A stretch of DNA of 64,000 bases from Sutterella megalosphaeroides. GTDB taxonomy: Bacteria; Pseudomonadota; Gammaproteobacteria; Burkholderiales; Burkholderiaceae_F. Of the stretch, positions 1 to 64,000 are shown in pieces (the first letter of the stretch is position 1; every line of letters begins with the position of its first letter). The notes beneath the pieces were generated by a model. That model did not search any database. It was given only the letters and a program-made list of their open reading frames with translations, and was not told the DNA's origin. The position numbers and the translations under genes were made by a program. Location: the NCBI RefSeq assembly GCF_003609995.1, contig NZ_AP018786.1:62001-126000 (forward strand), in the 5' to 3' direction.

Positions 1-16839: not shown

Positions 16840-18279
16840 TTATTCCTTCTTCGATTCCGTCACGTCGTCGGAAGCGCGTTGTGCGGCCGATTTTTCACGT
16901 TCGGCTTCTCCGACGGCCCAACCGCCCCCGACGGCGCGGTAGAGCATGATGTAGTTGTTCGCGCGCTCGGCGCGGTTCGAGAGCTCCGTGTCTTCCGCAC
17001 CGAGCAGCGTTCGCTCGGTCGAAAGGACCATCGTGTAGTCGCCGATCCCGGCGTTGTATTCGAGCTTGGCGAGCGTTGCGGCCGAACGCGCGTGTTCGAC
17101 GGCGAGGCTCAGGTCGCGCGCGCGTCGCTGCGAGCTCTCGATCCCCGTCAGAGCGTTTTGCGTGTTCTCTAGAGCCGAGAGCAACACGGAGACGTAATTC
17201 GCGCGTTGCCGGTCGAGCTCGGCCGCGGCCGTTTCTTCGGCGGCGACGAGCGACCCCCAGTTGAGTACGGGGAGCGTCAGCGCGGCGGCGAGCCCCGCCA
17301 CGCCGGTGCCGCTCGCACCGAGCGCGCCCACGGTGGCCGCGTCCGTACCGATGTTCCCCGTCAATCCGAGGGTCGGGAACCAGTCGCTCTTCGCGCTTTT
17401 GAGCGTCAGAACCGCCCCTTCGAGCGAACGGAGCGCGCTGCGCACGTCGGGTCGGCGTTCGAGCAGTTCGGCGGGCATCATGACGCGCGCTCCGTCGGGC
17501 GGCACGGGAATCGCGCCCGAAGCGCCGAAATCCAGGGCGTCGACGGGCTGCGCCGTGAGGCGCGCCAGCGCGTTTTTGTACTGTTCGATGCTCGCTTCGA
17601 GTTGAGGCACCCGGGCGCGCGCGGACGCGAGCTGCGTGAGCGCGTCCTCGGCTTCGGAAGCACTCCCCATGCCGGCCCGGTACTGCCAGTCGGCGGTCTT
17701 GGCCGTCTCGGCGTAGTTGGCGATACTGCGGCGGGTGATCTCGAGACTCGCTTCGGCCGCGCGCATGTTGACGTACGCCTGTGCCGTTTCCGCGGCCACC
17801 ATTTCCCGCACGTCGGCGAGCGTCAGTTCGTACGCGCGCACGGACGCTTCTTCCGCAGAAGCGCTGAAGTAGCGCGATCCCGCAAGGTTCAGCGTCCACG
17901 AGCCCGAAAGCCCCGCGTCGTAGCCCGTCGTCGTGCGACCGTTCGCCCGGTGGCGATTCGTTCCCGCATTGAGTTCGGCCGTAGGCCAGAGCGCCGCGTT
18001 GGCTCGGGTGAGCGAGGCGCGGGCCGCGCGAAGATTCGCTTCCGCTCCGAGCACGTCGGTGTTGGCGGCCTGCGCGCGTTCGATCAGCGCGACGAGCACG
18101 GGATCGTTCCAGCGCGTCCAGAAGTCCCGGAAGCTCTCGATTTCACCCGTTTCGACGCCCGCGCTCCACGCGCTCGGCGTCACGTCCCGGGCGAGCTTGT
18201 CCGTGTCGGGAGGCGTCACGGCACAACCCGCGGCAAGCAGTGCCGCGAGCGCCGGGAGAACCAGTCGAGTTGTTGTCAT
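16840..18279 (-). CDS. Outer-membrane efflux lipoprotein (NodT/TolC family)
   Basis: A 479-residue outer-membrane channel. The lipobox LAAGC puts the lipidated cysteine at position 19, preceded by MTTTRLVLPALAAL. Two TolC-type repeats follow, each with long helices (for example LRAARASLTRANAALWP and TLAKLEYNAGIGDYTMVLST). This is the NodT subgroup. The ATG at 18279 fits the lipoprotein signal; earlier in-frame codons would bury it. It is the first gene of the four-gene efflux operon (channel, adaptor, ATPase, permease) and diverges from the two-component system. Confidence 0.9.
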   Translation of the reverse strand: MTTTRLVLPALAALLAAGCAVTPPDTDKLARDVTPSAWSAGVETGEIESFRDFWTRWNDPVLVALIERAQAANTDVLGAEANLRAARASLTRANAALWPTAELNAGTNRHRANGRTTTGYDAGLSGSWTLNLAGSRYFSASAEEASVRAYELTLADVREMVAAETAQAYVNMRAAEASLEITRRSIANYAETAKTADWQYRAGMGSASEAEDALTQLASARARVPQLEASIEQYKNALARLTAQPVDALDFGASGAIPVPPDGARVMMPAELLERRPDVRSALRSLEGAVLTLKSAKSDWFPTLGLTGNIGTDAATVGALGASGTGVAGLAAALTLPVLNWGSLVAAEETAAAELDRQRANYVSVLLSALENTQNALTGIESSQRRARDLSLAVEHARSAATLAKLEYNAGIGDYTMVLSTERTLLGAEDTELSNRAERANNYIMLYRAVGGGWAVGEAEREKSAAQRASDDVTESKKE

Positions 18280-18400
18280 GGTGTCCGAATATATCCTTAT
18301 GAGGCCGCCCGAAGCGTCTGCGGCCGTTTCCACACCTGCATTGTGCAATAGCGTTCCGTCAAGAAACCTTAGCCCTCGTTAAAGTTCCGACGGGCGAACG

Positions 18401-18427
18401 TAACAAAAAGCTCCGAACGCTTTGTTA
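18401..18427. promoter_or_regulatory. Inverted repeat in the efflux / two-component divergent region
   Basis: TAACAAA (18401-18407) and TTTGTTA (18421-18427) form a perfect 7-base dyad with a 13-base spacer, about two helical turns between half-site centres. A related CGTTAAAG lies at 18378. The position, midway between divergent promoters, suits the response regulator encoded next door. Binding is inferred. Confidence 0.4.
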
Positions 18428-18486
18428 AGATCTTCCGAAGACCCCAATCTCGTTCAAATTCCACCCGCATCTTTACATTGCTCGCC

Positions 18487-19194
18487 ATGGACAAAAAGCC
18501 CCGACGCATCCTGCTCGTCGACGACGACGTGGAGCTCGTCACTCTGCTTGTCGACTACCTCACCCTCGAAGGCTTCGAAGCGGAAGGCGCGAACGACGGC
18601 CCCGACGGTCTTCATCGACTCGCTCTGGGCGACTTCGACTTGGTCGTTCTCGACGTGATGATGCCCGGCATGAACGGCATCGACGTGCTGCGCGAAATCC
18701 GAAGCACGAACTCCGTGCCCGTTCTGATGCTCACCGCCAAGGGCGACCCGATCGAGCGCATCATCGGTCTGGAGCTCGGAGCCGACGACTACGTCGCCAA
18801 ACCCTGCCCGCCGCGCGAACTCGTCGCGCGCATCAACGCGATTCTGAGGCGCGCGAGCCGCTGGGGCACGCCGGGCATGCCCCTCTCGGCCGGTCCCCTC
18901 ACCATTTCGTCGACCTCCCGAACGGTCACGGCGAACGACCGCCCGATCGACCTGACGACGACCGAATTTTCGCTCCTTGAACTCCTCGCGCGTCAGATCG
19001 GCAAGCCCGTCCCGAAGGAAGACATCTACCCGCGCGTGCTCGGCCGCACGATGGGACCGTACGATCGCGCCATCGACGTGCACGTCTCCTCGGTTCGCCA
19101 CAAGCTCGCGGCCGTCGTCGGCAAAGCCGTCACGATCGACAGCATCCGCGGCATCGGCTACCAACTCGTCGTCCATCCCGACGTCCCCGCATAA
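18487..19194 (+). CDS. OmpR/CpxR-family response regulator
   Basis: A 235-residue regulator. The receiver domain has the acidic pocket at 12-14 (VDDD), phospho-acceptor Asp56 in VVLDVMMPG and Lys85 in LTAKG. A winged-helix output domain (about 130-230) ends IRGIGYQLV, typical of the OmpR class. Of OmpR-type regulators it resembles CpxR most. The ATG at 18487 is used; a TTG three codons earlier is possible, and there is no strong Shine-Dalgarno for either. The partner kinase starts 36 bases downstream. Divergence from the efflux operon suggests it controls that pump. Confidence 0.9.
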   Translation: MDKKPRRILLVDDDVELVTLLVDYLTLEGFEAEGANDGPDGLHRLALGDFDLVVLDVMMPGMNGIDVLREIRSTNSVPVLMLTAKGDPIERIIGLELGADDYVAKPCPPRELVARINAILRRASRWGTPGMPLSAGPLTISSTSRTVTANDRPIDLTTTEFSLLELLARQIGKPVPKEDIYPRVLGRTMGPYDRAIDVHVSSVRHKLAAVVGKAVTIDSIRGIGYQLVVHPDVPA

Positions 19195-19230
19195 GCGCTT
19201 CGCGCGCGTTTCGGCCCGAGGTCCGCACTC

Positions 19231-20640
19231 ATGTACTTGCGTCCTTCGTTTCGCAGCCTCTTTTGGAGGCTTTTCGCGGGCCTCACGGTCGTGATCCTCG
19301 CAACCGCCGCACTCGTTTCCGTGACGGCGTACCTCACCCGCAAGCAGGACTTCGGCATCGGAACGATCGACTGGCGCGTGAGCGGCCAAAAGTCGGTTGA
19401 AACGGCGCTTCTCGCCTACCGATACGGGGGCGAAGCCGGGCTCGTCGACTGGCTGACGAGTCCCTCGAACCACAATCCGACGGTGTATCTGCTCGCCGAA
19501 AACGGGCGGGAGCTGAGCGGGCGCCCCGTGCCGCAACTCGCGCTCGAGATGCTCGCCGCTCTGAAGGAAGAGGGGCGGCTCCCCGCCAACGAATCCGACG
19601 AAGGGGCCGTGCGTACGATCGAAATCGCCGGCCACCCCTACATGGTGTTCGCAACGCGCACGAACCCGATCCCTCTCAAAATCCGTTTTTTCCCGGGGCA
19701 GCTGCGCGGGCTTCCTCTGGTCCTCATCGGCCTCTTGACGACCCTCATCGTCTTCGGCGTCGCCTGGGTGCTCGCGCTCTACTACACCCGTCCCCTGCGG
19801 CGGCTCGATCAGGCGATGGAACGCTTCTCGCTCGGCGAATTGAAGACCCGCGTCGAAGCGAGCATCGGGCCCGCGGACGACGAAATCGCCACGCTTGCCC
19901 GCGTGTTCGACCAAATGGCCGAACGCATCGAAGGACTCATCGAGAGGCAACGCCGTCTCTTTCACGACGTGAGCCACGAAGTGCGCAGTCCCCTCGCCCG
20001 CATCGACGTAGCGCTCGCACTGGCGCGACGCGACCCGGCGCGCGTCGCCCCGAGTCTGGACCGCATCGAAAAGGAAGTCGCCTCCATCGATCGGCTGATC
20101 GAGGCGCTCCTTACTTACGCGCGTCTCGAAAACAACGCCGAGTTGCACGAAGCCCCCGTCGACGTCGAAGCGCTCCTCCGCGAAGCGGGCGACAACGCGC
20201 GCTTCGAAGCCGAGACCCGAGCCGTACGCGTCGAGACGAACTGGGGGTCGAGCCTTCTCGAAGGCGCCGAGCTGCTCGGCGACGGTCCCGCGCTTCTGCG
20301 CGCGATCGACAACGTCGTGCGCAACGCCATTCGCTTCACGCCCGAAGAGGGCGTACTCGCACTCGAAGCGCAATGGCACGATCGAACGCTCGTTCTTCTC
20401 TGCCGGGACGAAGGCCCCGGCGTGCCGCCCGAAGAGCTCCCCGATCTCTTTCGCCCCTTCGTTCGGGGCAAGCGCGAATCGACCGGTACGGGGTTCGGCC
20501 TCGGGCTTGCGATCGCGCAAAAGTGCGTCGAAGCCCACAAGGGGCGCCTCGAAGCCTCCAACCGCACCGACGGTCGCACGGGCCTCGTCGTACGCTTCAC
20601 GCTCCCCCTTGAGCGGGCGCCCCGACAGAGCACATCCTGA
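19231..20640 (+). CDS. CpxA-like sensor histidine kinase
   Basis: A 469-residue inner-membrane kinase. Two membrane helices (about 12-34 and 161-184) flank a periplasmic sensor domain of about 125 residues. A HAMP linker follows, then the phospho-acceptor His249 in FHDVSHEVRSPLAR, the N box DNVVRNAIRFTP, and G boxes DEGPGVP and GTGFGLGLAI. The HAMP and H-box sequence resembles CpxA. It probably phosphorylates the regulator encoded just upstream. The sensed signal is unknown; envelope stress is likely from the family and the linked efflux pump. Confidence 0.9.
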   Translation: MYLRPSFRSLFWRLFAGLTVVILATAALVSVTAYLTRKQDFGIGTIDWRVSGQKSVETALLAYRYGGEAGLVDWLTSPSNHNPTVYLLAENGRELSGRPVPQLALEMLAALKEEGRLPANESDEGAVRTIEIAGHPYMVFATRTNPIPLKIRFFPGQLRGLPLVLIGLLTTLIVFGVAWVLALYYTRPLRRLDQAMERFSLGELKTRVEASIGPADDEIATLARVFDQMAERIEGLIERQRRLFHDVSHEVRSPLARIDVALALARRDPARVAPSLDRIEKEVASIDRLIEALLTYARLENNAELHEAPVDVEALLREAGDNARFEAETRAVRVETNWGSSLLEGAELLGDGPALLRAIDNVVRNAIRFTPEEGVLALEAQWHDRTLVLLCRDEGPGVPPEELPDLFRPFVRGKRESTGTGFGLGLAIAQKCVEAHKGRLEASNRTDGRTGLVVRFTLPLERAPRQSTS

Positions 20641-20786
20641 CGAGTCTCTCACCGTTCGCACGCGCGGCGCAAGACTTGCAAACCGCATCTGCGATCTTCG
20701 TCAACCCCGTAGTCCTTCTCATGGTCGAACCGTTCGCACAGGCGCAGAATGGTTGAACACGCTTCATCGACTTGAGGAGGATGATC

Positions 20787-22838
20787 ATGAGCAACTACCT
20801 CACGGAAAACCTTCGTACCCTAGCGTTGGTAGGACACGGCTCCTGCGGCAAAACGTCGCTGATCGAAGCCATGCTCTACCGCTCCGGCATGATTCCCGAG
20901 CTCGGCACCGTCGAGAAAGGGAACACGATGTGCGACAACGATCCGCTTGAAAAGCAGGTGGGTCACTCGGTGCGTCTGGCCGTCGCCCACATCGATACGG
21001 CCATGCCCGACCTCACTCCGGTTCGCATCCACGTGCTCGACACCCCGGGGTACTCGGACTACCTCGGTCAGGACCTCTCGGCGCTCGACGCCGTCAAATC
21101 CGTGGCTGCGGTCGTCGACGCGACGCAAGGCGTCGAAATGCTCACGCGCCGCATGATGCAGGCCGCCAAGGACCGCAACCTCTGCCGCATGATCGTCGTC
21201 AACAAGTTCGAAGATCCCAATGCGGACCTCGTCGGGCTGCTGAAGGAAATGCAGGAAATCTGGGGGCCGGGCGTCCTTCCCATCAACCTGCCGACCAAGA
21301 ACCGCACCCGCGTGATCGACTGCTTCGACCGCGACGAAGGCGACGCGGACATCATGAGCGTCGAAGAAGTTCACCGCGCGTTCATTGAAAAAATCGTCGA
21401 AGAAGACGACGCGATGCTCGAGCGCTACCTCGAAGAAGGGAACGTCGACCCGCGTCTTTTGCATCCGCTCGTCACGAAGGCGCTGCGCGAAGGACACGTG
21501 ATTCCGGTGTGCTTCGTCTCCGCGAAGAACCTCATCGGCATCCGCGACTTCATGAAGGTGATCATCCGCCATCTGCCGAGTCCGGCCGAAGCCAACGACG
21601 CGCTCTTTCTCAATGCCGACGGCACGCCCTTCGTGACGAAGCCCGACAAGGATCTGCCCGTCGTCGCTCAGGTCTTCAAGATCGTGAACGATCCCTACAT
21701 CGGCAAAATCGGCGTCTTCCGCGTGCATCAGGGCACGATCACGAAGGATTCCGTCCTCTACGTCGACGACGAGAAAAAGCCCGTCAAGGCCGCTCACCCG
21801 CTCATCCTGCAGGGCAAGAACACGGCCGAAACGGATCGCCTCTCGCCCGGGGACATCGGCGCTCTCGCGAAGATCGACGAACTCTGCTACGGCTCCGTCA
21901 TCCACGGCGATCCGGCGCTCACGGGCGTGCACATGCGTCCGATCGACTTCCCGAAGCCCATGTACGGCCTTGCGGTGAAGCCCGCGCGCCGAGGCGACGA
22001 AAGCCGCATGAGCGAAGTGCTCGCCAAGATGCAGTCGGAAGATCCGACGATGGCGGTCGACCACGACACGGTGCTCAACGAAACCGTCATCCGGGGCTTG
22101 ACCGACATGCACGTGCGCTCGATTCTCGACCGCATGAAGATCAACTTCAAGCTCGAAGTCGAAACCGCCGCGCCCTCGATTCCGTATCGGGAAACCGTCT
22201 CGGCGCCCGCCGAAGGGCACGCCCGCCACAAGAAGCAGACGGGCGGTGCGGGTCAGTTCGGCGAAGTCTATCTGCGCATCGCGCCTCTGCCGCGCGGCGC
22301 CGGGTTCGAGTTCGTCGACGAGGTGAAGGGGGGCGCCATCCCCTACAACCTCATTCCCGCCGTTGAAAAGGGCGTTCGCGAAGTGCTCGACACGGGCTTC
22401 GTTGCGGGCTACCCCATCCAGGACGTGCGCGTCACGGTCTACGACGGCAAGAGCCACCCCGTGGACTCGAAGGAAGTGGCCTTCGTCTCCGCGGGCCGCA
22501 AGGCTTTCCTCGACGCCCTCGCGAAGTCCGAACCTCAGGTGCTCGAACCGATCGTCCGACTCGAAATCACCGCCCCCGAATCCTACATGGGCGACATCGT
22601 CGGCGACCTCTCGAGCCGCCGCGGCCAGGTGAGCGGCACGGAAAACCTGCCGGGCGGGCTCATGGTGATTCTCGGCACCGCGCCGCTCTCGGAACTCGAC
22701 GGCTACGCCACGCGACTCCACGCGATCACGCAGGGTACGGGCGCCTGGTCGATGGAACTTGAAGCCTATCAGCCCGTTCCCGCCCAGAAACAGGCCGAAC
22801 TCGCGTCGAAATTCCAACGCAAAGACGAGGAGGACTGA
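20787..22838 (+). CDS. Elongation factor G-like GTPase (EF-G paralogue)
   Basis: A 683-residue translational GTPase of EF-G architecture (G domain, domain II, III, IV, V). The P-loop is GHGSCGKTS (16-24), unlike the AHIDAGKTT of housekeeping EF-G. G3 is DTPGY (85-89) rather than DTPGH. G4 is NKFE (139-142) where NKxD is expected, an unusual change at the guanine-specificity residue. Domains IV and V are present (GQFGEVYLRIAPL, GAWSMELEAYQPVP). These features fit the EF-G-like group whose role is not settled. The ATG at 20787 follows GAGGAGG by 6 bases; an ATG at 20781 abuts the Shine-Dalgarno. It is monocistronic. Confidence 0.85.
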   Translation: MSNYLTENLRTLALVGHGSCGKTSLIEAMLYRSGMIPELGTVEKGNTMCDNDPLEKQVGHSVRLAVAHIDTAMPDLTPVRIHVLDTPGYSDYLGQDLSALDAVKSVAAVVDATQGVEMLTRRMMQAAKDRNLCRMIVVNKFEDPNADLVGLLKEMQEIWGPGVLPINLPTKNRTRVIDCFDRDEGDADIMSVEEVHRAFIEKIVEEDDAMLERYLEEGNVDPRLLHPLVTKALREGHVIPVCFVSAKNLIGIRDFMKVIIRHLPSPAEANDALFLNADGTPFVTKPDKDLPVVAQVFKIVNDPYIGKIGVFRVHQGTITKDSVLYVDDEKKPVKAAHPLILQGKNTAETDRLSPGDIGALAKIDELCYGSVIHGDPALTGVHMRPIDFPKPMYGLAVKPARRGDESRMSEVLAKMQSEDPTMAVDHDTVLNETVIRGLTDMHVRSILDRMKINFKLEVETAAPSIPYRETVSAPAEGHARHKKQTGGAGQFGEVYLRIAPLPRGAGFEFVDEVKGGAIPYNLIPAVEKGVREVLDTGFVAGYPIQDVRVTVYDGKSHPVDSKEVAFVSAGRKAFLDALAKSEPQVLEPIVRLEITAPESYMGDIVGDLSSRRGQVSGTENLPGGLMVILGTAPLSELDGYATRLHAITQGTGAWSMELEAYQPVPAQKQAELASKFQRKDEED

Positions 22839-22849
22839 GTTGCACGGTT

Positions 22850-22919
22850 GTTCGGGGCGCCGCGCGCCGCCCCGAACGACGCACGGGACGCGCCGGGGCA
22901 ATCATCTCCGGCGCGTTTT
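22850..22919 (+). terminator. Double hairpin terminator after the EF-G-like gene
   Basis: A first stem GTTCGGGGCG/CGCCCCGAAC (22850-22877) is followed by a second, CGCCGG/CCGGCG (about 22890-22915), ending GTTTTC. The second hairpin fits an intrinsic terminator, although the T run is short. Confidence 0.6.
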
Positions 22920-22922
22920 CCG

Positions 22923-22928
22923 TATAAT
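22923..22928 (+). promoter_or_regulatory. Candidate -10 (TATAAT) for fmdB
   Basis: A perfect TATAAT hexamer sits right after the preceding terminator and 50 bases before fmdB. The bases 17-18 upstream do not resemble TTGACA, so the promoter is either weak or activator-dependent. Confidence 0.5.
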
Positions 22929-22978
22929 CGGCAGTTCTCACTGGTTCCATGCGGGGCGCTTCGCCGCCCCAGAAAAAG

Positions 22979-23203
22979 ATGCCGATTTACGCTTATAAAT
23001 GCGCCTCCTGCGGGTTCGAAAAGGACTTCCTGCAGAAGATGAGCGACAAGCCCCTGACGACCTGCCCGAAGTGCGGCAAGGACACGTTCCGCAAAGAGCT
23101 CTCCGCTCCTGGGTTCGAGCTCAAGGGGAACGGTTGGGCCGCCACCGACTTCAACGGCGGCCACAAGGCGTTGCCCGCTTCGCACGCCAAACCCGGTAAG
23201 TGA
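22979..23203 (+). CDS. FmdB-family small zinc-ribbon protein
   Basis: A 74-residue protein beginning MPIYAYKC, the standard N-terminus of the FmdB/CxxC_CxxC_SSSS family. Zinc ligands are C8/C11 and C29/C32. The conserved tail GFELKGNGWAATDF follows. The family was named for a formamidase-regulator gene but its general role is unknown. In many betaproteobacteria it precedes a DUF502 gene and aspS, as here. The ATG at 22979 is preferred over upstream in-frame codons because families start exactly there. Confidence 0.9.
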   Translation: MPIYAYKCASCGFEKDFLQKMSDKPLTTCPKCGKDTFRKELSAPGFELKGNGWAATDFNGGHKALPASHAKPGK

Positions 23204-23223
23204 CGCCCTTCGGGGAGTCTCCG

Positions 23224-23272
23224 AAAGCCGCGTTCATCGCGCCGTGAAGAGCGCCGAAACGCGGCTTTTTTC
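23224..23272 (+). terminator. Terminator between fmdB and the DUF502 gene
   Basis: AAAGCCGCGTT (23224-23234) pairs perfectly with AACGCGGCTTT (23258-23268), followed by more T residues. The loop is long (23 bases). It ends 16 bases before the next ATG, so part of fmdB transcription may stop here. Confidence 0.6.
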
Positions 23273-23288
23273 TTGTTTGCTCGCCTCA

Positions 23289-23921
23289 ATGCTTAAAAAA
23301 TACTTCACCGCCGGGCTCCTGCTCTGGATCCCGCTCGCCGTCACCTTCTGGGTGCTCGAAACCATCATCCGCTGGAGCGACTCGATCGTCGAAGCGCTGC
23401 CCCCGCACCTGCGTCCCGACGCGTTCATCGGCATGCACGTCCCGGGGATCGGCCTCGTGATGGCGGCCGTCGCCGTGTTCGTCACGGGCATCCTCGCGGC
23501 GAACTTCATCGGCCAGTGGGTGCTGCGCCTCTGGGAGGCGTTCCTCAACCGCATTCCCCTCGTGCGCCCGCTCTACTCGGGCGCCAAGCAGATCACCTCG
23601 ACCCTGCTTTCCGATCAGACGGAAAGCTTCAAGGAGGTCGTGCTCATCGAATTCCCCAACAAGGGCCAGTGGACCTACGGCTTCACCGTGTCGACCCCCT
23701 CGGAGGCCACGCGCGCGACGCTCGACATGCCGGACCTCGTCACGGTCTACGTGCCCACGGCTCCGAACCCCACGTCGGGCTACGTGGTGATGACCCGCCG
23801 CTCGGCTCTGCATCCCTCCCACGTGACGGTCGACGAAGCGCTGAAATTCCACCTCTCTCTCGGCGTCATGACGCCTTCCGGAACCTCCAAATCGGAGGCG
23901 GAACCGACCAAGAAAAGCTAA
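23289..23921 (+). CDS. DUF502 membrane protein
   Basis: A 210-residue membrane protein of the DUF502 family, function unknown. Two membrane segments are clear: residues 5-25 (FTAGLLLWIPLAVTFWVLET) and about 58-80 (GIGLVMAAVAVFVTGILAAN). The conserved block IPLVRPLYSGAKQI follows, then a soluble C-terminal domain with PNPTSGYVVM. The ATG at 23289 gives the usual N-terminus; a GTG at 23244 lies inside the preceding terminator hairpin and is rejected. Linkage to fmdB and aspS is conserved in betaproteobacteria. Confidence 0.88.
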   Translation: MLKKYFTAGLLLWIPLAVTFWVLETIIRWSDSIVEALPPHLRPDAFIGMHVPGIGLVMAAVAVFVTGILAANFIGQWVLRLWEAFLNRIPLVRPLYSGAKQITSTLLSDQTESFKEVVLIEFPNKGQWTYGFTVSTPSEATRATLDMPDLVTVYVPTAPNPTSGYVVMTRRSALHPSHVTVDEALKFHLSLGVMTPSGTSKSEAEPTKKS

Positions 23922-24108
23922 TAGCGCTACACTTGCCGTCATGTGCGTGCCTTCGGCACGCGGCACCGAAACCACGAAGAGCCGCCGAGGCGCCCGGCGC
24001 GACCGAGGCGGCCCAGAACACCATTGACGCGAAGGCGGTCTCCGCCTCAACGTTTCCATTTCGTCCCGCACCGTTCTTTCCCGGCGGTGCATTTTTCTCG
24101 GAGCAACT

Positions 24109-25920
24109 ATGCGTACCGTGTACTCTGGCTTGGTCGACGAGTCCTTCATCGGCCAGACTGTGACTCTCTACGGCTGGGCTCATCGTCGTCGCGACCACGG
24201 CGGCGTGATCTTCATCGACCTGCGCGACCGCGAAGGTCTCGTTCAGGTCGTCTGCGACCCGGACCGTCCGGAAGTCTTCGCCACCGCCGACAAGTGCCGC
24301 AACGAATACTGCCTGAAGGTGGTCGGTCTCGTTCGCGCTCGTCCGGAAGGCACGAAGAACGACAACCTCATCTCGGGCGGCGTCGAAGTGCTCTGCCACG
24401 AGCTTGAAATCCTCAACGCCTCGGTTACGCCTCCGTTCCACCTCGACGACGAAAACCTCTCGGAAACGACGCGCCTCACGTACCGCGTGCTCGACCTGCG
24501 TCGTCCCCAGATGCAGAAGAACCTCCGCCTGCGCTACCGCGCCGCGATGGCCTTCCGCAAGTACCTCGACAGCCACGGCTTCATCGACATCGAAACGCCG
24601 ATGCTCACCCGTTCGACCCCCGAAGGCGCCCGCGACTACCTCGTGCCCTCGCGCGTTCAGGACGGTTGCTTCTACGCTCTGCCGCAGTCGCCCCAGCTCT
24701 TCAAGCAGCTTCTGATGATGGCCGGGTTCGACCGCTACTACCAGATCGTGAAGTGCTTCCGCGACGAAGACCTCCGTGCGGACCGTCAGCCCGAATTCAC
24801 CCAGGTCGATATCGAAACGTCCTTCCTCAGCATGGACGAAATCCGCGCCATCATGGAAGACCTGATGCGCACGGTCTTCAAGGAAGTGCTCGACGTCGAA
24901 CTCGCCAACCCCTTCCCCGTCATGCAGTGGGACGACGCCATGGCCAAGTACGGCTCCGACAAGCCGGACCTGCGCGTCAACCTCCAGCTCGTCGAAGTCA
25001 CCGACATCGTCGCGGACTCGCAGTTCAAGGTCTTCTCGGGCGTGAAGTCCCTGCACAACGGCAAGGTCGTCGCTCTGCGCGTCCCGGGCGCCTGCACGAT
25101 GCCGCGCTCCGAAATCGACGCCTACACCGAATTCGTCAAGATCTACGGCGCCAAGGGCCTCGCCTACATCAAGGTCAATGAAGCCGCCCGCGGTCGCGAA
25201 GGCCTCCAGAGCCCGATCGTCAAGAACCTCTCCGACGACGAACTCGCCCAGATCATCGCCCGCACGGGTGCCAAGGACGGCGACGTCATCTTCTTCGGCG
25301 CCGACAAGGCCAAGATCGTTTGGGACAGCCTCGGCGCTCTGCGTCTCAAGATCGGTCACTCCGAATTCGGCAAGTCGACCGGCCTCTTCACGCCGGGCTG
25401 GCAGCCCCTCTGGGTCGTCAACTTCCCGATGTTCGAATACTCGGAAGAAGACCAGCGCTGGGTTTCCTGCCACCATCCGTTCACCTGCCCCCTGGACGGC
25501 CACGAAGACAAGCTCCTCACGGATCCGGAACACTGCTACGCCAAGGCCTACGACATGGTCCTGAACGGCTGGGAAGTGGGCGGCGGCTCCATCCGCATCC
25601 ACCGTGAAGAAGTGCAGGAAAAGGTCTTCGAAGCCCTCAAGATCGGCAAGGAAGAAGCCCGTCAGAAGTTCGGCTTCCTGCTCGACGCTCTGCAGTTCGG
25701 CGCGCCTCCCCACGGCGGCATCGCCTTCGGGCTCGACCGCATCGCCACGATGATGTGCGGCGCCGATTCGATCCGCGACGTGATCGCGTTCCCGAAGACG
25801 CAGCGCGCCCAGTGTCTGCTCACGCAGGCCCCGGCCCCCGTCGAAGAAAAGCAGTTGCGCGAACTGCACATCCGTCTGCGCAACGAGCCCAAGAAGGAAC
25901 ACGATATCGCCGGGCAATAA
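24109..25920 (+). CDS. aspS: Aspartyl-tRNA synthetase
   Basis: A 603-residue class IIb synthetase that charges tRNA-Asp (possibly also tRNA-Asn, since the long bacterial type can be non-discriminating). The OB-fold anticodon-binding domain (1-110, [15 protein letters not shown]) precedes the catalytic core: motif 1 near 140-175, motif 2 [14 protein letters not shown] (about 222-235), the inserted GAD domain (about 290-420), and motif 3 GIAFGLDRI (about 540-548). Length is normal (about 590-600). Codons are strongly biased, as in highly expressed genes. A GGAG lies 6 bases before the ATG. The 187-base leader holds small hairpins but no clear attenuator. Confidence 0.97.
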
Positions 25921-25931
25921 TTCTCGACTTG

Positions 25932-25940
25932 TGTTATACT
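25932..25940 (+). promoter_or_regulatory. Candidate extended -10 promoter (TGTTATACT) after aspS
   Basis: TGTTATACT matches the extended -10 form TGnTATAAT with one change. It begins 12 bases after the aspS stop. No -35 is visible, as allowed for extended -10 promoters. A start near 25947 would make a roughly 100-base RNA ending at the terminator. Confidence 0.45.
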
Positions 25941-25946
25941 AACTAC

Positions 25947-26049
25947 CCCTAGACGTTTTGACGGTTTTCCGTCAAGGCGTCCGGAGGAAAACCGGTTCTT
26001 TCTCCACTAGATCGGGCATTAAACGGAGAGAGAACCGGTTTTATTTTTT
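25947..26049 (+). ncRNA. Candidate small RNA or structured aspS 3-prime end: two long hairpins
   Basis: Two strong hairpins follow aspS. The first is a 13-base stem (25952-25964 with 25969-25981, two G-U pairs) capped by TTTT. The second is an 18-base stem (25988-26005 with 26025-26042) with a 19-base loop, then ATTTTTT. Preceded by an extended -10 box, this could be a roughly 103-base independent RNA. The simpler reading is a processed 3-prime end of the aspS message. I cannot match it to a known RNA family. Confidence 0.4.
25988..26049. terminator. Very strong terminator between aspS and the primase gene
   Basis: AAAACCGGTTCT (25988-25999) pairs with AGAACCGGTTTT (26031-26042) and the stem extends six more pairs inward. 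It is followed by ATTTTTT on the + strand. On the - strand the stem is followed by TTTTCC, so it may also end the converging primase transcript. Confidence 0.85.
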
Positions 26050-26063
26050 CTCCCTCCGCGATT

Positions 26064-27089
26064 TCACTTCGGGGCGCCCCGTTCCTCCCTGCGCCTCAGA
26101 ACGTCGTTCCAATCCTCCCCCTCTCGCTCGGGTTCGAAAACCTTCACGGCCAGCATCGGATAGTCGCGCTTGAGTCGCCGTGCGAGCTCGTACGCACCCG
26201 CAATTCCCGCAAACGATCGATCGTTGTCCGCGTAGACCCGCAATTCGCGCAACCCCTCGGGGAGCGTGCGGAAGCGCTCGTAGCCGCCCACGGAAATCAC
26301 CGACCACACGGGAACCCCTTCCGTCTCGTGCACGGAAAGCGCGGTCTCGATCCCTTCGGCAAGACACAGGATGCTCGAAGGCGGAAAAAGTCGAACAAAC
26401 CCTTCGCCGAGTTCGCCCGCCGTCAGCTTCTTCGCCGCCGCAACGGGTGCTTTTTCTCCGGACTCCGTCAGGTACGTGCGATGCAAGGCCGTCATCCGTC
26501 CCTCGGGATCCGTGACGCGCGCGAGGAGGGAGGGCCAAACCGACGTCCCCTCCTCCGACCAATAGGGCTCCCGGGCAAACCAGCGCAGCTCGGTGCAGCC
26601 GTCGAGATGGCGGATTCCCCGACGGCTCAAGTAGCGCGCGGCGGGCGTGTCGGCCTCAAGGTCGAGCGGCTCGGCTTCGGCCCAGTGCGCTTCGAGGGCC
26701 GCAAGGCGGCGTCGCTTCTCGGCTTGAGCCTCCGCGGCCTCGCGACGCGCACGGCGCGCTTCGCTCTGCGCTCCGGGAGAGGACGCAGCCTTCCAGGGCG
26801 GAAGCCCCAGGAAAGACTCGATGAATTCGAGCGTTTCGAAAAACGTCCCGTGCCGGAACGACCGCACGAGCCGAATGCCGTCTCCGGCTCCGCACCCGCG
26901 GCAAAACCACATGCCGTGGTCGGGCTCGCGCTTGGCGAGAAACGTAAAGCGGTCCGTGCCGCCGCAGAGCGGACACGGACGGTTGGGTTTCGCGAAGTGT
27001 CGGGGATCCATACCGGCCGCTTCGAAAATCTGCGGCCAGCGTCCTTCGGCCGCCCGAAAGAGCCGATCGATGCGTTCGCGGTTTTGCAT
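26064..27089 (-). CDS. Toprim/zinc-finger primase-like protein (phage or plasmid type)
   Basis: A 341-residue protein built like mobile-element primases. A CHC2-like zinc module (C39, C42, C63, C66: CPLCGG and CRGCG) is followed by a charged linker (about 100-145) and a C-terminal toprim domain: acidic EGIETALS (Glu245), the YADND block (288-290) and DWND near the end. This resembles the alpha/P4-type primases that make RNA primers, but without a helicase domain. No integrase or other phage gene is nearby, so it looks like an isolated acquired gene or element remnant that remains intact. Its cellular role is unknown. Confidence 0.75.
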   Translation of the reverse strand: MQNRERIDRLFRAAEGRWPQIFEAAGMDPRHFAKPNRPCPLCGGTDRFTFLAKREPDHGMWFCRGCGAGDGIRLVRSFRHGTFFETLEFIESFLGLPPWKAASSPGAQSEARRARREAAEAQAEKRRRLAALEAHWAEAEPLDLEADTPAARYLSRRGIRHLDGCTELRWFAREPYWSEEGTSVWPSLLARVTDPEGRMTALHRTYLTESGEKAPVAAAKKLTAGELGEGFVRLFPPSSILCLAEGIETALSVHETEGVPVWSVISVGGYERFRTLPEGLRELRVYADNDRSFAGIAGAYELARRLKRDYPMLAVKVFEPEREGEDWNDVLRRREERGAPK

Positions 27090-27200
27090 GCGTCATGGGG
27101 CGCCCGGCATTTCCTTTGCAAACATCGGGCACGCCGCCTCCTTTCTGAGTCCGAACAACCGTCGGCCGCCTCCGCGGCCCGCGCGACGCTTCGCCCCTCA

Positions 27201-27228
27201 AAAAAACGGGCGACACGATCGTCGCCCG
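27201..27228 (-). terminator. Terminator after the two-module lipoprotein gene
   Basis: On the - strand CGGGCGAC-GATCGT-GTCGCCCG is followed by TTTTTT. It ends transcription of the gene starting at 27799 and separates it from the primase gene. Confidence 0.8.
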
Positions 27229-27304
27229 ACTACGTTAACAAATTCCCGGGGAGGCGGTCGGGCCGGCCGGAGCCGCCCTCAGCGCCCTCACCGCCCGCAC
27301 CCGC

Positions 27305-27799
27305 TCAGGGCCACCAGTTGTCGCGATCCCGCCAGGGATCGGTCGTGTAACCCACTTCCGTGACGATTCCCTTCGTATCGAACTGCACCCAGCAGGCCAT
27401 GTAAAAGAACCCCTCGTCGAGGAACCGATACATCCAGGCGGTTTCGTTTTTCAGATGGAATTCGTATTTCTGCGCGCAGGGCCCGAAAAGATCGAACACT
27501 TCGCTCTGCGTGGTGACGCCCGGCTTGATGAGCGCAAAATGCTCCCGATCGAGAACATTCTCTTTGGTAACGAGCTTTCCCGAAGCGTCGAACGTGAGCC
27601 ACCAGACCTCTTGAGCCATCGGCTGCATGGAGTAGACCCAACGCGAGCCGCCCTCGGGGAGCGCGACGCGTGCGTCGGGGGCGCCGAGTTCGGTTTCGAC
27701 CGCACCTTCGCTCATCGAGAGCTCCATCAATTGCGGATGCGCGCAACCCGCGACGATCAAGGTCGCCGCAACGGCCGCCGCCAAATTTCTCCACTTCAT
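27305..27799 (-). CDS. Lipoprotein with two BamE/SmpA-like modules
   Basis: A 164-residue lipoprotein. The signal MKWRNLAAAVAATLIVAGC places the lipidated cysteine at 19. Two short segments each read like the SmpA/OmlA pattern (a start residue, G, then xxVxxxLGxP, then W.Y): MSEGAVETELGAPD followed by RWVYS, and IKPGVTTQSEVFDLFGPC followed by WMYRF. BamE has one such module and helps the outer-membrane protein assembly complex. A relation to BamE is likely but the function is not established. The ATG at 27799 has GGAGG 6 bases upstream. Confidence 0.7.
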   Translation of the reverse strand: MKWRNLAAAVAATLIVAGCAHPQLMELSMSEGAVETELGAPDARVALPEGGSRWVYSMQPMAQEVWWLTFDASGKLVTKENVLDREHFALIKPGVTTQSEVFDLFGPCAQKYEFHLKNETAWMYRFLDEGFFYMACWVQFDTKGIVTEVGYTTDPWRDRDNWWP

Positions 27800-27854
27800 T
27801 CTGAACCTCCTCACACGAAACGTGCGTCCGCTCTTCGTCGCTCTTTCAGCTCTT

Positions 27855-28103
27855 TCAGCGTTTGAGCGACTCGACGGGCGCTTTCTTTTCCTCGTAATCG
27901 CACGCGAGCGCGTCGACGAGTTCGTGCATCGCCGCTCGGAAAGCGTCCTTGCCGACGCCGAGCAACACGGCGTCTTCGAACTGCTCCTGCAAAAGTTCGA
28001 CCGCCTCTTCCCAATTTTCGGCGAGCACCTTGACGGACTCCGTACAGGATACGACGGTACCGTCCGCACGGTACCAGGCTTTGGGCGCGGGAATATCGGC
28101 CAT
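27855..28103 (-). CDS. Small acidic protein in the mtnA operon
   Basis: An 82-residue protein I do not recognise. It begins MADIPAPKAWYRADGTVVSC and contains Glu/Val-rich helices (VKVLAENWEEAVELLQEQF, then AFRAAMHELVDALACDYEE). It is soluble and acidic. Two ATGs overlap the aldolase stop (28106 and 28103); the second is preferred because GGAGG then lies 4 bases upstream rather than 1. Tight coupling to the aldolase suggests a related role, perhaps a regulator or accessory factor. No catalytic motif is visible. Confidence 0.65.
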   Translation of the reverse strand: MADIPAPKAWYRADGTVVSCTESVKVLAENWEEAVELLQEQFEDAVLLGVGKDAFRAAMHELVDALACDYEEKKAPVESLKR

Positions 28104-28807
28104 CATGCCTCCTTCGAAGCCTGCGGCTGCCCGTAAGTGCGGAATTTGGCGACGATGCGCCGCATTTCCTCGTCGTCGATCAGGCGGGGTTCGCCGAGCT
28201 GGCGCACCGTCACGTACTGACGGGCGAGGTTTTCGACTTCGTGGGCGAGTCGCAGCGCCCGCTCCAGCGTGCGTCCGAGCGCGATCACGCCGTGGTGTTC
28301 CAAGAGCGCGGCGTCCTTTTCGCGCACGCCCTCGGCCGCAGCCCGAGCCAATTCGGGCGTGCCGAAAGTGGCGTACGGGACGACGTCGACGGAGGTGCCC
28401 CCCGCCGCGGCCACCATGTAGTGGAAAGCCGGAATCGGAAGGTTCTGGCACGCGAGCGCCGTCGCAAAGCACGAGTGCGTGTGCACCACGGCCCCCGCGT
28501 CGGGACGCACGGCGTAGATGCGCTCGTGCATTTCCCATTCGCTCGAAGGCGCGCGGCGCCCCCGGGCGCGCTTGAGGCTCGGCTCGTCGCCGAAGGGAAC
28601 GAAAACGAGATCTTCGGGGACGAGCTCGTCGTAGGGGACCCCGGTCGGCGTCACGAGCATCCCGCATTCCCCTTCGGACACCACGCGCGCGGAAACGTTG
28701 CCGGACTTGTTGACGTTGATGCCGAGCCGATTCATGGCCCGCGCGGTTTCAATGACCGCCCGGCGGATCGCAACGTCGTCCGCGGGGATCGACACGCTCG
28801 TCGTCAC
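28103..28807 (-). CDS. Class II aldolase, L-fuculose-1-phosphate aldolase-like (possible 5-deoxyribulose-1-P aldolase)
   Basis: A 234-residue zinc aldolase. The match to FucA is very close: GNVSARV, TPTGVPYDEL, SSEWEMH, HYMVAAAGG, PYATFGTPEL and LAHEVENLARQY. Metal/catalytic residues are Glu90, His109, His111 and His171. The enzyme would split a ketose-1-phosphate into dihydroxyacetone phosphate and an aldehyde. The MtnB dehydratase is a relative, but these blocks fit an aldolase better. It is coupled to mtnA by a GTGA overlap (GTG at 28807, GGAGG 6 bases upstream). The pair resembles the DHAP shunt, where 5-deoxyribulose-1-P or methylthioribulose-1-P is cleaved. Substrate is inferred. Confidence 0.8.
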   Translation of the reverse strand: MTTSVSIPADDVAIRRAVIETARAMNRLGINVNKSGNVSARVVSEGECGMLVTPTGVPYDELVPEDLVFVPFGDEPSLKRARGRRAPSSEWEMHERIYAVRPDAGAVVHTHSCFATALACQNLPIPAFHYMVAAAGGTSVDVVPYATFGTPELARAAAEGVREKDAALLEHHGVIALGRTLERALRLAHEVENLARQYVTVRQLGEPRLIDDEEMRRIVAKFRTYGQPQASKEA

Positions 28808-29904
28808 GACGCACCTCCTTCGGGAAGAAGCTTGTCGGAAAAGACCGACGTCAGATCGGTGGGCGCCACCACGCCGCGTTCGGTGATGAGACCGGTGACG
28901 AAGCGGTTGTGCGTCACGTCGAAAGCGGGGTTCGCGACGGCCTCTTCGACGGGCGCGATCTGCACGGCGGCGATGCGCCCCGTCGAATCGATGCCGCGCA
29001 CGGAAAGAAGTTCGGACGAAGCTCGGTTTTCGATCGGAATCTGGCGCTTGCCGTCGGTCAACTTCCAGTCGATCGTGGACGAGGGAGCCGCCACGTAGAA
29101 GGGCACGTCGTTGTCGTGCGCGGCAAGCGCCTTGAGGTACGTACCGATCTTGTTGGCCACGTCGCCGCGGCGCGTGATGCGGTCGGCGCCGACGATCACG
29201 AGGTCGACGTCGCCCTGCTGCATGAGCTGTCCGCCCGCGTTGTCCGCAATGATCGTGTGCGGCACGCCGTGTTGGGCGAGCTCCCACGCGGTCAGGAGCC
29301 CCTGATTGCGCGGACGGGTCTCGTCGACCCAGACGTGCAGGGGCGTGCCGCGCTCGAACGCCGCATAAATCGGCGCGAGCGCCGTACCGTAGTCAACGGT
29401 GGCGAGCCACCCCGCGTTGCAGTGCGTGAGGATGTTCACGGGGCGACGAAGCTTCTGGTAGAGGTCCGCGATGAGCGGAGCGCCCGCCTCGCCGATCGCG
29501 CGGCACGTGAGCACGTCTTCCTGCGTCATCGCTTCGGCAAGCTTCACCGCCGCTTCGAAGCGCAGCGAAGGTTCGCGCGGCAGGAGCGCACCCATCATGC
29601 GGTGCACGGCCCACGAGAGATTCACGGCCGTCGGGCGCGCGTTGGCAATGGCGTCGGCCGCCGCAAGCAAAGCGGCGTTTTCCGGGTCTTCCTTCGCGGC
29701 GAGCACGACGCCCCACGCCCCGGTGATGCCGATCAGAGGCGCGCCGCGCACGCGCATGTTGGCAATGGCTTCCACGCAATCGCGCCAGTCGTTGAGCACG
29801 CGCGTTTCGTAGTGATAGGGAAGCGAAGTCTGATCGACGATCTCGACCGCCGTACCGCCGTCGAGCGATCGAATGCTGCGGGTGGGAATGCCATTGACTT
29901 TCAT
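28804..29904 (-). CDS. mtnA: Methylthioribose-1-phosphate isomerase family protein
   Basis: A 366-residue member of the MtnA/eIF2B-like isomerase family. Catalytic residues are visible: Cys162 in THCNAGWLAT and Asp241 in VGADRI, with RVRGAPLIGI near 51-60 and NKIGTY near 251. MtnA converts 5-methylthioribose-1-P, and in some bacteria 5-deoxyribose-1-P, to the ribulose-1-P. The ATG at 29904 has AAGGA 9 bases upstream. It heads a three-gene operon (mtnA, aldolase, small protein). None of mtnB, mtnC, mtnD, mtnK or mtnW is in the window, so the classical methionine salvage route is not supported here. Confidence 0.9.
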   Translation of the reverse strand: MKVNGIPTRSIRSLDGGTAVEIVDQTSLPYHYETRVLNDWRDCVEAIANMRVRGAPLIGITGAWGVVLAAKEDPENAALLAAADAIANARPTAVNLSWAVHRMMGALLPREPSLRFEAAVKLAEAMTQEDVLTCRAIGEAGAPLIADLYQKLRRPVNILTHCNAGWLATVDYGTALAPIYAAFERGTPLHVWVDETRPRNQGLLTAWELAQHGVPHTIIADNAGGQLMQQGDVDLVIVGADRITRRGDVANKIGTYLKALAAHDNDVPFYVAAPSSTIDWKLTDGKRQIPIENRASSELLSVRGIDSTGRIAAVQIAPVEEAVANPAFDVTHNRFVTGLITERGVVAPTDLTSVFSDKLLPEGGAS

Positions 29905-30142
29905 TGGGACAATCCTTGATGGGAGAAAGAACGTGCGGGCGCGCGAGCGCGGAACACCTAGGGGAACCGCGCCGATTCCGCGCAAAAATCCGCCCGCATC
30001 GGCGTGTCTTTCAAGTGTAGCAGGGGGCGTCGGACGTGCCTCGTCGGAGAACCCCGACCCGCCCGCCGAAGCAGCCGAACTTCGTTATGCTTGTAAGCAC
30101 CCTTTTACCTTTGCCCTCACGCGCTCTTTTTCACCCCGCGCC

Positions 30143-32623
30143 ATGGAAAAGTTTTCCCTTCAGCGACTCCTGAATCCCCGCTCGATCGCCGTCGTTGGAG
30201 CGAGCGACCGCCCGGAGAGCCGGGGATTTTTCGTCTGGCAGTCGATCTCGAAGAGCCGCAACGGCCGCGCCGTCTGGCCCGTCAACCCGAAGTACCGCTA
30301 CATCGGGAACGACCTCTGCTACGCGCGCGTCGACGAACTCCCGGGAGCGCCCGACCTCGCCGTCGTCACGCTGCGCTCCGACCTCATCGCCGACACCCTC
30401 GAAGCGCTCGCGCGCAAAGGAACGCTCGCCGTCGTCGTCGCCCCCGAAGAGGAACACCTTTTCGTCGAGGGCGAACTCTCGCATCGCATTCACAAGATCG
30501 TCCGTCGCACGGGACTGCGCGTGATCGGCCCCGATTCGATCGGCCTCATGTGCCCGCCCTCGGGCCTCAATGCAAGTTACTGGCCCGATACGCCCCGTAC
30601 GGGCGGCATCGCGCTCGTCACCCAGTCGGCCCTGATCGCCACGGCGCTCCTCGACGACCTCGCGGACGTCCGCACGGGCTTTTCGGGCGTCATCAATACG
30701 GGGGCCGACATCGACCTTTCGATTTCGGACTGGATCGAGCACTTCGCCGACGACGCACGGACGCGCGTGCTCGCGGTGCAAATCGAAGGTCTGCGCCGCC
30801 CGAGAGCCTTTTACAGCGCGCTTTCCTACGCCGCCTCCCGCAAACCCGTCGTGATTCTGCGTTCGGGCTCGAACGCGGGCCTTTCCGCCGACCGTCTCTC
30901 CTGTCACCGTTTCGGCACGCACGCCGGTCGCGGGATCGTCTTCGACGCGCTCGTGCGACGCGCGGGCGCGCAGTGCGTATCGGACTTCCGGCAGTTTGCA
31001 AGCGCCGTCGCGGCGCTCGCGTCGTGCCCCGTACCCTTCCTTCGGGGCGACGCCGAAAAGAGCTCGCGCGTTGCGGTGCTCTCGAACGGCACGGGCTTCG
31101 CGCTGATGGCGGCCGAAGCCGCGGAGCGCCACGGCATGCACTTGAGCGGCCTTGCGAATTCGACGATTCACGAGTTGCAACGCGCGTTCCCGAGTCCGCA
31201 GCTGCCCGTCAATCCCGTGGTGGTCGGCGCGGCCGCAAGCGCCGAGCGCCTGAGCAAAACGCTCGACATCGTGCTCAAGGATCCGTCCGTCGAAGGGGCG
31301 CTCGTCACCGTTGCTCCGGGCCCCTCGACGCCCGTCGATCCCACGTTCCGGCTCCTCGCCCAAACGGCGCGCACGACCACGAAGCCCGTCATCCTCTCGT
31401 GGGCAAGCGAACGGATTTCGCACGCCGTCCGCGTGCAGCTCGCGCACGCCCCCGAAGCACGCATCGCCGCCGTACGTTCGCCGACGGCGGCCGTGGGCGC
31501 CATGGCGGCCCTCTTTCGCGAAGCCCGACTCAAGCACGACAAGCGACGCGTCCCCGTGCTGCAGACGCCCCGTCTTGCCGAGGAGGCGCTCGCGCGCGTC
31601 CGTTCGGTCCTCCAAGCGCCCGTCGACGAAGAGCGCATCGCCCTCACGAGCGAAGAGACGCAGCACCTGTGCGAGCACGCGAATCTCGTCGCAACGCACG
31701 AGCGGCCCGAGCCCGATCGACCGATTCTCAGACTCGAACTCAACCGCGACGACGTCCTCGGGGCGTACGTGCGCGCGAGTCTCGGCGGCGAATTCGGTGC
31801 GGTCTGCACGGACGAAATCGCGGCGCTTCCGCCCCTCTCGCTCGACGAAGCGCTCCGGTGCGTGCGCGCGATCCGCGTCGGCCGTCTGCTCTCCGACGCG
31901 GAGGCTCTCGGCGCGGCCCTTGCGCTTGCTCGCCTCGCCGAACTCGGCGAGCGCATTCCCGCCCTCGTCGAAATCGTGCTCGAACATGCGGCAGGCGGCG
32001 AACCCAAAGCGTATTTCTGTCGCTCCGCGCGCATTTCCACGACCGATCTCGCAGCCGCGTCGGGCGGCCCGCACCTCGCCGTGTGTCCGCCTCCGGTCGA
32101 GTACGAGACGCTCGCGGGCGGAACGCCCGAGGAAACGTATCGCCTGAGAACGCTCGTCGAAAACGATTTCCCCGCGCTGAAGGACTTCGTCGCGAGCCTT
32201 TCCGACCAAAGCTTTTTCCTTCGCTTTCACAATTCGGCCCGCCTCTCCGACGAGCGCGTCGCCGCTCTGTGCCGGCTCGACTACGAGCGCGAAACGGCCG
32301 TCCTCGTCGAAGCGGTCGACCGCAAGGACGAGACCGTGCGGCGCATCGCCGCCGTGGGCCGCTGGGGACGCACGAAAACGCCCGGGGACGCCGAATTCGG
32401 CGTCGTCGTGCACGACCGCGATCAGCGTCGCGGCCTTGCGCGCCTCGTCATGGGCGAACTCGAAGCGCGGGCCGCCCGCGCGGGGCTTTCGACCCTCACG
32501 GGGTACGTACTGCGCGGCAACGACGCCATGGACGGCCTCATGCGCGCGCTCGGCTACGCGTCGCAAACGAGCGCGGGCGAAGACACCGTGACCTGGGTGA
32601 AGTCGGTCGGCCCGCACCCCTGA
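30143..32623 (+). CDS. PatZ-like GNAT acetyltransferase with acyl-CoA synthetase (NDP-forming) domains
   Basis: An 826-residue protein with the order of the Pat/PatZ protein acetyltransferases. A CoA-binding Rossmann domain (1-130, AVVGASDRPES at 17-24) is followed by succinyl-CoA-ligase-like domains (about 145-460), a shortened ATP-grasp-like region (about 480-640) lacking clear nucleotide-binding residues, and a GNAT domain (about 660-826; CoA loop DQRRGLARLVM near 756). Such proteins acetylate lysines of metabolic enzymes such as acetyl-CoA synthetase. The ligase half is probably regulatory, not catalytic. The ATG at 30143 starts the conserved N-terminus. Confidence 0.82.
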   Translation: MEKFSLQRLLNPRSIAVVGASDRPESRGFFVWQSISKSRNGRAVWPVNPKYRYIGNDLCYARVDELPGAPDLAVVTLRSDLIADTLEALARKGTLAVVVAPEEEHLFVEGELSHRIHKIVRRTGLRVIGPDSIGLMCPPSGLNASYWPDTPRTGGIALVTQSALIATALLDDLADVRTGFSGVINTGADIDLSISDWIEHFADDARTRVLAVQIEGLRRPRAFYSALSYAASRKPVVILRSGSNAGLSADRLSCHRFGTHAGRGIVFDALVRRAGAQCVSDFRQFASAVAALASCPVPFLRGDAEKSSRVAVLSNGTGFALMAAEAAERHGMHLSGLANSTIHELQRAFPSPQLPVNPVVVGAAASAERLSKTLDIVLKDPSVEGALVTVAPGPSTPVDPTFRLLAQTARTTTKPVILSWASERISHAVRVQLAHAPEARIAAVRSPTAAVGAMAALFREARLKHDKRRVPVLQTPRLAEEALARVRSVLQAPVDEERIALTSEETQHLCEHANLVATHERPEPDRPILRLELNRDDVLGAYVRASLGGEFGAVCTDEIAALPPLSLDEALRCVRAIRVGRLLSDAEALGAALALARLAELGERIPALVEIVLEHAAGGEPKAYFCRSARISTTDLAAASGGPHLAVCPPPVEYETLAGGTPEETYRLRTLVENDFPALKDFVASLSDQSFFLRFHNSARLSDERVAALCRLDYERETAVLVEAVDRKDETVRRIAAVGRWGRTKTPGDAEFGVVVHDRDQRRGLARLVMGELEARAARAGLSTLTGYVLRGNDAMDGLMRALGYASQTSAGEDTVTWVKSVGPHP

Positions 32624-32629
32624 TAAGAT
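32624..32629 (+). promoter_or_regulatory. Candidate -10 (TAAGAT) for the crotonase gene
   Basis: TAAGAT overlaps the end of the acetyltransferase gene, about 37 bases before the next ATG. It matches four of six consensus bases; no strong -35 was found. Read-through from the upstream gene is an alternative. Confidence 0.3.
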
Positions 32630-32665
32630 GACGTCGTCCCTTTTTCCTCAGGAATTTGCGAAGTC

Positions 32666-33448
32666 ATGTCCATTGTTTCCAAGCTCGAATTCGGCGTTCT
32701 CCGTCTGACGATCCGCCGCCCCGAACGCCGCAACACGATCACCTCCGACATGTTCGCCTCGCTCTCCGAATCGCTTCGGAGCGCCGAAGCGGACCCCGGC
32801 GTTCGCGTCGTTCTGATCGAAGGTGAAGGAGCGGTGTTCTCGGCGGGTGCCGACCTTGAGGAGAGCCTCAAAACCCCGGATCGCATCGATCGGGAAATGA
32901 GCGACTTCTTTACGGTGCTGCGCCGCTTCCCGAAGCCCGTCGTCGCCTTGGTGGCGGGTCCGGCCGTCGGCGAAGCGTTCGCGATGCTCCTTTACTGCGA
33001 CCTCGTCTACGCGGGCACGAAGGCCCTCTTCAGCATTCCGGCCGTGGCGCTCGCGCGCACGCCCCGCTTCGGCGTCGCTCACGTGATGACGGCCGCCGCG
33101 GGTTACCCGAAGGCCGCCGAAAAACTCCTGCTTTCGGAACCCGTCACCGCCGACGAAGCGGCCTCCATGCGTCTCGTGACCGCCGTAGTCGACGACGACG
33201 AACTCGCGCAGACCGTGGCCGCCAAAGCGGCGCGCCTGGCCGTCCTCCCGCCCGAAGCGGTCGCCGAAACGAAGCGCCTCATGCGCGCCGTGCGCGATCG
33301 CCAGATCGAAGCGCTCGCCGACGAAGAAGAGGAAACGTACGCGCGACGCGTTCGATCGGCCGAAGCCGCCGAAGCGCTCAAAGCCTTCACGGAAGGCCGC
33401 AAGCCCGTCTTCCGCCCCGAAGGGTCGGACGGCTCGGGCGAAGCCTGA
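32666..33448 (+). CDS. Enoyl-CoA hydratase/isomerase (crotonase) family protein
   Basis: A 260-residue crotonase-fold enzyme. The CoA-binding and oxyanion-hole segments are FSAGADLEES (about 56-65) and GPAVGEAFAMLLYCDLVYA (about 97-115). The Glu residues that catalyse hydration in rat crotonase are not at their usual places (ARTPRFGVAH occupies the second site), so it may act as an isomerase or have another activity. It follows the acetyltransferase gene after 42 bases. The substrate is unknown. No other fatty-acid genes are nearby. Confidence 0.8.
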   Translation: MSIVSKLEFGVLRLTIRRPERRNTITSDMFASLSESLRSAEADPGVRVVLIEGEGAVFSAGADLEESLKTPDRIDREMSDFFTVLRRFPKPVVALVAGPAVGEAFAMLLYCDLVYAGTKALFSIPAVALARTPRFGVAHVMTAAAGYPKAAEKLLLSEPVTADEAASMRLVTAVVDDDELAQTVAAKAARLAVLPPEAVAETKRLMRAVRDRQIEALADEEEETYARRVRSAEAAEALKAFTEGRKPVFRPEGSDGSGEA

Positions 33449-33462
33449 TTCGTTTGAAGAGC

Positions 33463-33525
33463 GCACCGTTTCGGTGCGCTCCGCGCGACGCGATCGCACC
33501 TAAATGGTGCGCACCACATTGGAGC
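33463..33525. promoter_or_regulatory. NtrC-like enhancer sites upstream of gltI
   Basis: Two perfect dyads GCACC-N5-GGTGC lie at 33463-33477 and 33496-33510, centres 33 bases apart (about three helical turns). A third, GCACC-ACATT-GGAGC (33511-33525), has one mismatch. NtrC recognises TGCACY-N5-GGTGCA; here the outermost bases are C and G. They lie roughly 150-210 bases upstream of the sigma-54 start, the usual enhancer range. The first dyad could also act as a hairpin after the crotonase gene, but it lacks a T tract. Confidence 0.6.
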
Positions 33526-33554
33526 GGCGTCCCGTTTTCGGGGCGCCGTTTTTC
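33526..33554 (+). terminator. Terminator after the crotonase gene
   Basis: GGCGTCCCG pairs with CGGGGCGCC (one G-U pair) around a TTTT loop and is followed by GTTTTTCG. It is placed between the NtrC-like sites and the gltI promoter, insulating the ABC operon from upstream transcription. Confidence 0.7.
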
Positions 33555-33646
33555 GTTTCTCACTCGGGAAAACCCTTCGTCACCCATCCTAACTTCTTGT
33601 TTTTTTTAAAGGATCGCATTCACCTCCGCCCGGCCGACGCAATGTT

Positions 33647-33662
33647 TGGCACGGGTCTTGCT
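33647..33662 (+). promoter_or_regulatory. Sigma-54 (-24/-12) promoter of gltI
   Basis: TGGCACG-GGTC-TTGCT matches the sigma-54 consensus TGGCACG-N4-TTGCW exactly, with GG (33648-33649) and GC (33660-33661) separated by 10 bases. Transcription would begin near 33673, giving a leader of about 70 bases before gltI. A stretch of eight T followed by AAA at about 33600-33610 may give DNA bending between enhancer and promoter. Confidence 0.8.
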
Positions 33663-33744
33663 TCTTGTAACAACAAGGGTTTCGGGCGTCCTCCGGACGG
33701 CTTCGAACCCCACGACTTACGACAGACGCACTCAGGAGGTCATC

Positions 33745-34641
33745 ATGATCCGCTCCCGCATCGCCACGATCGCTTTTGCCGCTCTTCTTTCCGCTTCGAC
33801 CCTTGCGGGTGCCGCCGAGCTGACGGGTACGCTCAAAAAGGTGAGCGAAAGCGGCACGCTCACGATCGGCTATCGGGAGAGCTCCGTGCCCTTTTCCTAC
33901 CTTCTCTCCGACGGCAAGCCCGCGGGCTACGCGTTCGAAGTCTGCCGCGCCGTGGGCGAAGCCGTGAAGGCCGAACTCAACATGCCCGACCTCAAGATCC
34001 GCTACCAGGCGGTCACGTCGGCCAACCGCATTCCCCTCATTCAGAACGGCACGGTCGACATCGAATGCGGCTCCACGACGAATTCGCTCGTGCGCCAGCG
34101 CGAAGCCGCCTTCGGCACGAACTACTTCGGCATCCAGGTGACGGCCGCCGTCGCGAAGTCGAGCAACATCCGCTCGCTCAAGGATCTCAACGGCAAGAAC
34201 ATCGCCGTCACCTCCGGCACGACCTCGGTGGCGCTTTTGAAGAAGTACGAAAAGGAAAACGGTCTGCGCTTCCGCTTCCTCATGACGAAGGACTTCGCCG
34301 AAGCCATGCAGCTCGTGGCGAATCACCGCGCCGACGCCTTCGTGATCGACGACGTGCTCCTGGCCGGTCAGATCGCCAACCTCGACAACCCGCAGGACTT
34401 CATGATCCTCGACGAGTCGCTCTCGGTCGAACCCTACGGGCCGATGTTCCGCAAGGACGATCCCGCCTTCAAGGCGCTCGTCGACCGTACCGTGACGAAC
34501 CTCATCACCTCCGGGAAGTTGGCCGAGCTCTACAGGACCTGGTTCGAACGTCCCATCCCCCCGAAGAACGTCAACCTCAACTTCCCGATGAACTCCTATA
34601 CCAAGGAACTCTTCGCCAACCCGAACGATCGGGGGATCTGA
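33745..34641 (+). CDS. gltI: Glutamate/aspartate ABC transporter substrate-binding protein
   Basis: A 298-residue periplasmic binding protein. The signal peptide (1-22, IATIAFAALLSASTLAGA) is followed by the SBP_bac_3 fold. Segments closely match E. coli GltI: YRESSVPFSY, NRIPLIQNGTVD, ECGSTTNS, VTSGTTS, DDVLLAGQ and the tail WFERPIPPKNVNLNF. It captures glutamate/aspartate for GltJKL. The ATG at 33745 follows AGGAGGT. A terminator hairpin separates it from gltJ, probably giving more binding protein than membrane parts. Its promoter is of the sigma-54 type, pointing to nitrogen control. Confidence 0.95.
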   Translation: MIRSRIATIAFAALLSASTLAGAAELTGTLKKVSESGTLTIGYRESSVPFSYLLSDGKPAGYAFEVCRAVGEAVKAELNMPDLKIRYQAVTSANRIPLIQNGTVDIECGSTTNSLVRQREAAFGTNYFGIQVTAAVAKSSNIRSLKDLNGKNIAVTSGTTSVALLKKYEKENGLRFRFLMTKDFAEAMQLVANHRADAFVIDDVLLAGQIANLDNPQDFMILDESLSVEPYGPMFRKDDPAFKALVDRTVTNLITSGKLAELYRTWFERPIPPKNVNLNFPMNSYTKELFANPNDRGI

Positions 34642-34659
34642 CACTTCCGACAGTCATTT

Positions 34660-34715
34660 GCCGGAGGCGGCCGACTAGCGACACTTTGAAACCGCCTCCG
34701 GCTTTTTCTTTTTTT
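34660..34715 (+). terminator. Intercistronic terminator between gltI and gltJ
   Basis: GCCGGAGGCGG (34660-34670) pairs perfectly with CCGCCTCCGGC (34692-34702), followed by TTTTTC then TTTTTTT. Partial termination here would make gltI more abundant than gltJKL, as is usual for binding-protein genes. Confidence 0.85.
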
Positions 34716-34786
34716 CCCGCGCGAACCGTGCGCGGATACACCCGGTCGTCCCCTAGGGGGGGGGCGAGTACAAAGGAGTTCGTCTC

Positions 34787-35524
34787 ATGGCCATCAACAT
34801 CGGCTTCGAAACGCTTTTTGAAACTTCGCTCCTGTCGGACGATCCGTGGTGGCTCTACATTCTCGACGGTGCGGGCTGGACGATCGGCCTGCACGTTGCG
34901 GCCTTCTCGCTCGCGCTCGTCGTCGGGGTCGTCGTGGGGACGCTGCGCACGAGCCCGAACCGCGCCGTGCGCGGTCTGTGCGAAGCCTGGATCGAACTCT
35001 TTCGCAACATTCCGCTCCTTGTTCAGATCTTCATCTGGTACTTCGTCGTGCCGGAGTTTCTCCCCTGGTACAAGGACTGGATGATCAACAGCGACCCCGT
35101 CCTCTCGCAGTTTCTCTCCGCCTTCCTCTGCCTCGGCCTCTTCACGTCTTCGCGCGTGGCCGAACAGGTTCGTGCCGGGATCTGCTCGATTCCCCCGGGA
35201 CTGCCGAACGCGGCCCGCGCGCTCGGGCTCACCCGCGTGCAGGCCTACCGCTATGTGATCCTGCCGATGGCGCTCCGACTCGTGCTGCCGCCCCTGACGA
35301 GCGAAGCGATGAACCTCGTCAAGAACACCGCCATCGTGATCACGATCGGCCTTTCCGACATCACGATGCGCGCCAACGAGATGGGCGAAAACACGTTCCA
35401 GTTCTTCGCCGCCTACTGCTGGGCGACCTTCCTCTACATCGTCATTGCGCTTGCGGTGAATCGCATCATGGCGTTCCTCGAACGCCGCACCGCCGTCCCC
35501 GGCTTCATTGCCGCCCGCAACTGA
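34787..35524 (+). CDS. gltJ: Glutamate/aspartate ABC transporter permease
   Basis: A 245-residue inner-membrane permease of the polar amino-acid (HisMQ) family. About five hydrophobic segments are present. The conserved loop facing the ATPase reads VRAGICSIPPGLPNAARALG, and the start of the domain is IELFRNIPLLVQIFIWYF. The ATG at 34787 has AAAGGAG 10 bases upstream. It is the first membrane subunit after the intercistronic terminator and is followed 18 bases later by gltK. Confidence 0.93.
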   Translation: MAINIGFETLFETSLLSDDPWWLYILDGAGWTIGLHVAAFSLALVVGVVVGTLRTSPNRAVRGLCEAWIELFRNIPLLVQIFIWYFVVPEFLPWYKDWMINSDPVLSQFLSAFLCLGLFTSSRVAEQVRAGICSIPPGLPNAARALGLTRVQAYRYVILPMALRLVLPPLTSEAMNLVKNTAIVITIGLSDITMRANEMGENTFQFFAAYCWATFLYIVIALAVNRIMAFLERRTAVPGFIAARN

Positions 35525-35542
35525 TTTCCGGGAGTTGACCCC

Positions 35543-36223
35543 ATGACCATCGATTTTTCCAGCATCACCGAATCGGCCGACTTCCTGATGGCGGGCGCGG
35601 CCTACACGCTCGAACTCACCGCCGTCACGACGATGGGAGGGCTCACCCTCGGCACGCTTCTCGCGCTCGCGCGCCTCTCGAGCCGTCCCTGGCTCTCGCG
35701 CCCCGCGAAGTTCTACGTCGACCTCATGCGCTCGGTGCCGCTCGTCCTCGTCCTTTTCTGGTTTTTCCTCCTCATGCCGGAAATTCTGCGGCTCCTCTTC
35801 GCGCTCGATCACGCAGTCATGATCGGCCCCGACATGACGGCCGTCATCACCTTCGTGCTCTTCGAAGCCGCGTACTTCGCGGAAATCATGCGTGCGGGCA
35901 TCCAGTCCGTGAAAAAAGGACAGTTCGCCGCGGCCATGGGTTTGGGCTTCACCTACGGGCAGACGATGCGCTACGTCGTTCTGCCGCAGGCCGTTCGCAA
36001 CATGCTCCCCGTCCTTCTCACGCAGATCATCATCCTCTTTCAGGACACGAGTCTCGTGTACGTCATCAGCGGCAACGACTTCCTCGGTGCCGTTTCGAAG
36101 ATCGCTCAACGTGACGGGGAACTCGTTTTGATGTACTCTTTTGCGGCGCTTTGCTATTTGGCCGTTTCGCTTTCGTTGTCTCTGCTTATTCGTCGCCTGC
36201 AGACCAACCTCGCGACTCGATAA
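35543..36223 (+). CDS. gltK: Glutamate/aspartate ABC transporter permease
   Basis: A 226-residue HisMQ-type permease that pairs with GltJ. Features are [20 protein letters not shown], the ATPase-contact loop [20 protein letters not shown] and [16 protein letters not shown] near the C-terminus. About five membrane segments are present. GGGAG lies 9 bases before the ATG. It ends 38 bases before gltL and belongs to the same transcription unit. Confidence 0.93.
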
Positions 36224-36261
36224 TCCCGCCTACCTCCCCCCAAGAACAAGGATCCCCCCTC

Positions 36262-36996
<735 letters not shown>

Positions 36997-37028
36997 TCCC
37001 GCGCCCTCGGGGTTCCCGCGACCCGAAT

Positions 37029-37062
37029 CGCCTCCGGCACGCCCGTCGTCCGGAGGCGTTTT
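37029..37062 (+). terminator. Terminator after gltL
   Basis: CGCCTCCGG (37029-37037) pairs perfectly with CCGGAGGCG (37050-37058), followed by TTTTC. It closes the gltIJKL transcript. Confidence 0.8.
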
Positions 37063-37104
37063 CGCATCGCCCGTGCGAGTCGCTCCCCGCGCGGACTTAA
37101 CCGT

Positions 37105-37110
37105 TATTAT
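37105..37110 (+). promoter_or_regulatory. Candidate -10 (TATTAT) for the kdsD operon
   Basis: TATTAT matches five of six consensus bases and lies between the gltL terminator and the kdsD start, 37 bases before the ATG. No clear -35 is present. Confidence 0.4.
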
Positions 37111-37147
37111 TGGCGTACCCCCACACCCCCTTTTTTCAGGTTTCACA

Positions 37148-38137
37148 ATGACTCTCCGATTCGATCCCGCCGCCACCCTTGCGCTCGGCCGCGACGTCCT
37201 GCAGCACGAAGCGCAGGCTCTTTTGACCGCCGAAGACGCGCTCGGCAACACGGACGACTTCGTCCGTGCCGTCGAGCTCATCCTCAACATCCGCGGTCGT
37301 CTGGTCGTCTCGGGCGTCGGCAAGTCGGGCCATATCGGACGCAAGCTCGCGGCGACCTTCGCCTCGACGGGCACGCCCGCCTTCTTCGTGCACGCGGCGG
37401 AAGCCGCTCACGGCGACCTCGGCATGATCACGGCCGACGACGTCGTGCTCGGCATTTCGTATTCGGGCGAAACGAACGAACTCCTGACGGTCGTTCCCTC
37501 CATCAAGCGCGTCGGCGCCCGACTGATCGCCATGACGGGCAATCCCGCCTCGAGCCTCGCGCGTCACGCGGACGCACACATCAACTGCCACGTCGAGCGC
37601 GAAGCCTGCCCGCTCAACCTCGCCCCGACCGCCTCGACCACGACGACGCTCGCCCTCGGCGACGCGCTCGCCGTTGCCTGCCTCTCGGCCAAGGGCTTCA
37701 GCAAGGAAGACTTCGCCCGCAGCCACCCGGGCGGCGCGCTCGGTCGACGCCTCCTCATCCACGTCGAAGACATCATGCGCTCGGGCGACGCCGTCCCGAG
37801 CATCGAAGCGGACGTGACGGTGCTCGACGCCGTTCGCGAAATCACGCGCAAGCACATCGGCATGACGGCCGTGGTCGATCACGACGGCAAGCTCCTCGGC
37901 ATCTTCACGGAAGGGGACCTGCGTCGCCTCATCGAACGCGTGGGCGACATCCGCGAACTCTGCATCGCCGACGTCATGACGCGCACGCCCCACACCATCG
38001 GCGCGCGCGAACTCGCCGCGAGCGCCGTGCAGCAGCTCGAGGCCTACCAGTGCAATCAGCTCCTCGTCACGGACGAAGAGGGCCGCCTCATCGGCGCACT
38101 GCACATGCACGACCTCATGGAAGCCAAGGTGATCTGA
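37148..38137 (+). CDS. kdsD: Arabinose-5-phosphate isomerase
   Basis: A 329-residue KpsF/GutQ-family enzyme. It converts ribulose-5-P to arabinose-5-P, the first committed step to Kdo. A SIS domain (about 40-175; VSGVGKSGHIGRKLAATF, SYSGETNEL) contains the active site and two CBS domains occupy about 205-329. Length is normal. It starts the Kdo/LPS-transport operon and its stop overlaps the kdsC start by one base (TGATG). Confidence 0.94.
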   Translation: MTLRFDPAATLALGRDVLQHEAQALLTAEDALGNTDDFVRAVELILNIRGRLVVSGVGKSGHIGRKLAATFASTGTPAFFVHAAEAAHGDLGMITADDVVLGISYSGETNELLTVVPSIKRVGARLIAMTGNPASSLARHADAHINCHVEREACPLNLAPTASTTTTLALGDALAVACLSAKGFSKEDFARSHPGGALGRRLLIHVEDIMRSGDAVPSIEADVTVLDAVREITRKHIGMTAVVDHDGKLLGIFTEGDLRRLIERVGDIRELCIADVMTRTPHTIGARELAASAVQQLEAYQCNQLLVTDEEGRLIGALHMHDLMEAKVI

Positions 38138-38661
38138 TGACTCTCGAAGAACGCGCCCGCCGCATTCGTCTTCTCGTGCTCGACGTGGACGGCGTCCTGA
38201 CGGACGGCTCCATCAACATTTCGGGCAACGGGGAACTCTTCAAGTCCTTCAACGTCCGGGACGGTCTCGGCATCAAACTCCTGCAGAAAATCGGGGTTGA
38301 AGTCGCCATCCTGACGGGCCGCACCTCCGCGATCGTCGCGGAACGCGCCCGCGAGCTCGGCATCACGCACGTCCTTCAGGGGCAGCGCTACAAGGTGCCC
38401 GCCTACGAGGACCTCGTCGCCCGACTCGGCCTCTCCGACGACGAAGTCGCCTACATGGGCGACGACCTCCCCGACGCGCCGCTTCTCGCGCGTGCGGGCC
38501 TTGCGGCCACGCCCGCCGACGGCAATCCCGAACTCGACGTCCACTGGCGCGTGCCCGCCGCGGGCGGGCACGGCGCCGTGCGTGCGCTCGCCGAACTCAT
38601 CGTCAAGAGCCGCGGCGGCTGGGACGCGCTCGTTCGGGACGTGTTTTACGAGGGCCGCTGA
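38137..38661 (+). CDS. kdsC: 3-deoxy-D-manno-octulosonate-8-phosphate phosphatase
   Basis: A 174-residue HAD phosphatase. The nucleophile motif is DVDGVLTDG (Asp16, Asp18), motif II is LTGRTS and motif III MGDDLPD. It removes phosphate from Kdo-8-P in the cytoplasm. Length matches the tetrameric KdsC type without a cap. The start overlaps the kdsD stop, and lptC follows after 3 bases, the conserved order in proteobacteria. Confidence 0.94.
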   Translation: MTLEERARRIRLLVLDVDGVLTDGSINISGNGELFKSFNVRDGLGIKLLQKIGVEVAILTGRTSAIVAERARELGITHVLQGQRYKVPAYEDLVARLGLSDDEVAYMGDDLPDAPLLARAGLAATPADGNPELDVHWRVPAAGGHGAVRALAELIVKSRGGWDALVRDVFYEGR

Positions 38662-38664
38662 GTC

Positions 38665-39282
38665 ATGGCGCACCGTCGACTCATTCTGCGCGAACGCGTC
38701 ACGGCGATCATCGGCTCGGCGATTCTCTTCGTGCTCGTGGCCGCGAGTTACTACTATTCGATCCAGGTCGAAATCGCCGGTCTCAAGTACATTCCGAGCG
38801 AATCGAGCCCGGACTTCACCGCGCGCAACGTCACGCTCACCGATTTCGACGAAACCGGCACGGCCGACCGTCGACTCTTCGCCGAGGACGTCGCTCACTT
38901 TTCCGACGAGCGCATGCGCGCTCAGGCGGTGCGCTTCGTCACGCTCGATCCGTCGAAGCTGCAACTCGCGCTTTCGGCGCGCGAAGCCTGGAGCGACGAC
39001 GGCCTGGAGACGGTCGACTTGTCGGGTGCCGTGACGCTCACGCGCGCGGCCGGTCCCCAAGAGCCCGACCTCTTTTTGCAAACGGAAGCCCTGAAGGGGT
39101 ACCTCGACACGTACCGATTCGAATCCGTACTTCCTGTCTTCATGCGCCGCGGGAACGATACGACCGAGTCCGCCAAGGGCATGGTGTACGATAACGTCGG
39201 ACACACGCTCGAATTGCGCGACCGCGTTCGCACGGTCCTGCACCCGCAAAACTTCCAGCAACCTACGGAACTCCGTCCCTGA
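38665..39282 (+). CDS. lptC: LPS export protein LptC
   Basis: A 205-residue protein with one N-terminal membrane helix (about 14-33, AIIGSAILFVLVAASYYYS) and a periplasmic OstA-like beta-jellyroll. It receives LPS from LptB2FG and passes it to LptA. Sequence conservation in LptC is low; the call rests on the anchor, the domain type and the position between kdsC and lptA. Confidence 0.88.
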   Translation: MAHRRLILRERVTAIIGSAILFVLVAASYYYSIQVEIAGLKYIPSESSPDFTARNVTLTDFDETGTADRRLFAEDVAHFSDERMRAQAVRFVTLDPSKLQLALSAREAWSDDGLETVDLSGAVTLTRAAGPQEPDLFLQTEALKGYLDTYRFESVLPVFMRRGNDTTESAKGMVYDNVGHTLELRDRVRTVLHPQNFQQPTELRP

Positions 39283-39284
39283 TC

Positions 39285-39887
39285 ATGCGCTCCATTCTCT
39301 GTGCCTCGCTCTGCGCTCTGGTCGTCGCTCCGGCCTTTGCGCTCTCGAGCGACCGCGAACAACCGATTGAAGTTACGGCCGACCGCTTCAACGGCGACGA
39401 AGTCAAACAGACGGCCGTCTATTCCGGCAACGTCGTCGTTTCGCAGGGATCGATGCACCTGCAGGGCGCCAACCTCGAGCTGCGTCTGACGCCGAAGGGC
39501 TACCGTCAGGCCACGATCACGGGCGGACCCGCAAAGTTCCGCCAGCAGCGCGATCCGAAGGGTTCGGTCGGTCCCGACGAATGGGTCCATGCCGAAGCCG
39601 CGACCATCGTCTACGACGAAGAACGCGACACGATCACGCTCACCGGAAAGGCCAAGCTCTCCCGCACGGAAAGCGGCGTCGAAAAGGATCTCACCCGCGG
39701 CGAAAAAATCGTCTACGACCTTCGCAACGCCCGCTCCACCGTCGAGGGCGGCGTCGTCGGCGGCAAGCGCCAGCGCGTGAGCACCGTCATCGCTCCGCGC
39801 ACGAAGGACTCGAACGCCGAGGCCGATCGCCCCTCCGCGCAACTCAAGAATTCGACGAAACTCACCGTCCAACCCGAACAGCCCTGA
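39285..39887 (+). CDS. lptA: LPS transport periplasmic protein LptA
   Basis: A 200-residue periplasmic protein. The signal peptide (1-18, SILCASLCALVVAPAFA) is followed by an OstA-type jellyroll beginning QPIEVTADRFNGDE and including VYSGNVVVSQGSMHLQGANL. LptA forms the bridge that carries LPS across the periplasm. A basic, low-complexity tail ends the protein. It follows lptC after 2 bases and precedes lptB after 24. Confidence 0.9.
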   Translation: MRSILCASLCALVVAPAFALSSDREQPIEVTADRFNGDEVKQTAVYSGNVVVSQGSMHLQGANLELRLTPKGYRQATITGGPAKFRQQRDPKGSVGPDEWVHAEAATIVYDEERDTITLTGKAKLSRTESGVEKDLTRGEKIVYDLRNARSTVEGGVVGGKRQRVSTVIAPRTKDSNAEADRPSAQLKNSTKLTVQPEQP

Positions 39888-39911
39888 TCGCCCCACGAGG
39901 AACGACTTGCC

Positions 39912-40691
39912 GTGAACTCCAACCTTCAGCAGGGTCACCTGCACGAACACGTCCATACGCTTGAAGCCAAGGGGCTCAAAAAACATTACGGCTCGCGCCA
40001 AGTGGTCAAAGGGGTCGATCTCTCCGTCAAATCGGGCGAAGTCGTCGGGCTGCTCGGTCCGAACGGCGCGGGCAAGACCACGACCTTCTACATGGTCGTG
40101 GGGCTCGTCGTGGCCGATTCGGGGTCGATCGATCTCGACGGCAATTCGATCGCGCACCTGCCGATCTACCGCCGCGCCCGCATGGGGCTCTCGTACCTGC
40201 CGCAGGAAGCGAGCGTTTTCCGCAAGCTCACGGTCGAAGACAACATCCGCGCCATTCTGGAGTTGCAAACCGACGAAAACGGCGCGCCCCTGAAGAGCGC
40301 CGTCATCGAAGAGCGCCTCGAGCAGCTCCTCGACGAACTGCAGATCCAGCACATCCGCACGAGCATGGCGCTCTCGCTTTCCGGGGGCGAACGACGCCGT
40401 ACCGAAATCGCGCGGGCGCTCGCGGCCAATCCCCGCTTCATTCTGCTCGACGAGCCGTTTGCGGGCGTGGACCCCATCGCCGTCATCGAAATTCAGCGCA
40501 TCGTCCGTTTCCTGCGCGACCGCAACATCGGCGTGCTCATTACGGACCACAACGTGCGCGAAACGCTCGCCATCTGCGACCACGCGTACATCATCAACGA
40601 AGGGCGGGTGCTCGCCTCGGGGTCGCCGGGCGACATCATCAGCAACCCCGACGTGCGTGCGTTCTACCTCGGCGACAATTTCCAGATGTGA
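39912..40691 (+). CDS. lptB: LPS export ABC transporter ATP-binding protein
   Basis: A 259-residue ATPase that powers LPS extraction. Walker A is [10 protein letters not shown] (about 50-58), signature LSGGERRR, Walker [14 protein letters not shown], and [17 protein letters not shown] is characteristic of LptB. The start is the GTG at 39912. An N-terminal His-rich extension of about 15 residues ([11 protein letters not shown]) precedes the family start. It is followed after 12 bases by rpoN, the conserved arrangement. Confidence 0.95.
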
Positions 40692-40703
40692 TCTTGTCCC
40701 GCC

Positions 40704-42119
40704 ATGTCCGCTTTGCTTGAGGTTCGTCAATCGCAACAACTCTCGACCGCGCTCTCCGTCGCGCAACAGGCGTCGCTGAAACTTCTTCAGATGACGTCGG
40801 TCGAACTCATGGCGGAAGCGGACCTGCTCGTTGCGCAAAATCCGTTCCTCGAAACCGAGAACGCCGCCCCGGAAGCGTCCGTACGCACGGAGGAGCCCTC
40901 CTGCGACGTCCCCGAGGGGGATCTCCCCGAAGGAGCGCCCCTCGAAGGCATGTACTCAACGTGGGGCGCGGGCGCGGCGTACGAGGGAGCGGATCCCCTC
41001 GAGGGGCTCGTCGCTCCCGAATCGGTGCGCGCCGCACTGTTGAACGATGCGCTCGAACTCGACCTGAGCGAGAAGGAGCGCTCCTGCATTCGCTGTCTCG
41101 TCGAAGAGCTCGACGAGAGCGGGCTCCTTACGGTGCCGCTCAACGAAGCGGCCGAAGAGTACCGAGCCGTCGTCGACGCCTCGCCCGCCGAATGGAAGCG
41201 GGCGCTCGTCGCGTTGCAGGGGTTGGAGCCCGCCGGCATCGCACAGCCGTCGCTCACCGAAGGGCTCGTGGAACAGGTGCGCCGCCGAACGGAAGCGGGC
41301 GACGTCGACGAGCCCGCGGCCCGTCTTCTCGTCACGCTCCTGCGGGAGCACCTCGGCGACCTGGCGCGCGCCGATCGCAAGACGCTTCTCAAATGCGCCG
41401 CGAACGACGCCGAGCTTCTCGAAGAGGCGCTCGGCCTCCTGCGGGAACTCAACCCCCGGCCGATCGCGTTCGATGCCGAGGCGACCCGATACGTGCTGCC
41501 CGACCTCGTCGTAAGACGCGCGAACGGTCGCTGGCGCGCGTTCGTCAACCCGAGCGCCCGACCGAACGTTCGACTCTCGGACCTCGCCCACGAACGCCGG
41601 GCCGTCGAGAGTACCGAGCTCAAGCCCTACCTCGAGGAAGCGCGACGCTTCCTTCAGGCCGTCGACGCACGGACGAACACACTTTTGCGCATCGCGGAAT
41701 TTCTCGTCGAACACCAACAGGCGTTTTTCGACGAGGGGCCCGCCGCTCTTCGGCCGCTGCGTCAAAAGGACGCCGCCGAGGCGCTCGAACTCTCCGAATC
41801 CACCGTCTCGCGAACAACCTCGGGGAAGTACCTCCAGGGCCCCTCGGGCACGCTCGAACTCAAGGCCCTCTTCTCGAACGCGGTCGCCGCGACGTCGGAC
41901 GCCCCGGACGGCGACGAAGGTCTCTCGGGCGCGCGCATCCTCGACGAAATCCGCGCGCTCGTGGCCGCCGAAGATCCCGCGAGCCCCCTGGCCGACCGGG
42001 ACATCGCCGAGCAACTTACCGGGCGCGGTTACGTCGTCTCCCGCCGCACGATTGCGAAATACCGGGAAAAGGCGGGCATTCCCTCCACGCGTCTGCGGCG
42101 CCGCAAAGCGTCCGAGTAA
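40704..42119 (+). CDS. rpoN: RNA polymerase sigma-54 factor
   Basis: A 471-residue sigma-54. The Gln-rich activator-contacting region I (1-50, QSQQLSTALSVAQQASLKLL) is followed by an acidic region II (about 50-110), the core-binding domain, an HTH region (ALELSESTVSRTTSGKYL, near 352-369) and the RpoN box near the C-terminus (RRTIAKYREKAGIPS), which binds -24 promoters. All parts are intact. Region II here is strongly acidic. It belongs to the lptB-rpoN-ptsN group. The consensus -24/-12 site upstream of gltI is its likely target in this window. Confidence 0.96.
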   Translation: MSALLEVRQSQQLSTALSVAQQASLKLLQMTSVELMAEADLLVAQNPFLETENAAPEASVRTEEPSCDVPEGDLPEGAPLEGMYSTWGAGAAYEGADPLEGLVAPESVRAALLNDALELDLSEKERSCIRCLVEELDESGLLTVPLNEAAEEYRAVVDASPAEWKRALVALQGLEPAGIAQPSLTEGLVEQVRRRTEAGDVDEPAARLLVTLLREHLGDLARADRKTLLKCAANDAELLEEALGLLRELNPRPIAFDAEATRYVLPDLVVRRANGRWRAFVNPSARPNVRLSDLAHERRAVESTELKPYLEEARRFLQAVDARTNTLLRIAEFLVEHQQAFFDEGPAALRPLRQKDAAEALELSESTVSRTTSGKYLQGPSGTLELKALFSNAVAATSDAPDGDEGLSGARILDEIRALVAAEDPASPLADRDIAEQLTGRGYVVSRRTIAKYREKAGIPSTRLRRRKASE

Positions 42120-42163
42120 CCGCCTCGCCCCACGCAAGGCCTGCGTTTTCGCAGCAATCCCGC

Positions 42164-42169
42164 TAGACT
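42164..42169 (+). promoter_or_regulatory. Candidate -10 element (TAGACT) for ptsN
   Basis: The string CCCGCTAGACTT (42159-42170) is the third copy of the CCGCTAGACT element in the window. It lies between rpoN and ptsN, 83 bases before ptsN, where other species often encode hpf. Confidence 0.35.
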
Positions 42170-42251
42170 TCAGAAGCGTCGTCCGACGGGAGGACGTCGC
42201 CCCCTCAGACCATCCGCGCAGCCGCGTTGCAAAGCCGCGCATCACCGTCCC

Positions 42252-42782
42252 ATGAACCGTTTTTCTTCCTACATCACCCTTCAAACCGTCCGTCTCGACG
42301 TTTCGGCCGCCAGTCGAAAACGACTCTTCGAAGAAGCCAGCGCGCTTTTCGAAGTGGCCTACGGCATTTCGCACTCGGAAGTCTTCGACGCCCTCATCGC
42401 CCGCGAACGTCTCGGCTCGACCTGCGTGGGAGCGGGCTGCGCGTTGCCCCACGGTCGACTGCACGAGCTTGAAGAGCCCGCGCTCGTCTTTCTGAGAACG
42501 GCCGAGCCCGTCAGCCTCGACAGCCCCGACGGCCGCGGCGTCCGACTCTTTTTCTGCCTGCTCGTCCCCGAAAACGACGAAAAGGACTACCTCGGCATGC
42601 TGCGCGAAATCGCGTGCCTTCTTTCCCAGAAACCGATGCGTCAGGCGCTTCTCGACGCGGCGGACGAAGTGGCCGTGTGCGAACTCCTCCACGCGTGGGA
42701 GCCGCCCGCCGACCTGCACGCCTCCGCGGAAGCGGCCGAAGCCCTCGCCGAGGACGACGAAACGCCCCGCACCGACGATTGA
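42252..42782 (+). CDS. ptsN: Nitrogen phosphotransferase EIIA component
   Basis: A 176-residue IIA-Ntr protein. The phosphorylated histidine is His67 in GCALPHGR. The fold spans about residues 8-150, followed by an acidic tail (about 25 residues) not seen in E. coli PtsN. It takes phosphate from NPr/EINtr and regulates potassium and nitrogen-linked functions. In most relatives hpf lies between rpoN and ptsN; here only a 132-base gap is present. Confidence 0.93.
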   Translation: MNRFSSYITLQTVRLDVSAASRKRLFEEASALFEVAYGISHSEVFDALIARERLGSTCVGAGCALPHGRLHELEEPALVFLRTAEPVSLDSPDGRGVRLFFCLLVPENDEKDYLGMLREIACLLSQKPMRQALLDAADEVAVCELLHAWEPPADLHASAEAAEALAEDDETPRTDD

Positions 42783-42852
42783 CCGATTGATCGATTGAGA
42801 GGAGGGGCGCGCCCCTCGGGCGACGGGCCCGAGCGTCGCGCGCCGGAAATTC

Positions 42853-43737
42853 ATGAAACTTGTTCTCGTTACCGGCCTTTCGGGCGGCGGCAAGTCCATC
42901 GCCATCCGGCAGCTCGAAGACTGCGGCTACTACTGCATCGACAATCTCCCGGCGGAATTTCTGCTTCCCGTGGCGCGTACTCTGGCTCGGTCGGAGACGA
43001 AAATGGCCGCGGTGGCGATCGACGCGCGCTCGCACGCCACGTTCGACAACACGCTCGAGTCGCTCAAAACGCTGCGTGCCGAAGGGTTCGACGTGCGGAT
43101 TCTCTACCTCACGGCATCCACCCCGGAAATCACGCGCCGCTTCTCGGAAACGCGCCGTCGGCACCCGCTCTCGACGCACGCACGGGCGCACTCCGAAGAA
43201 GTGACGCTCCAGGAAGCGATCGAGCGCGAACGCGCGCTCCTCGAACCCGTATGCGCGCATGCCTGCGTCCTCGACACCACGGGACTTTTGCCCGCGCAGT
43301 TGCGCCGCTGGGTGCAGCAGTTCGTCGATCAGCCAGAATCCGACATGACGCTCGCCTTCGAGTCGTTCGCCTTCAAGTACGGCGTACCGGGCGTCGCCGA
43401 CCTGGTTTTCGACGTGCGCTGCCTGCCGAATCCCTACTACACGCCCGAACTGCGCCCGCTGACGGGGCGCGATCAGCCGGTGGCTGATTTCCTCGCCGAC
43501 TCGCCCCTCGTCGCGCGAATGACGGACGACATCGCACGGTTCCTCGAAACGTGGCTTCCCGCCTACCGGGCGCAAAACCGCCACTACCTCACGGTCTGCA
43601 TCGGCTGCACGGGCGGACAGCACCGCTCGGTGTACGTGGCGGAAACGCTTGCGAAGCGCTTCCACGCCATCGTGCGCCATCGCGTGATCGAGCAGCACGC
43701 GCTCCTCAACCCCGAGCGGGCCCGTCAGAGCCTTTGA
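42853..43737 (+). CDS. rapZ: RNase adapter protein RapZ (YvcJ family)
   Basis: A 294-residue P-loop protein. Walker A is GLSGGGKS (8-15) and the conserved YYCIDNLP follows; the C-terminal part has CIGCTGGQHRSVY and TLAKRF. In enterobacteria RapZ guides RNase E to GlmZ and senses glucosamine-6-P, linking to cell-wall precursor synthesis. Here it sits 70 bases after ptsN. hprK, often between ptsN and rapZ in betaproteobacteria, is absent. Confidence 0.93.
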   Translation: MKLVLVTGLSGGGKSIAIRQLEDCGYYCIDNLPAEFLLPVARTLARSETKMAAVAIDARSHATFDNTLESLKTLRAEGFDVRILYLTASTPEITRRFSETRRRHPLSTHARAHSEEVTLQEAIERERALLEPVCAHACVLDTTGLLPAQLRRWVQQFVDQPESDMTLAFESFAFKYGVPGVADLVFDVRCLPNPYYTPELRPLTGRDQPVADFLADSPLVARMTDDIARFLETWLPAYRAQNRHYLTVCIGCTGGQHRSVYVAETLAKRFHAIVRHRVIEQHALLNPERARQSL

Positions 43738-43757
43738 AGCCCCGCGTGCGGCCGCAC

Positions 43758-44867
43758 TCAACGCACTCCGAAGAGCGACGGCCGCATCAGCTCCTCGAGA
43801 AGACGAACGACGGGCGCGGGCCGCCCCGGCATGGCCTCGCCCTCGACGTGCGGCGTGAATCCCGCGGCGCGAAGCCGGTTCGTCGTCTCGGGCGTCGCCC
43901 GGTAAAGACGCGCCTCGATCAGAAGCTCCCGATGCGAGAGGAGGTGCCGCAGGTCGGCACCCGCAAGCGGCGCCGAGAGCGCGTAGTCGCCCTCGAGTCG
44001 GGCCCACAGTTCGGCGTGGGACGCCTCGGCGTCGACCGCCATCGGAGGCGTCCACAGCCCCTTCCAGACGCTTCCCGTCTCCGCCCCTTCGTTGCCCGTC
44101 CGGCGGGCCAGCCAGAGACCCTCGTCCGTTTGCACGAACGCCATCGCCACGCGACGGCAGGCTTTGGGAACGGCCTTTTTCGGCTCGGGGAAGCTCTCCG
44201 CGCGCCCCGCGGCGCGTGCGGCGCACAGATCCGCAAGCGGGCACGCCTCGCACGCGGGCTTGCGACGGCGGCAGAGCATCGCCCCCAAATCCATCAGGCC
44301 CTGCGTGTAGTCGGCCATGTCGGCTTCGGCGGGCAAAATCTCCAGACACTTCGCTTTCACGGCCCGCTCGAAGGCGGACGAACCGACCGCCCCCTCGATC
44401 GCATAGACGCGAGCCACCACCCGCTTGGCGTTGCCGTCCGTCATCGCGCGCCGCTCGCCGCACGCAAAAGCGCTCACGGCCGCAGCCGTGCTTTCGCCGA
44501 TCCCCGGGAGCGACACCAAGTCGTCGAACCGTTCGGGCATGACGCCGCCGAAGCGCTCGAGCACTTCGAGGGCGGCGCGACGCAGGTTGCGCCCGCGGCT
44601 GTAGTAGCCGAGCCCCGCCCAGTAGCGAAGAACCTCGTCTTCGTCGGCCCGCGCGAGGTCGCCCACCGTCGGGAAGCGCTCCATGAAGCGCTCGAAATAG
44701 GGGATCACCGTGGCCACCTGCGTTTGCTGCAGCATGATTTCCGACACCCAGCGCTCGTAGGGCCGGTTCGTTCGCTGCCACGGCAGATCGTGCCGACCGT
44801 GAACGCGCTGCCAGGCCGTCAATCGTTCGGCAAAGACGGCGTCGACCGTCGACTGCTTGCTTTCCAT
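43758..44867 (-). CDS. mutY: Adenine DNA glycosylase
   Basis: A 369-residue MutY. It removes adenine paired with 8-oxoguanine. Catalytic Glu43 is in VSEIMLQQTQV and Asp144 in MTDGNAKRV, with the helix-hairpin-helix LPGIGEST. The [4Fe-4S] cysteines follow C-X6-C-X2-C-X5-C (C199, C206, C209, C215). The C-terminal NUDIX-like domain recognises 8-oxoG. The ATG at 44867 is chosen; a GTG one codon upstream is possible. It converges with rapZ. The gene stands apart from the AsmA gene with which it is often linked. Confidence 0.95.
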   Translation of the reverse strand: MESKQSTVDAVFAERLTAWQRVHGRHDLPWQRTNRPYERWVSEIMLQQTQVATVIPYFERFMERFPTVGDLARADEDEVLRYWAGLGYYSRGRNLRRAALEVLERFGGVMPERFDDLVSLPGIGESTAAAVSAFACGERRAMTDGNAKRVVARVYAIEGAVGSSAFERAVKAKCLEILPAEADMADYTQGLMDLGAMLCRRRKPACEACPLADLCAARAAGRAESFPEPKKAVPKACRRVAMAFVQTDEGLWLARRTGNEGAETGSVWKGLWTPPMAVDAEASHAELWARLEGDYALSAPLAGADLRHLLSHRELLIEARLYRATPETTNRLRAAGFTPHVEGEAMPGRPAPVVRLLEELMRPSLFGVR

Positions 44868-45005
44868 CACCTCAACATCCTTTCCGGCGCCCCGTCGGAG
44901 GGGCGCGGTTAACCTCGCGTTACGCTCCCGAGCCCGACACGGCCCGCCCTCGGGCTCCGTGCCGATAGAATGGAAGAACTTTTGTCACCACTCCTGCGAT
45001 GGACC

Positions 45006-46895
45006 ATGCCGGCGCCCTCTTTTCGTTCCGTCACCGCGACCCTAGCCGCGCTCTTTGCCGCTCAGACGCTCTGCGCCTTCGAATTGCCCCCGGGTCACCC
45101 CGAGATTTCCTCGTCGAAGAGCTTCATGTCGAAGGAGGCTCCGGCGATGCCCGCCGGGCACCCGCCCGTCACGCGTCCCGACTCGACGCTCTACGAGCTC
45201 GTGGCCGGCGGAATTGCCTATCATCGCAAAGATGTCGATTTTGCGGCAAGTGCTCTGATGTCGGCCGCCTATCGCGAGAAAAATCCCGAAATCGCCGAAA
45301 TGGCCTGGCAGGCGGCGCTCGCCACCCGCGACTCGAACCGACTCGTCGCCGTGGCCCGCTTCTGGACGGAGCTCGAACCGACGAGCGAAATGGCCTGGCA
45401 GACGATCTTCGCCGATGCCGTCGAGAAGGGCGACCGCGCCGCGCTTGAAAAGGGGCTCGCCGCACTCGACGCGGCCAAAGCCGCGCGCAAAACCGAAAAG
45501 CCCGCCGCGGGCGACGCCGTCAAGCCCCGCTCGGACGATGCGTGGGTGGGTCGCGTCTCGCGCCTCTTTTCCCGCTCGCGCCCGAGCGACGCGCGCTTTT
45601 TCGCCGAAGCCGTCAAGCCTTATGCGCAAAAGCGCACCGACGCCGAAAGCCGTCTCGGGTACGCGCTCCTCTTGAAGACCGCGGGCGAAGGCGACCGGGC
45701 CTGCCGTCTCGCACGCGCCGCCCAGAAGACGAAGCCCGCCGACGCGTCGATCGTCGGCGAAGCGGCCGACGTCTGCTGGAGCGTCGACCCCGAGGGCACG
45801 CACCGGATGCTCAAGACCTTCCTCGAGCACCACCCGAACGAAGCCCGAATCCGCCTGGTTCTCGCCCGCGTCGAAGCCCGACTCGGCAACAAGGACCTCG
45901 CGCTTCGCGAAACCGACCGCGCGGTGAAGAACGCGGGCGAGGACGCGACCGTCTTCTACAACGCCGGCCAAATCGCCGCGGACCTGGGCGACGCGCCCCG
46001 CGCCGAAAAGCACCTCCTCGCCTACGTCGAGGCGCTGCGCGAAACGAATTCGGAGATCGATCTCTCGCACCACGACGTCTGGCTCCTCCTCGGGAACGCC
46101 GCGCTCGAACAAAAGGCGCTCGAACGGGCGGCGAAGTACTGGCACGAACTCACGGACGGCCCCTATGCGGGTCAGGCCCGCATTCGCGAAGCGATCGCCA
46201 CGGCCGATCTCGGTCGACTCGACGACGCCTGCCGCATTCTCGAAGAAGGCCGCAAGACGCTGCCCCTCGACACGGCGATCCTCTACTCGGCCGAGTCGAA
46301 GCTGCTCCTTGAGAACGGACGCAACCGCGATGCGTACGTCCTTTTGAAGGAGGCGTCCGCCCAACACCCGACCGACACCGAGATTCTCTACGACGCCGCC
46401 ATGGCGGCGGAGTCCGTCGGCGAGCGAAGCGACTCGGAAGCGTTCCTGCGCCGACTCCTCGACATGAACCCGCAGCACGTGCAGGCGAACAACGCGCTCG
46501 GCTACCTCCTCGTTGAGGAAAACCGGAACCTCGACGAAGCGCGCCGGCACCTCGAAGTCGCCTTCAAGGCCGCGCCGCTCGACCCGTTCATCCTCGACTC
46601 GATGGGGTGGCTCGCCTACCGCGAGGGCCGCTTCAAGGCCGCGTACGAATTCACGAACGCCTCGCTCAAAAAGCTCTACGACCCCGAAGTGGCCTCGCAC
46701 CTCGTCGACATTCTCTGCGTGCTCAACCGACGCGCGGACGCCGAAAAGGTGCTCGCCGAGACGATCGAACGTTCGGGCCTCACGCCCGAGCTCGAAGCGC
46801 TCGCCGCGCGCCGCGCGCTCGCGCTTCCCGCGACGACCGGGACCTCGAAGACCGAAAAGAACGCACCCGAACGCACCGCGGGAGTCCGTCCGTGA
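45006..46895 (+). CDS. TPR-repeat periplasmic protein upstream of lolB
   Basis: A 629-residue protein. The signal peptide (MPAPSFRSVTATLAALF, cleavage after LCA) supports the ATG at 45006; a longer start at 44970 adds 12 residues. The rest is mainly tetratricopeptide repeats, clear in the C-terminal half (about 400-600: NALGYLLVEENRNLDEARRH, then ILDSMGWLAYREGRFKAAYE). Betaproteobacteria commonly place such a TPR gene before lolB-ispE, so it probably belongs to outer-membrane biogenesis, but its partner is unknown. Its stop overlaps the lolB start. The first half has low repeat conservation. Confidence 0.85.
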   Translation: MPAPSFRSVTATLAALFAAQTLCAFELPPGHPEISSSKSFMSKEAPAMPAGHPPVTRPDSTLYELVAGGIAYHRKDVDFAASALMSAAYREKNPEIAEMAWQAALATRDSNRLVAVARFWTELEPTSEMAWQTIFADAVEKGDRAALEKGLAALDAAKAARKTEKPAAGDAVKPRSDDAWVGRVSRLFSRSRPSDARFFAEAVKPYAQKRTDAESRLGYALLLKTAGEGDRACRLARAAQKTKPADASIVGEAADVCWSVDPEGTHRMLKTFLEHHPNEARIRLVLARVEARLGNKDLALRETDRAVKNAGEDATVFYNAGQIAADLGDAPRAEKHLLAYVEALRETNSEIDLSHHDVWLLLGNAALEQKALERAAKYWHELTDGPYAGQARIREAIATADLGRLDDACRILEEGRKTLPLDTAILYSAESKLLLENGRNRDAYVLLKEASAQHPTDTEILYDAAMAAESVGERSDSEAFLRRLLDMNPQHVQANNALGYLLVEENRNLDEARRHLEVAFKAAPLDPFILDSMGWLAYREGRFKAAYEFTNASLKKLYDPEVASHLVDILCVLNRRADAEKVLAETIERSGLTPELEALAARRALALPATTGTSKTEKNAPERTAGVRP

Positions 46896-47425
46896 AGCGC
46901 CGCACGCTCGTGAGGCTTCTCGGAGGCCTCGGTCTTGCGAAGATCGCGCTCCTCTCGGGTTGCGCGACGACCCCCGCCGACCGACGCGTCTTTGCGGGGC
47001 GCTTCGCGCTCACCGTCGCCGCCCCCGGAAAAACCGAGAACCAAACGGGACGCTTTCGTTTGACGGTGAGGGAACGGGGCGAAGCCGCCCCCGACCTGCA
47101 ACTCGATCTGCTCACGCCGCTTGCGGGCGTACTCGCACGGATCGAAGTCGACGCCTCGGGCGCGAAACTCAGCCGCGGGATCGACGAAACCGTCGCCCAA
47201 GGGAAAGACCTCGACGACCTGCTCTCGAACGTGCTCGGCTTCACCCTTCCCGTTCGGGAGCTCTTTGAAGTACTCGCCGCACCGACCGCGAACGATCAAC
47301 TGACGACGGGCGAGTGGGAAGCTCGCATCCGCGCCCGACGCCCCGAGGGCTCCGCCCGAACGGTGCGTTTTCTCCGACTCTCGGGTTCTCCCCGCATCAC
47401 GCTTACGGTAACGCTCGATGACTGA
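46892..47425 (+). CDS. lolB: Outer-membrane lipoprotein LolB
   Basis: A 177-residue lipoprotein. The lipobox LSGC gives Cys24. The remainder has the LolB pattern FAGRFALTV, then GRFRLTVRERGEAAPDLQL. LolB takes lipoproteins from LolA and inserts them into the outer membrane. The start is a GTG overlapping the TPR stop (GTGA), with GGAG 10 bases upstream. It overlaps the ispE start by 8 bases. No lolA is in the window. The N-terminus before the lipobox is unusually long and basic. Confidence 0.85.
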   Translation: MKRRTLVRLLGGLGLAKIALLSGCATTPADRRVFAGRFALTVAAPGKTENQTGRFRLTVRERGEAAPDLQLDLLTPLAGVLARIEVDASGAKLSRGIDETVAQGKDLDDLLSNVLGFTLPVRELFEVLAAPTANDQLTTGEWEARIRARRPEGSARTVRFLRLSGSPRITLTVTLDD

Positions 47426-48281
47426 AGCCTGTCTGGGGCTCCCGGCCCCCGCCAAACTGAATCTCTTTCTGCACGTGACGGGCCGTCGTCCCGACGGCAA
47501 GCACCTCCTGCAGTCGATTTTCACCCTGATCGACCTGGCCGATACGGTCGATCTCACGCTCCTTCCCTCGGGCGACGTCGAGCGCGAGGGCGTCCTCACG
47601 GGCCCCGCCGAGGAGGACCTCTGCGTGCGGGCCGCGCGTCTTTTGAAGGAGCGCTTCCGCGTCGGGGCGGGCGTTCGGATCCGACTCGAGAAGCGCATTC
47701 CCGTCGGAGCCGGGCTCGGAGGCGGGAGTTCCGACGCCGCCACCGTCCTCATAGGGCTCAACCGCCTCTGGAACCTGCGCCTCACCCGCAGCGAACTGAT
47801 GGCGCTCGGCGTCGAACTCGGAGCCGACGTTCCTTTCTTCCTTTTCGGTCGGAACGCCTTTGCGGAAGGGATCGGCGAAAAGCTCCTCCCCGTGGAGCTT
47901 CCCGATGCCCGGTATCGGCTCGTTTGGCCCGGCCGAGGCGTGTCCACGGGTAAGATTTTTTCGGCCCCCGACTTGACACGGTCTACCGAAACACGCAAAA
48001 TAGCGGTCTTTTCCGACTCCATCCGGAACCGCTGGCCGGCTCTCCCCGGCCACAACGACCTGGAGCCAGTGGCCGCTCGGATCGAGCCCGCCGTGCAAAA
48101 AGCGCTGCGGATGCTCTCCGAATCCGGCTTTGAGCCGCGCATGACGGGCTCGGGAAGTACCGTCTTCGCCGTCGAGCCGGAAGGCGCTCCCAAGCGCTCG
48201 CTGAACCTGCCCGAAGGGTGGCTGGAATTCCGGGTTCGAAGCCTGCCGGTCCATCCTCTGGCTTCATGGCTCACCGAATAA
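47418..48281 (+). CDS. ispE: 4-(cytidine 5-prime-diphospho)-2-C-methyl-D-erythritol kinase
   Basis: A 287-residue GHMP kinase of the MEP isoprenoid pathway. It phosphorylates CDP-methylerythritol at the 2-hydroxyl. The GHMP motif 2 PVGAGLGGGSSDAA is at 95-108, the N-terminal PAPAKLNLFL contains catalytic Lys13, and ADVPFFLFG contains the Asp. The C-terminal MTGSGSTVFA is intact. Its start overlaps the lolB stop. The tRNA-Gln gene follows 12 bases after the stop, a typical betaproteobacterial order. Confidence 0.94.
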   Translation: MTEACLGLPAPAKLNLFLHVTGRRPDGKHLLQSIFTLIDLADTVDLTLLPSGDVEREGVLTGPAEEDLCVRAARLLKERFRVGAGVRIRLEKRIPVGAGLGGGSSDAATVLIGLNRLWNLRLTRSELMALGVELGADVPFFLFGRNAFAEGIGEKLLPVELPDARYRLVWPGRGVSTGKIFSAPDLTRSTETRKIAVFSDSIRNRWPALPGHNDLEPVAARIEPAVQKALRMLSESGFEPRMTGSGSTVFAVEPEGAPKRSLNLPEGWLEFRVRSLPVHPLASWLTE

Positions 48282-48293
48282 ATGGATCGTGAT

Positions 48294-48370
48294 AGGGGTA
48301 TCGCCAAGCGGCCTAAGGCACCGGATTTTGATTCCGGCATTCGAAGGTTCGAATCCTTCTACCCCTGCCA
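48294..48370 (+). tRNA. tRNA-Gln (anticodon TTG)
   Basis: A 77-base cloverleaf. The acceptor stem AGGGGTA pairs with TACCCCT, with the weak A1-U72 pair typical of tRNA-Gln, then G73 and encoded CCA (48368-48370). The anticodon arm is CCGGA-TTTTGAT-TCCGG, anticodon TTG at 48328-48330. The T arm is GAAGG-TTCGAAT-CCTTC. It reads CAA and CAG codons. It sits in the ispE-prs gap. Confidence 0.97.
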
Positions 48371-48395
48371 CACTCATCCCGAATTTCTTCAAGAA

Positions 48396-48433
48396 AAAGA
48401 GAGGCTTTCCGTTACAGAATGCCTCTCTTTGCG
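48396..48433 (+). terminator. Hairpin terminator after tRNA-Gln
   Basis: AAAGAGAGGC (48396-48405) pairs perfectly with GCCTCTCTTT (48421-48430) around a 15-base loop. The T tail is short (CTTTGCG), so termination may be partial. Confidence 0.55.
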
Positions 48434-48457
48434 TTAGATTTTTGCGTGGGTGCTTCG

Positions 48458-48513
48458 TTTCGGACACCGTCCGAAATGCGGGTGCCGCCGTTAACCCCTG
48501 AGGGCGCAAGCCC
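48458..48513 (+). other. Structured leader of prs: two hairpins
   Basis: TTTCGGAC/GTCCGAAA (48458-48476) is a perfect 8-base stem. GGGC-GCAA-GCCC (48502-48513) follows, capped by a GNRA-type loop. Both lie in the 166-base gap before prs. They do not match any riboswitch I recognise, so a simple 5-prime UTR structure is the safest reading. Confidence 0.4.
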
Positions 48514-48536
48514 CCGCCACTACCAAAGAGCGCGTC

Positions 48537-49496
48537 ATGGTCCCCATGGTTCCGGATAGTATGATGGTCTTCTCGGGCAATGCCAATCCCAAGCTTGCCC
48601 AGGCCGTTACTCAGTACCTCAATATTCCTCTCGGCAAGGCTACGGTCACCCGCTTCAGCGACGGCGAAGTGATGGTCCAGCTCCTTGACAACGTGCGCGG
48701 CAAGGACGTGTTCATCCTGCAGAGCACCTGCGCCCCGACGAACGACAACCTGATGGAACTCATGATCATGGTTGACGCTCTGAAGCGCGCTTCCGCCCGC
48801 CGCGTCACCGCCGCGATCCCCTACTACGGGTATGCCCGTCAGGACCGCCGTCCCCGCTCGACCCGCGTGGCGATCTCCGCCAAGGTCGTGGCCAACATGC
48901 TCCAGTCCGTCGGCGTCGACCGCGTCCTCACGATGGACCTGCACGCCGACCAGATTCAGGGCTTCTTCGACATCCCCGTCGACAACATCTACGCCACGCC
49001 CGTTCTGCTCAACGACCTCGTCAACCGCAACTACGAAGACCTCATGGTCGTCTCGCCCGACGTAGGCGGCGTGGTTCGCGCCCGTGCCATGGCCAAGGCC
49101 CTCGAAGTGGACCTCGCCATCATCGACAAGCGTCGTCCCCGTGCCAACGTGGCCGAAATCATGAACATCATCGGCGAAGTCAAGGGTCGCACCTGCGTCA
49201 TCACCGACGACATCGTCGACACGGCCGGTACGCTCTGCAACGCCGCCGGCGCGCTCAAGGAACGCGGTGCCAAGGCCGTCGTCGCCTACATCACGCACCC
49301 CGTGCTTTCGGGCGCCGCCATCGAGCGCATCACGAATTCCGCCCTCGACGAACTCGTCGTGACGGATACGATTCCGCTTTCGGCCGCCGCTGCGGCCTGC
49401 CCGAAGATCCGCCAGGTTTCCTGCGCCGCGATCATCGGCGAAACGCTTTCGCGCATCGCCCGCGAAGACTCCGTGAGCTCGCTCTTCACGGAATAA
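48537..49496 (+). CDS. prs: Ribose-phosphate pyrophosphokinase
   Basis: A 319-residue PRPP synthase. It makes PRPP from ribose-5-P and ATP. Conserved blocks: [21 protein letters not shown], the flexible loop, [11 protein letters not shown] and the PRPP loop [10 protein letters not shown]. Length is normal (about 315). The ATG at 48537 is used; later in-frame Met codons at the fifth and tenth positions are possible, so the extra N-terminal residues are uncertain. It is followed by rplY after 73 bases. Codons are strongly biased. Confidence 0.95.
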
Positions 49497-49569
49497 CCGT
49501 TTTTTCCGCGTCCCGCGATTGGTCGCGATTGCGGGACACTTTATTACTACCATCCATTAGGAGTTACCC

Positions 49570-50184
49570 ATGAAAGTCATCGCCACCACGCGTAAGGCGC
49601 AAGGTACGAGTGCGAGCCGCCGTCTGCGCCGCGCGGACAAGCTGCCCGGCATCGTCTACGGCGGCCACGAACCCGCTACGCCGATCGAGCTCGAACACAA
49701 TCCGATTTTCTACGCTCTGCGTAAGGAAAAGTTCCACGCTTCGATCCTGACGATGGAACTCGACGGCAAGGAAGAACTTGTCGTTCTCCGCGCTTTCCAG
49801 ATGCACCCCTACAAGCCCCAGGTCATGCACATCGACTTCCAGCGCATCGCCGCTGACGAAAAGGTCACGATGCGCGTGCCCCTGCACTTCTCGGGCGCCG
49901 AAGAAAGCCCCGCCGTCAAGGTGGACAAGGCCATCATCAGCCACACGGTTTCCTACGTCGAAGTCCAGTGCCTCCCGCGCGAACTTCCCGAGTTCATCGC
50001 CGTCGACCTCTCCAAGATGGAATCCGGCATGACGCTCCACTCGAAGGAACTCGCGGTTCCCGCCGGCGTTGAAGTCGTCACCGACGTCGTGGTCGCCTCC
50101 GTGATCGCTCCGGTCGAAGAAGAAGTGACCGTCGCCGAAGGCGAAGAAGCCGCCGAAGCCCCCGCTGCGGCCGAAGCCAAGTAA
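49570..50184 (+). CDS. rplY: 50S ribosomal protein L25 / general stress protein Ctc
   Basis: A 204-residue long-form L25. The N-terminal 5S rRNA-binding domain (1-95) begins MKVIATTRKAQGTSASRRLR; the C-terminal Ctc domain (about 100-185) follows and ends in an Ala/Glu-rich tail. The long form is common in betaproteobacteria next to prs. AGGAG lies 7 bases before the start. A terminator follows. Confidence 0.95.
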   Translation: MKVIATTRKAQGTSASRRLRRADKLPGIVYGGHEPATPIELEHNPIFYALRKEKFHASILTMELDGKEELVVLRAFQMHPYKPQVMHIDFQRIAADEKVTMRVPLHFSGAEESPAVKVDKAIISHTVSYVEVQCLPRELPEFIAVDLSKMESGMTLHSKELAVPAGVEVVTDVVVASVIAPVEEEVTVAEGEEAAEAPAAAEAK

Positions 50185-50205
50185 TCTCCTTCGTCGGAGA
50201 TCTCG

Positions 50206-50244
50206 AAAAAAGCCCGCAGAGTTCATTCTCCCGCGGGCTTTTTT
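50206..50244 (+). terminator. Terminator after rplY
   Basis: AAAAAAGCCCGC (50206-50217) pairs with GCGGGCTTTTTT (50233-50244). It is a textbook intrinsic terminator with possible bidirectional use. Confidence 0.9.
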
Positions 50245-50415
50245 CAAATCCCTCGCGGAGCCCGGCTCCGCCCCTCCCGACCTCGTTGCTCGAGACGCTT
50301 CGACCGACGAGTCTCCTCCCAGGCCATCACTCCCGTTTGCTTTCGATCCGCGTCGACCGTTTCTTTGGTGTTTCCGGGTGCACGTGGCCGCACATTGTTT
50401 TTTTAAGAGAATTTC

Positions 50416-52308
50416 ATGGCCACTTTTTCCGAACTTGGTCTTTCCGATGACATCGTGAGCGCGCTCTCGCAGCTCGGTTTCGAAGAACCCACCCCGATTC
50501 AACAGGAGGCAATCCCCGCGCTGCTCGACGGACGCGACGTCCTCGGTCAGGCCGCCACCGGCACGGGCAAAACCGCAGCCTTCGGGCTCCCGCTCCTCGA
50601 CCGCCACGTCGTGGGCGCCGAACCCGATCTCCCGCTCATCCTCGTTCTCACGCCGACGCGCGAACTCTGCCTGCAGGTGAGCGAATCGTTCCACAACTTC
50701 GGCCGCAACGCGGGCATCATCGTCACGCCCATTTACGGCGGGCAGGAGTACGGCCGCCAGATCCGCGCCCTGAAGCGCGGCACGCACGTCGTCGTCGCGA
50801 CGCCCGGCCGAGCGCTCGACCACATCAACAAGGGTACGCTCGACCTCTCCGCCCTCAAAGCGATCGTTCTCGACGAAGCCGACGAAATGCTCGATCTGGG
50901 CTTTGCCGACGAACTCGACGCCATTTTCAACGCCGTGCCCGAAACGGTGCAGACGGCGCTCTTTTCCGCGACGCTCGCCCCGCGCATCGCCCGCATCGCC
51001 GAAGAACACCTCAAGGACCCCGTGCGCATCCAGATCGCCCGTGAAGAAACCGCGGACGGCGAAGCGCCCCGCGTGCCGCAGATCGCGTACGTGGTGGGTC
51101 ACAACTACCGCCTGCCCGCGCTCGGTCGCATTCTCGACCTCGAAGGGCCCGAACTCGCCATCATCTTCACGCGCACCCGCACGGAAGTGGACGAACTCAC
51201 CGAAGCGCTGCGCGCCCGCGGCTGGAGCGTCGAAGCCCTGCACGGCGGGCTCGATCAGCCCACGCGCGACCGCGTGATGAAGCGCGCCCGCGCCGGTCAG
51301 GTCGACGTGATCGTCGCCACCGACGTCGCCGCCCGCGGCATCGACCTTGAAAACCTCACGCACGTCGTCAACTTCGGCATCCCCGCCTCCTACGACACGT
51401 ACGTGCACCGCATCGGGCGAACGGGCCGCGCCGGCCGCACGGGTACCGCCATCACGCTCCTCGAGCCCCGCGAACACCGTCATCTGCGTGCGATCGAACG
51501 CATCACGAAAAGCCGCATCGAAATCCGCTCCGTGCCCTCCGCCACCGACGTGCGCGCGCACCGTCTCGAAGTCGTGCGCGGCTCCGTCGAAGAAGTGCTC
51601 CGCGAGGGCGACCTCGAACGCTTCCGCGTCGTCGTCGAAACGCTCTGCGAAGAGCACGATCCCTTCGACGTGGCGGCCGCGGCCATCCGTCTCGCACTCG
51701 AGAGCGAAGGCGGCGTGGACGACGACACCGACATTCCCGCGTTCTCGCCTTTCGAGCGCCCGAAGCGCGATCGCGCCGAACGGGGCGAACGGACCGAACG
51801 CAACGGTCGCGAGCGCCGCGACCGCTCGGCCGGTCCCGAAGCCGGCATGAAGCGCATCTTCTTCGGCGCCGGCCGCGACGTCGGCGTGCGCCCGGGCGAC
51901 ATCGTCGGCGCCTTTGCGAACGAATCGGGCATCCACTCCCGCTCGATCGGCGCGATCGACATCTCGGACCGTTTCACGCTCGTCGAAGTCGAAGAGGCCG
52001 TGGCGGAACGCGTGGTCGAAGCCATGCAGGGCGTGCGCTACAAGGGCCGCAACGTGCTCGTGAAGTTCGACGAACCGCGTCGCCGCGAAGAACGTTCGGA
52101 CCGCTCCGACCGTGCGGATCGCGGCGAACGCTCCGACCGAAGCGACCGCGCCGATCGGGGCGACCGAGGCGAACGTTTCGAGCGCTTCGGCGACCGGACC
52201 GAACGCAACGAGCGCAACGATCGCTACGACCGCAATGATCGAGGCGATCGCCGCGGCAACGGCCGATTCGACCGGTTCGAACGCAACGGCCGCGGTCCGC
52301 GTCGCTGA
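50416..52308 (+). CDS. DEAD-box ATP-dependent RNA helicase (DeaD/CsdA-like)
   Basis: A 630-residue helicase. The Q motif is FEEPTPIQQEAI, motif I AATGTGKT (46-53), Ia PTREL, II DEAD, III SAT, IV-VI HGG, ATDVAARGIDL and HRIGRTGRAGR. A DbpA-like RNA-binding domain (about 475-555, MKRIFFGAGRDVGVRPGDIV) follows, and then an 80-residue Arg/Asp/Asn/Glu-rich low-complexity tail. The order fits CsdA/DeaD, which remodel RNA in ribosome assembly and cold adaptation. The gene lies between rplY and pth, where relatives usually lack it. The 171-base leader may contain cold-shock-type control. Confidence 0.92.
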   Translation: MATFSELGLSDDIVSALSQLGFEEPTPIQQEAIPALLDGRDVLGQAATGTGKTAAFGLPLLDRHVVGAEPDLPLILVLTPTRELCLQVSESFHNFGRNAGIIVTPIYGGQEYGRQIRALKRGTHVVVATPGRALDHINKGTLDLSALKAIVLDEADEMLDLGFADELDAIFNAVPETVQTALFSATLAPRIARIAEEHLKDPVRIQIAREETADGEAPRVPQIAYVVGHNYRLPALGRILDLEGPELAIIFTRTRTEVDELTEALRARGWSVEALHGGLDQPTRDRVMKRARAGQVDVIVATDVAARGIDLENLTHVVNFGIPASYDTYVHRIGRTGRAGRTGTAITLLEPREHRHLRAIERITKSRIEIRSVPSATDVRAHRLEVVRGSVEEVLREGDLERFRVVVETLCEEHDPFDVAAAAIRLALESEGGVDDDTDIPAFSPFERPKRDRAERGERTERNGRERRDRSAGPEAGMKRIFFGAGRDVGVRPGDIVGAFANESGIHSRSIGAIDISDRFTLVEVEEAVAERVVEAMQGVRYKGRNVLVKFDEPRRREERSDRSDRADRGERSDRSDRADRGDRGERFERFGDRTERNERNDRYDRNDRGDRRGNGRFDRFERNGRGPRR

Positions 52309-52344
52309 GTTTTTCCGTCATCTCCGAGCTGAGCACTCTCCATC

Positions 52345-53490
52345 ATGAGCAAACCCATCCGACTCATCGTCGGTCTCGGCAATCCGGGTGCCGAATATGC
52401 CGATACCCGCCACAACGCGGGCTTTCACTTCGTCGATGCGCTCGCCGCCAAGTTCGGCGTGCGCATGAGCGAAGATCGCAAGTTCCAGGGCGAAGTCGGT
52501 CGCCTGAGTCTCGACGGTCGCGAGGTGTGGCTTCTCAAGCCCTCCACCTACATGAACGCTTCGGGCCGGTCGGTCGTCGCCCTTGCGCTTTACTACAAGA
52601 TCCTTCCGGACGAAATCCTCGTCGTTCACGACGAAATGGACCTGGAGCCCGGTCTCATGCGCCTCAAGCTCGGCGGCGGCAACGCCGGCCACAACGGCTT
52701 GAAGGACATCAGCGCTCAGCTCTCGACGCCCGACTTCTGGCGCCTGCGCCTCGGGATCGGCCACCCGAAGAAGCTCGGCCTCGCTCAGGAAGTCGCCGTC
52801 TTCGTGCTCGCGGCTCCTTCGGCCGAACACCGCGAGAAAATCGCCCGCTGCCTCGAGGCCGCACTCGACACGATCCGCGACATCGTCGCGGGTTCGATCG
52901 AGAAGGCCGTGCGTACGCTCGCCCCCTTCTCGGGTCAGAAGGAAAAGCAAAAAGCCGCTCGGACTCCGTCCGGGACGAGCGAACCGAAGGCGAAGGGCGA
53001 CCGCATCGTCGTCTCCCGGTGCCTCCTCGGCTACACCTGCCGCTACGACGGCGAGTCGCGTCCCTCGATCCTTGAAAAGCTCGAAGCCAAAAGCTGGACC
53101 AAGGACGACATCGTGACGATCTGTCCCGAGATGGAAGGGGGTCTTCCCTGCCCGCGCGAACCCGCCGAAATCATGGCGCCGGGCTCGGACGGCCACGCCG
53201 TGCTCGCGCACGAAGGGGAAGTAGTCGATCGCACCGGTACGGACGTGACGGCGCAGTATCTGCGCGGCGCCCGCAAGGCGCTCAAAACCGCCAAGGCCGC
53301 AAACGCTCCTTTCGCGCTTCTCAAAGCGCGCAGCCCCGCGTGCAGTCCCTCGGGCATTTACGACGGCTCGCACACGCGCACGCTCGTCCCCGGACAGGGC
53401 GTGGCGGCCGCGCTCCTCGCGAAAAACGGCTACGTCCTTTTCTCCGAAGACGATCTCGATCGCATTCCCGCGAAGCGCTCGGAATCCTGA
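52345..53490 (+). CDS. pth: Peptidyl-tRNA hydrolase fused to a DUF523/TudS-type domain
   Basis: A 381-residue fusion. Residues 1-195 are Pth, which frees tRNA from peptidyl-tRNA: GLGNPG (10-15), catalytic His23, substrate-binding Asn13, Asn71 and Asn117, and Asp96 in HDEMD. A Lys/Pro/Ser-rich linker (196-218) leads to a DUF523 domain (about 220-375). In this family TudS has 2-thiouracil desulfurase activity through a [4Fe-4S] cluster held by three cysteines; here C226 (SRCLLG), C260 (ICPE) and C333 (SPAC) are the candidates. The reading frame is continuous and no second start is needed. The usual order is rplY-pth-ychF, so the pth part is in its normal place. Confidence 0.88.
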
Positions 53491-53505
53491 GCGGCCCCGA
53501 TTTTT

Positions 53506-53511
53506 TATAAT
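53506..53511 (+). promoter_or_regulatory. Candidate -10 (TATAAT) for ychF
   Basis: A perfect TATAAT preceded by a T run lies 16 bases after the pth-fusion stop and 84 bases before ychF. The -35 region is not convincing. Confidence 0.5.
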
Positions 53512-53594
53512 TCGCACACCAGTGCACGGATGCCGACCGACCCCATCGACGGCGGACGGCATCCCTTCGACATTTCAAAAAAGAGAAGTACACC

Positions 53595-54689
53595 ATGGGT
53601 CTCAAATGCGGCATCGTCGGCCTGCCCAACGTCGGCAAGTCGACCATCTTCAACGCTCTCACCAAGGCGGGCATCGCTGCGGAAAACTATCCCTTCTGCA
53701 CGATCGAACCGAACGTCGGCATCGTGGAAGTGCCCGATCCCCGTCTCAAGGCACTCGCTGAAATCGTGAAGCCCGAACGCATCGTTCCGGCCGCCGTCGA
53801 ATTCGTCGACATCGCCGGTCTCGTCGCGGGCGCGAGCAAAGGCGAAGGCCTCGGCAACCAGTTCCTCGCGAACATCCGCGAATGCGACGCCATCGCCCAC
53901 ATCGTGCGTTGCTTCAACGACGACAACATCGTGCACGTCTCGGGCAAGGTCGACCCCATCGACGACATCAACGTGATCAACACCGAGCTCGCGCTCGCCG
54001 ACCTCGCGACCGTCGAAAAGGCCCTGAACCGCTACTCGAAGCAGGCCCGCTCGGGCGGCGACAAGGAAGCCCTCAAGCTCGTGCTCGTTCTCGAAAAGAT
54101 CCAGCCGGTGTTGAACGAAGGCAAGGCCGTCCGTACGGTGAAGCTTTCCCCCGAAGAGTTGGCCGTCATCCGTCCGCTCTTCCTCCTCACCGCCAAGCCC
54201 GCCATGTACGTGGCGAACGTCGAAGATCACGGCTTTGAAAACAATCCGCTCCTCGACGCCGTGCGCGCCTACGCCGCCGAAGAGCACGCCCCGGTCGTCG
54301 CGGTTTGCGCGAAGACCGAAGCCGACATCGCCGACCTCGACGAAGAGGACAAGCAGATGTTCCTCGAAGACATGGGCATGACCGAGCCGGGGCTCGATCG
54401 CGTGATTCGCGCGGGCTACGACCTCCTCGGCCTTCAGACCTACTTCACGGCGGGCGTGAAGGAAGTGCGCGCCTGGACGATCCACAAGGGCGACACGGCG
54501 CCTCAGGCCGCCGGCGTCATCCACACCGACTTCGAACGCGGCTTCATCCGCGCCCAGACGATCGCCTTCGACGATTTCATCGCGTTCAAGGGCGAAAAGG
54601 GCGCCCAGGAAGCGGGCAAGATGCGCGCGGAAGGCAAGGACTACATCGTTCAGGACGGCGACGTCATGAACTTCCTCTTCAACGTCTGA
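53595..54689 (+). CDS. ychF: Redox-regulated ATPase YchF (OLA1 family)
   Basis: A 364-residue Obg-like ATPase. P-loop GLPNVGKS (9-16), G2/G3 region with [11 protein letters not shown], the unusual NxxE specificity motif region (YVANVED) that favours ATP, and a TGS domain near the C-terminus ([19 protein letters not shown]). It binds ribosomes and affects oxidative-stress responses in E. coli. It follows the pth fusion, the conserved order. Near-perfect match to the family length (363). Confidence 0.96.
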
Positions 54690-54697
54690 TCTCTTTC

Positions 54698-54721
54698 GGG
54701 TCGCCCGCTCGCGGGCGACCC
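54698..54721 (+). terminator. GC palindrome after ychF
   Basis: GGGTCGCCCGC and GCGGGCGACCC form an uninterrupted stem with a two-base loop just before the XRE gene (start 54730). T residues are few (CCTTCTC), so it may instead limit translation of the downstream gene. Confidence 0.5.
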
Positions 54722-54729
54722 GCCTTCTC

Positions 54730-55098
54730 ATGACCACCACTCTCGCCAAGCAACGTCAGAGCATCGGCGCGCGCCTTGCCGAGGAGCGTCGTCGACTCGG
54801 CTATTCCGAACGTCAAATCGCTCAACTCCTCGGGGTTCCGCTCGACGTCTATGTCGGCATCGAGGCGGGCGAAGCCGATCCGGGCATCTACCGCATGCCG
54901 CGTCTGGTCGCCTGCGGTTTCGACATTCTCTACATCCTCACCGCCGAGCGCCACCTCGCCGTGGCCGAAGAGAGCGAACTGCTCGCGCGCTTTCGCGAGC
55001 TCTCGCACCGCGGTCGCACCTCCATCTTCACCACGCTCGACGCGCTCGAACGACTTGCGCCGAACCTGCGCCGCAAGATCAAGGACCGTTTCCGCTGA
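54730..55098 (+). CDS. XRE-family HTH regulator
   Basis: A 122-residue DNA-binding protein. The helix-turn-helix spans about 10-62: GARLAEERRRLGYSERQIAQ, then LLGVPLDVYVGIEAGE and MPRLVACGFDILYILTA. The C-terminal 50 residues form a helical tail (VAEESELLARFRELSHRGR) for oligomerisation. The sequence resembles small phage or stress regulators of the same family. Its target is unknown. It lies between ychF and ahpC on the same strand; a strong terminator separates it from ahpC. Confidence 0.8.
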   Translation: MTTTLAKQRQSIGARLAEERRRLGYSERQIAQLLGVPLDVYVGIEAGEADPGIYRMPRLVACGFDILYILTAERHLAVAEESELLARFRELSHRGRTSIFTTLDALERLAPNLRRKIKDRFR

Positions 55099-55126
55099 CG
55101 ACACCCGTCCTGCCGAAAGGCATTTT

Positions 55127-55152
55127 CTATTGCGTTCATGCAATAGTTTTTT
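55127..55152 (+). terminator. Terminator before ahpC
   Basis: CTATTGC (55127-55133) pairs with GCAATAG (55140-55146) around GTTCAT, followed by TTTTTT. It ends the XRE transcript. Confidence 0.85.
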
Positions 55153-55238
55153 ACTTAGGATTTCACAAAGTCAATAATCTTCATGCTAATATGGCGTCAC
55201 TGTTTTTTGAGACGCCTCGCTGAGGCAAGGAGTTCACG

Positions 55239-55802
55239 ATGTCTCTGCTCACCACCGAAATCCTCCCGTTCTCGACCGAAGCCTTCTGCAACGGCGACTT
55301 CATCAAGGTCACCGACGCCGACCTCAAGGGCCACTGGTCCGTCGTCTTCTTCTACCCCGCCGACTTCACGTTCGTCTGCCCGACCGAACTCGAAGACCTG
55401 GCCGATCACTACGAAGAGTTCAAGAAGCTCGGCGTTGAAATCTACGCGGTCTCGACCGACACCCACTTCACCCACATGGCCTGGCACGAATCCTCCAAGG
55501 CCGTCGGCAAGGTGAAGTTCCCGATGCTCGGCGACGCCACGCAGCAGATCTCCCGCAACTTCCAGGTTCTGATCGAAAAGGACGGCCTCGCCGAACGCGG
55601 CACGTTCGTGATCAACCCCGAAGGCAAGATCGTCATCATGGAACACCACGACGGCGGCATCGGCCGTGACGCCTCCGAACTCCTGCGCAAGGTTCAGGCC
55701 GCCCAGTACGTGGCCGCCAACCCCGACCAGGTCTGCCCCGCCAAGTGGCGTCCGGGCGAAAAGACCCTGAAGCCCTCGACCGATCTCGTCGGCAAGATCT
55801 GA
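55239..55802 (+). CDS. ahpC: Alkyl hydroperoxide reductase subunit C (2-Cys peroxiredoxin)
   Basis: A 187-residue typical AhpC. It reduces hydrogen peroxide and organic peroxides. The peroxidatic cysteine is Cys47 (FTFVCPTE) and the resolving one Cys166 (DQVCPAKW). Length and sequence are standard. AAGGAG lies 6 bases upstream of the ATG. The gene is followed by a terminator and not by ahpF; its reductant must come from elsewhere, for example a thioredoxin system. An AT-rich upstream region (55147-55195) contains TAATAT as a possible -10. No clear OxyR site was seen. Codons are highly biased. Confidence 0.96.
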
Positions 55803-55823
55803 TCCTCGTGATCGGATGATGCG

Positions 55824-55849
55824 AAACCCCGCCTCCCGGCGGGGTTTTT
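55824..55849 (+). terminator. Terminator after ahpC
   Basis: CCCCGCC (55827-55833) pairs with GGCGGGG (55838-55844), flanked by AAA and TTTTT. It makes ahpC monocistronic. Confidence 0.88.
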
Positions 55850-55985
55850 GCATTTCGGCGCCGCCCGTTCGCGCGCCCGAACGTTGCCCGACGCCTTCGC
55901 AAAGCACGGTCGAAATCCCGCCCGCTCCGAAGACTTGTGGCAGACTACGCGGGATTCGTTCACCTCTGCCGTCCGGAGCTCTTTC

Positions 55986-58013
55986 ATGAGAATTCTTCGC
56001 GTCGTCCTTACCGTCGTCGCCTTCGTCGGCGTCATCGCTCTCGTGCTCGTGGGGGCGCTCTACGGACTCGTGACGCCCGAACGCGTTCAAAACCGCCTTA
56101 CGCTCGCGCTCGAGGAAAATCTCGGGCTCTCGCTGCGCCTCTCGGCGCCCCCGTCCGTACATCCGCTTCCCGATTTTCGCGTGACGCTGCCCGCCGCCGA
56201 AGTCGTCCGAACCGACTCGGCCGCCCTCGTCGCCCGTTGGGATTCGGCCGTGCTCGAGCTCAATCCCTTCGCCGTCTTCACGCCCTCGCCCCGCGTGCGG
56301 CGCCTCACGATCGAGGGGTTTGTCACGGACCTCGACGCTCTCGCCGACGCGTCCCGTCCGTCCGAAGGCGGCGCGCCCGAATGGAACATCGACGAAGTCC
56401 GCCTCAATGCGGGCCGCATCGGTTTTGCGGACGCCGAAGGCGCTCCCGCCCTCATCACGGACCTCTCGGGCGTTCTGGTGGACGCCTCCGAAGCGGGCGC
56501 GCGCGGCAGTCTCTCGGGAACGCTCGCTTCGAACCCCGCCCAAGGGGCGGTGACGCTTGAGGGGGCGCTCGACTGGTCGAAGGGCTTGCGCACGCTTTCC
56601 GTTGAAAGTCCCCGCGCGTCCTTCGACGGCCTCATCGAAAAGCGCCAGACGAAGGGTACGGCTTGGGCCGCCCGGGCGCTCCTTCGCCCCGAGGGCGCGA
56701 CCTTTGCGGCACCCCGTCTGGAGGGCGAAACCGAAACGATCAAGCATTTGAGCGTGTCGGCGGAGAGCCTCGTACTCCCGGGGCGCGCGACGTACGTCGC
56801 CCGCACGTTCTCGGCGAAGGTCGACCTCGAACGCCGCGAAGGCGCTCTTACCCTGCAGCTCGAAGCGCCCGCCCTCGAAAAGCAGGCGGACGGGCGGCTC
56901 CTCACGGAGCGCTTCACGCTCGCGAGCCGCCTCGTGCCGCCGAGCGCCGAAAGCGCTCCGCTCGAAGGACGACTCTCGGGCGCGGTTGAGGCCGATCACC
57001 TGAGCGCCGCGGGTCTTTTCCTCGGCATGCCCGTCACGTTCCAGGGGGCGCTTCTCGTCGCCTCGAATTCCGCCGACGCGCACGTTCCGGCCCTTGCCGT
57101 CACGGGCGACCTGACCCTCGGGAAGATCTCCGCGGCTCTCCTCGAGCGCGTTCGCTGGGTGCCCGAGCTTCTCGCCGACGTGCGTTACGAAGGCACGTTC
57201 CGCCTCTCCGAAGGCGCCCTCAAGGGCTTCCCGAAGGGGCTCGCCGGGAATCTGCTCCTCGAAGACGGCGCTCTTTCCGTCGGTCCCGCTCGGGGCGAAT
57301 GGTTGGGGGGCGCCCTCGACCTTGCGGCCCGACTCGATACGGACGGCACCTGGGATCTCGCCGCCCGCGTGCGCGACGCCAATGCGGAGCTGGGCTTTCC
57401 CGCCGAGGGCAGCCCGCTTGTCACGGGGCGCCTTCACGGGGAACTTTCCGCCGCGGGGAACCTCAAAGAGGGCCTCTCCCGACTCGCCGCCGAAGGCCGG
57501 GTAATCCAAGGCGCCCTCGGCGGCGTCGACCTCCCGAAGGCCCGCGCGATTCTCCTCGAAGATCAGCCCGAAGCCGTCCCGGGCGAAGTGCTCGGCCAAG
57601 CGCGCACGCCCTTTGACGAACTCGCCTGGCGTCTCGTTCGCGAAGCGGACGGTACGTTGCGAGTCGCCGCGCACATGAAGGCGCCCGGTCTCGAAGGGCG
57701 CTTCTCGGGCGACGGCACGGCTCTTCCTGCATCGCTTCACGCCGTTTTCCTCTTCGACGCCGACGCGAAACTCTCGGCCCTCCCGATGGCGGCCGACGTC
57801 ACCGTGGAGCCGAACGGCTCCGCGCGCTGGTCGCTCGACTGGACGAACGCGCTTGAGCGAGTGCGCGGCGAAACGGGCGACGTGCCCTTCTCGTTCGAGC
57901 ACCTGAAGCGCAACGTCGAACGGTCGGTGCGCGACTTCTGGAACGGCATCGAGTGGCCGGACTGGTCGCTGCCCGAAATGCCGTGGGACAAGCCCGCGGA
58001 GGACACCCTCTGA
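55986..58013 (+). CDS. AsmA-family envelope protein
   Basis: A 675-residue AsmA/TamB-like protein. One N-terminal membrane helix (about 7-29, VLTVVAFVGVIALVLVGALY) is followed by a long periplasmic region typical of AsmA: ALEENLGLSLRLSAPPSVHP at the start, and an AsmA_2-like part (about 490-600) near ARAILLEDQPEAVPGE. Such proteins are thought to carry phospholipids between membranes. The ATG at 55986 starts at the membrane anchor. It ends before a bidirectional terminator, with coaD converging from the other side. The usual neighbour mutY is elsewhere in this window. Confidence 0.85.
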   Translation: MRILRVVLTVVAFVGVIALVLVGALYGLVTPERVQNRLTLALEENLGLSLRLSAPPSVHPLPDFRVTLPAAEVVRTDSAALVARWDSAVLELNPFAVFTPSPRVRRLTIEGFVTDLDALADASRPSEGGAPEWNIDEVRLNAGRIGFADAEGAPALITDLSGVLVDASEAGARGSLSGTLASNPAQGAVTLEGALDWSKGLRTLSVESPRASFDGLIEKRQTKGTAWAARALLRPEGATFAAPRLEGETETIKHLSVSAESLVLPGRATYVARTFSAKVDLERREGALTLQLEAPALEKQADGRLLTERFTLASRLVPPSAESAPLEGRLSGAVEADHLSAAGLFLGMPVTFQGALLVASNSADAHVPALAVTGDLTLGKISAALLERVRWVPELLADVRYEGTFRLSEGALKGFPKGLAGNLLLEDGALSVGPARGEWLGGALDLAARLDTDGTWDLAARVRDANAELGFPAEGSPLVTGRLHGELSAAGNLKEGLSRLAAEGRVIQGALGGVDLPKARAILLEDQPEAVPGEVLGQARTPFDELAWRLVREADGTLRVAAHMKAPGLEGRFSGDGTALPASLHAVFLFDADAKLSALPMAADVTVEPNGSARWSLDWTNALERVRGETGDVPFSFEHLKRNVERSVRDFWNGIEWPDWSLPEMPWDKPAEDTL

Positions 58014-58026
58014 GGTGTTGAATATG

Positions 58027-58055
58027 AAAACGGACGCTCTCGGGCGTCCGTTTTT
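58027..58055. terminator. Bidirectional terminator between the AsmA gene and coaD
   Basis: AAAACGGACGC (58027-58037) pairs perfectly with GCGTCCGTTTT (58044-58054), giving A and T runs for both directions between converging genes. Confidence 0.88.
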
Positions 58056-58064
58056 CGTTGCGTC

Positions 58065-58547
58065 TTATCGGAGGGCGGCCGCTTGGAGTATCGGCCAGAT
58101 GCGCGGATCGACGAATTTCGCCGCATCCTCGCCCCCGAGTCGGGCGATCTCGCGCACGAACGTGCCCGAGACGAACTGGTGCCGGTCGGAAGGCATCAGA
58201 AACACCGTCTCGACGTCGGGCATCAGCTGACGGTTCATGCCCGCCATCTGAAATTCGTACTCGAAGTCGCTCACCGCCCGCGCGCCGCGCACGATGACGC
58301 GCGCGCCGCTTTGGAGGATGAAGTTCTTCAAGAGTCCTTCGAAAGCGCACACCTCCACGTTCGGGAAGTCGGAGCACACCGTGCGGGCGACCTGCAGGCG
58401 CTCCTCCAAGGTGAGCATCGGGTGCTTGCCCGTACTCGCCGCCACGGCGACGATCACGCCGTCGAAAATGCGGGCCGCACGGCGAACGATGTCGACGTGG
58501 CCGTTCGTCATGGGGTCGAACGTCCCCGGATAGACCGCCGTGATCAT
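58065..58547 (-). CDS. coaD: Phosphopantetheine adenylyltransferase
   Basis: A 160-residue enzyme of coenzyme A synthesis that adds AMP to 4-prime-phosphopantetheine. The nucleotidylyltransferase signature is [10 protein letters not shown] (8-17), with SGTFVREIA near the end for ATP binding. Length is normal. The ATG overlaps the rsmD stop (ATGA); rsmD-coaD is a conserved pair. The region is free of ambiguities. Confidence 0.95.
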
Positions 58548-59185
58548 GCGTCTTTCTCCCCGCTCGGCGCCGCTTTGGCTTTGCGAAGCGCCCGCTTTTC
58601 TTCTTTCGTGAGTTTCGCAAGCGACGCCGTACGGCTCCCCGCCCGCGCGAGAAGCTCGAAGGCCACGGCGCCCGCCGACCCCGAACGCACGCGCACGAGC
58701 CCGAGGCGCTCGAGCACTTCCGAAGGCAGCACCTCCGAGGGGCTCTCGACATAAATCAATCCTTCGGGCGCCAGGTGCCCGAGCACGTCGCGAACGGCGG
58801 ACTCCTGAAGTTCGCGCGCGAAGGGCGGATCGACAAACACCAGGTCGTAGGTGCCCGCCGACTGCAAAAAGAGAAAAGCGTCCGCCGTATGAACGCGCCG
58901 TCCCGGACCCGCCTTCAGGCGCTCGAGCGTCGCGCGCAGACCCGCTGCGGCCGCCCGATCGCGTTCGACCCAGTCCACCTCGCGCGCGCCGCGGCTCGCA
59001 GCCTCCAGACCCAGCGCGCCCGAACCCGCAAAGAGGTCGAGCACGCGCAGGTCCGCAAGCGACCCGACGAGATGCGTCATCCAATCGAACACCGTTTCGC
59101 GAACGCGTTCCGACGTCGGACGAAGTCCTTCGTGCGACATCACGGCCACGGGCGTGCGGCGCCAATCGCCGCCGACGATGCGCAC
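58544..59185 (-). CDS. rsmD: 16S rRNA (guanine(966)-N(2))-methyltransferase
   Basis: A 213-residue SAM-dependent methyltransferase that modifies G966 of 16S rRNA. It starts VRIVGGDWR (family consensus MRIIGG.WRG), then [18 protein letters not shown] motif [13 protein letters not shown] and catalytic FVDPPFA. The start is the GTG at 59185 with GGGGAG about 9 bases upstream. Its C-terminal 25 residues are rich in Lys/Ala, longer than usual. It diverges from ftsY, the conserved arrangement. Confidence 0.93.
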
Positions 59186-59234
59186 AACGCCCGCTCCCCT
59201 AGGATTCCGAGAGGTTGTTAAACTTGTGAGGCCC

Positions 59235-59263
59235 GCACCCCGAGGGGTGCCCGCGCCTTTTTT
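59235..59263 (+). terminator. Hairpin with T run upstream of ftsY
   Basis: GCACCCC (59235-59241) pairs with GGGGTGC (59244-59250), then CCGCGCC and TTTTTT. It lies 35 bases before ftsY. Its role is uncertain: it may stop stray transcripts or attenuate an ftsY leader. Confidence 0.35.
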
Positions 59264-59297
59264 GCGAATTGCCATTGATATCAACAAACGGACTGGT

Positions 59298-60254
59298 ATG
59301 GGATTTGGATCTTCCGAAGGGTGGCTCTCCCGTCTTAAGAACGGACTCGCCCGCACACGCGTCAACATCGTCGGCCTCTTTTCGGGCGGCGTGGTCGACG
59401 AGGACTTCCTCGAAGAGCTTGAATATGCCTTGATTACGGCCGATGTCGGCGTGCAAACTTCCACCCGTATCCTACAACGTTTGCGAGACGCCATTAAGTT
59501 GCGCGGTCTCAAAACCCAGGACGAAGTGCGCCTCGCGCTGCGCGACGAGCTTCACGCCCTGCTTCTGCCCGCCGAAGGGACGCTCGACCTGGAACAGGCC
59601 AAGCCGCTCGTCATCATGATGACGGGCGTCAACGGCGCCGGCAAAACCACCTCGATCGGCAAACTCGCCAAGCGCTTCGCCGAAGACGGCAAGTCCGTGC
59701 TTCTCGCCGCGGGCGACACCTTCCGTGCCGCGGCCCGCGAACAGTTGGCCGTCTGGGGCGAACGCAACCGCATCGAAGTCATTTCGCAAAGCGGCGGCGA
59801 CCCCGCCGCGGTCGTCTTCGACGCCGTCAACGCGGCCCGTGCGCGCGGCATCGACATCGTCATCGCCGACACGGCGGGGCGTCTTCCCACGCAGATCAAT
59901 CTGATGGAAGAGCTGCGCCGCATCCGCCGCTCCCAGGAAAAGGCCATGGAAGGGGCGCCCCACGAATCCATTCTGGTCGTCGACGGCACGAACGGGCAGA
60001 ACGCCCTCATGCAGGTCGAAGCCTTCGACAAGGCGGTGACGCTCACCGGTCTCATCATCACGAAGTTGGACGGCACCGCCAAGGGCGGCGTGCTCGCCGC
60101 CATCACGCAGATGCGCCGCGAAAAGCCGCTCCCCATTTACTTCATCGGCGTGGGCGAGCAGCTCGAAGACCTGCAGCCCTTCCGAGCGCTCGAATTCGCC
60201 AACACGCTCGTCGGGCTCGACCCCGCAACGCCGGCCACCGAAAAGGACGACTGA
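59298..60254 (+). CDS. ftsY: Signal recognition particle receptor FtsY
   Basis: A 318-residue SRP GTPase that docks ribosomes translating membrane proteins. The N domain (about 1-95) lacks the long acidic A domain of E. coli FtsY. The G domain has GVNGAGKTT (110-118), DTFRAAAREQL, DTAGR and TKLDGTAKGG. The ATG at 59298 is chosen because it fits the family N-terminus (SRLKNGLARTR); no strong Shine-Dalgarno is visible. It is followed by a Ppx/GppA gene, then ftsEX; relatives usually have ftsY next to ftsE. Confidence 0.94.
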   Translation: MGFGSSEGWLSRLKNGLARTRVNIVGLFSGGVVDEDFLEELEYALITADVGVQTSTRILQRLRDAIKLRGLKTQDEVRLALRDELHALLLPAEGTLDLEQAKPLVIMMTGVNGAGKTTSIGKLAKRFAEDGKSVLLAAGDTFRAAAREQLAVWGERNRIEVISQSGGDPAAVVFDAVNAARARGIDIVIADTAGRLPTQINLMEELRRIRRSQEKAMEGAPHESILVVDGTNGQNALMQVEAFDKAVTLTGLIITKLDGTAKGGVLAAITQMRREKPLPIYFIGVGEQLEDLQPFRALEFANTLVGLDPATPATEKDD

Positions 60255-60336
60255 TTCGAAGCGTCCCGTGAACCGGGCGGCCCGGACCCTTCGGGCCGCT
60301 CATCCGAAACAAACACTTCCCTCGAAGGACATCATC

Positions 60337-61809
60337 ATGCTTCTCGGAGCCGTGGATCTCGGCAGCAACAGCTTCCGCGTCGAAATCGGACGCGTCGAAG
60401 GCGACCGCATCGTTACGCAGAGCTACTGGAAGGAAACCGTGCGCCTGGCGGGCGGTTTTGATGAACACGGCGCGCTCACGCCCGAAATTCAGGCGCGCGC
60501 TCTGGCCACGCTCGCGCGTTTCAACGAGCGTCTCCAGGGTCTCCCGAAGCATCAGGTTCGCGCCGTCGGCACGCAGGCTCTGCGCGCCGCAACGAACTCC
60601 AAAGAGTTCCTCGAGAAGGCCGAACAGGTGCTCGGCTACAAGATCGAACTCCTCTCCGGGCACGAAGAAGCGCGCCTCGTCTTCAAGGGTTGCGCCAACA
60701 CGCTGCCGCCCTCCGAAAAGCGCCGCCTGATCGTGGACATCGGCGGAGCGAGCACCGAATTCATCGTCGGCCGCGGGCTCGAACCCGAACGGTGCGAGTC
60801 CTACAAGATCGGCTGCGTCAATACGTCCATTCGACACTTCCGCGACGGGCGCATCACGCCCAAGAGCTTCGAGCAGGCCGTCACGGCCTGTGAGGCCGAA
60901 ATCGAAGAAGGGGGGCGGCTTTTCGGGCCCGAACACTACGACGAGGCCTTCGGCTCCGCGGGCACGTTCGGTGCGGTTTCCGACATTTGCGTCGCGCTCG
61001 GCTGGAGCGACGGCGCGGTGACGCCCGAACACCTCGAAAAGCTGACGCGCATGCTGCTTGAGGCCAAGGACGTGCGCAACATCCGCTTTGCGGGCCTCAA
61101 GGAAGATCGTCGGGAAGTCATCGCCGGGGGCCTCGCCGTACTGACGGCCGTCTTCCGCACGCTCGGCATCCGCAGCATGCGTCCCGCGTCGGGCGCGTTG
61201 CGCGTCGGGTTGCTCTACGACCTCTGGGGGCGCTTCTCCGACCGCGACACCCGAGAAATTTCGGTCGAAGCGCTCATGAAAAAGGCGCTCGTCGACGCGG
61301 ATCAGGCCGAGCGCGTGTCGTCGACCGCGGTCGAGCTCTGTCGCAGGCTCGCCCCCGAAACGCCCGACGACGACCTGAAGCTCCTGCGCTGGGCCGCGCT
61401 CATGCACGAGGTGGGGATGCTCATCACCTCGTCGCGCTACCACCGCCACGGCCAGTACATCATCTCGAACACCGACATGCCGGGCTTTGCGCACAGCGAA
61501 CAGATCCGCATGGCGACGCTCGTGCTCGCGCAGCGCGGCACCCTGAAAAAACTCGGGACGCCGTCGGACTGGTGCGTCTCGTGGGAATCGGTCCTCGCCG
61601 TGCGTCTTGCGGTGATTCTGGCGCACGCGCGCGTCGACGTGACGCTGCCCGTCATGAAGTTCGAGCGCGACGGCGACGAGCTCGTCGTTCGGATCGATCC
61701 CGTGTGGCTCAATCAGCATCCGCTGACGGACTACCTCCTCAACGAAGAATCGCTCAACTGGAGTCGCATCGGTCGCACGGTGCGCTTTGAAAGGTTCGCC
61801 ATCGCATGA
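60337..61809 (+). CDS. Ppx/GppA-family exopolyphosphatase / guanosine pentaphosphatase
   Basis: A 490-residue phosphatase. The actin-like ATPase fold has AVDLGSNSFRVEIGR (phosphate loop 1) and IVDIGGASTEFIVG (phosphate loop 2). A C-terminal HD-like domain (about 320-480; ALMHEVGMLITSSRYHRHG) is present, as in Ppx and GppA. It would degrade polyphosphate or convert pppGpp to ppGpp. The assay choice cannot be made from sequence. The ATG at 60337 follows GAAGGA by 8 bases. Its stop overlaps the ftsE start by four bases. Confidence 0.92.
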   Translation: MLLGAVDLGSNSFRVEIGRVEGDRIVTQSYWKETVRLAGGFDEHGALTPEIQARALATLARFNERLQGLPKHQVRAVGTQALRAATNSKEFLEKAEQVLGYKIELLSGHEEARLVFKGCANTLPPSEKRRLIVDIGGASTEFIVGRGLEPERCESYKIGCVNTSIRHFRDGRITPKSFEQAVTACEAEIEEGGRLFGPEHYDEAFGSAGTFGAVSDICVALGWSDGAVTPEHLEKLTRMLLEAKDVRNIRFAGLKEDRREVIAGGLAVLTAVFRTLGIRSMRPASGALRVGLLYDLWGRFSDRDTREISVEALMKKALVDADQAERVSSTAVELCRRLAPETPDDDLKLLRWAALMHEVGMLITSSRYHRHGQYIISNTDMPGFAHSEQIRMATLVLAQRGTLKKLGTPSDWCVSWESVLAVRLAVILAHARVDVTLPVMKFERDGDELVVRIDPVWLNQHPLTDYLLNEESLNWSRIGRTVRFERFAIA

Positions 61810-62471
61810 CCGAAGAAACGCTCCTCGAGCTGCGCAACGTCACCGCGGCCTACGACGGCCGCACGGTTTTCGAGAACCTCTCGCTTACGGTGGGGCGGGG
61901 CGAATTCGTCCTTTTGCACGGCAACACGGGTTGCGGCAAGAGTACGGTCCTGCGCCTTCTGGCGGGTCTCGAACGACCGGCCGCGGGCGAAATCATCGTC
62001 GCGGGCGACCGGGTGGACCGCTTCAACGAGGTTCAACGCCGCTGGCTTCGCCGCTCGATGGGGCTCATGGTTCAGGAGGGGCTCCTGCTCGACGACCGCT
62101 CGATTCACGACAACGTCATGCTGCCGGCGCTCGCCGCCGAAGAGTCCTTCGGCGAAGCCCGCAGCCGCGCCCTGCTCGCGCTCGAGAAGTGCGGCATCGC
62201 CGAACTCGCAACTCAACTGCCACGGCACCTTTCGGCCGGGCAGCGTCAACTCGTCAACCTTGCGCGCGCCGTCGTCAACCGTCCGGTGGTGATCCTCGCG
62301 GACGAGCCCGTCGCGCACCTCGACAAGTCGAACGCTCGAACGCTTCTCGATCTGCTCGGCGCCTTCGTCGAGGCGGGCGTGACCGTCGTCGCGGCGAGCC
62401 ACGAGCGCATCGCGCCGCAGGGCGTTCCGTTCCGTGAAATTCCGCTTTCGACTCGGGGAGGCCGGGTATGA
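61806..62471 (+). CDS. ftsE: Cell-division ATPase FtsE (divergent)
   Basis: A 221-residue ABC ATPase. With FtsX it couples to septal peptidoglycan hydrolase control. Walker A is GNTGCGKST (39-47) where FtsE usually has GHSGAGKST; the signature is LSAGQRQ (142-148) instead of LSGGEQQ; Walker B is VVILADEP (161-168). The switch histidine is in ASHE. These differences mark it as divergent but functional-looking. Gene order (ftsE-ftsX-rpoH) identifies it. It overlaps the Ppx/GppA stop and the ftsX start, so it is translationally coupled. Confidence 0.88.
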   Translation: MTEETLLELRNVTAAYDGRTVFENLSLTVGRGEFVLLHGNTGCGKSTVLRLLAGLERPAAGEIIVAGDRVDRFNEVQRRWLRRSMGLMVQEGLLLDDRSIHDNVMLPALAAEESFGEARSRALLALEKCGIAELATQLPRHLSAGQRQLVNLARAVVNRPVVILADEPVAHLDKSNARTLLDLLGAFVEAGVTVVAASHERIAPQGVPFREIPLSTRGGRV

Positions 62472-63367
62472 GCTTCGTGACGAGTCGCCGCTGGGCTTTG
62501 CAGGAAACGCTTCGAGGACTTCGACGCGATGCGTCGCCGTTCGTCTTTGCGACGTGCCTTTCGGCCCTGGCCCTTTCCATTCCGCTTTTCATCGCCTGCA
62601 TTTTCTACGGTCTCTCGGAGCCGCTTCGCAGCCTGCCGACCGCCGTCGAAATCACGGTCTTCACGACGGAGAAGGCCGACGCGGCCCGCGTCGAAGAGGA
62701 AATCCGCGCCATCGACGAGGTCGTCTCGACCCGCATCATCAAGAAGGAAGACGCCTACGCGGAACTCAACGAACGACTCGGGATCAAGCCCGCCAAGAGC
62801 GCGAGCAATCCGCTTCCCGACATCGTGATCGCCACGCTCGCCAACGACGTGAGCAACGCGAAAATCGAAGAGGCCGCCAAAGCGATCGAAGCCATCCGCG
62901 GGGTCGACTTCGTGCCTTATGAAATTTCCTGGCACGAGAAGCTCCAGGCCGTCACGCGTGCGGCCAACGTGGGGCTCGTGTGCCTCGGCTCCGTCGTCCT
63001 GCTCCTCGTCGTGCTCGTACTCGGCACGGCCGTGCGCCTCACGAGTTCATCGGCCCGCTCGGAAATGCGGGCTTTGCACCTCTTCGGCGCTTCGCCCTCC
63101 TTTGCCGTGCGTCCCTATGCCTGGCGCGGCTTTCTCCTCATGGGCGCCTCGACCGCTCTGGCTCTCGGAATCACGAAGATCGGGCTGATCGTCTTCGGTC
63201 GGGCGGTCGCTTCCGTCGCGAGTCTCTACGACGCCGCGGTTGCTCTGACGCTCCCTCCCGCGGATTGGTGCCTCGGGATCGTCCTCGGCTGCGCCGTCGT
63301 TGGGGGCATCGTCGCCTCGGCGGTCGCCGCCGATACGTGGCGTCAGATCCGCGGCGGAGCCCGCTGA
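62468..63367 (+). CDS. ftsX: Cell-division permease FtsX
   Basis: A 299-residue membrane protein with four hydrophobic segments (about 30-52, 175-200, 220-245 and 270-290) and a periplasmic loop (about 55-170) that engages EnvC-like factors. The block VRLTSSSARSEMRALHLFG, just after the second helix, corresponds to the FtsX-type cytoplasmic loop. It overlaps ftsE by four bases. rpoH follows 12 bases after its stop, as in other proteobacteria. Confidence 0.92.
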   Translation: MSFVTSRRWALQETLRGLRRDASPFVFATCLSALALSIPLFIACIFYGLSEPLRSLPTAVEITVFTTEKADAARVEEEIRAIDEVVSTRIIKKEDAYAELNERLGIKPAKSASNPLPDIVIATLANDVSNAKIEEAAKAIEAIRGVDFVPYEISWHEKLQAVTRAANVGLVCLGSVVLLLVVLVLGTAVRLTSSSARSEMRALHLFGASPSFAVRPYAWRGFLLMGASTALALGITKIGLIVFGRAVASVASLYDAAVALTLPPADWCLGIVLGCAVVGGIVASAVAADTWRQIRGGAR

Positions 63368-63379
63368 GGGAGAGAGCGT

Positions 63380-64000
63380 ATGGTCGACACCGACAACCGC
63401 CCCGACGCGACGGCTCCCGAGGCCCCGGAAGTCCTCGACGCCGAACCGCGTCCCAAACATGCGCGGCGCGCCAAAGCGGCGCGCGCCCCCGCAACGGAGG
63501 TCTCGCCCGTCGAAACCGGAGAGACCTCCTCGAGCCGCGCGCTCGTACCCTTCACGCCTCCGAAAACGCCCGCCCTCGTCGGGCAGCTCGGCGACCTCGA
63601 AGCCTTCATGCGGGCCGCCGATCGCGCCCCCATGCTCTCGGCCGACGAAGAGCACGACCTTGCGGTGCGACTGCGCGACGAAAACGATCTCGAAGCCGCC
63701 CAGCAGCTGATTCTCAGCCACCTGCGCCTCGTCATTTCGATCGCCCGCGGCTTTCTCGGCTACGGGCTCCCCTACGCGGACCTCATCCAGGAAGGGAACA
63801 TCGGCCTCATGAAGGCCATTCGTCACTACGACCCCGACCGCGGCGCCCGCCTGATGACCTTTGCCGTGCACTGGATCCGCTCCGAGATTCAGGAGTACGT
63901 GATCCGCAACTGGCGCATCGTGAAACTGGCCACGACGAAAAACCAGCGCAAGCTCTTTTTCAACCTGCGCCAGCTCAAAGAAGACCCGCAATACGCCCTC
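63380..64000 (+). CDS. rpoH: RNA polymerase sigma-32 (heat-shock) factor, 5-prime part
   Basis: The first 207 codons are inside the window; the gene runs off the right edge. The core matches Rpo[54 protein letters not shown] and [19 protein letters not shown] (regions 1.2-2.4 plus the RpoH box beginning). Compared with E. coli RpoH it has an N-terminal extension of about 55 residues, Pro/Ala/Arg-rich ([19 protein letters not shown]). GGGAGAG lies 6 bases before the ATG. The 12-base gap from ftsX leaves little room for a separate promoter, unless inside ftsX. Confidence 0.92.

Follow-up and report, generated by a model that had tools for sequence, protein, structure and literature searches.

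A single open frame in Sutterella megalosphaeroides was found to encode both a complete peptidyl-tRNA hydrolase (Pth) and a desulfurase domain of the TudS type. The frame occupies positions 52345-53490 (+) of the window, the 64,000-nucleotide stretch of DNA that was analysed, and specifies a protein of 381 amino acids. On balance, and with limited confidence, we favour the reading that the protein joins Pth to a TudS of the stand-alone type that salvages or detoxifies imported thiouracil, the tudS gene having been kept beside pth and then fused to it in S. megalosphaeroides. Relatives are referred to below by genus, family (Burkholderiaceae_F), order (Burkholderiales) and phylum (Pseudomonadota).

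Both domains were matched nearly end to end by curated profiles (Table 1). The Pth part matched PF01195 over residues 7-191 with an E-value of 1.3e-63 and 214.6 bits (cut-off 27; model positions 1-181 of 183) and TIGR00447 with 199.3 bits (cut-off 100), that is, as a full-length domain above the curated cut-offs. N13, H23, N71, D96 and N117, which we take to be the catalytic histidine and partner residues of Pth, were all present and were invariant across 32 aligned Pth sequences out of 68 gathered. PF01195 matched no other gene in the genome, which is a single contig of 2.7 Mb. The second part matched PF04463 over residues 221-370 (E 2.4e-39, 135 bits at a cut-off of 34.7, model positions 1-141 of 141), and the only PDB sequence that it matched was TudS (E 1.5e-25). 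An AlphaFold2 model of this domain, built on 55 sequences, reached a pLDDT of 94.9 and was matched by Foldseek to five chains of the PDB entries 6zw9, 6z96, 6z93 and 6z92 (E ~1e-15, TM 0.78-0.88), with no non-TudS match in the PDB at E <=0.001. The second domain thus has the full length of the TudS profile, above cut-off, and the TudS fold. The residues between the two domains resemble the basic, lysine- and proline-rich C-terminal tail seen in many relatives whose Pth is a protein on its own. This linker is predicted to be flexible, with a mean pLDDT of 58 for residues 201-210 and 42 for residues 211-220 in a full-length model whose alignment consisted of Pth rows and the fused protein only, and which is uninformative for the TudS part or domain contacts.

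Table 1. Features of the fused gene and its neighbours, in positions of the window.
Feature	Position	Strand	Basis or remark
Ribosomal protein L25, in the older prs-L25-pth order	49570..50184	+	Pfam
DEAD-box helicase with DbpA RNA-binding domain, upstream neighbour	50416..52308	+	Pfam
Fused pth-tudS gene, start to stop	52345..53490	+	Single frame and both Pfam domains
Pth domain, residues 7-191, carrying N13, H23, N71, D96, N117	52363..52917	+	PF01195, TIGR00447
Basic linker, residues 192-220	52918..53004	+	Likeness to Pth tails of relatives
TudS (former DUF523) domain, residues 221-370	53005..53454	+	PF04463, model match
C226, equivalent of ligand Cys10	53020..53022	+	C in 40/40 family and 72/72 other TudS
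C232-R233; R233 = Arg17	53038..53043	+	C232 is V in 72/72 TudS outside the family
C260-P261-E262; C260 = Cys43, E262 = catalytic Glu45	53122..53130	+	Alignment to TudS_A
S330-P331-A332-C333 = Ser101, Pro102, Ser103 (here Ala), Cys104	53332..53343	+	Alignment to TudS_A
ychF GTPase, downstream neighbour	53595..54689	+	Pfam

C226, C260 and C333 were present and aligned with Cys10, Cys43 and Cys104 of TudS_A, the [4Fe-4S] ligands according to the available text of PMC10611767, and a cluster of this kind would accordingly be placed on these three cysteines. The equivalents of Glu45, Ser101 and Arg17 were likewise found (E262, S330 and R233). The first-pass annotation had described a complete Pth and a DUF523 domain in one frame, separated by a basic linker, and had named the five Pth residues and the three candidate cluster cysteines; all of these were recovered. 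The position of Ser103 is occupied by Ala332. Since Ser103 is described in the available text of PMC10611767 as assisting catalysis and not as a cluster ligand, the substitution was not counted as excluding the domain from TudS; it does count against the preferred reading. Alanine was found at this position in 12 of the 40 family TudS sequences, within the genus in S. megalosphaeroides only, and serine in 72/72 others. The residue preceding Arg17 was cysteine in 22/40 family sequences and in all 11 of the genus, and valine in 72/72 outside; Ser101 was retained in 39/40. These two active-site changes (positions 53038-53040 and 53338-53340) are peculiar to the family, with 0/72 outside it. As a thiol near the cluster, C232 could be a fourth ligand or a sulfide acceptor.

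The join itself was evaluated from the reading frames of the linker. Between 52900 and 53034 all three frames were free of stop codons, and the last ATG, GTG or TTG of the desulfurase frame was the one at 52909, a position within Pth, at which internal initiation is conceivable. With every frame of the linker open and a separate tudS start lacking, a single frameshift error does not explain the join, since correcting one miscounted base would not restore the separate genes of the relatives; a join by frameshift or assembly error was rejected from these reading frames. In addition, no ambiguous N was present in the 20 kb of genome surrounding the fused gene, and gene order at the locus matched that of relatives. 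That a sequencing or assembly artefact merged two genes, a possibility that the earlier annotation had itself raised, is thus highly improbable, even with the fused frame known from one isolate of S. megalosphaeroides. How an ambiguous base can mimic a fusion was illustrated by G002, the second genome with pth and tudS in one frame. There the junction reads through an ambiguous N on a contig rich in single and double N, of which two stretches of 20 kb contain 30 and 22 (52 over the 40 kb), and this case was set aside. As far as the sequence tells, the fusion is genuine; it was seen in S. megalosphaeroides alone, a species represented by one genome, G002 being doubtful.

The fusion was viewed against the distribution of tudS in relatives. 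PF04463 was found in 11/12 genomes of the genus, in 40/67 of the family, spread over 7 of its 18 genera, in 38/399 of the order sample and in 176/397 of the phylum sample. The 38 comprise 9 family genomes and 29 from elsewhere in the order, among them G113, in which the match is a contig-end fragment below cut-off. In all 40 tudS-bearing family genomes tudS lay directly 3' of pth on the same strand, as separate genes in 38 and in one frame in two (S. megalosphaeroides and G002). Thus the fusion is absent from close relatives, where the earlier annotation had suggested looking for it, though pth and tudS are adjacent in every tudS carrier. In the 38 separate loci the tudS start was taken to be whichever candidate lay nearest the TudS domain; relative to the last base of the pth stop codon it fell between 26 bases upstream and 145 bases downstream. 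A 4-base overlap of start and stop is a usual sign of coupled translation, and such an overlap is possible in 10 of the 38, which suggests that the two genes are translationally coupled in the family. The two genes stay adjacent while the upstream gene varies: a DEAD-box gene preceded pth in 22 of the 40 loci and L25 in 10, the upstream gene being out of view in 8, and ychF followed tudS in 39/40. The DEAD-box helicase of S. megalosphaeroides (50416-52308) carries a long Arg/Asp/Gly-rich tail and is placed between L25 and pth.

Outside the family, pth was not detected near tudS in any of 72 loci (tblastn, E 1e-4 or better) comprising all 28 above-cut-off order-sample genomes and 44 loci of the phylum sample, viewed with 1.5-2 kb per side where the contig allowed. 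Conversely, 26 further pth loci were inspected in 25 genomes, namely 16 of the 27 tudS-less family genomes and 9 order genomes, one of them (G049) with a tudS at another locus. In these loci prs and L25 preceded pth in 22, ychF lay behind it in 10, and tudS lay behind it in none. In a 17th tudS-less family genome, G010, pth was looked for and not found. In G073 (88% complete) tudS and Upp were both missing although the surrounding clade has the two, and its pth and ychF lie ~65 bases apart (L057). In G026, which belongs to a different genus of the family, one frame continues from tudS into the GNAT acetyltransferase domain that follows it (L014:796-1977, minus strand; PF04463 at residues 10-159 and PF00583 at 215-303), and ychF is absent from the stretch viewed. 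A search of contigs with exact peptide patterns returned two distant Pth loci only, the patterns being too strict to reach relatives.

A tree of 112 TudS sequences (40 of the family and 72 others) was employed in order to place the TudS domain of the fused protein. A fully supported branch of 12 sequences stood apart from the other 100; six of the 12 were scanned for domains and all six were TudS-DUF1722 proteins. The TudS of the fused protein fell among the 100, within its own genus (11 rows, support 100/93), and on this tree it is grouped with stand-alone TudS, apart from the TudS-DUF1722 branch. The 40 family sequences required 3 changes on the tree and a single grouping was not rejected (AU p 0.351), so that one origin of the family TudS was neither shown nor rejected. 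Pth and TudS were aligned separately, as a joint alignment had matched TudS rows to the Pth region and was discarded. The end branch of the fused-protein TudS was long (1.21 vs a median of 0.29). We make no claim of faster TudS evolution after fusion because mean identity to congeners, 45.4%, lies within the congener range of 45.1-54.5%, and because the Pth branch is also long (0.56 and 0.5 vs medians of 0.1 and 0.11).

Whether the joining has any function bears on a further explanation, namely that two abutting genes merged by a neutral accident, each domain folding and working by itself and the joining serving no function. Within the genus one tudS-bearing genome in 11 is fused, plus the doubtful case, the linker resembles a pre-existing Pth tail and is predicted to be flexible, and the GNAT protein of G026 indicates that fusion of tudS to an adjacent gene has happened repeatedly. 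Set against this, 38 of the 42 TudS positions invariant in ten congeners were kept in the fused protein, cluster ligands included, which argues that the TudS domain is under constraint while fused. We regard an accident of this kind as somewhat unlikely; it departs from the preferred reading only by denying a benefit.

Other joined forms of TudS were looked for as well. Outside the order the phylum sample has at least 12 PF04463 frames of >=350 residues, which were taken together with other loci. Ten proteins were scanned, of which six were TudS-DUF1722 and four were TudS alone behind unmatched N-terminal stretches; pth was not present within the stretches around the long frames. The four (L123, L124, L125 and L142) have ~120-230 residues without a Pfam match ahead of the TudS domain, representing either unknown fused domains or an untranslated upstream frame. 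Among mobile elements, none of 150 matched plasmid records and none of 36 matched phage records covered >=80% of the fused protein at a single locus.

ThiI is the synthase of 4-thiouridine (s4U), and MnmA makes 2-thiouridine. The ThiI profile (TIGR00342, a single profile), which E. coli matched as a positive control, had no match above cut-off in any of the 67 family genomes, S. megalosphaeroides included. Weak matches of ~30 bits or less were observed in 44 family genomes, most of them around model positions 170-210; the one in S. megalosphaeroides was the MnmA gene. Elsewhere in the order ThiI exceeded the cut-off in one (G156) of 44 genomes tested (28 with tudS and 16 without). 4-Thiouridine is therefore probably not made in the family, and 4-thiouridine of the cell's own making is an unlikely substrate. 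MnmA was above cut-off in 59/67 family genomes, including all 40 with tudS and 19 of the 27 without. The uracil salvage enzyme Upp was above cut-off in 46/67 (38/40 with tudS, 8/27 without), or by genus in 7/7 with and 4/11 without tudS (Fisher p 0.013); G065 and G066 (L043 and L042) have tudS without Upp. Placed on a Pth tree of 56 of the 67 genomes, the association was reduced to only 3 independent pairs, 2.7 of them on average in the same direction, too few for a sign test to attain significance at 0.05 (median p 0.25). Part of the gap in Upp is also attributable to poor assemblies, since the near-universal MnmA was itself missed in 8/27 tudS-less genomes; of the 19 tudS-less genomes having MnmA, 7 had Upp. 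The link between Upp and tudS, weakened by shared ancestry and poor assemblies, is at most suggestive.

Published work on TudS was consulted for its substrate. In the available text of PMC10611767 TudS prefers 4-thio-UMP, and 2-thio isomers showed no saturation and no specific binding; the available text of PMC11417400 reports no significant effect of stand-alone TudS on tRNA s4U. In S. aureus, Upp renders 4-thiouracil toxic and the C. difficile TudS relieves this toxicity (PMC12210855), and its reference list includes work on an advantage in the gut linked to TudS in C. difficile. The first-pass annotation had further proposed that thio-modified uracil or tRNA fragments released during turnover are handled by the same protein. 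This proposal is weakened by the absence of ThiI above cut-off in 67/67 family genomes, and a route by 2-thiouridine, for which MnmA is present in all 40 tudS-bearing genomes, is weakened by the lack of saturation with 2-thio isomers in the available text of PMC10611767. The earlier interpretation was therefore supported in its domains and cluster cysteines and weakened in its function. Its statement that no such fusion had been described held in the open-access literature searched, most subscription papers lying outside the search: no Pth-TudS fusion was found among the papers listed, none of the open-access papers searched mentioned both peptidyl-tRNA hydrolase and DUF523, and neither the TudS paper (PMC10611767) nor the RudS paper (PMC11417400) has the term "peptidyl-tRNA" in its main text.

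Comparison with known systems places the fused protein close to stand-alone TudS (TudS_A, PDB 6Z96, and the P. putida and C. difficile proteins). It shares with these the fold, the three cluster cysteines and the Glu45, Ser101 and Arg17 equivalents, and it sits on the same side of the tree; it differs in having TudS behind Pth, in its alanine for Ser103 and in the cysteine beside Arg17. From bacterial Pth, with which it shares the whole domain and the catalytic residues, it differs in bearing a C-terminal desulfurase. In RudS, the TudS-DUF1722 tRNA 4-thiouridine desulfidase, TudS is likewise tied to a second domain, Pth being the would-be tRNA binder here. Unlike RudS, the fused protein has no PF08349 (DUF1722) match, its TudS belongs to a different branch and is C-terminal, whereas TudS precedes DUF1722 in the six TudS-DUF1722 proteins scanned, and its host has no ThiI above cut-off; most, not all, RudS hosts have ThiI according to the available text of PMC11417400. 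G156 (L130), the sole ThiI-positive genome among the 28 tudS-bearing order genomes outside the family, carries TudS-DUF1722; the DUF1722 scan covered part of the other 27.

Pth is a tRNA-binding enzyme, and it could be a handle that brings TudS to thiolated uridines, the fusion being a tRNA eraser or quality-control enzyme resembling RudS. In RudS the fused domain, DUF1722, makes TudS a tRNA desulfidase; stand-alone TudS left tRNA s4U without significant change (available text of PMC11417400). Larger substrates were what the authors of the TudS study anticipated for forms with fused domains (available text of PMC10611767). Because a partner domain redirects TudS in RudS and because the pairing with pth extends across 7 genera, in 40/40 tudS-bearing family genomes, a tRNA-directed role was retained for consideration, and the adjacency could alternatively reflect a functional tie to tRNA. 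It is nevertheless unlikely, as the standard s4U target in tRNA is probably absent, the thio-uridine that remains to the cell through MnmA is of the 2-thio kind, and the two proteins are kept apart in 38/40 relatives. A more far-reaching version, that Pth and TudS form one functional unit throughout the family in which Pth presents tRNA, perhaps freshly released, to a TudS of altered active site (cysteine beside Arg17, and alanine for Ser103 in several lineages) that desulfurates 2-thio or mis-incorporated thio-uridines in tRNA, we consider improbable. If true, Pth-TudS would be another type of tRNA desulfurase besides RudS, one needing neither DUF1722 nor ThiI.

The preferred reading, that of thiouracil salvage or detoxification, would proceed as follows. 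In ancestors of the family tudS would have become the gene immediately 3' of pth within the prs-L25-pth cluster, which is older, and was probably translated in step with pth. The stop codon of pth and the start of tudS would then have been lost in S. megalosphaeroides, giving one chain in which Pth is joined to TudS through the flexible basic tail. The Pth part would free tRNA from stalled peptidyl-tRNA as usual, and the TudS part, with its putative [4Fe-4S] cluster on C226/C260/C333, would desulfurate small thio-uracil compounds. The most likely substrate would be 4-thiouracil or 4-thiouridine taken from outside and converted to 4-thio-UMP via salvage enzymes such as Upp, so that desulfuration would feed the uracil pool and keep s4U out of new RNA. 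Both the substrate and its import are proposed here, and an outside source of thiouracil for the host is assumed. The fusion would presumably add little beyond a fixed 1:1 expression of the two parts, and it is more likely an outgrowth of a long-standing gene neighbourhood than a new tRNA-repair machine.

These results make Pth a second joined partner of a TudS desulfurase, besides DUF1722, and reveal a conserved pth-tudS pair in bacteria that seemingly do not make s4U, the modification of tRNA supposedly recycled by TudS. The evidence from the family uncouples stand-alone TudS from s4U of the host and favours imported thio-pyrimidines, and the fused protein of S. megalosphaeroides provides a simple test case of whether a tRNA-binding partner suffices to direct TudS onto tRNA.
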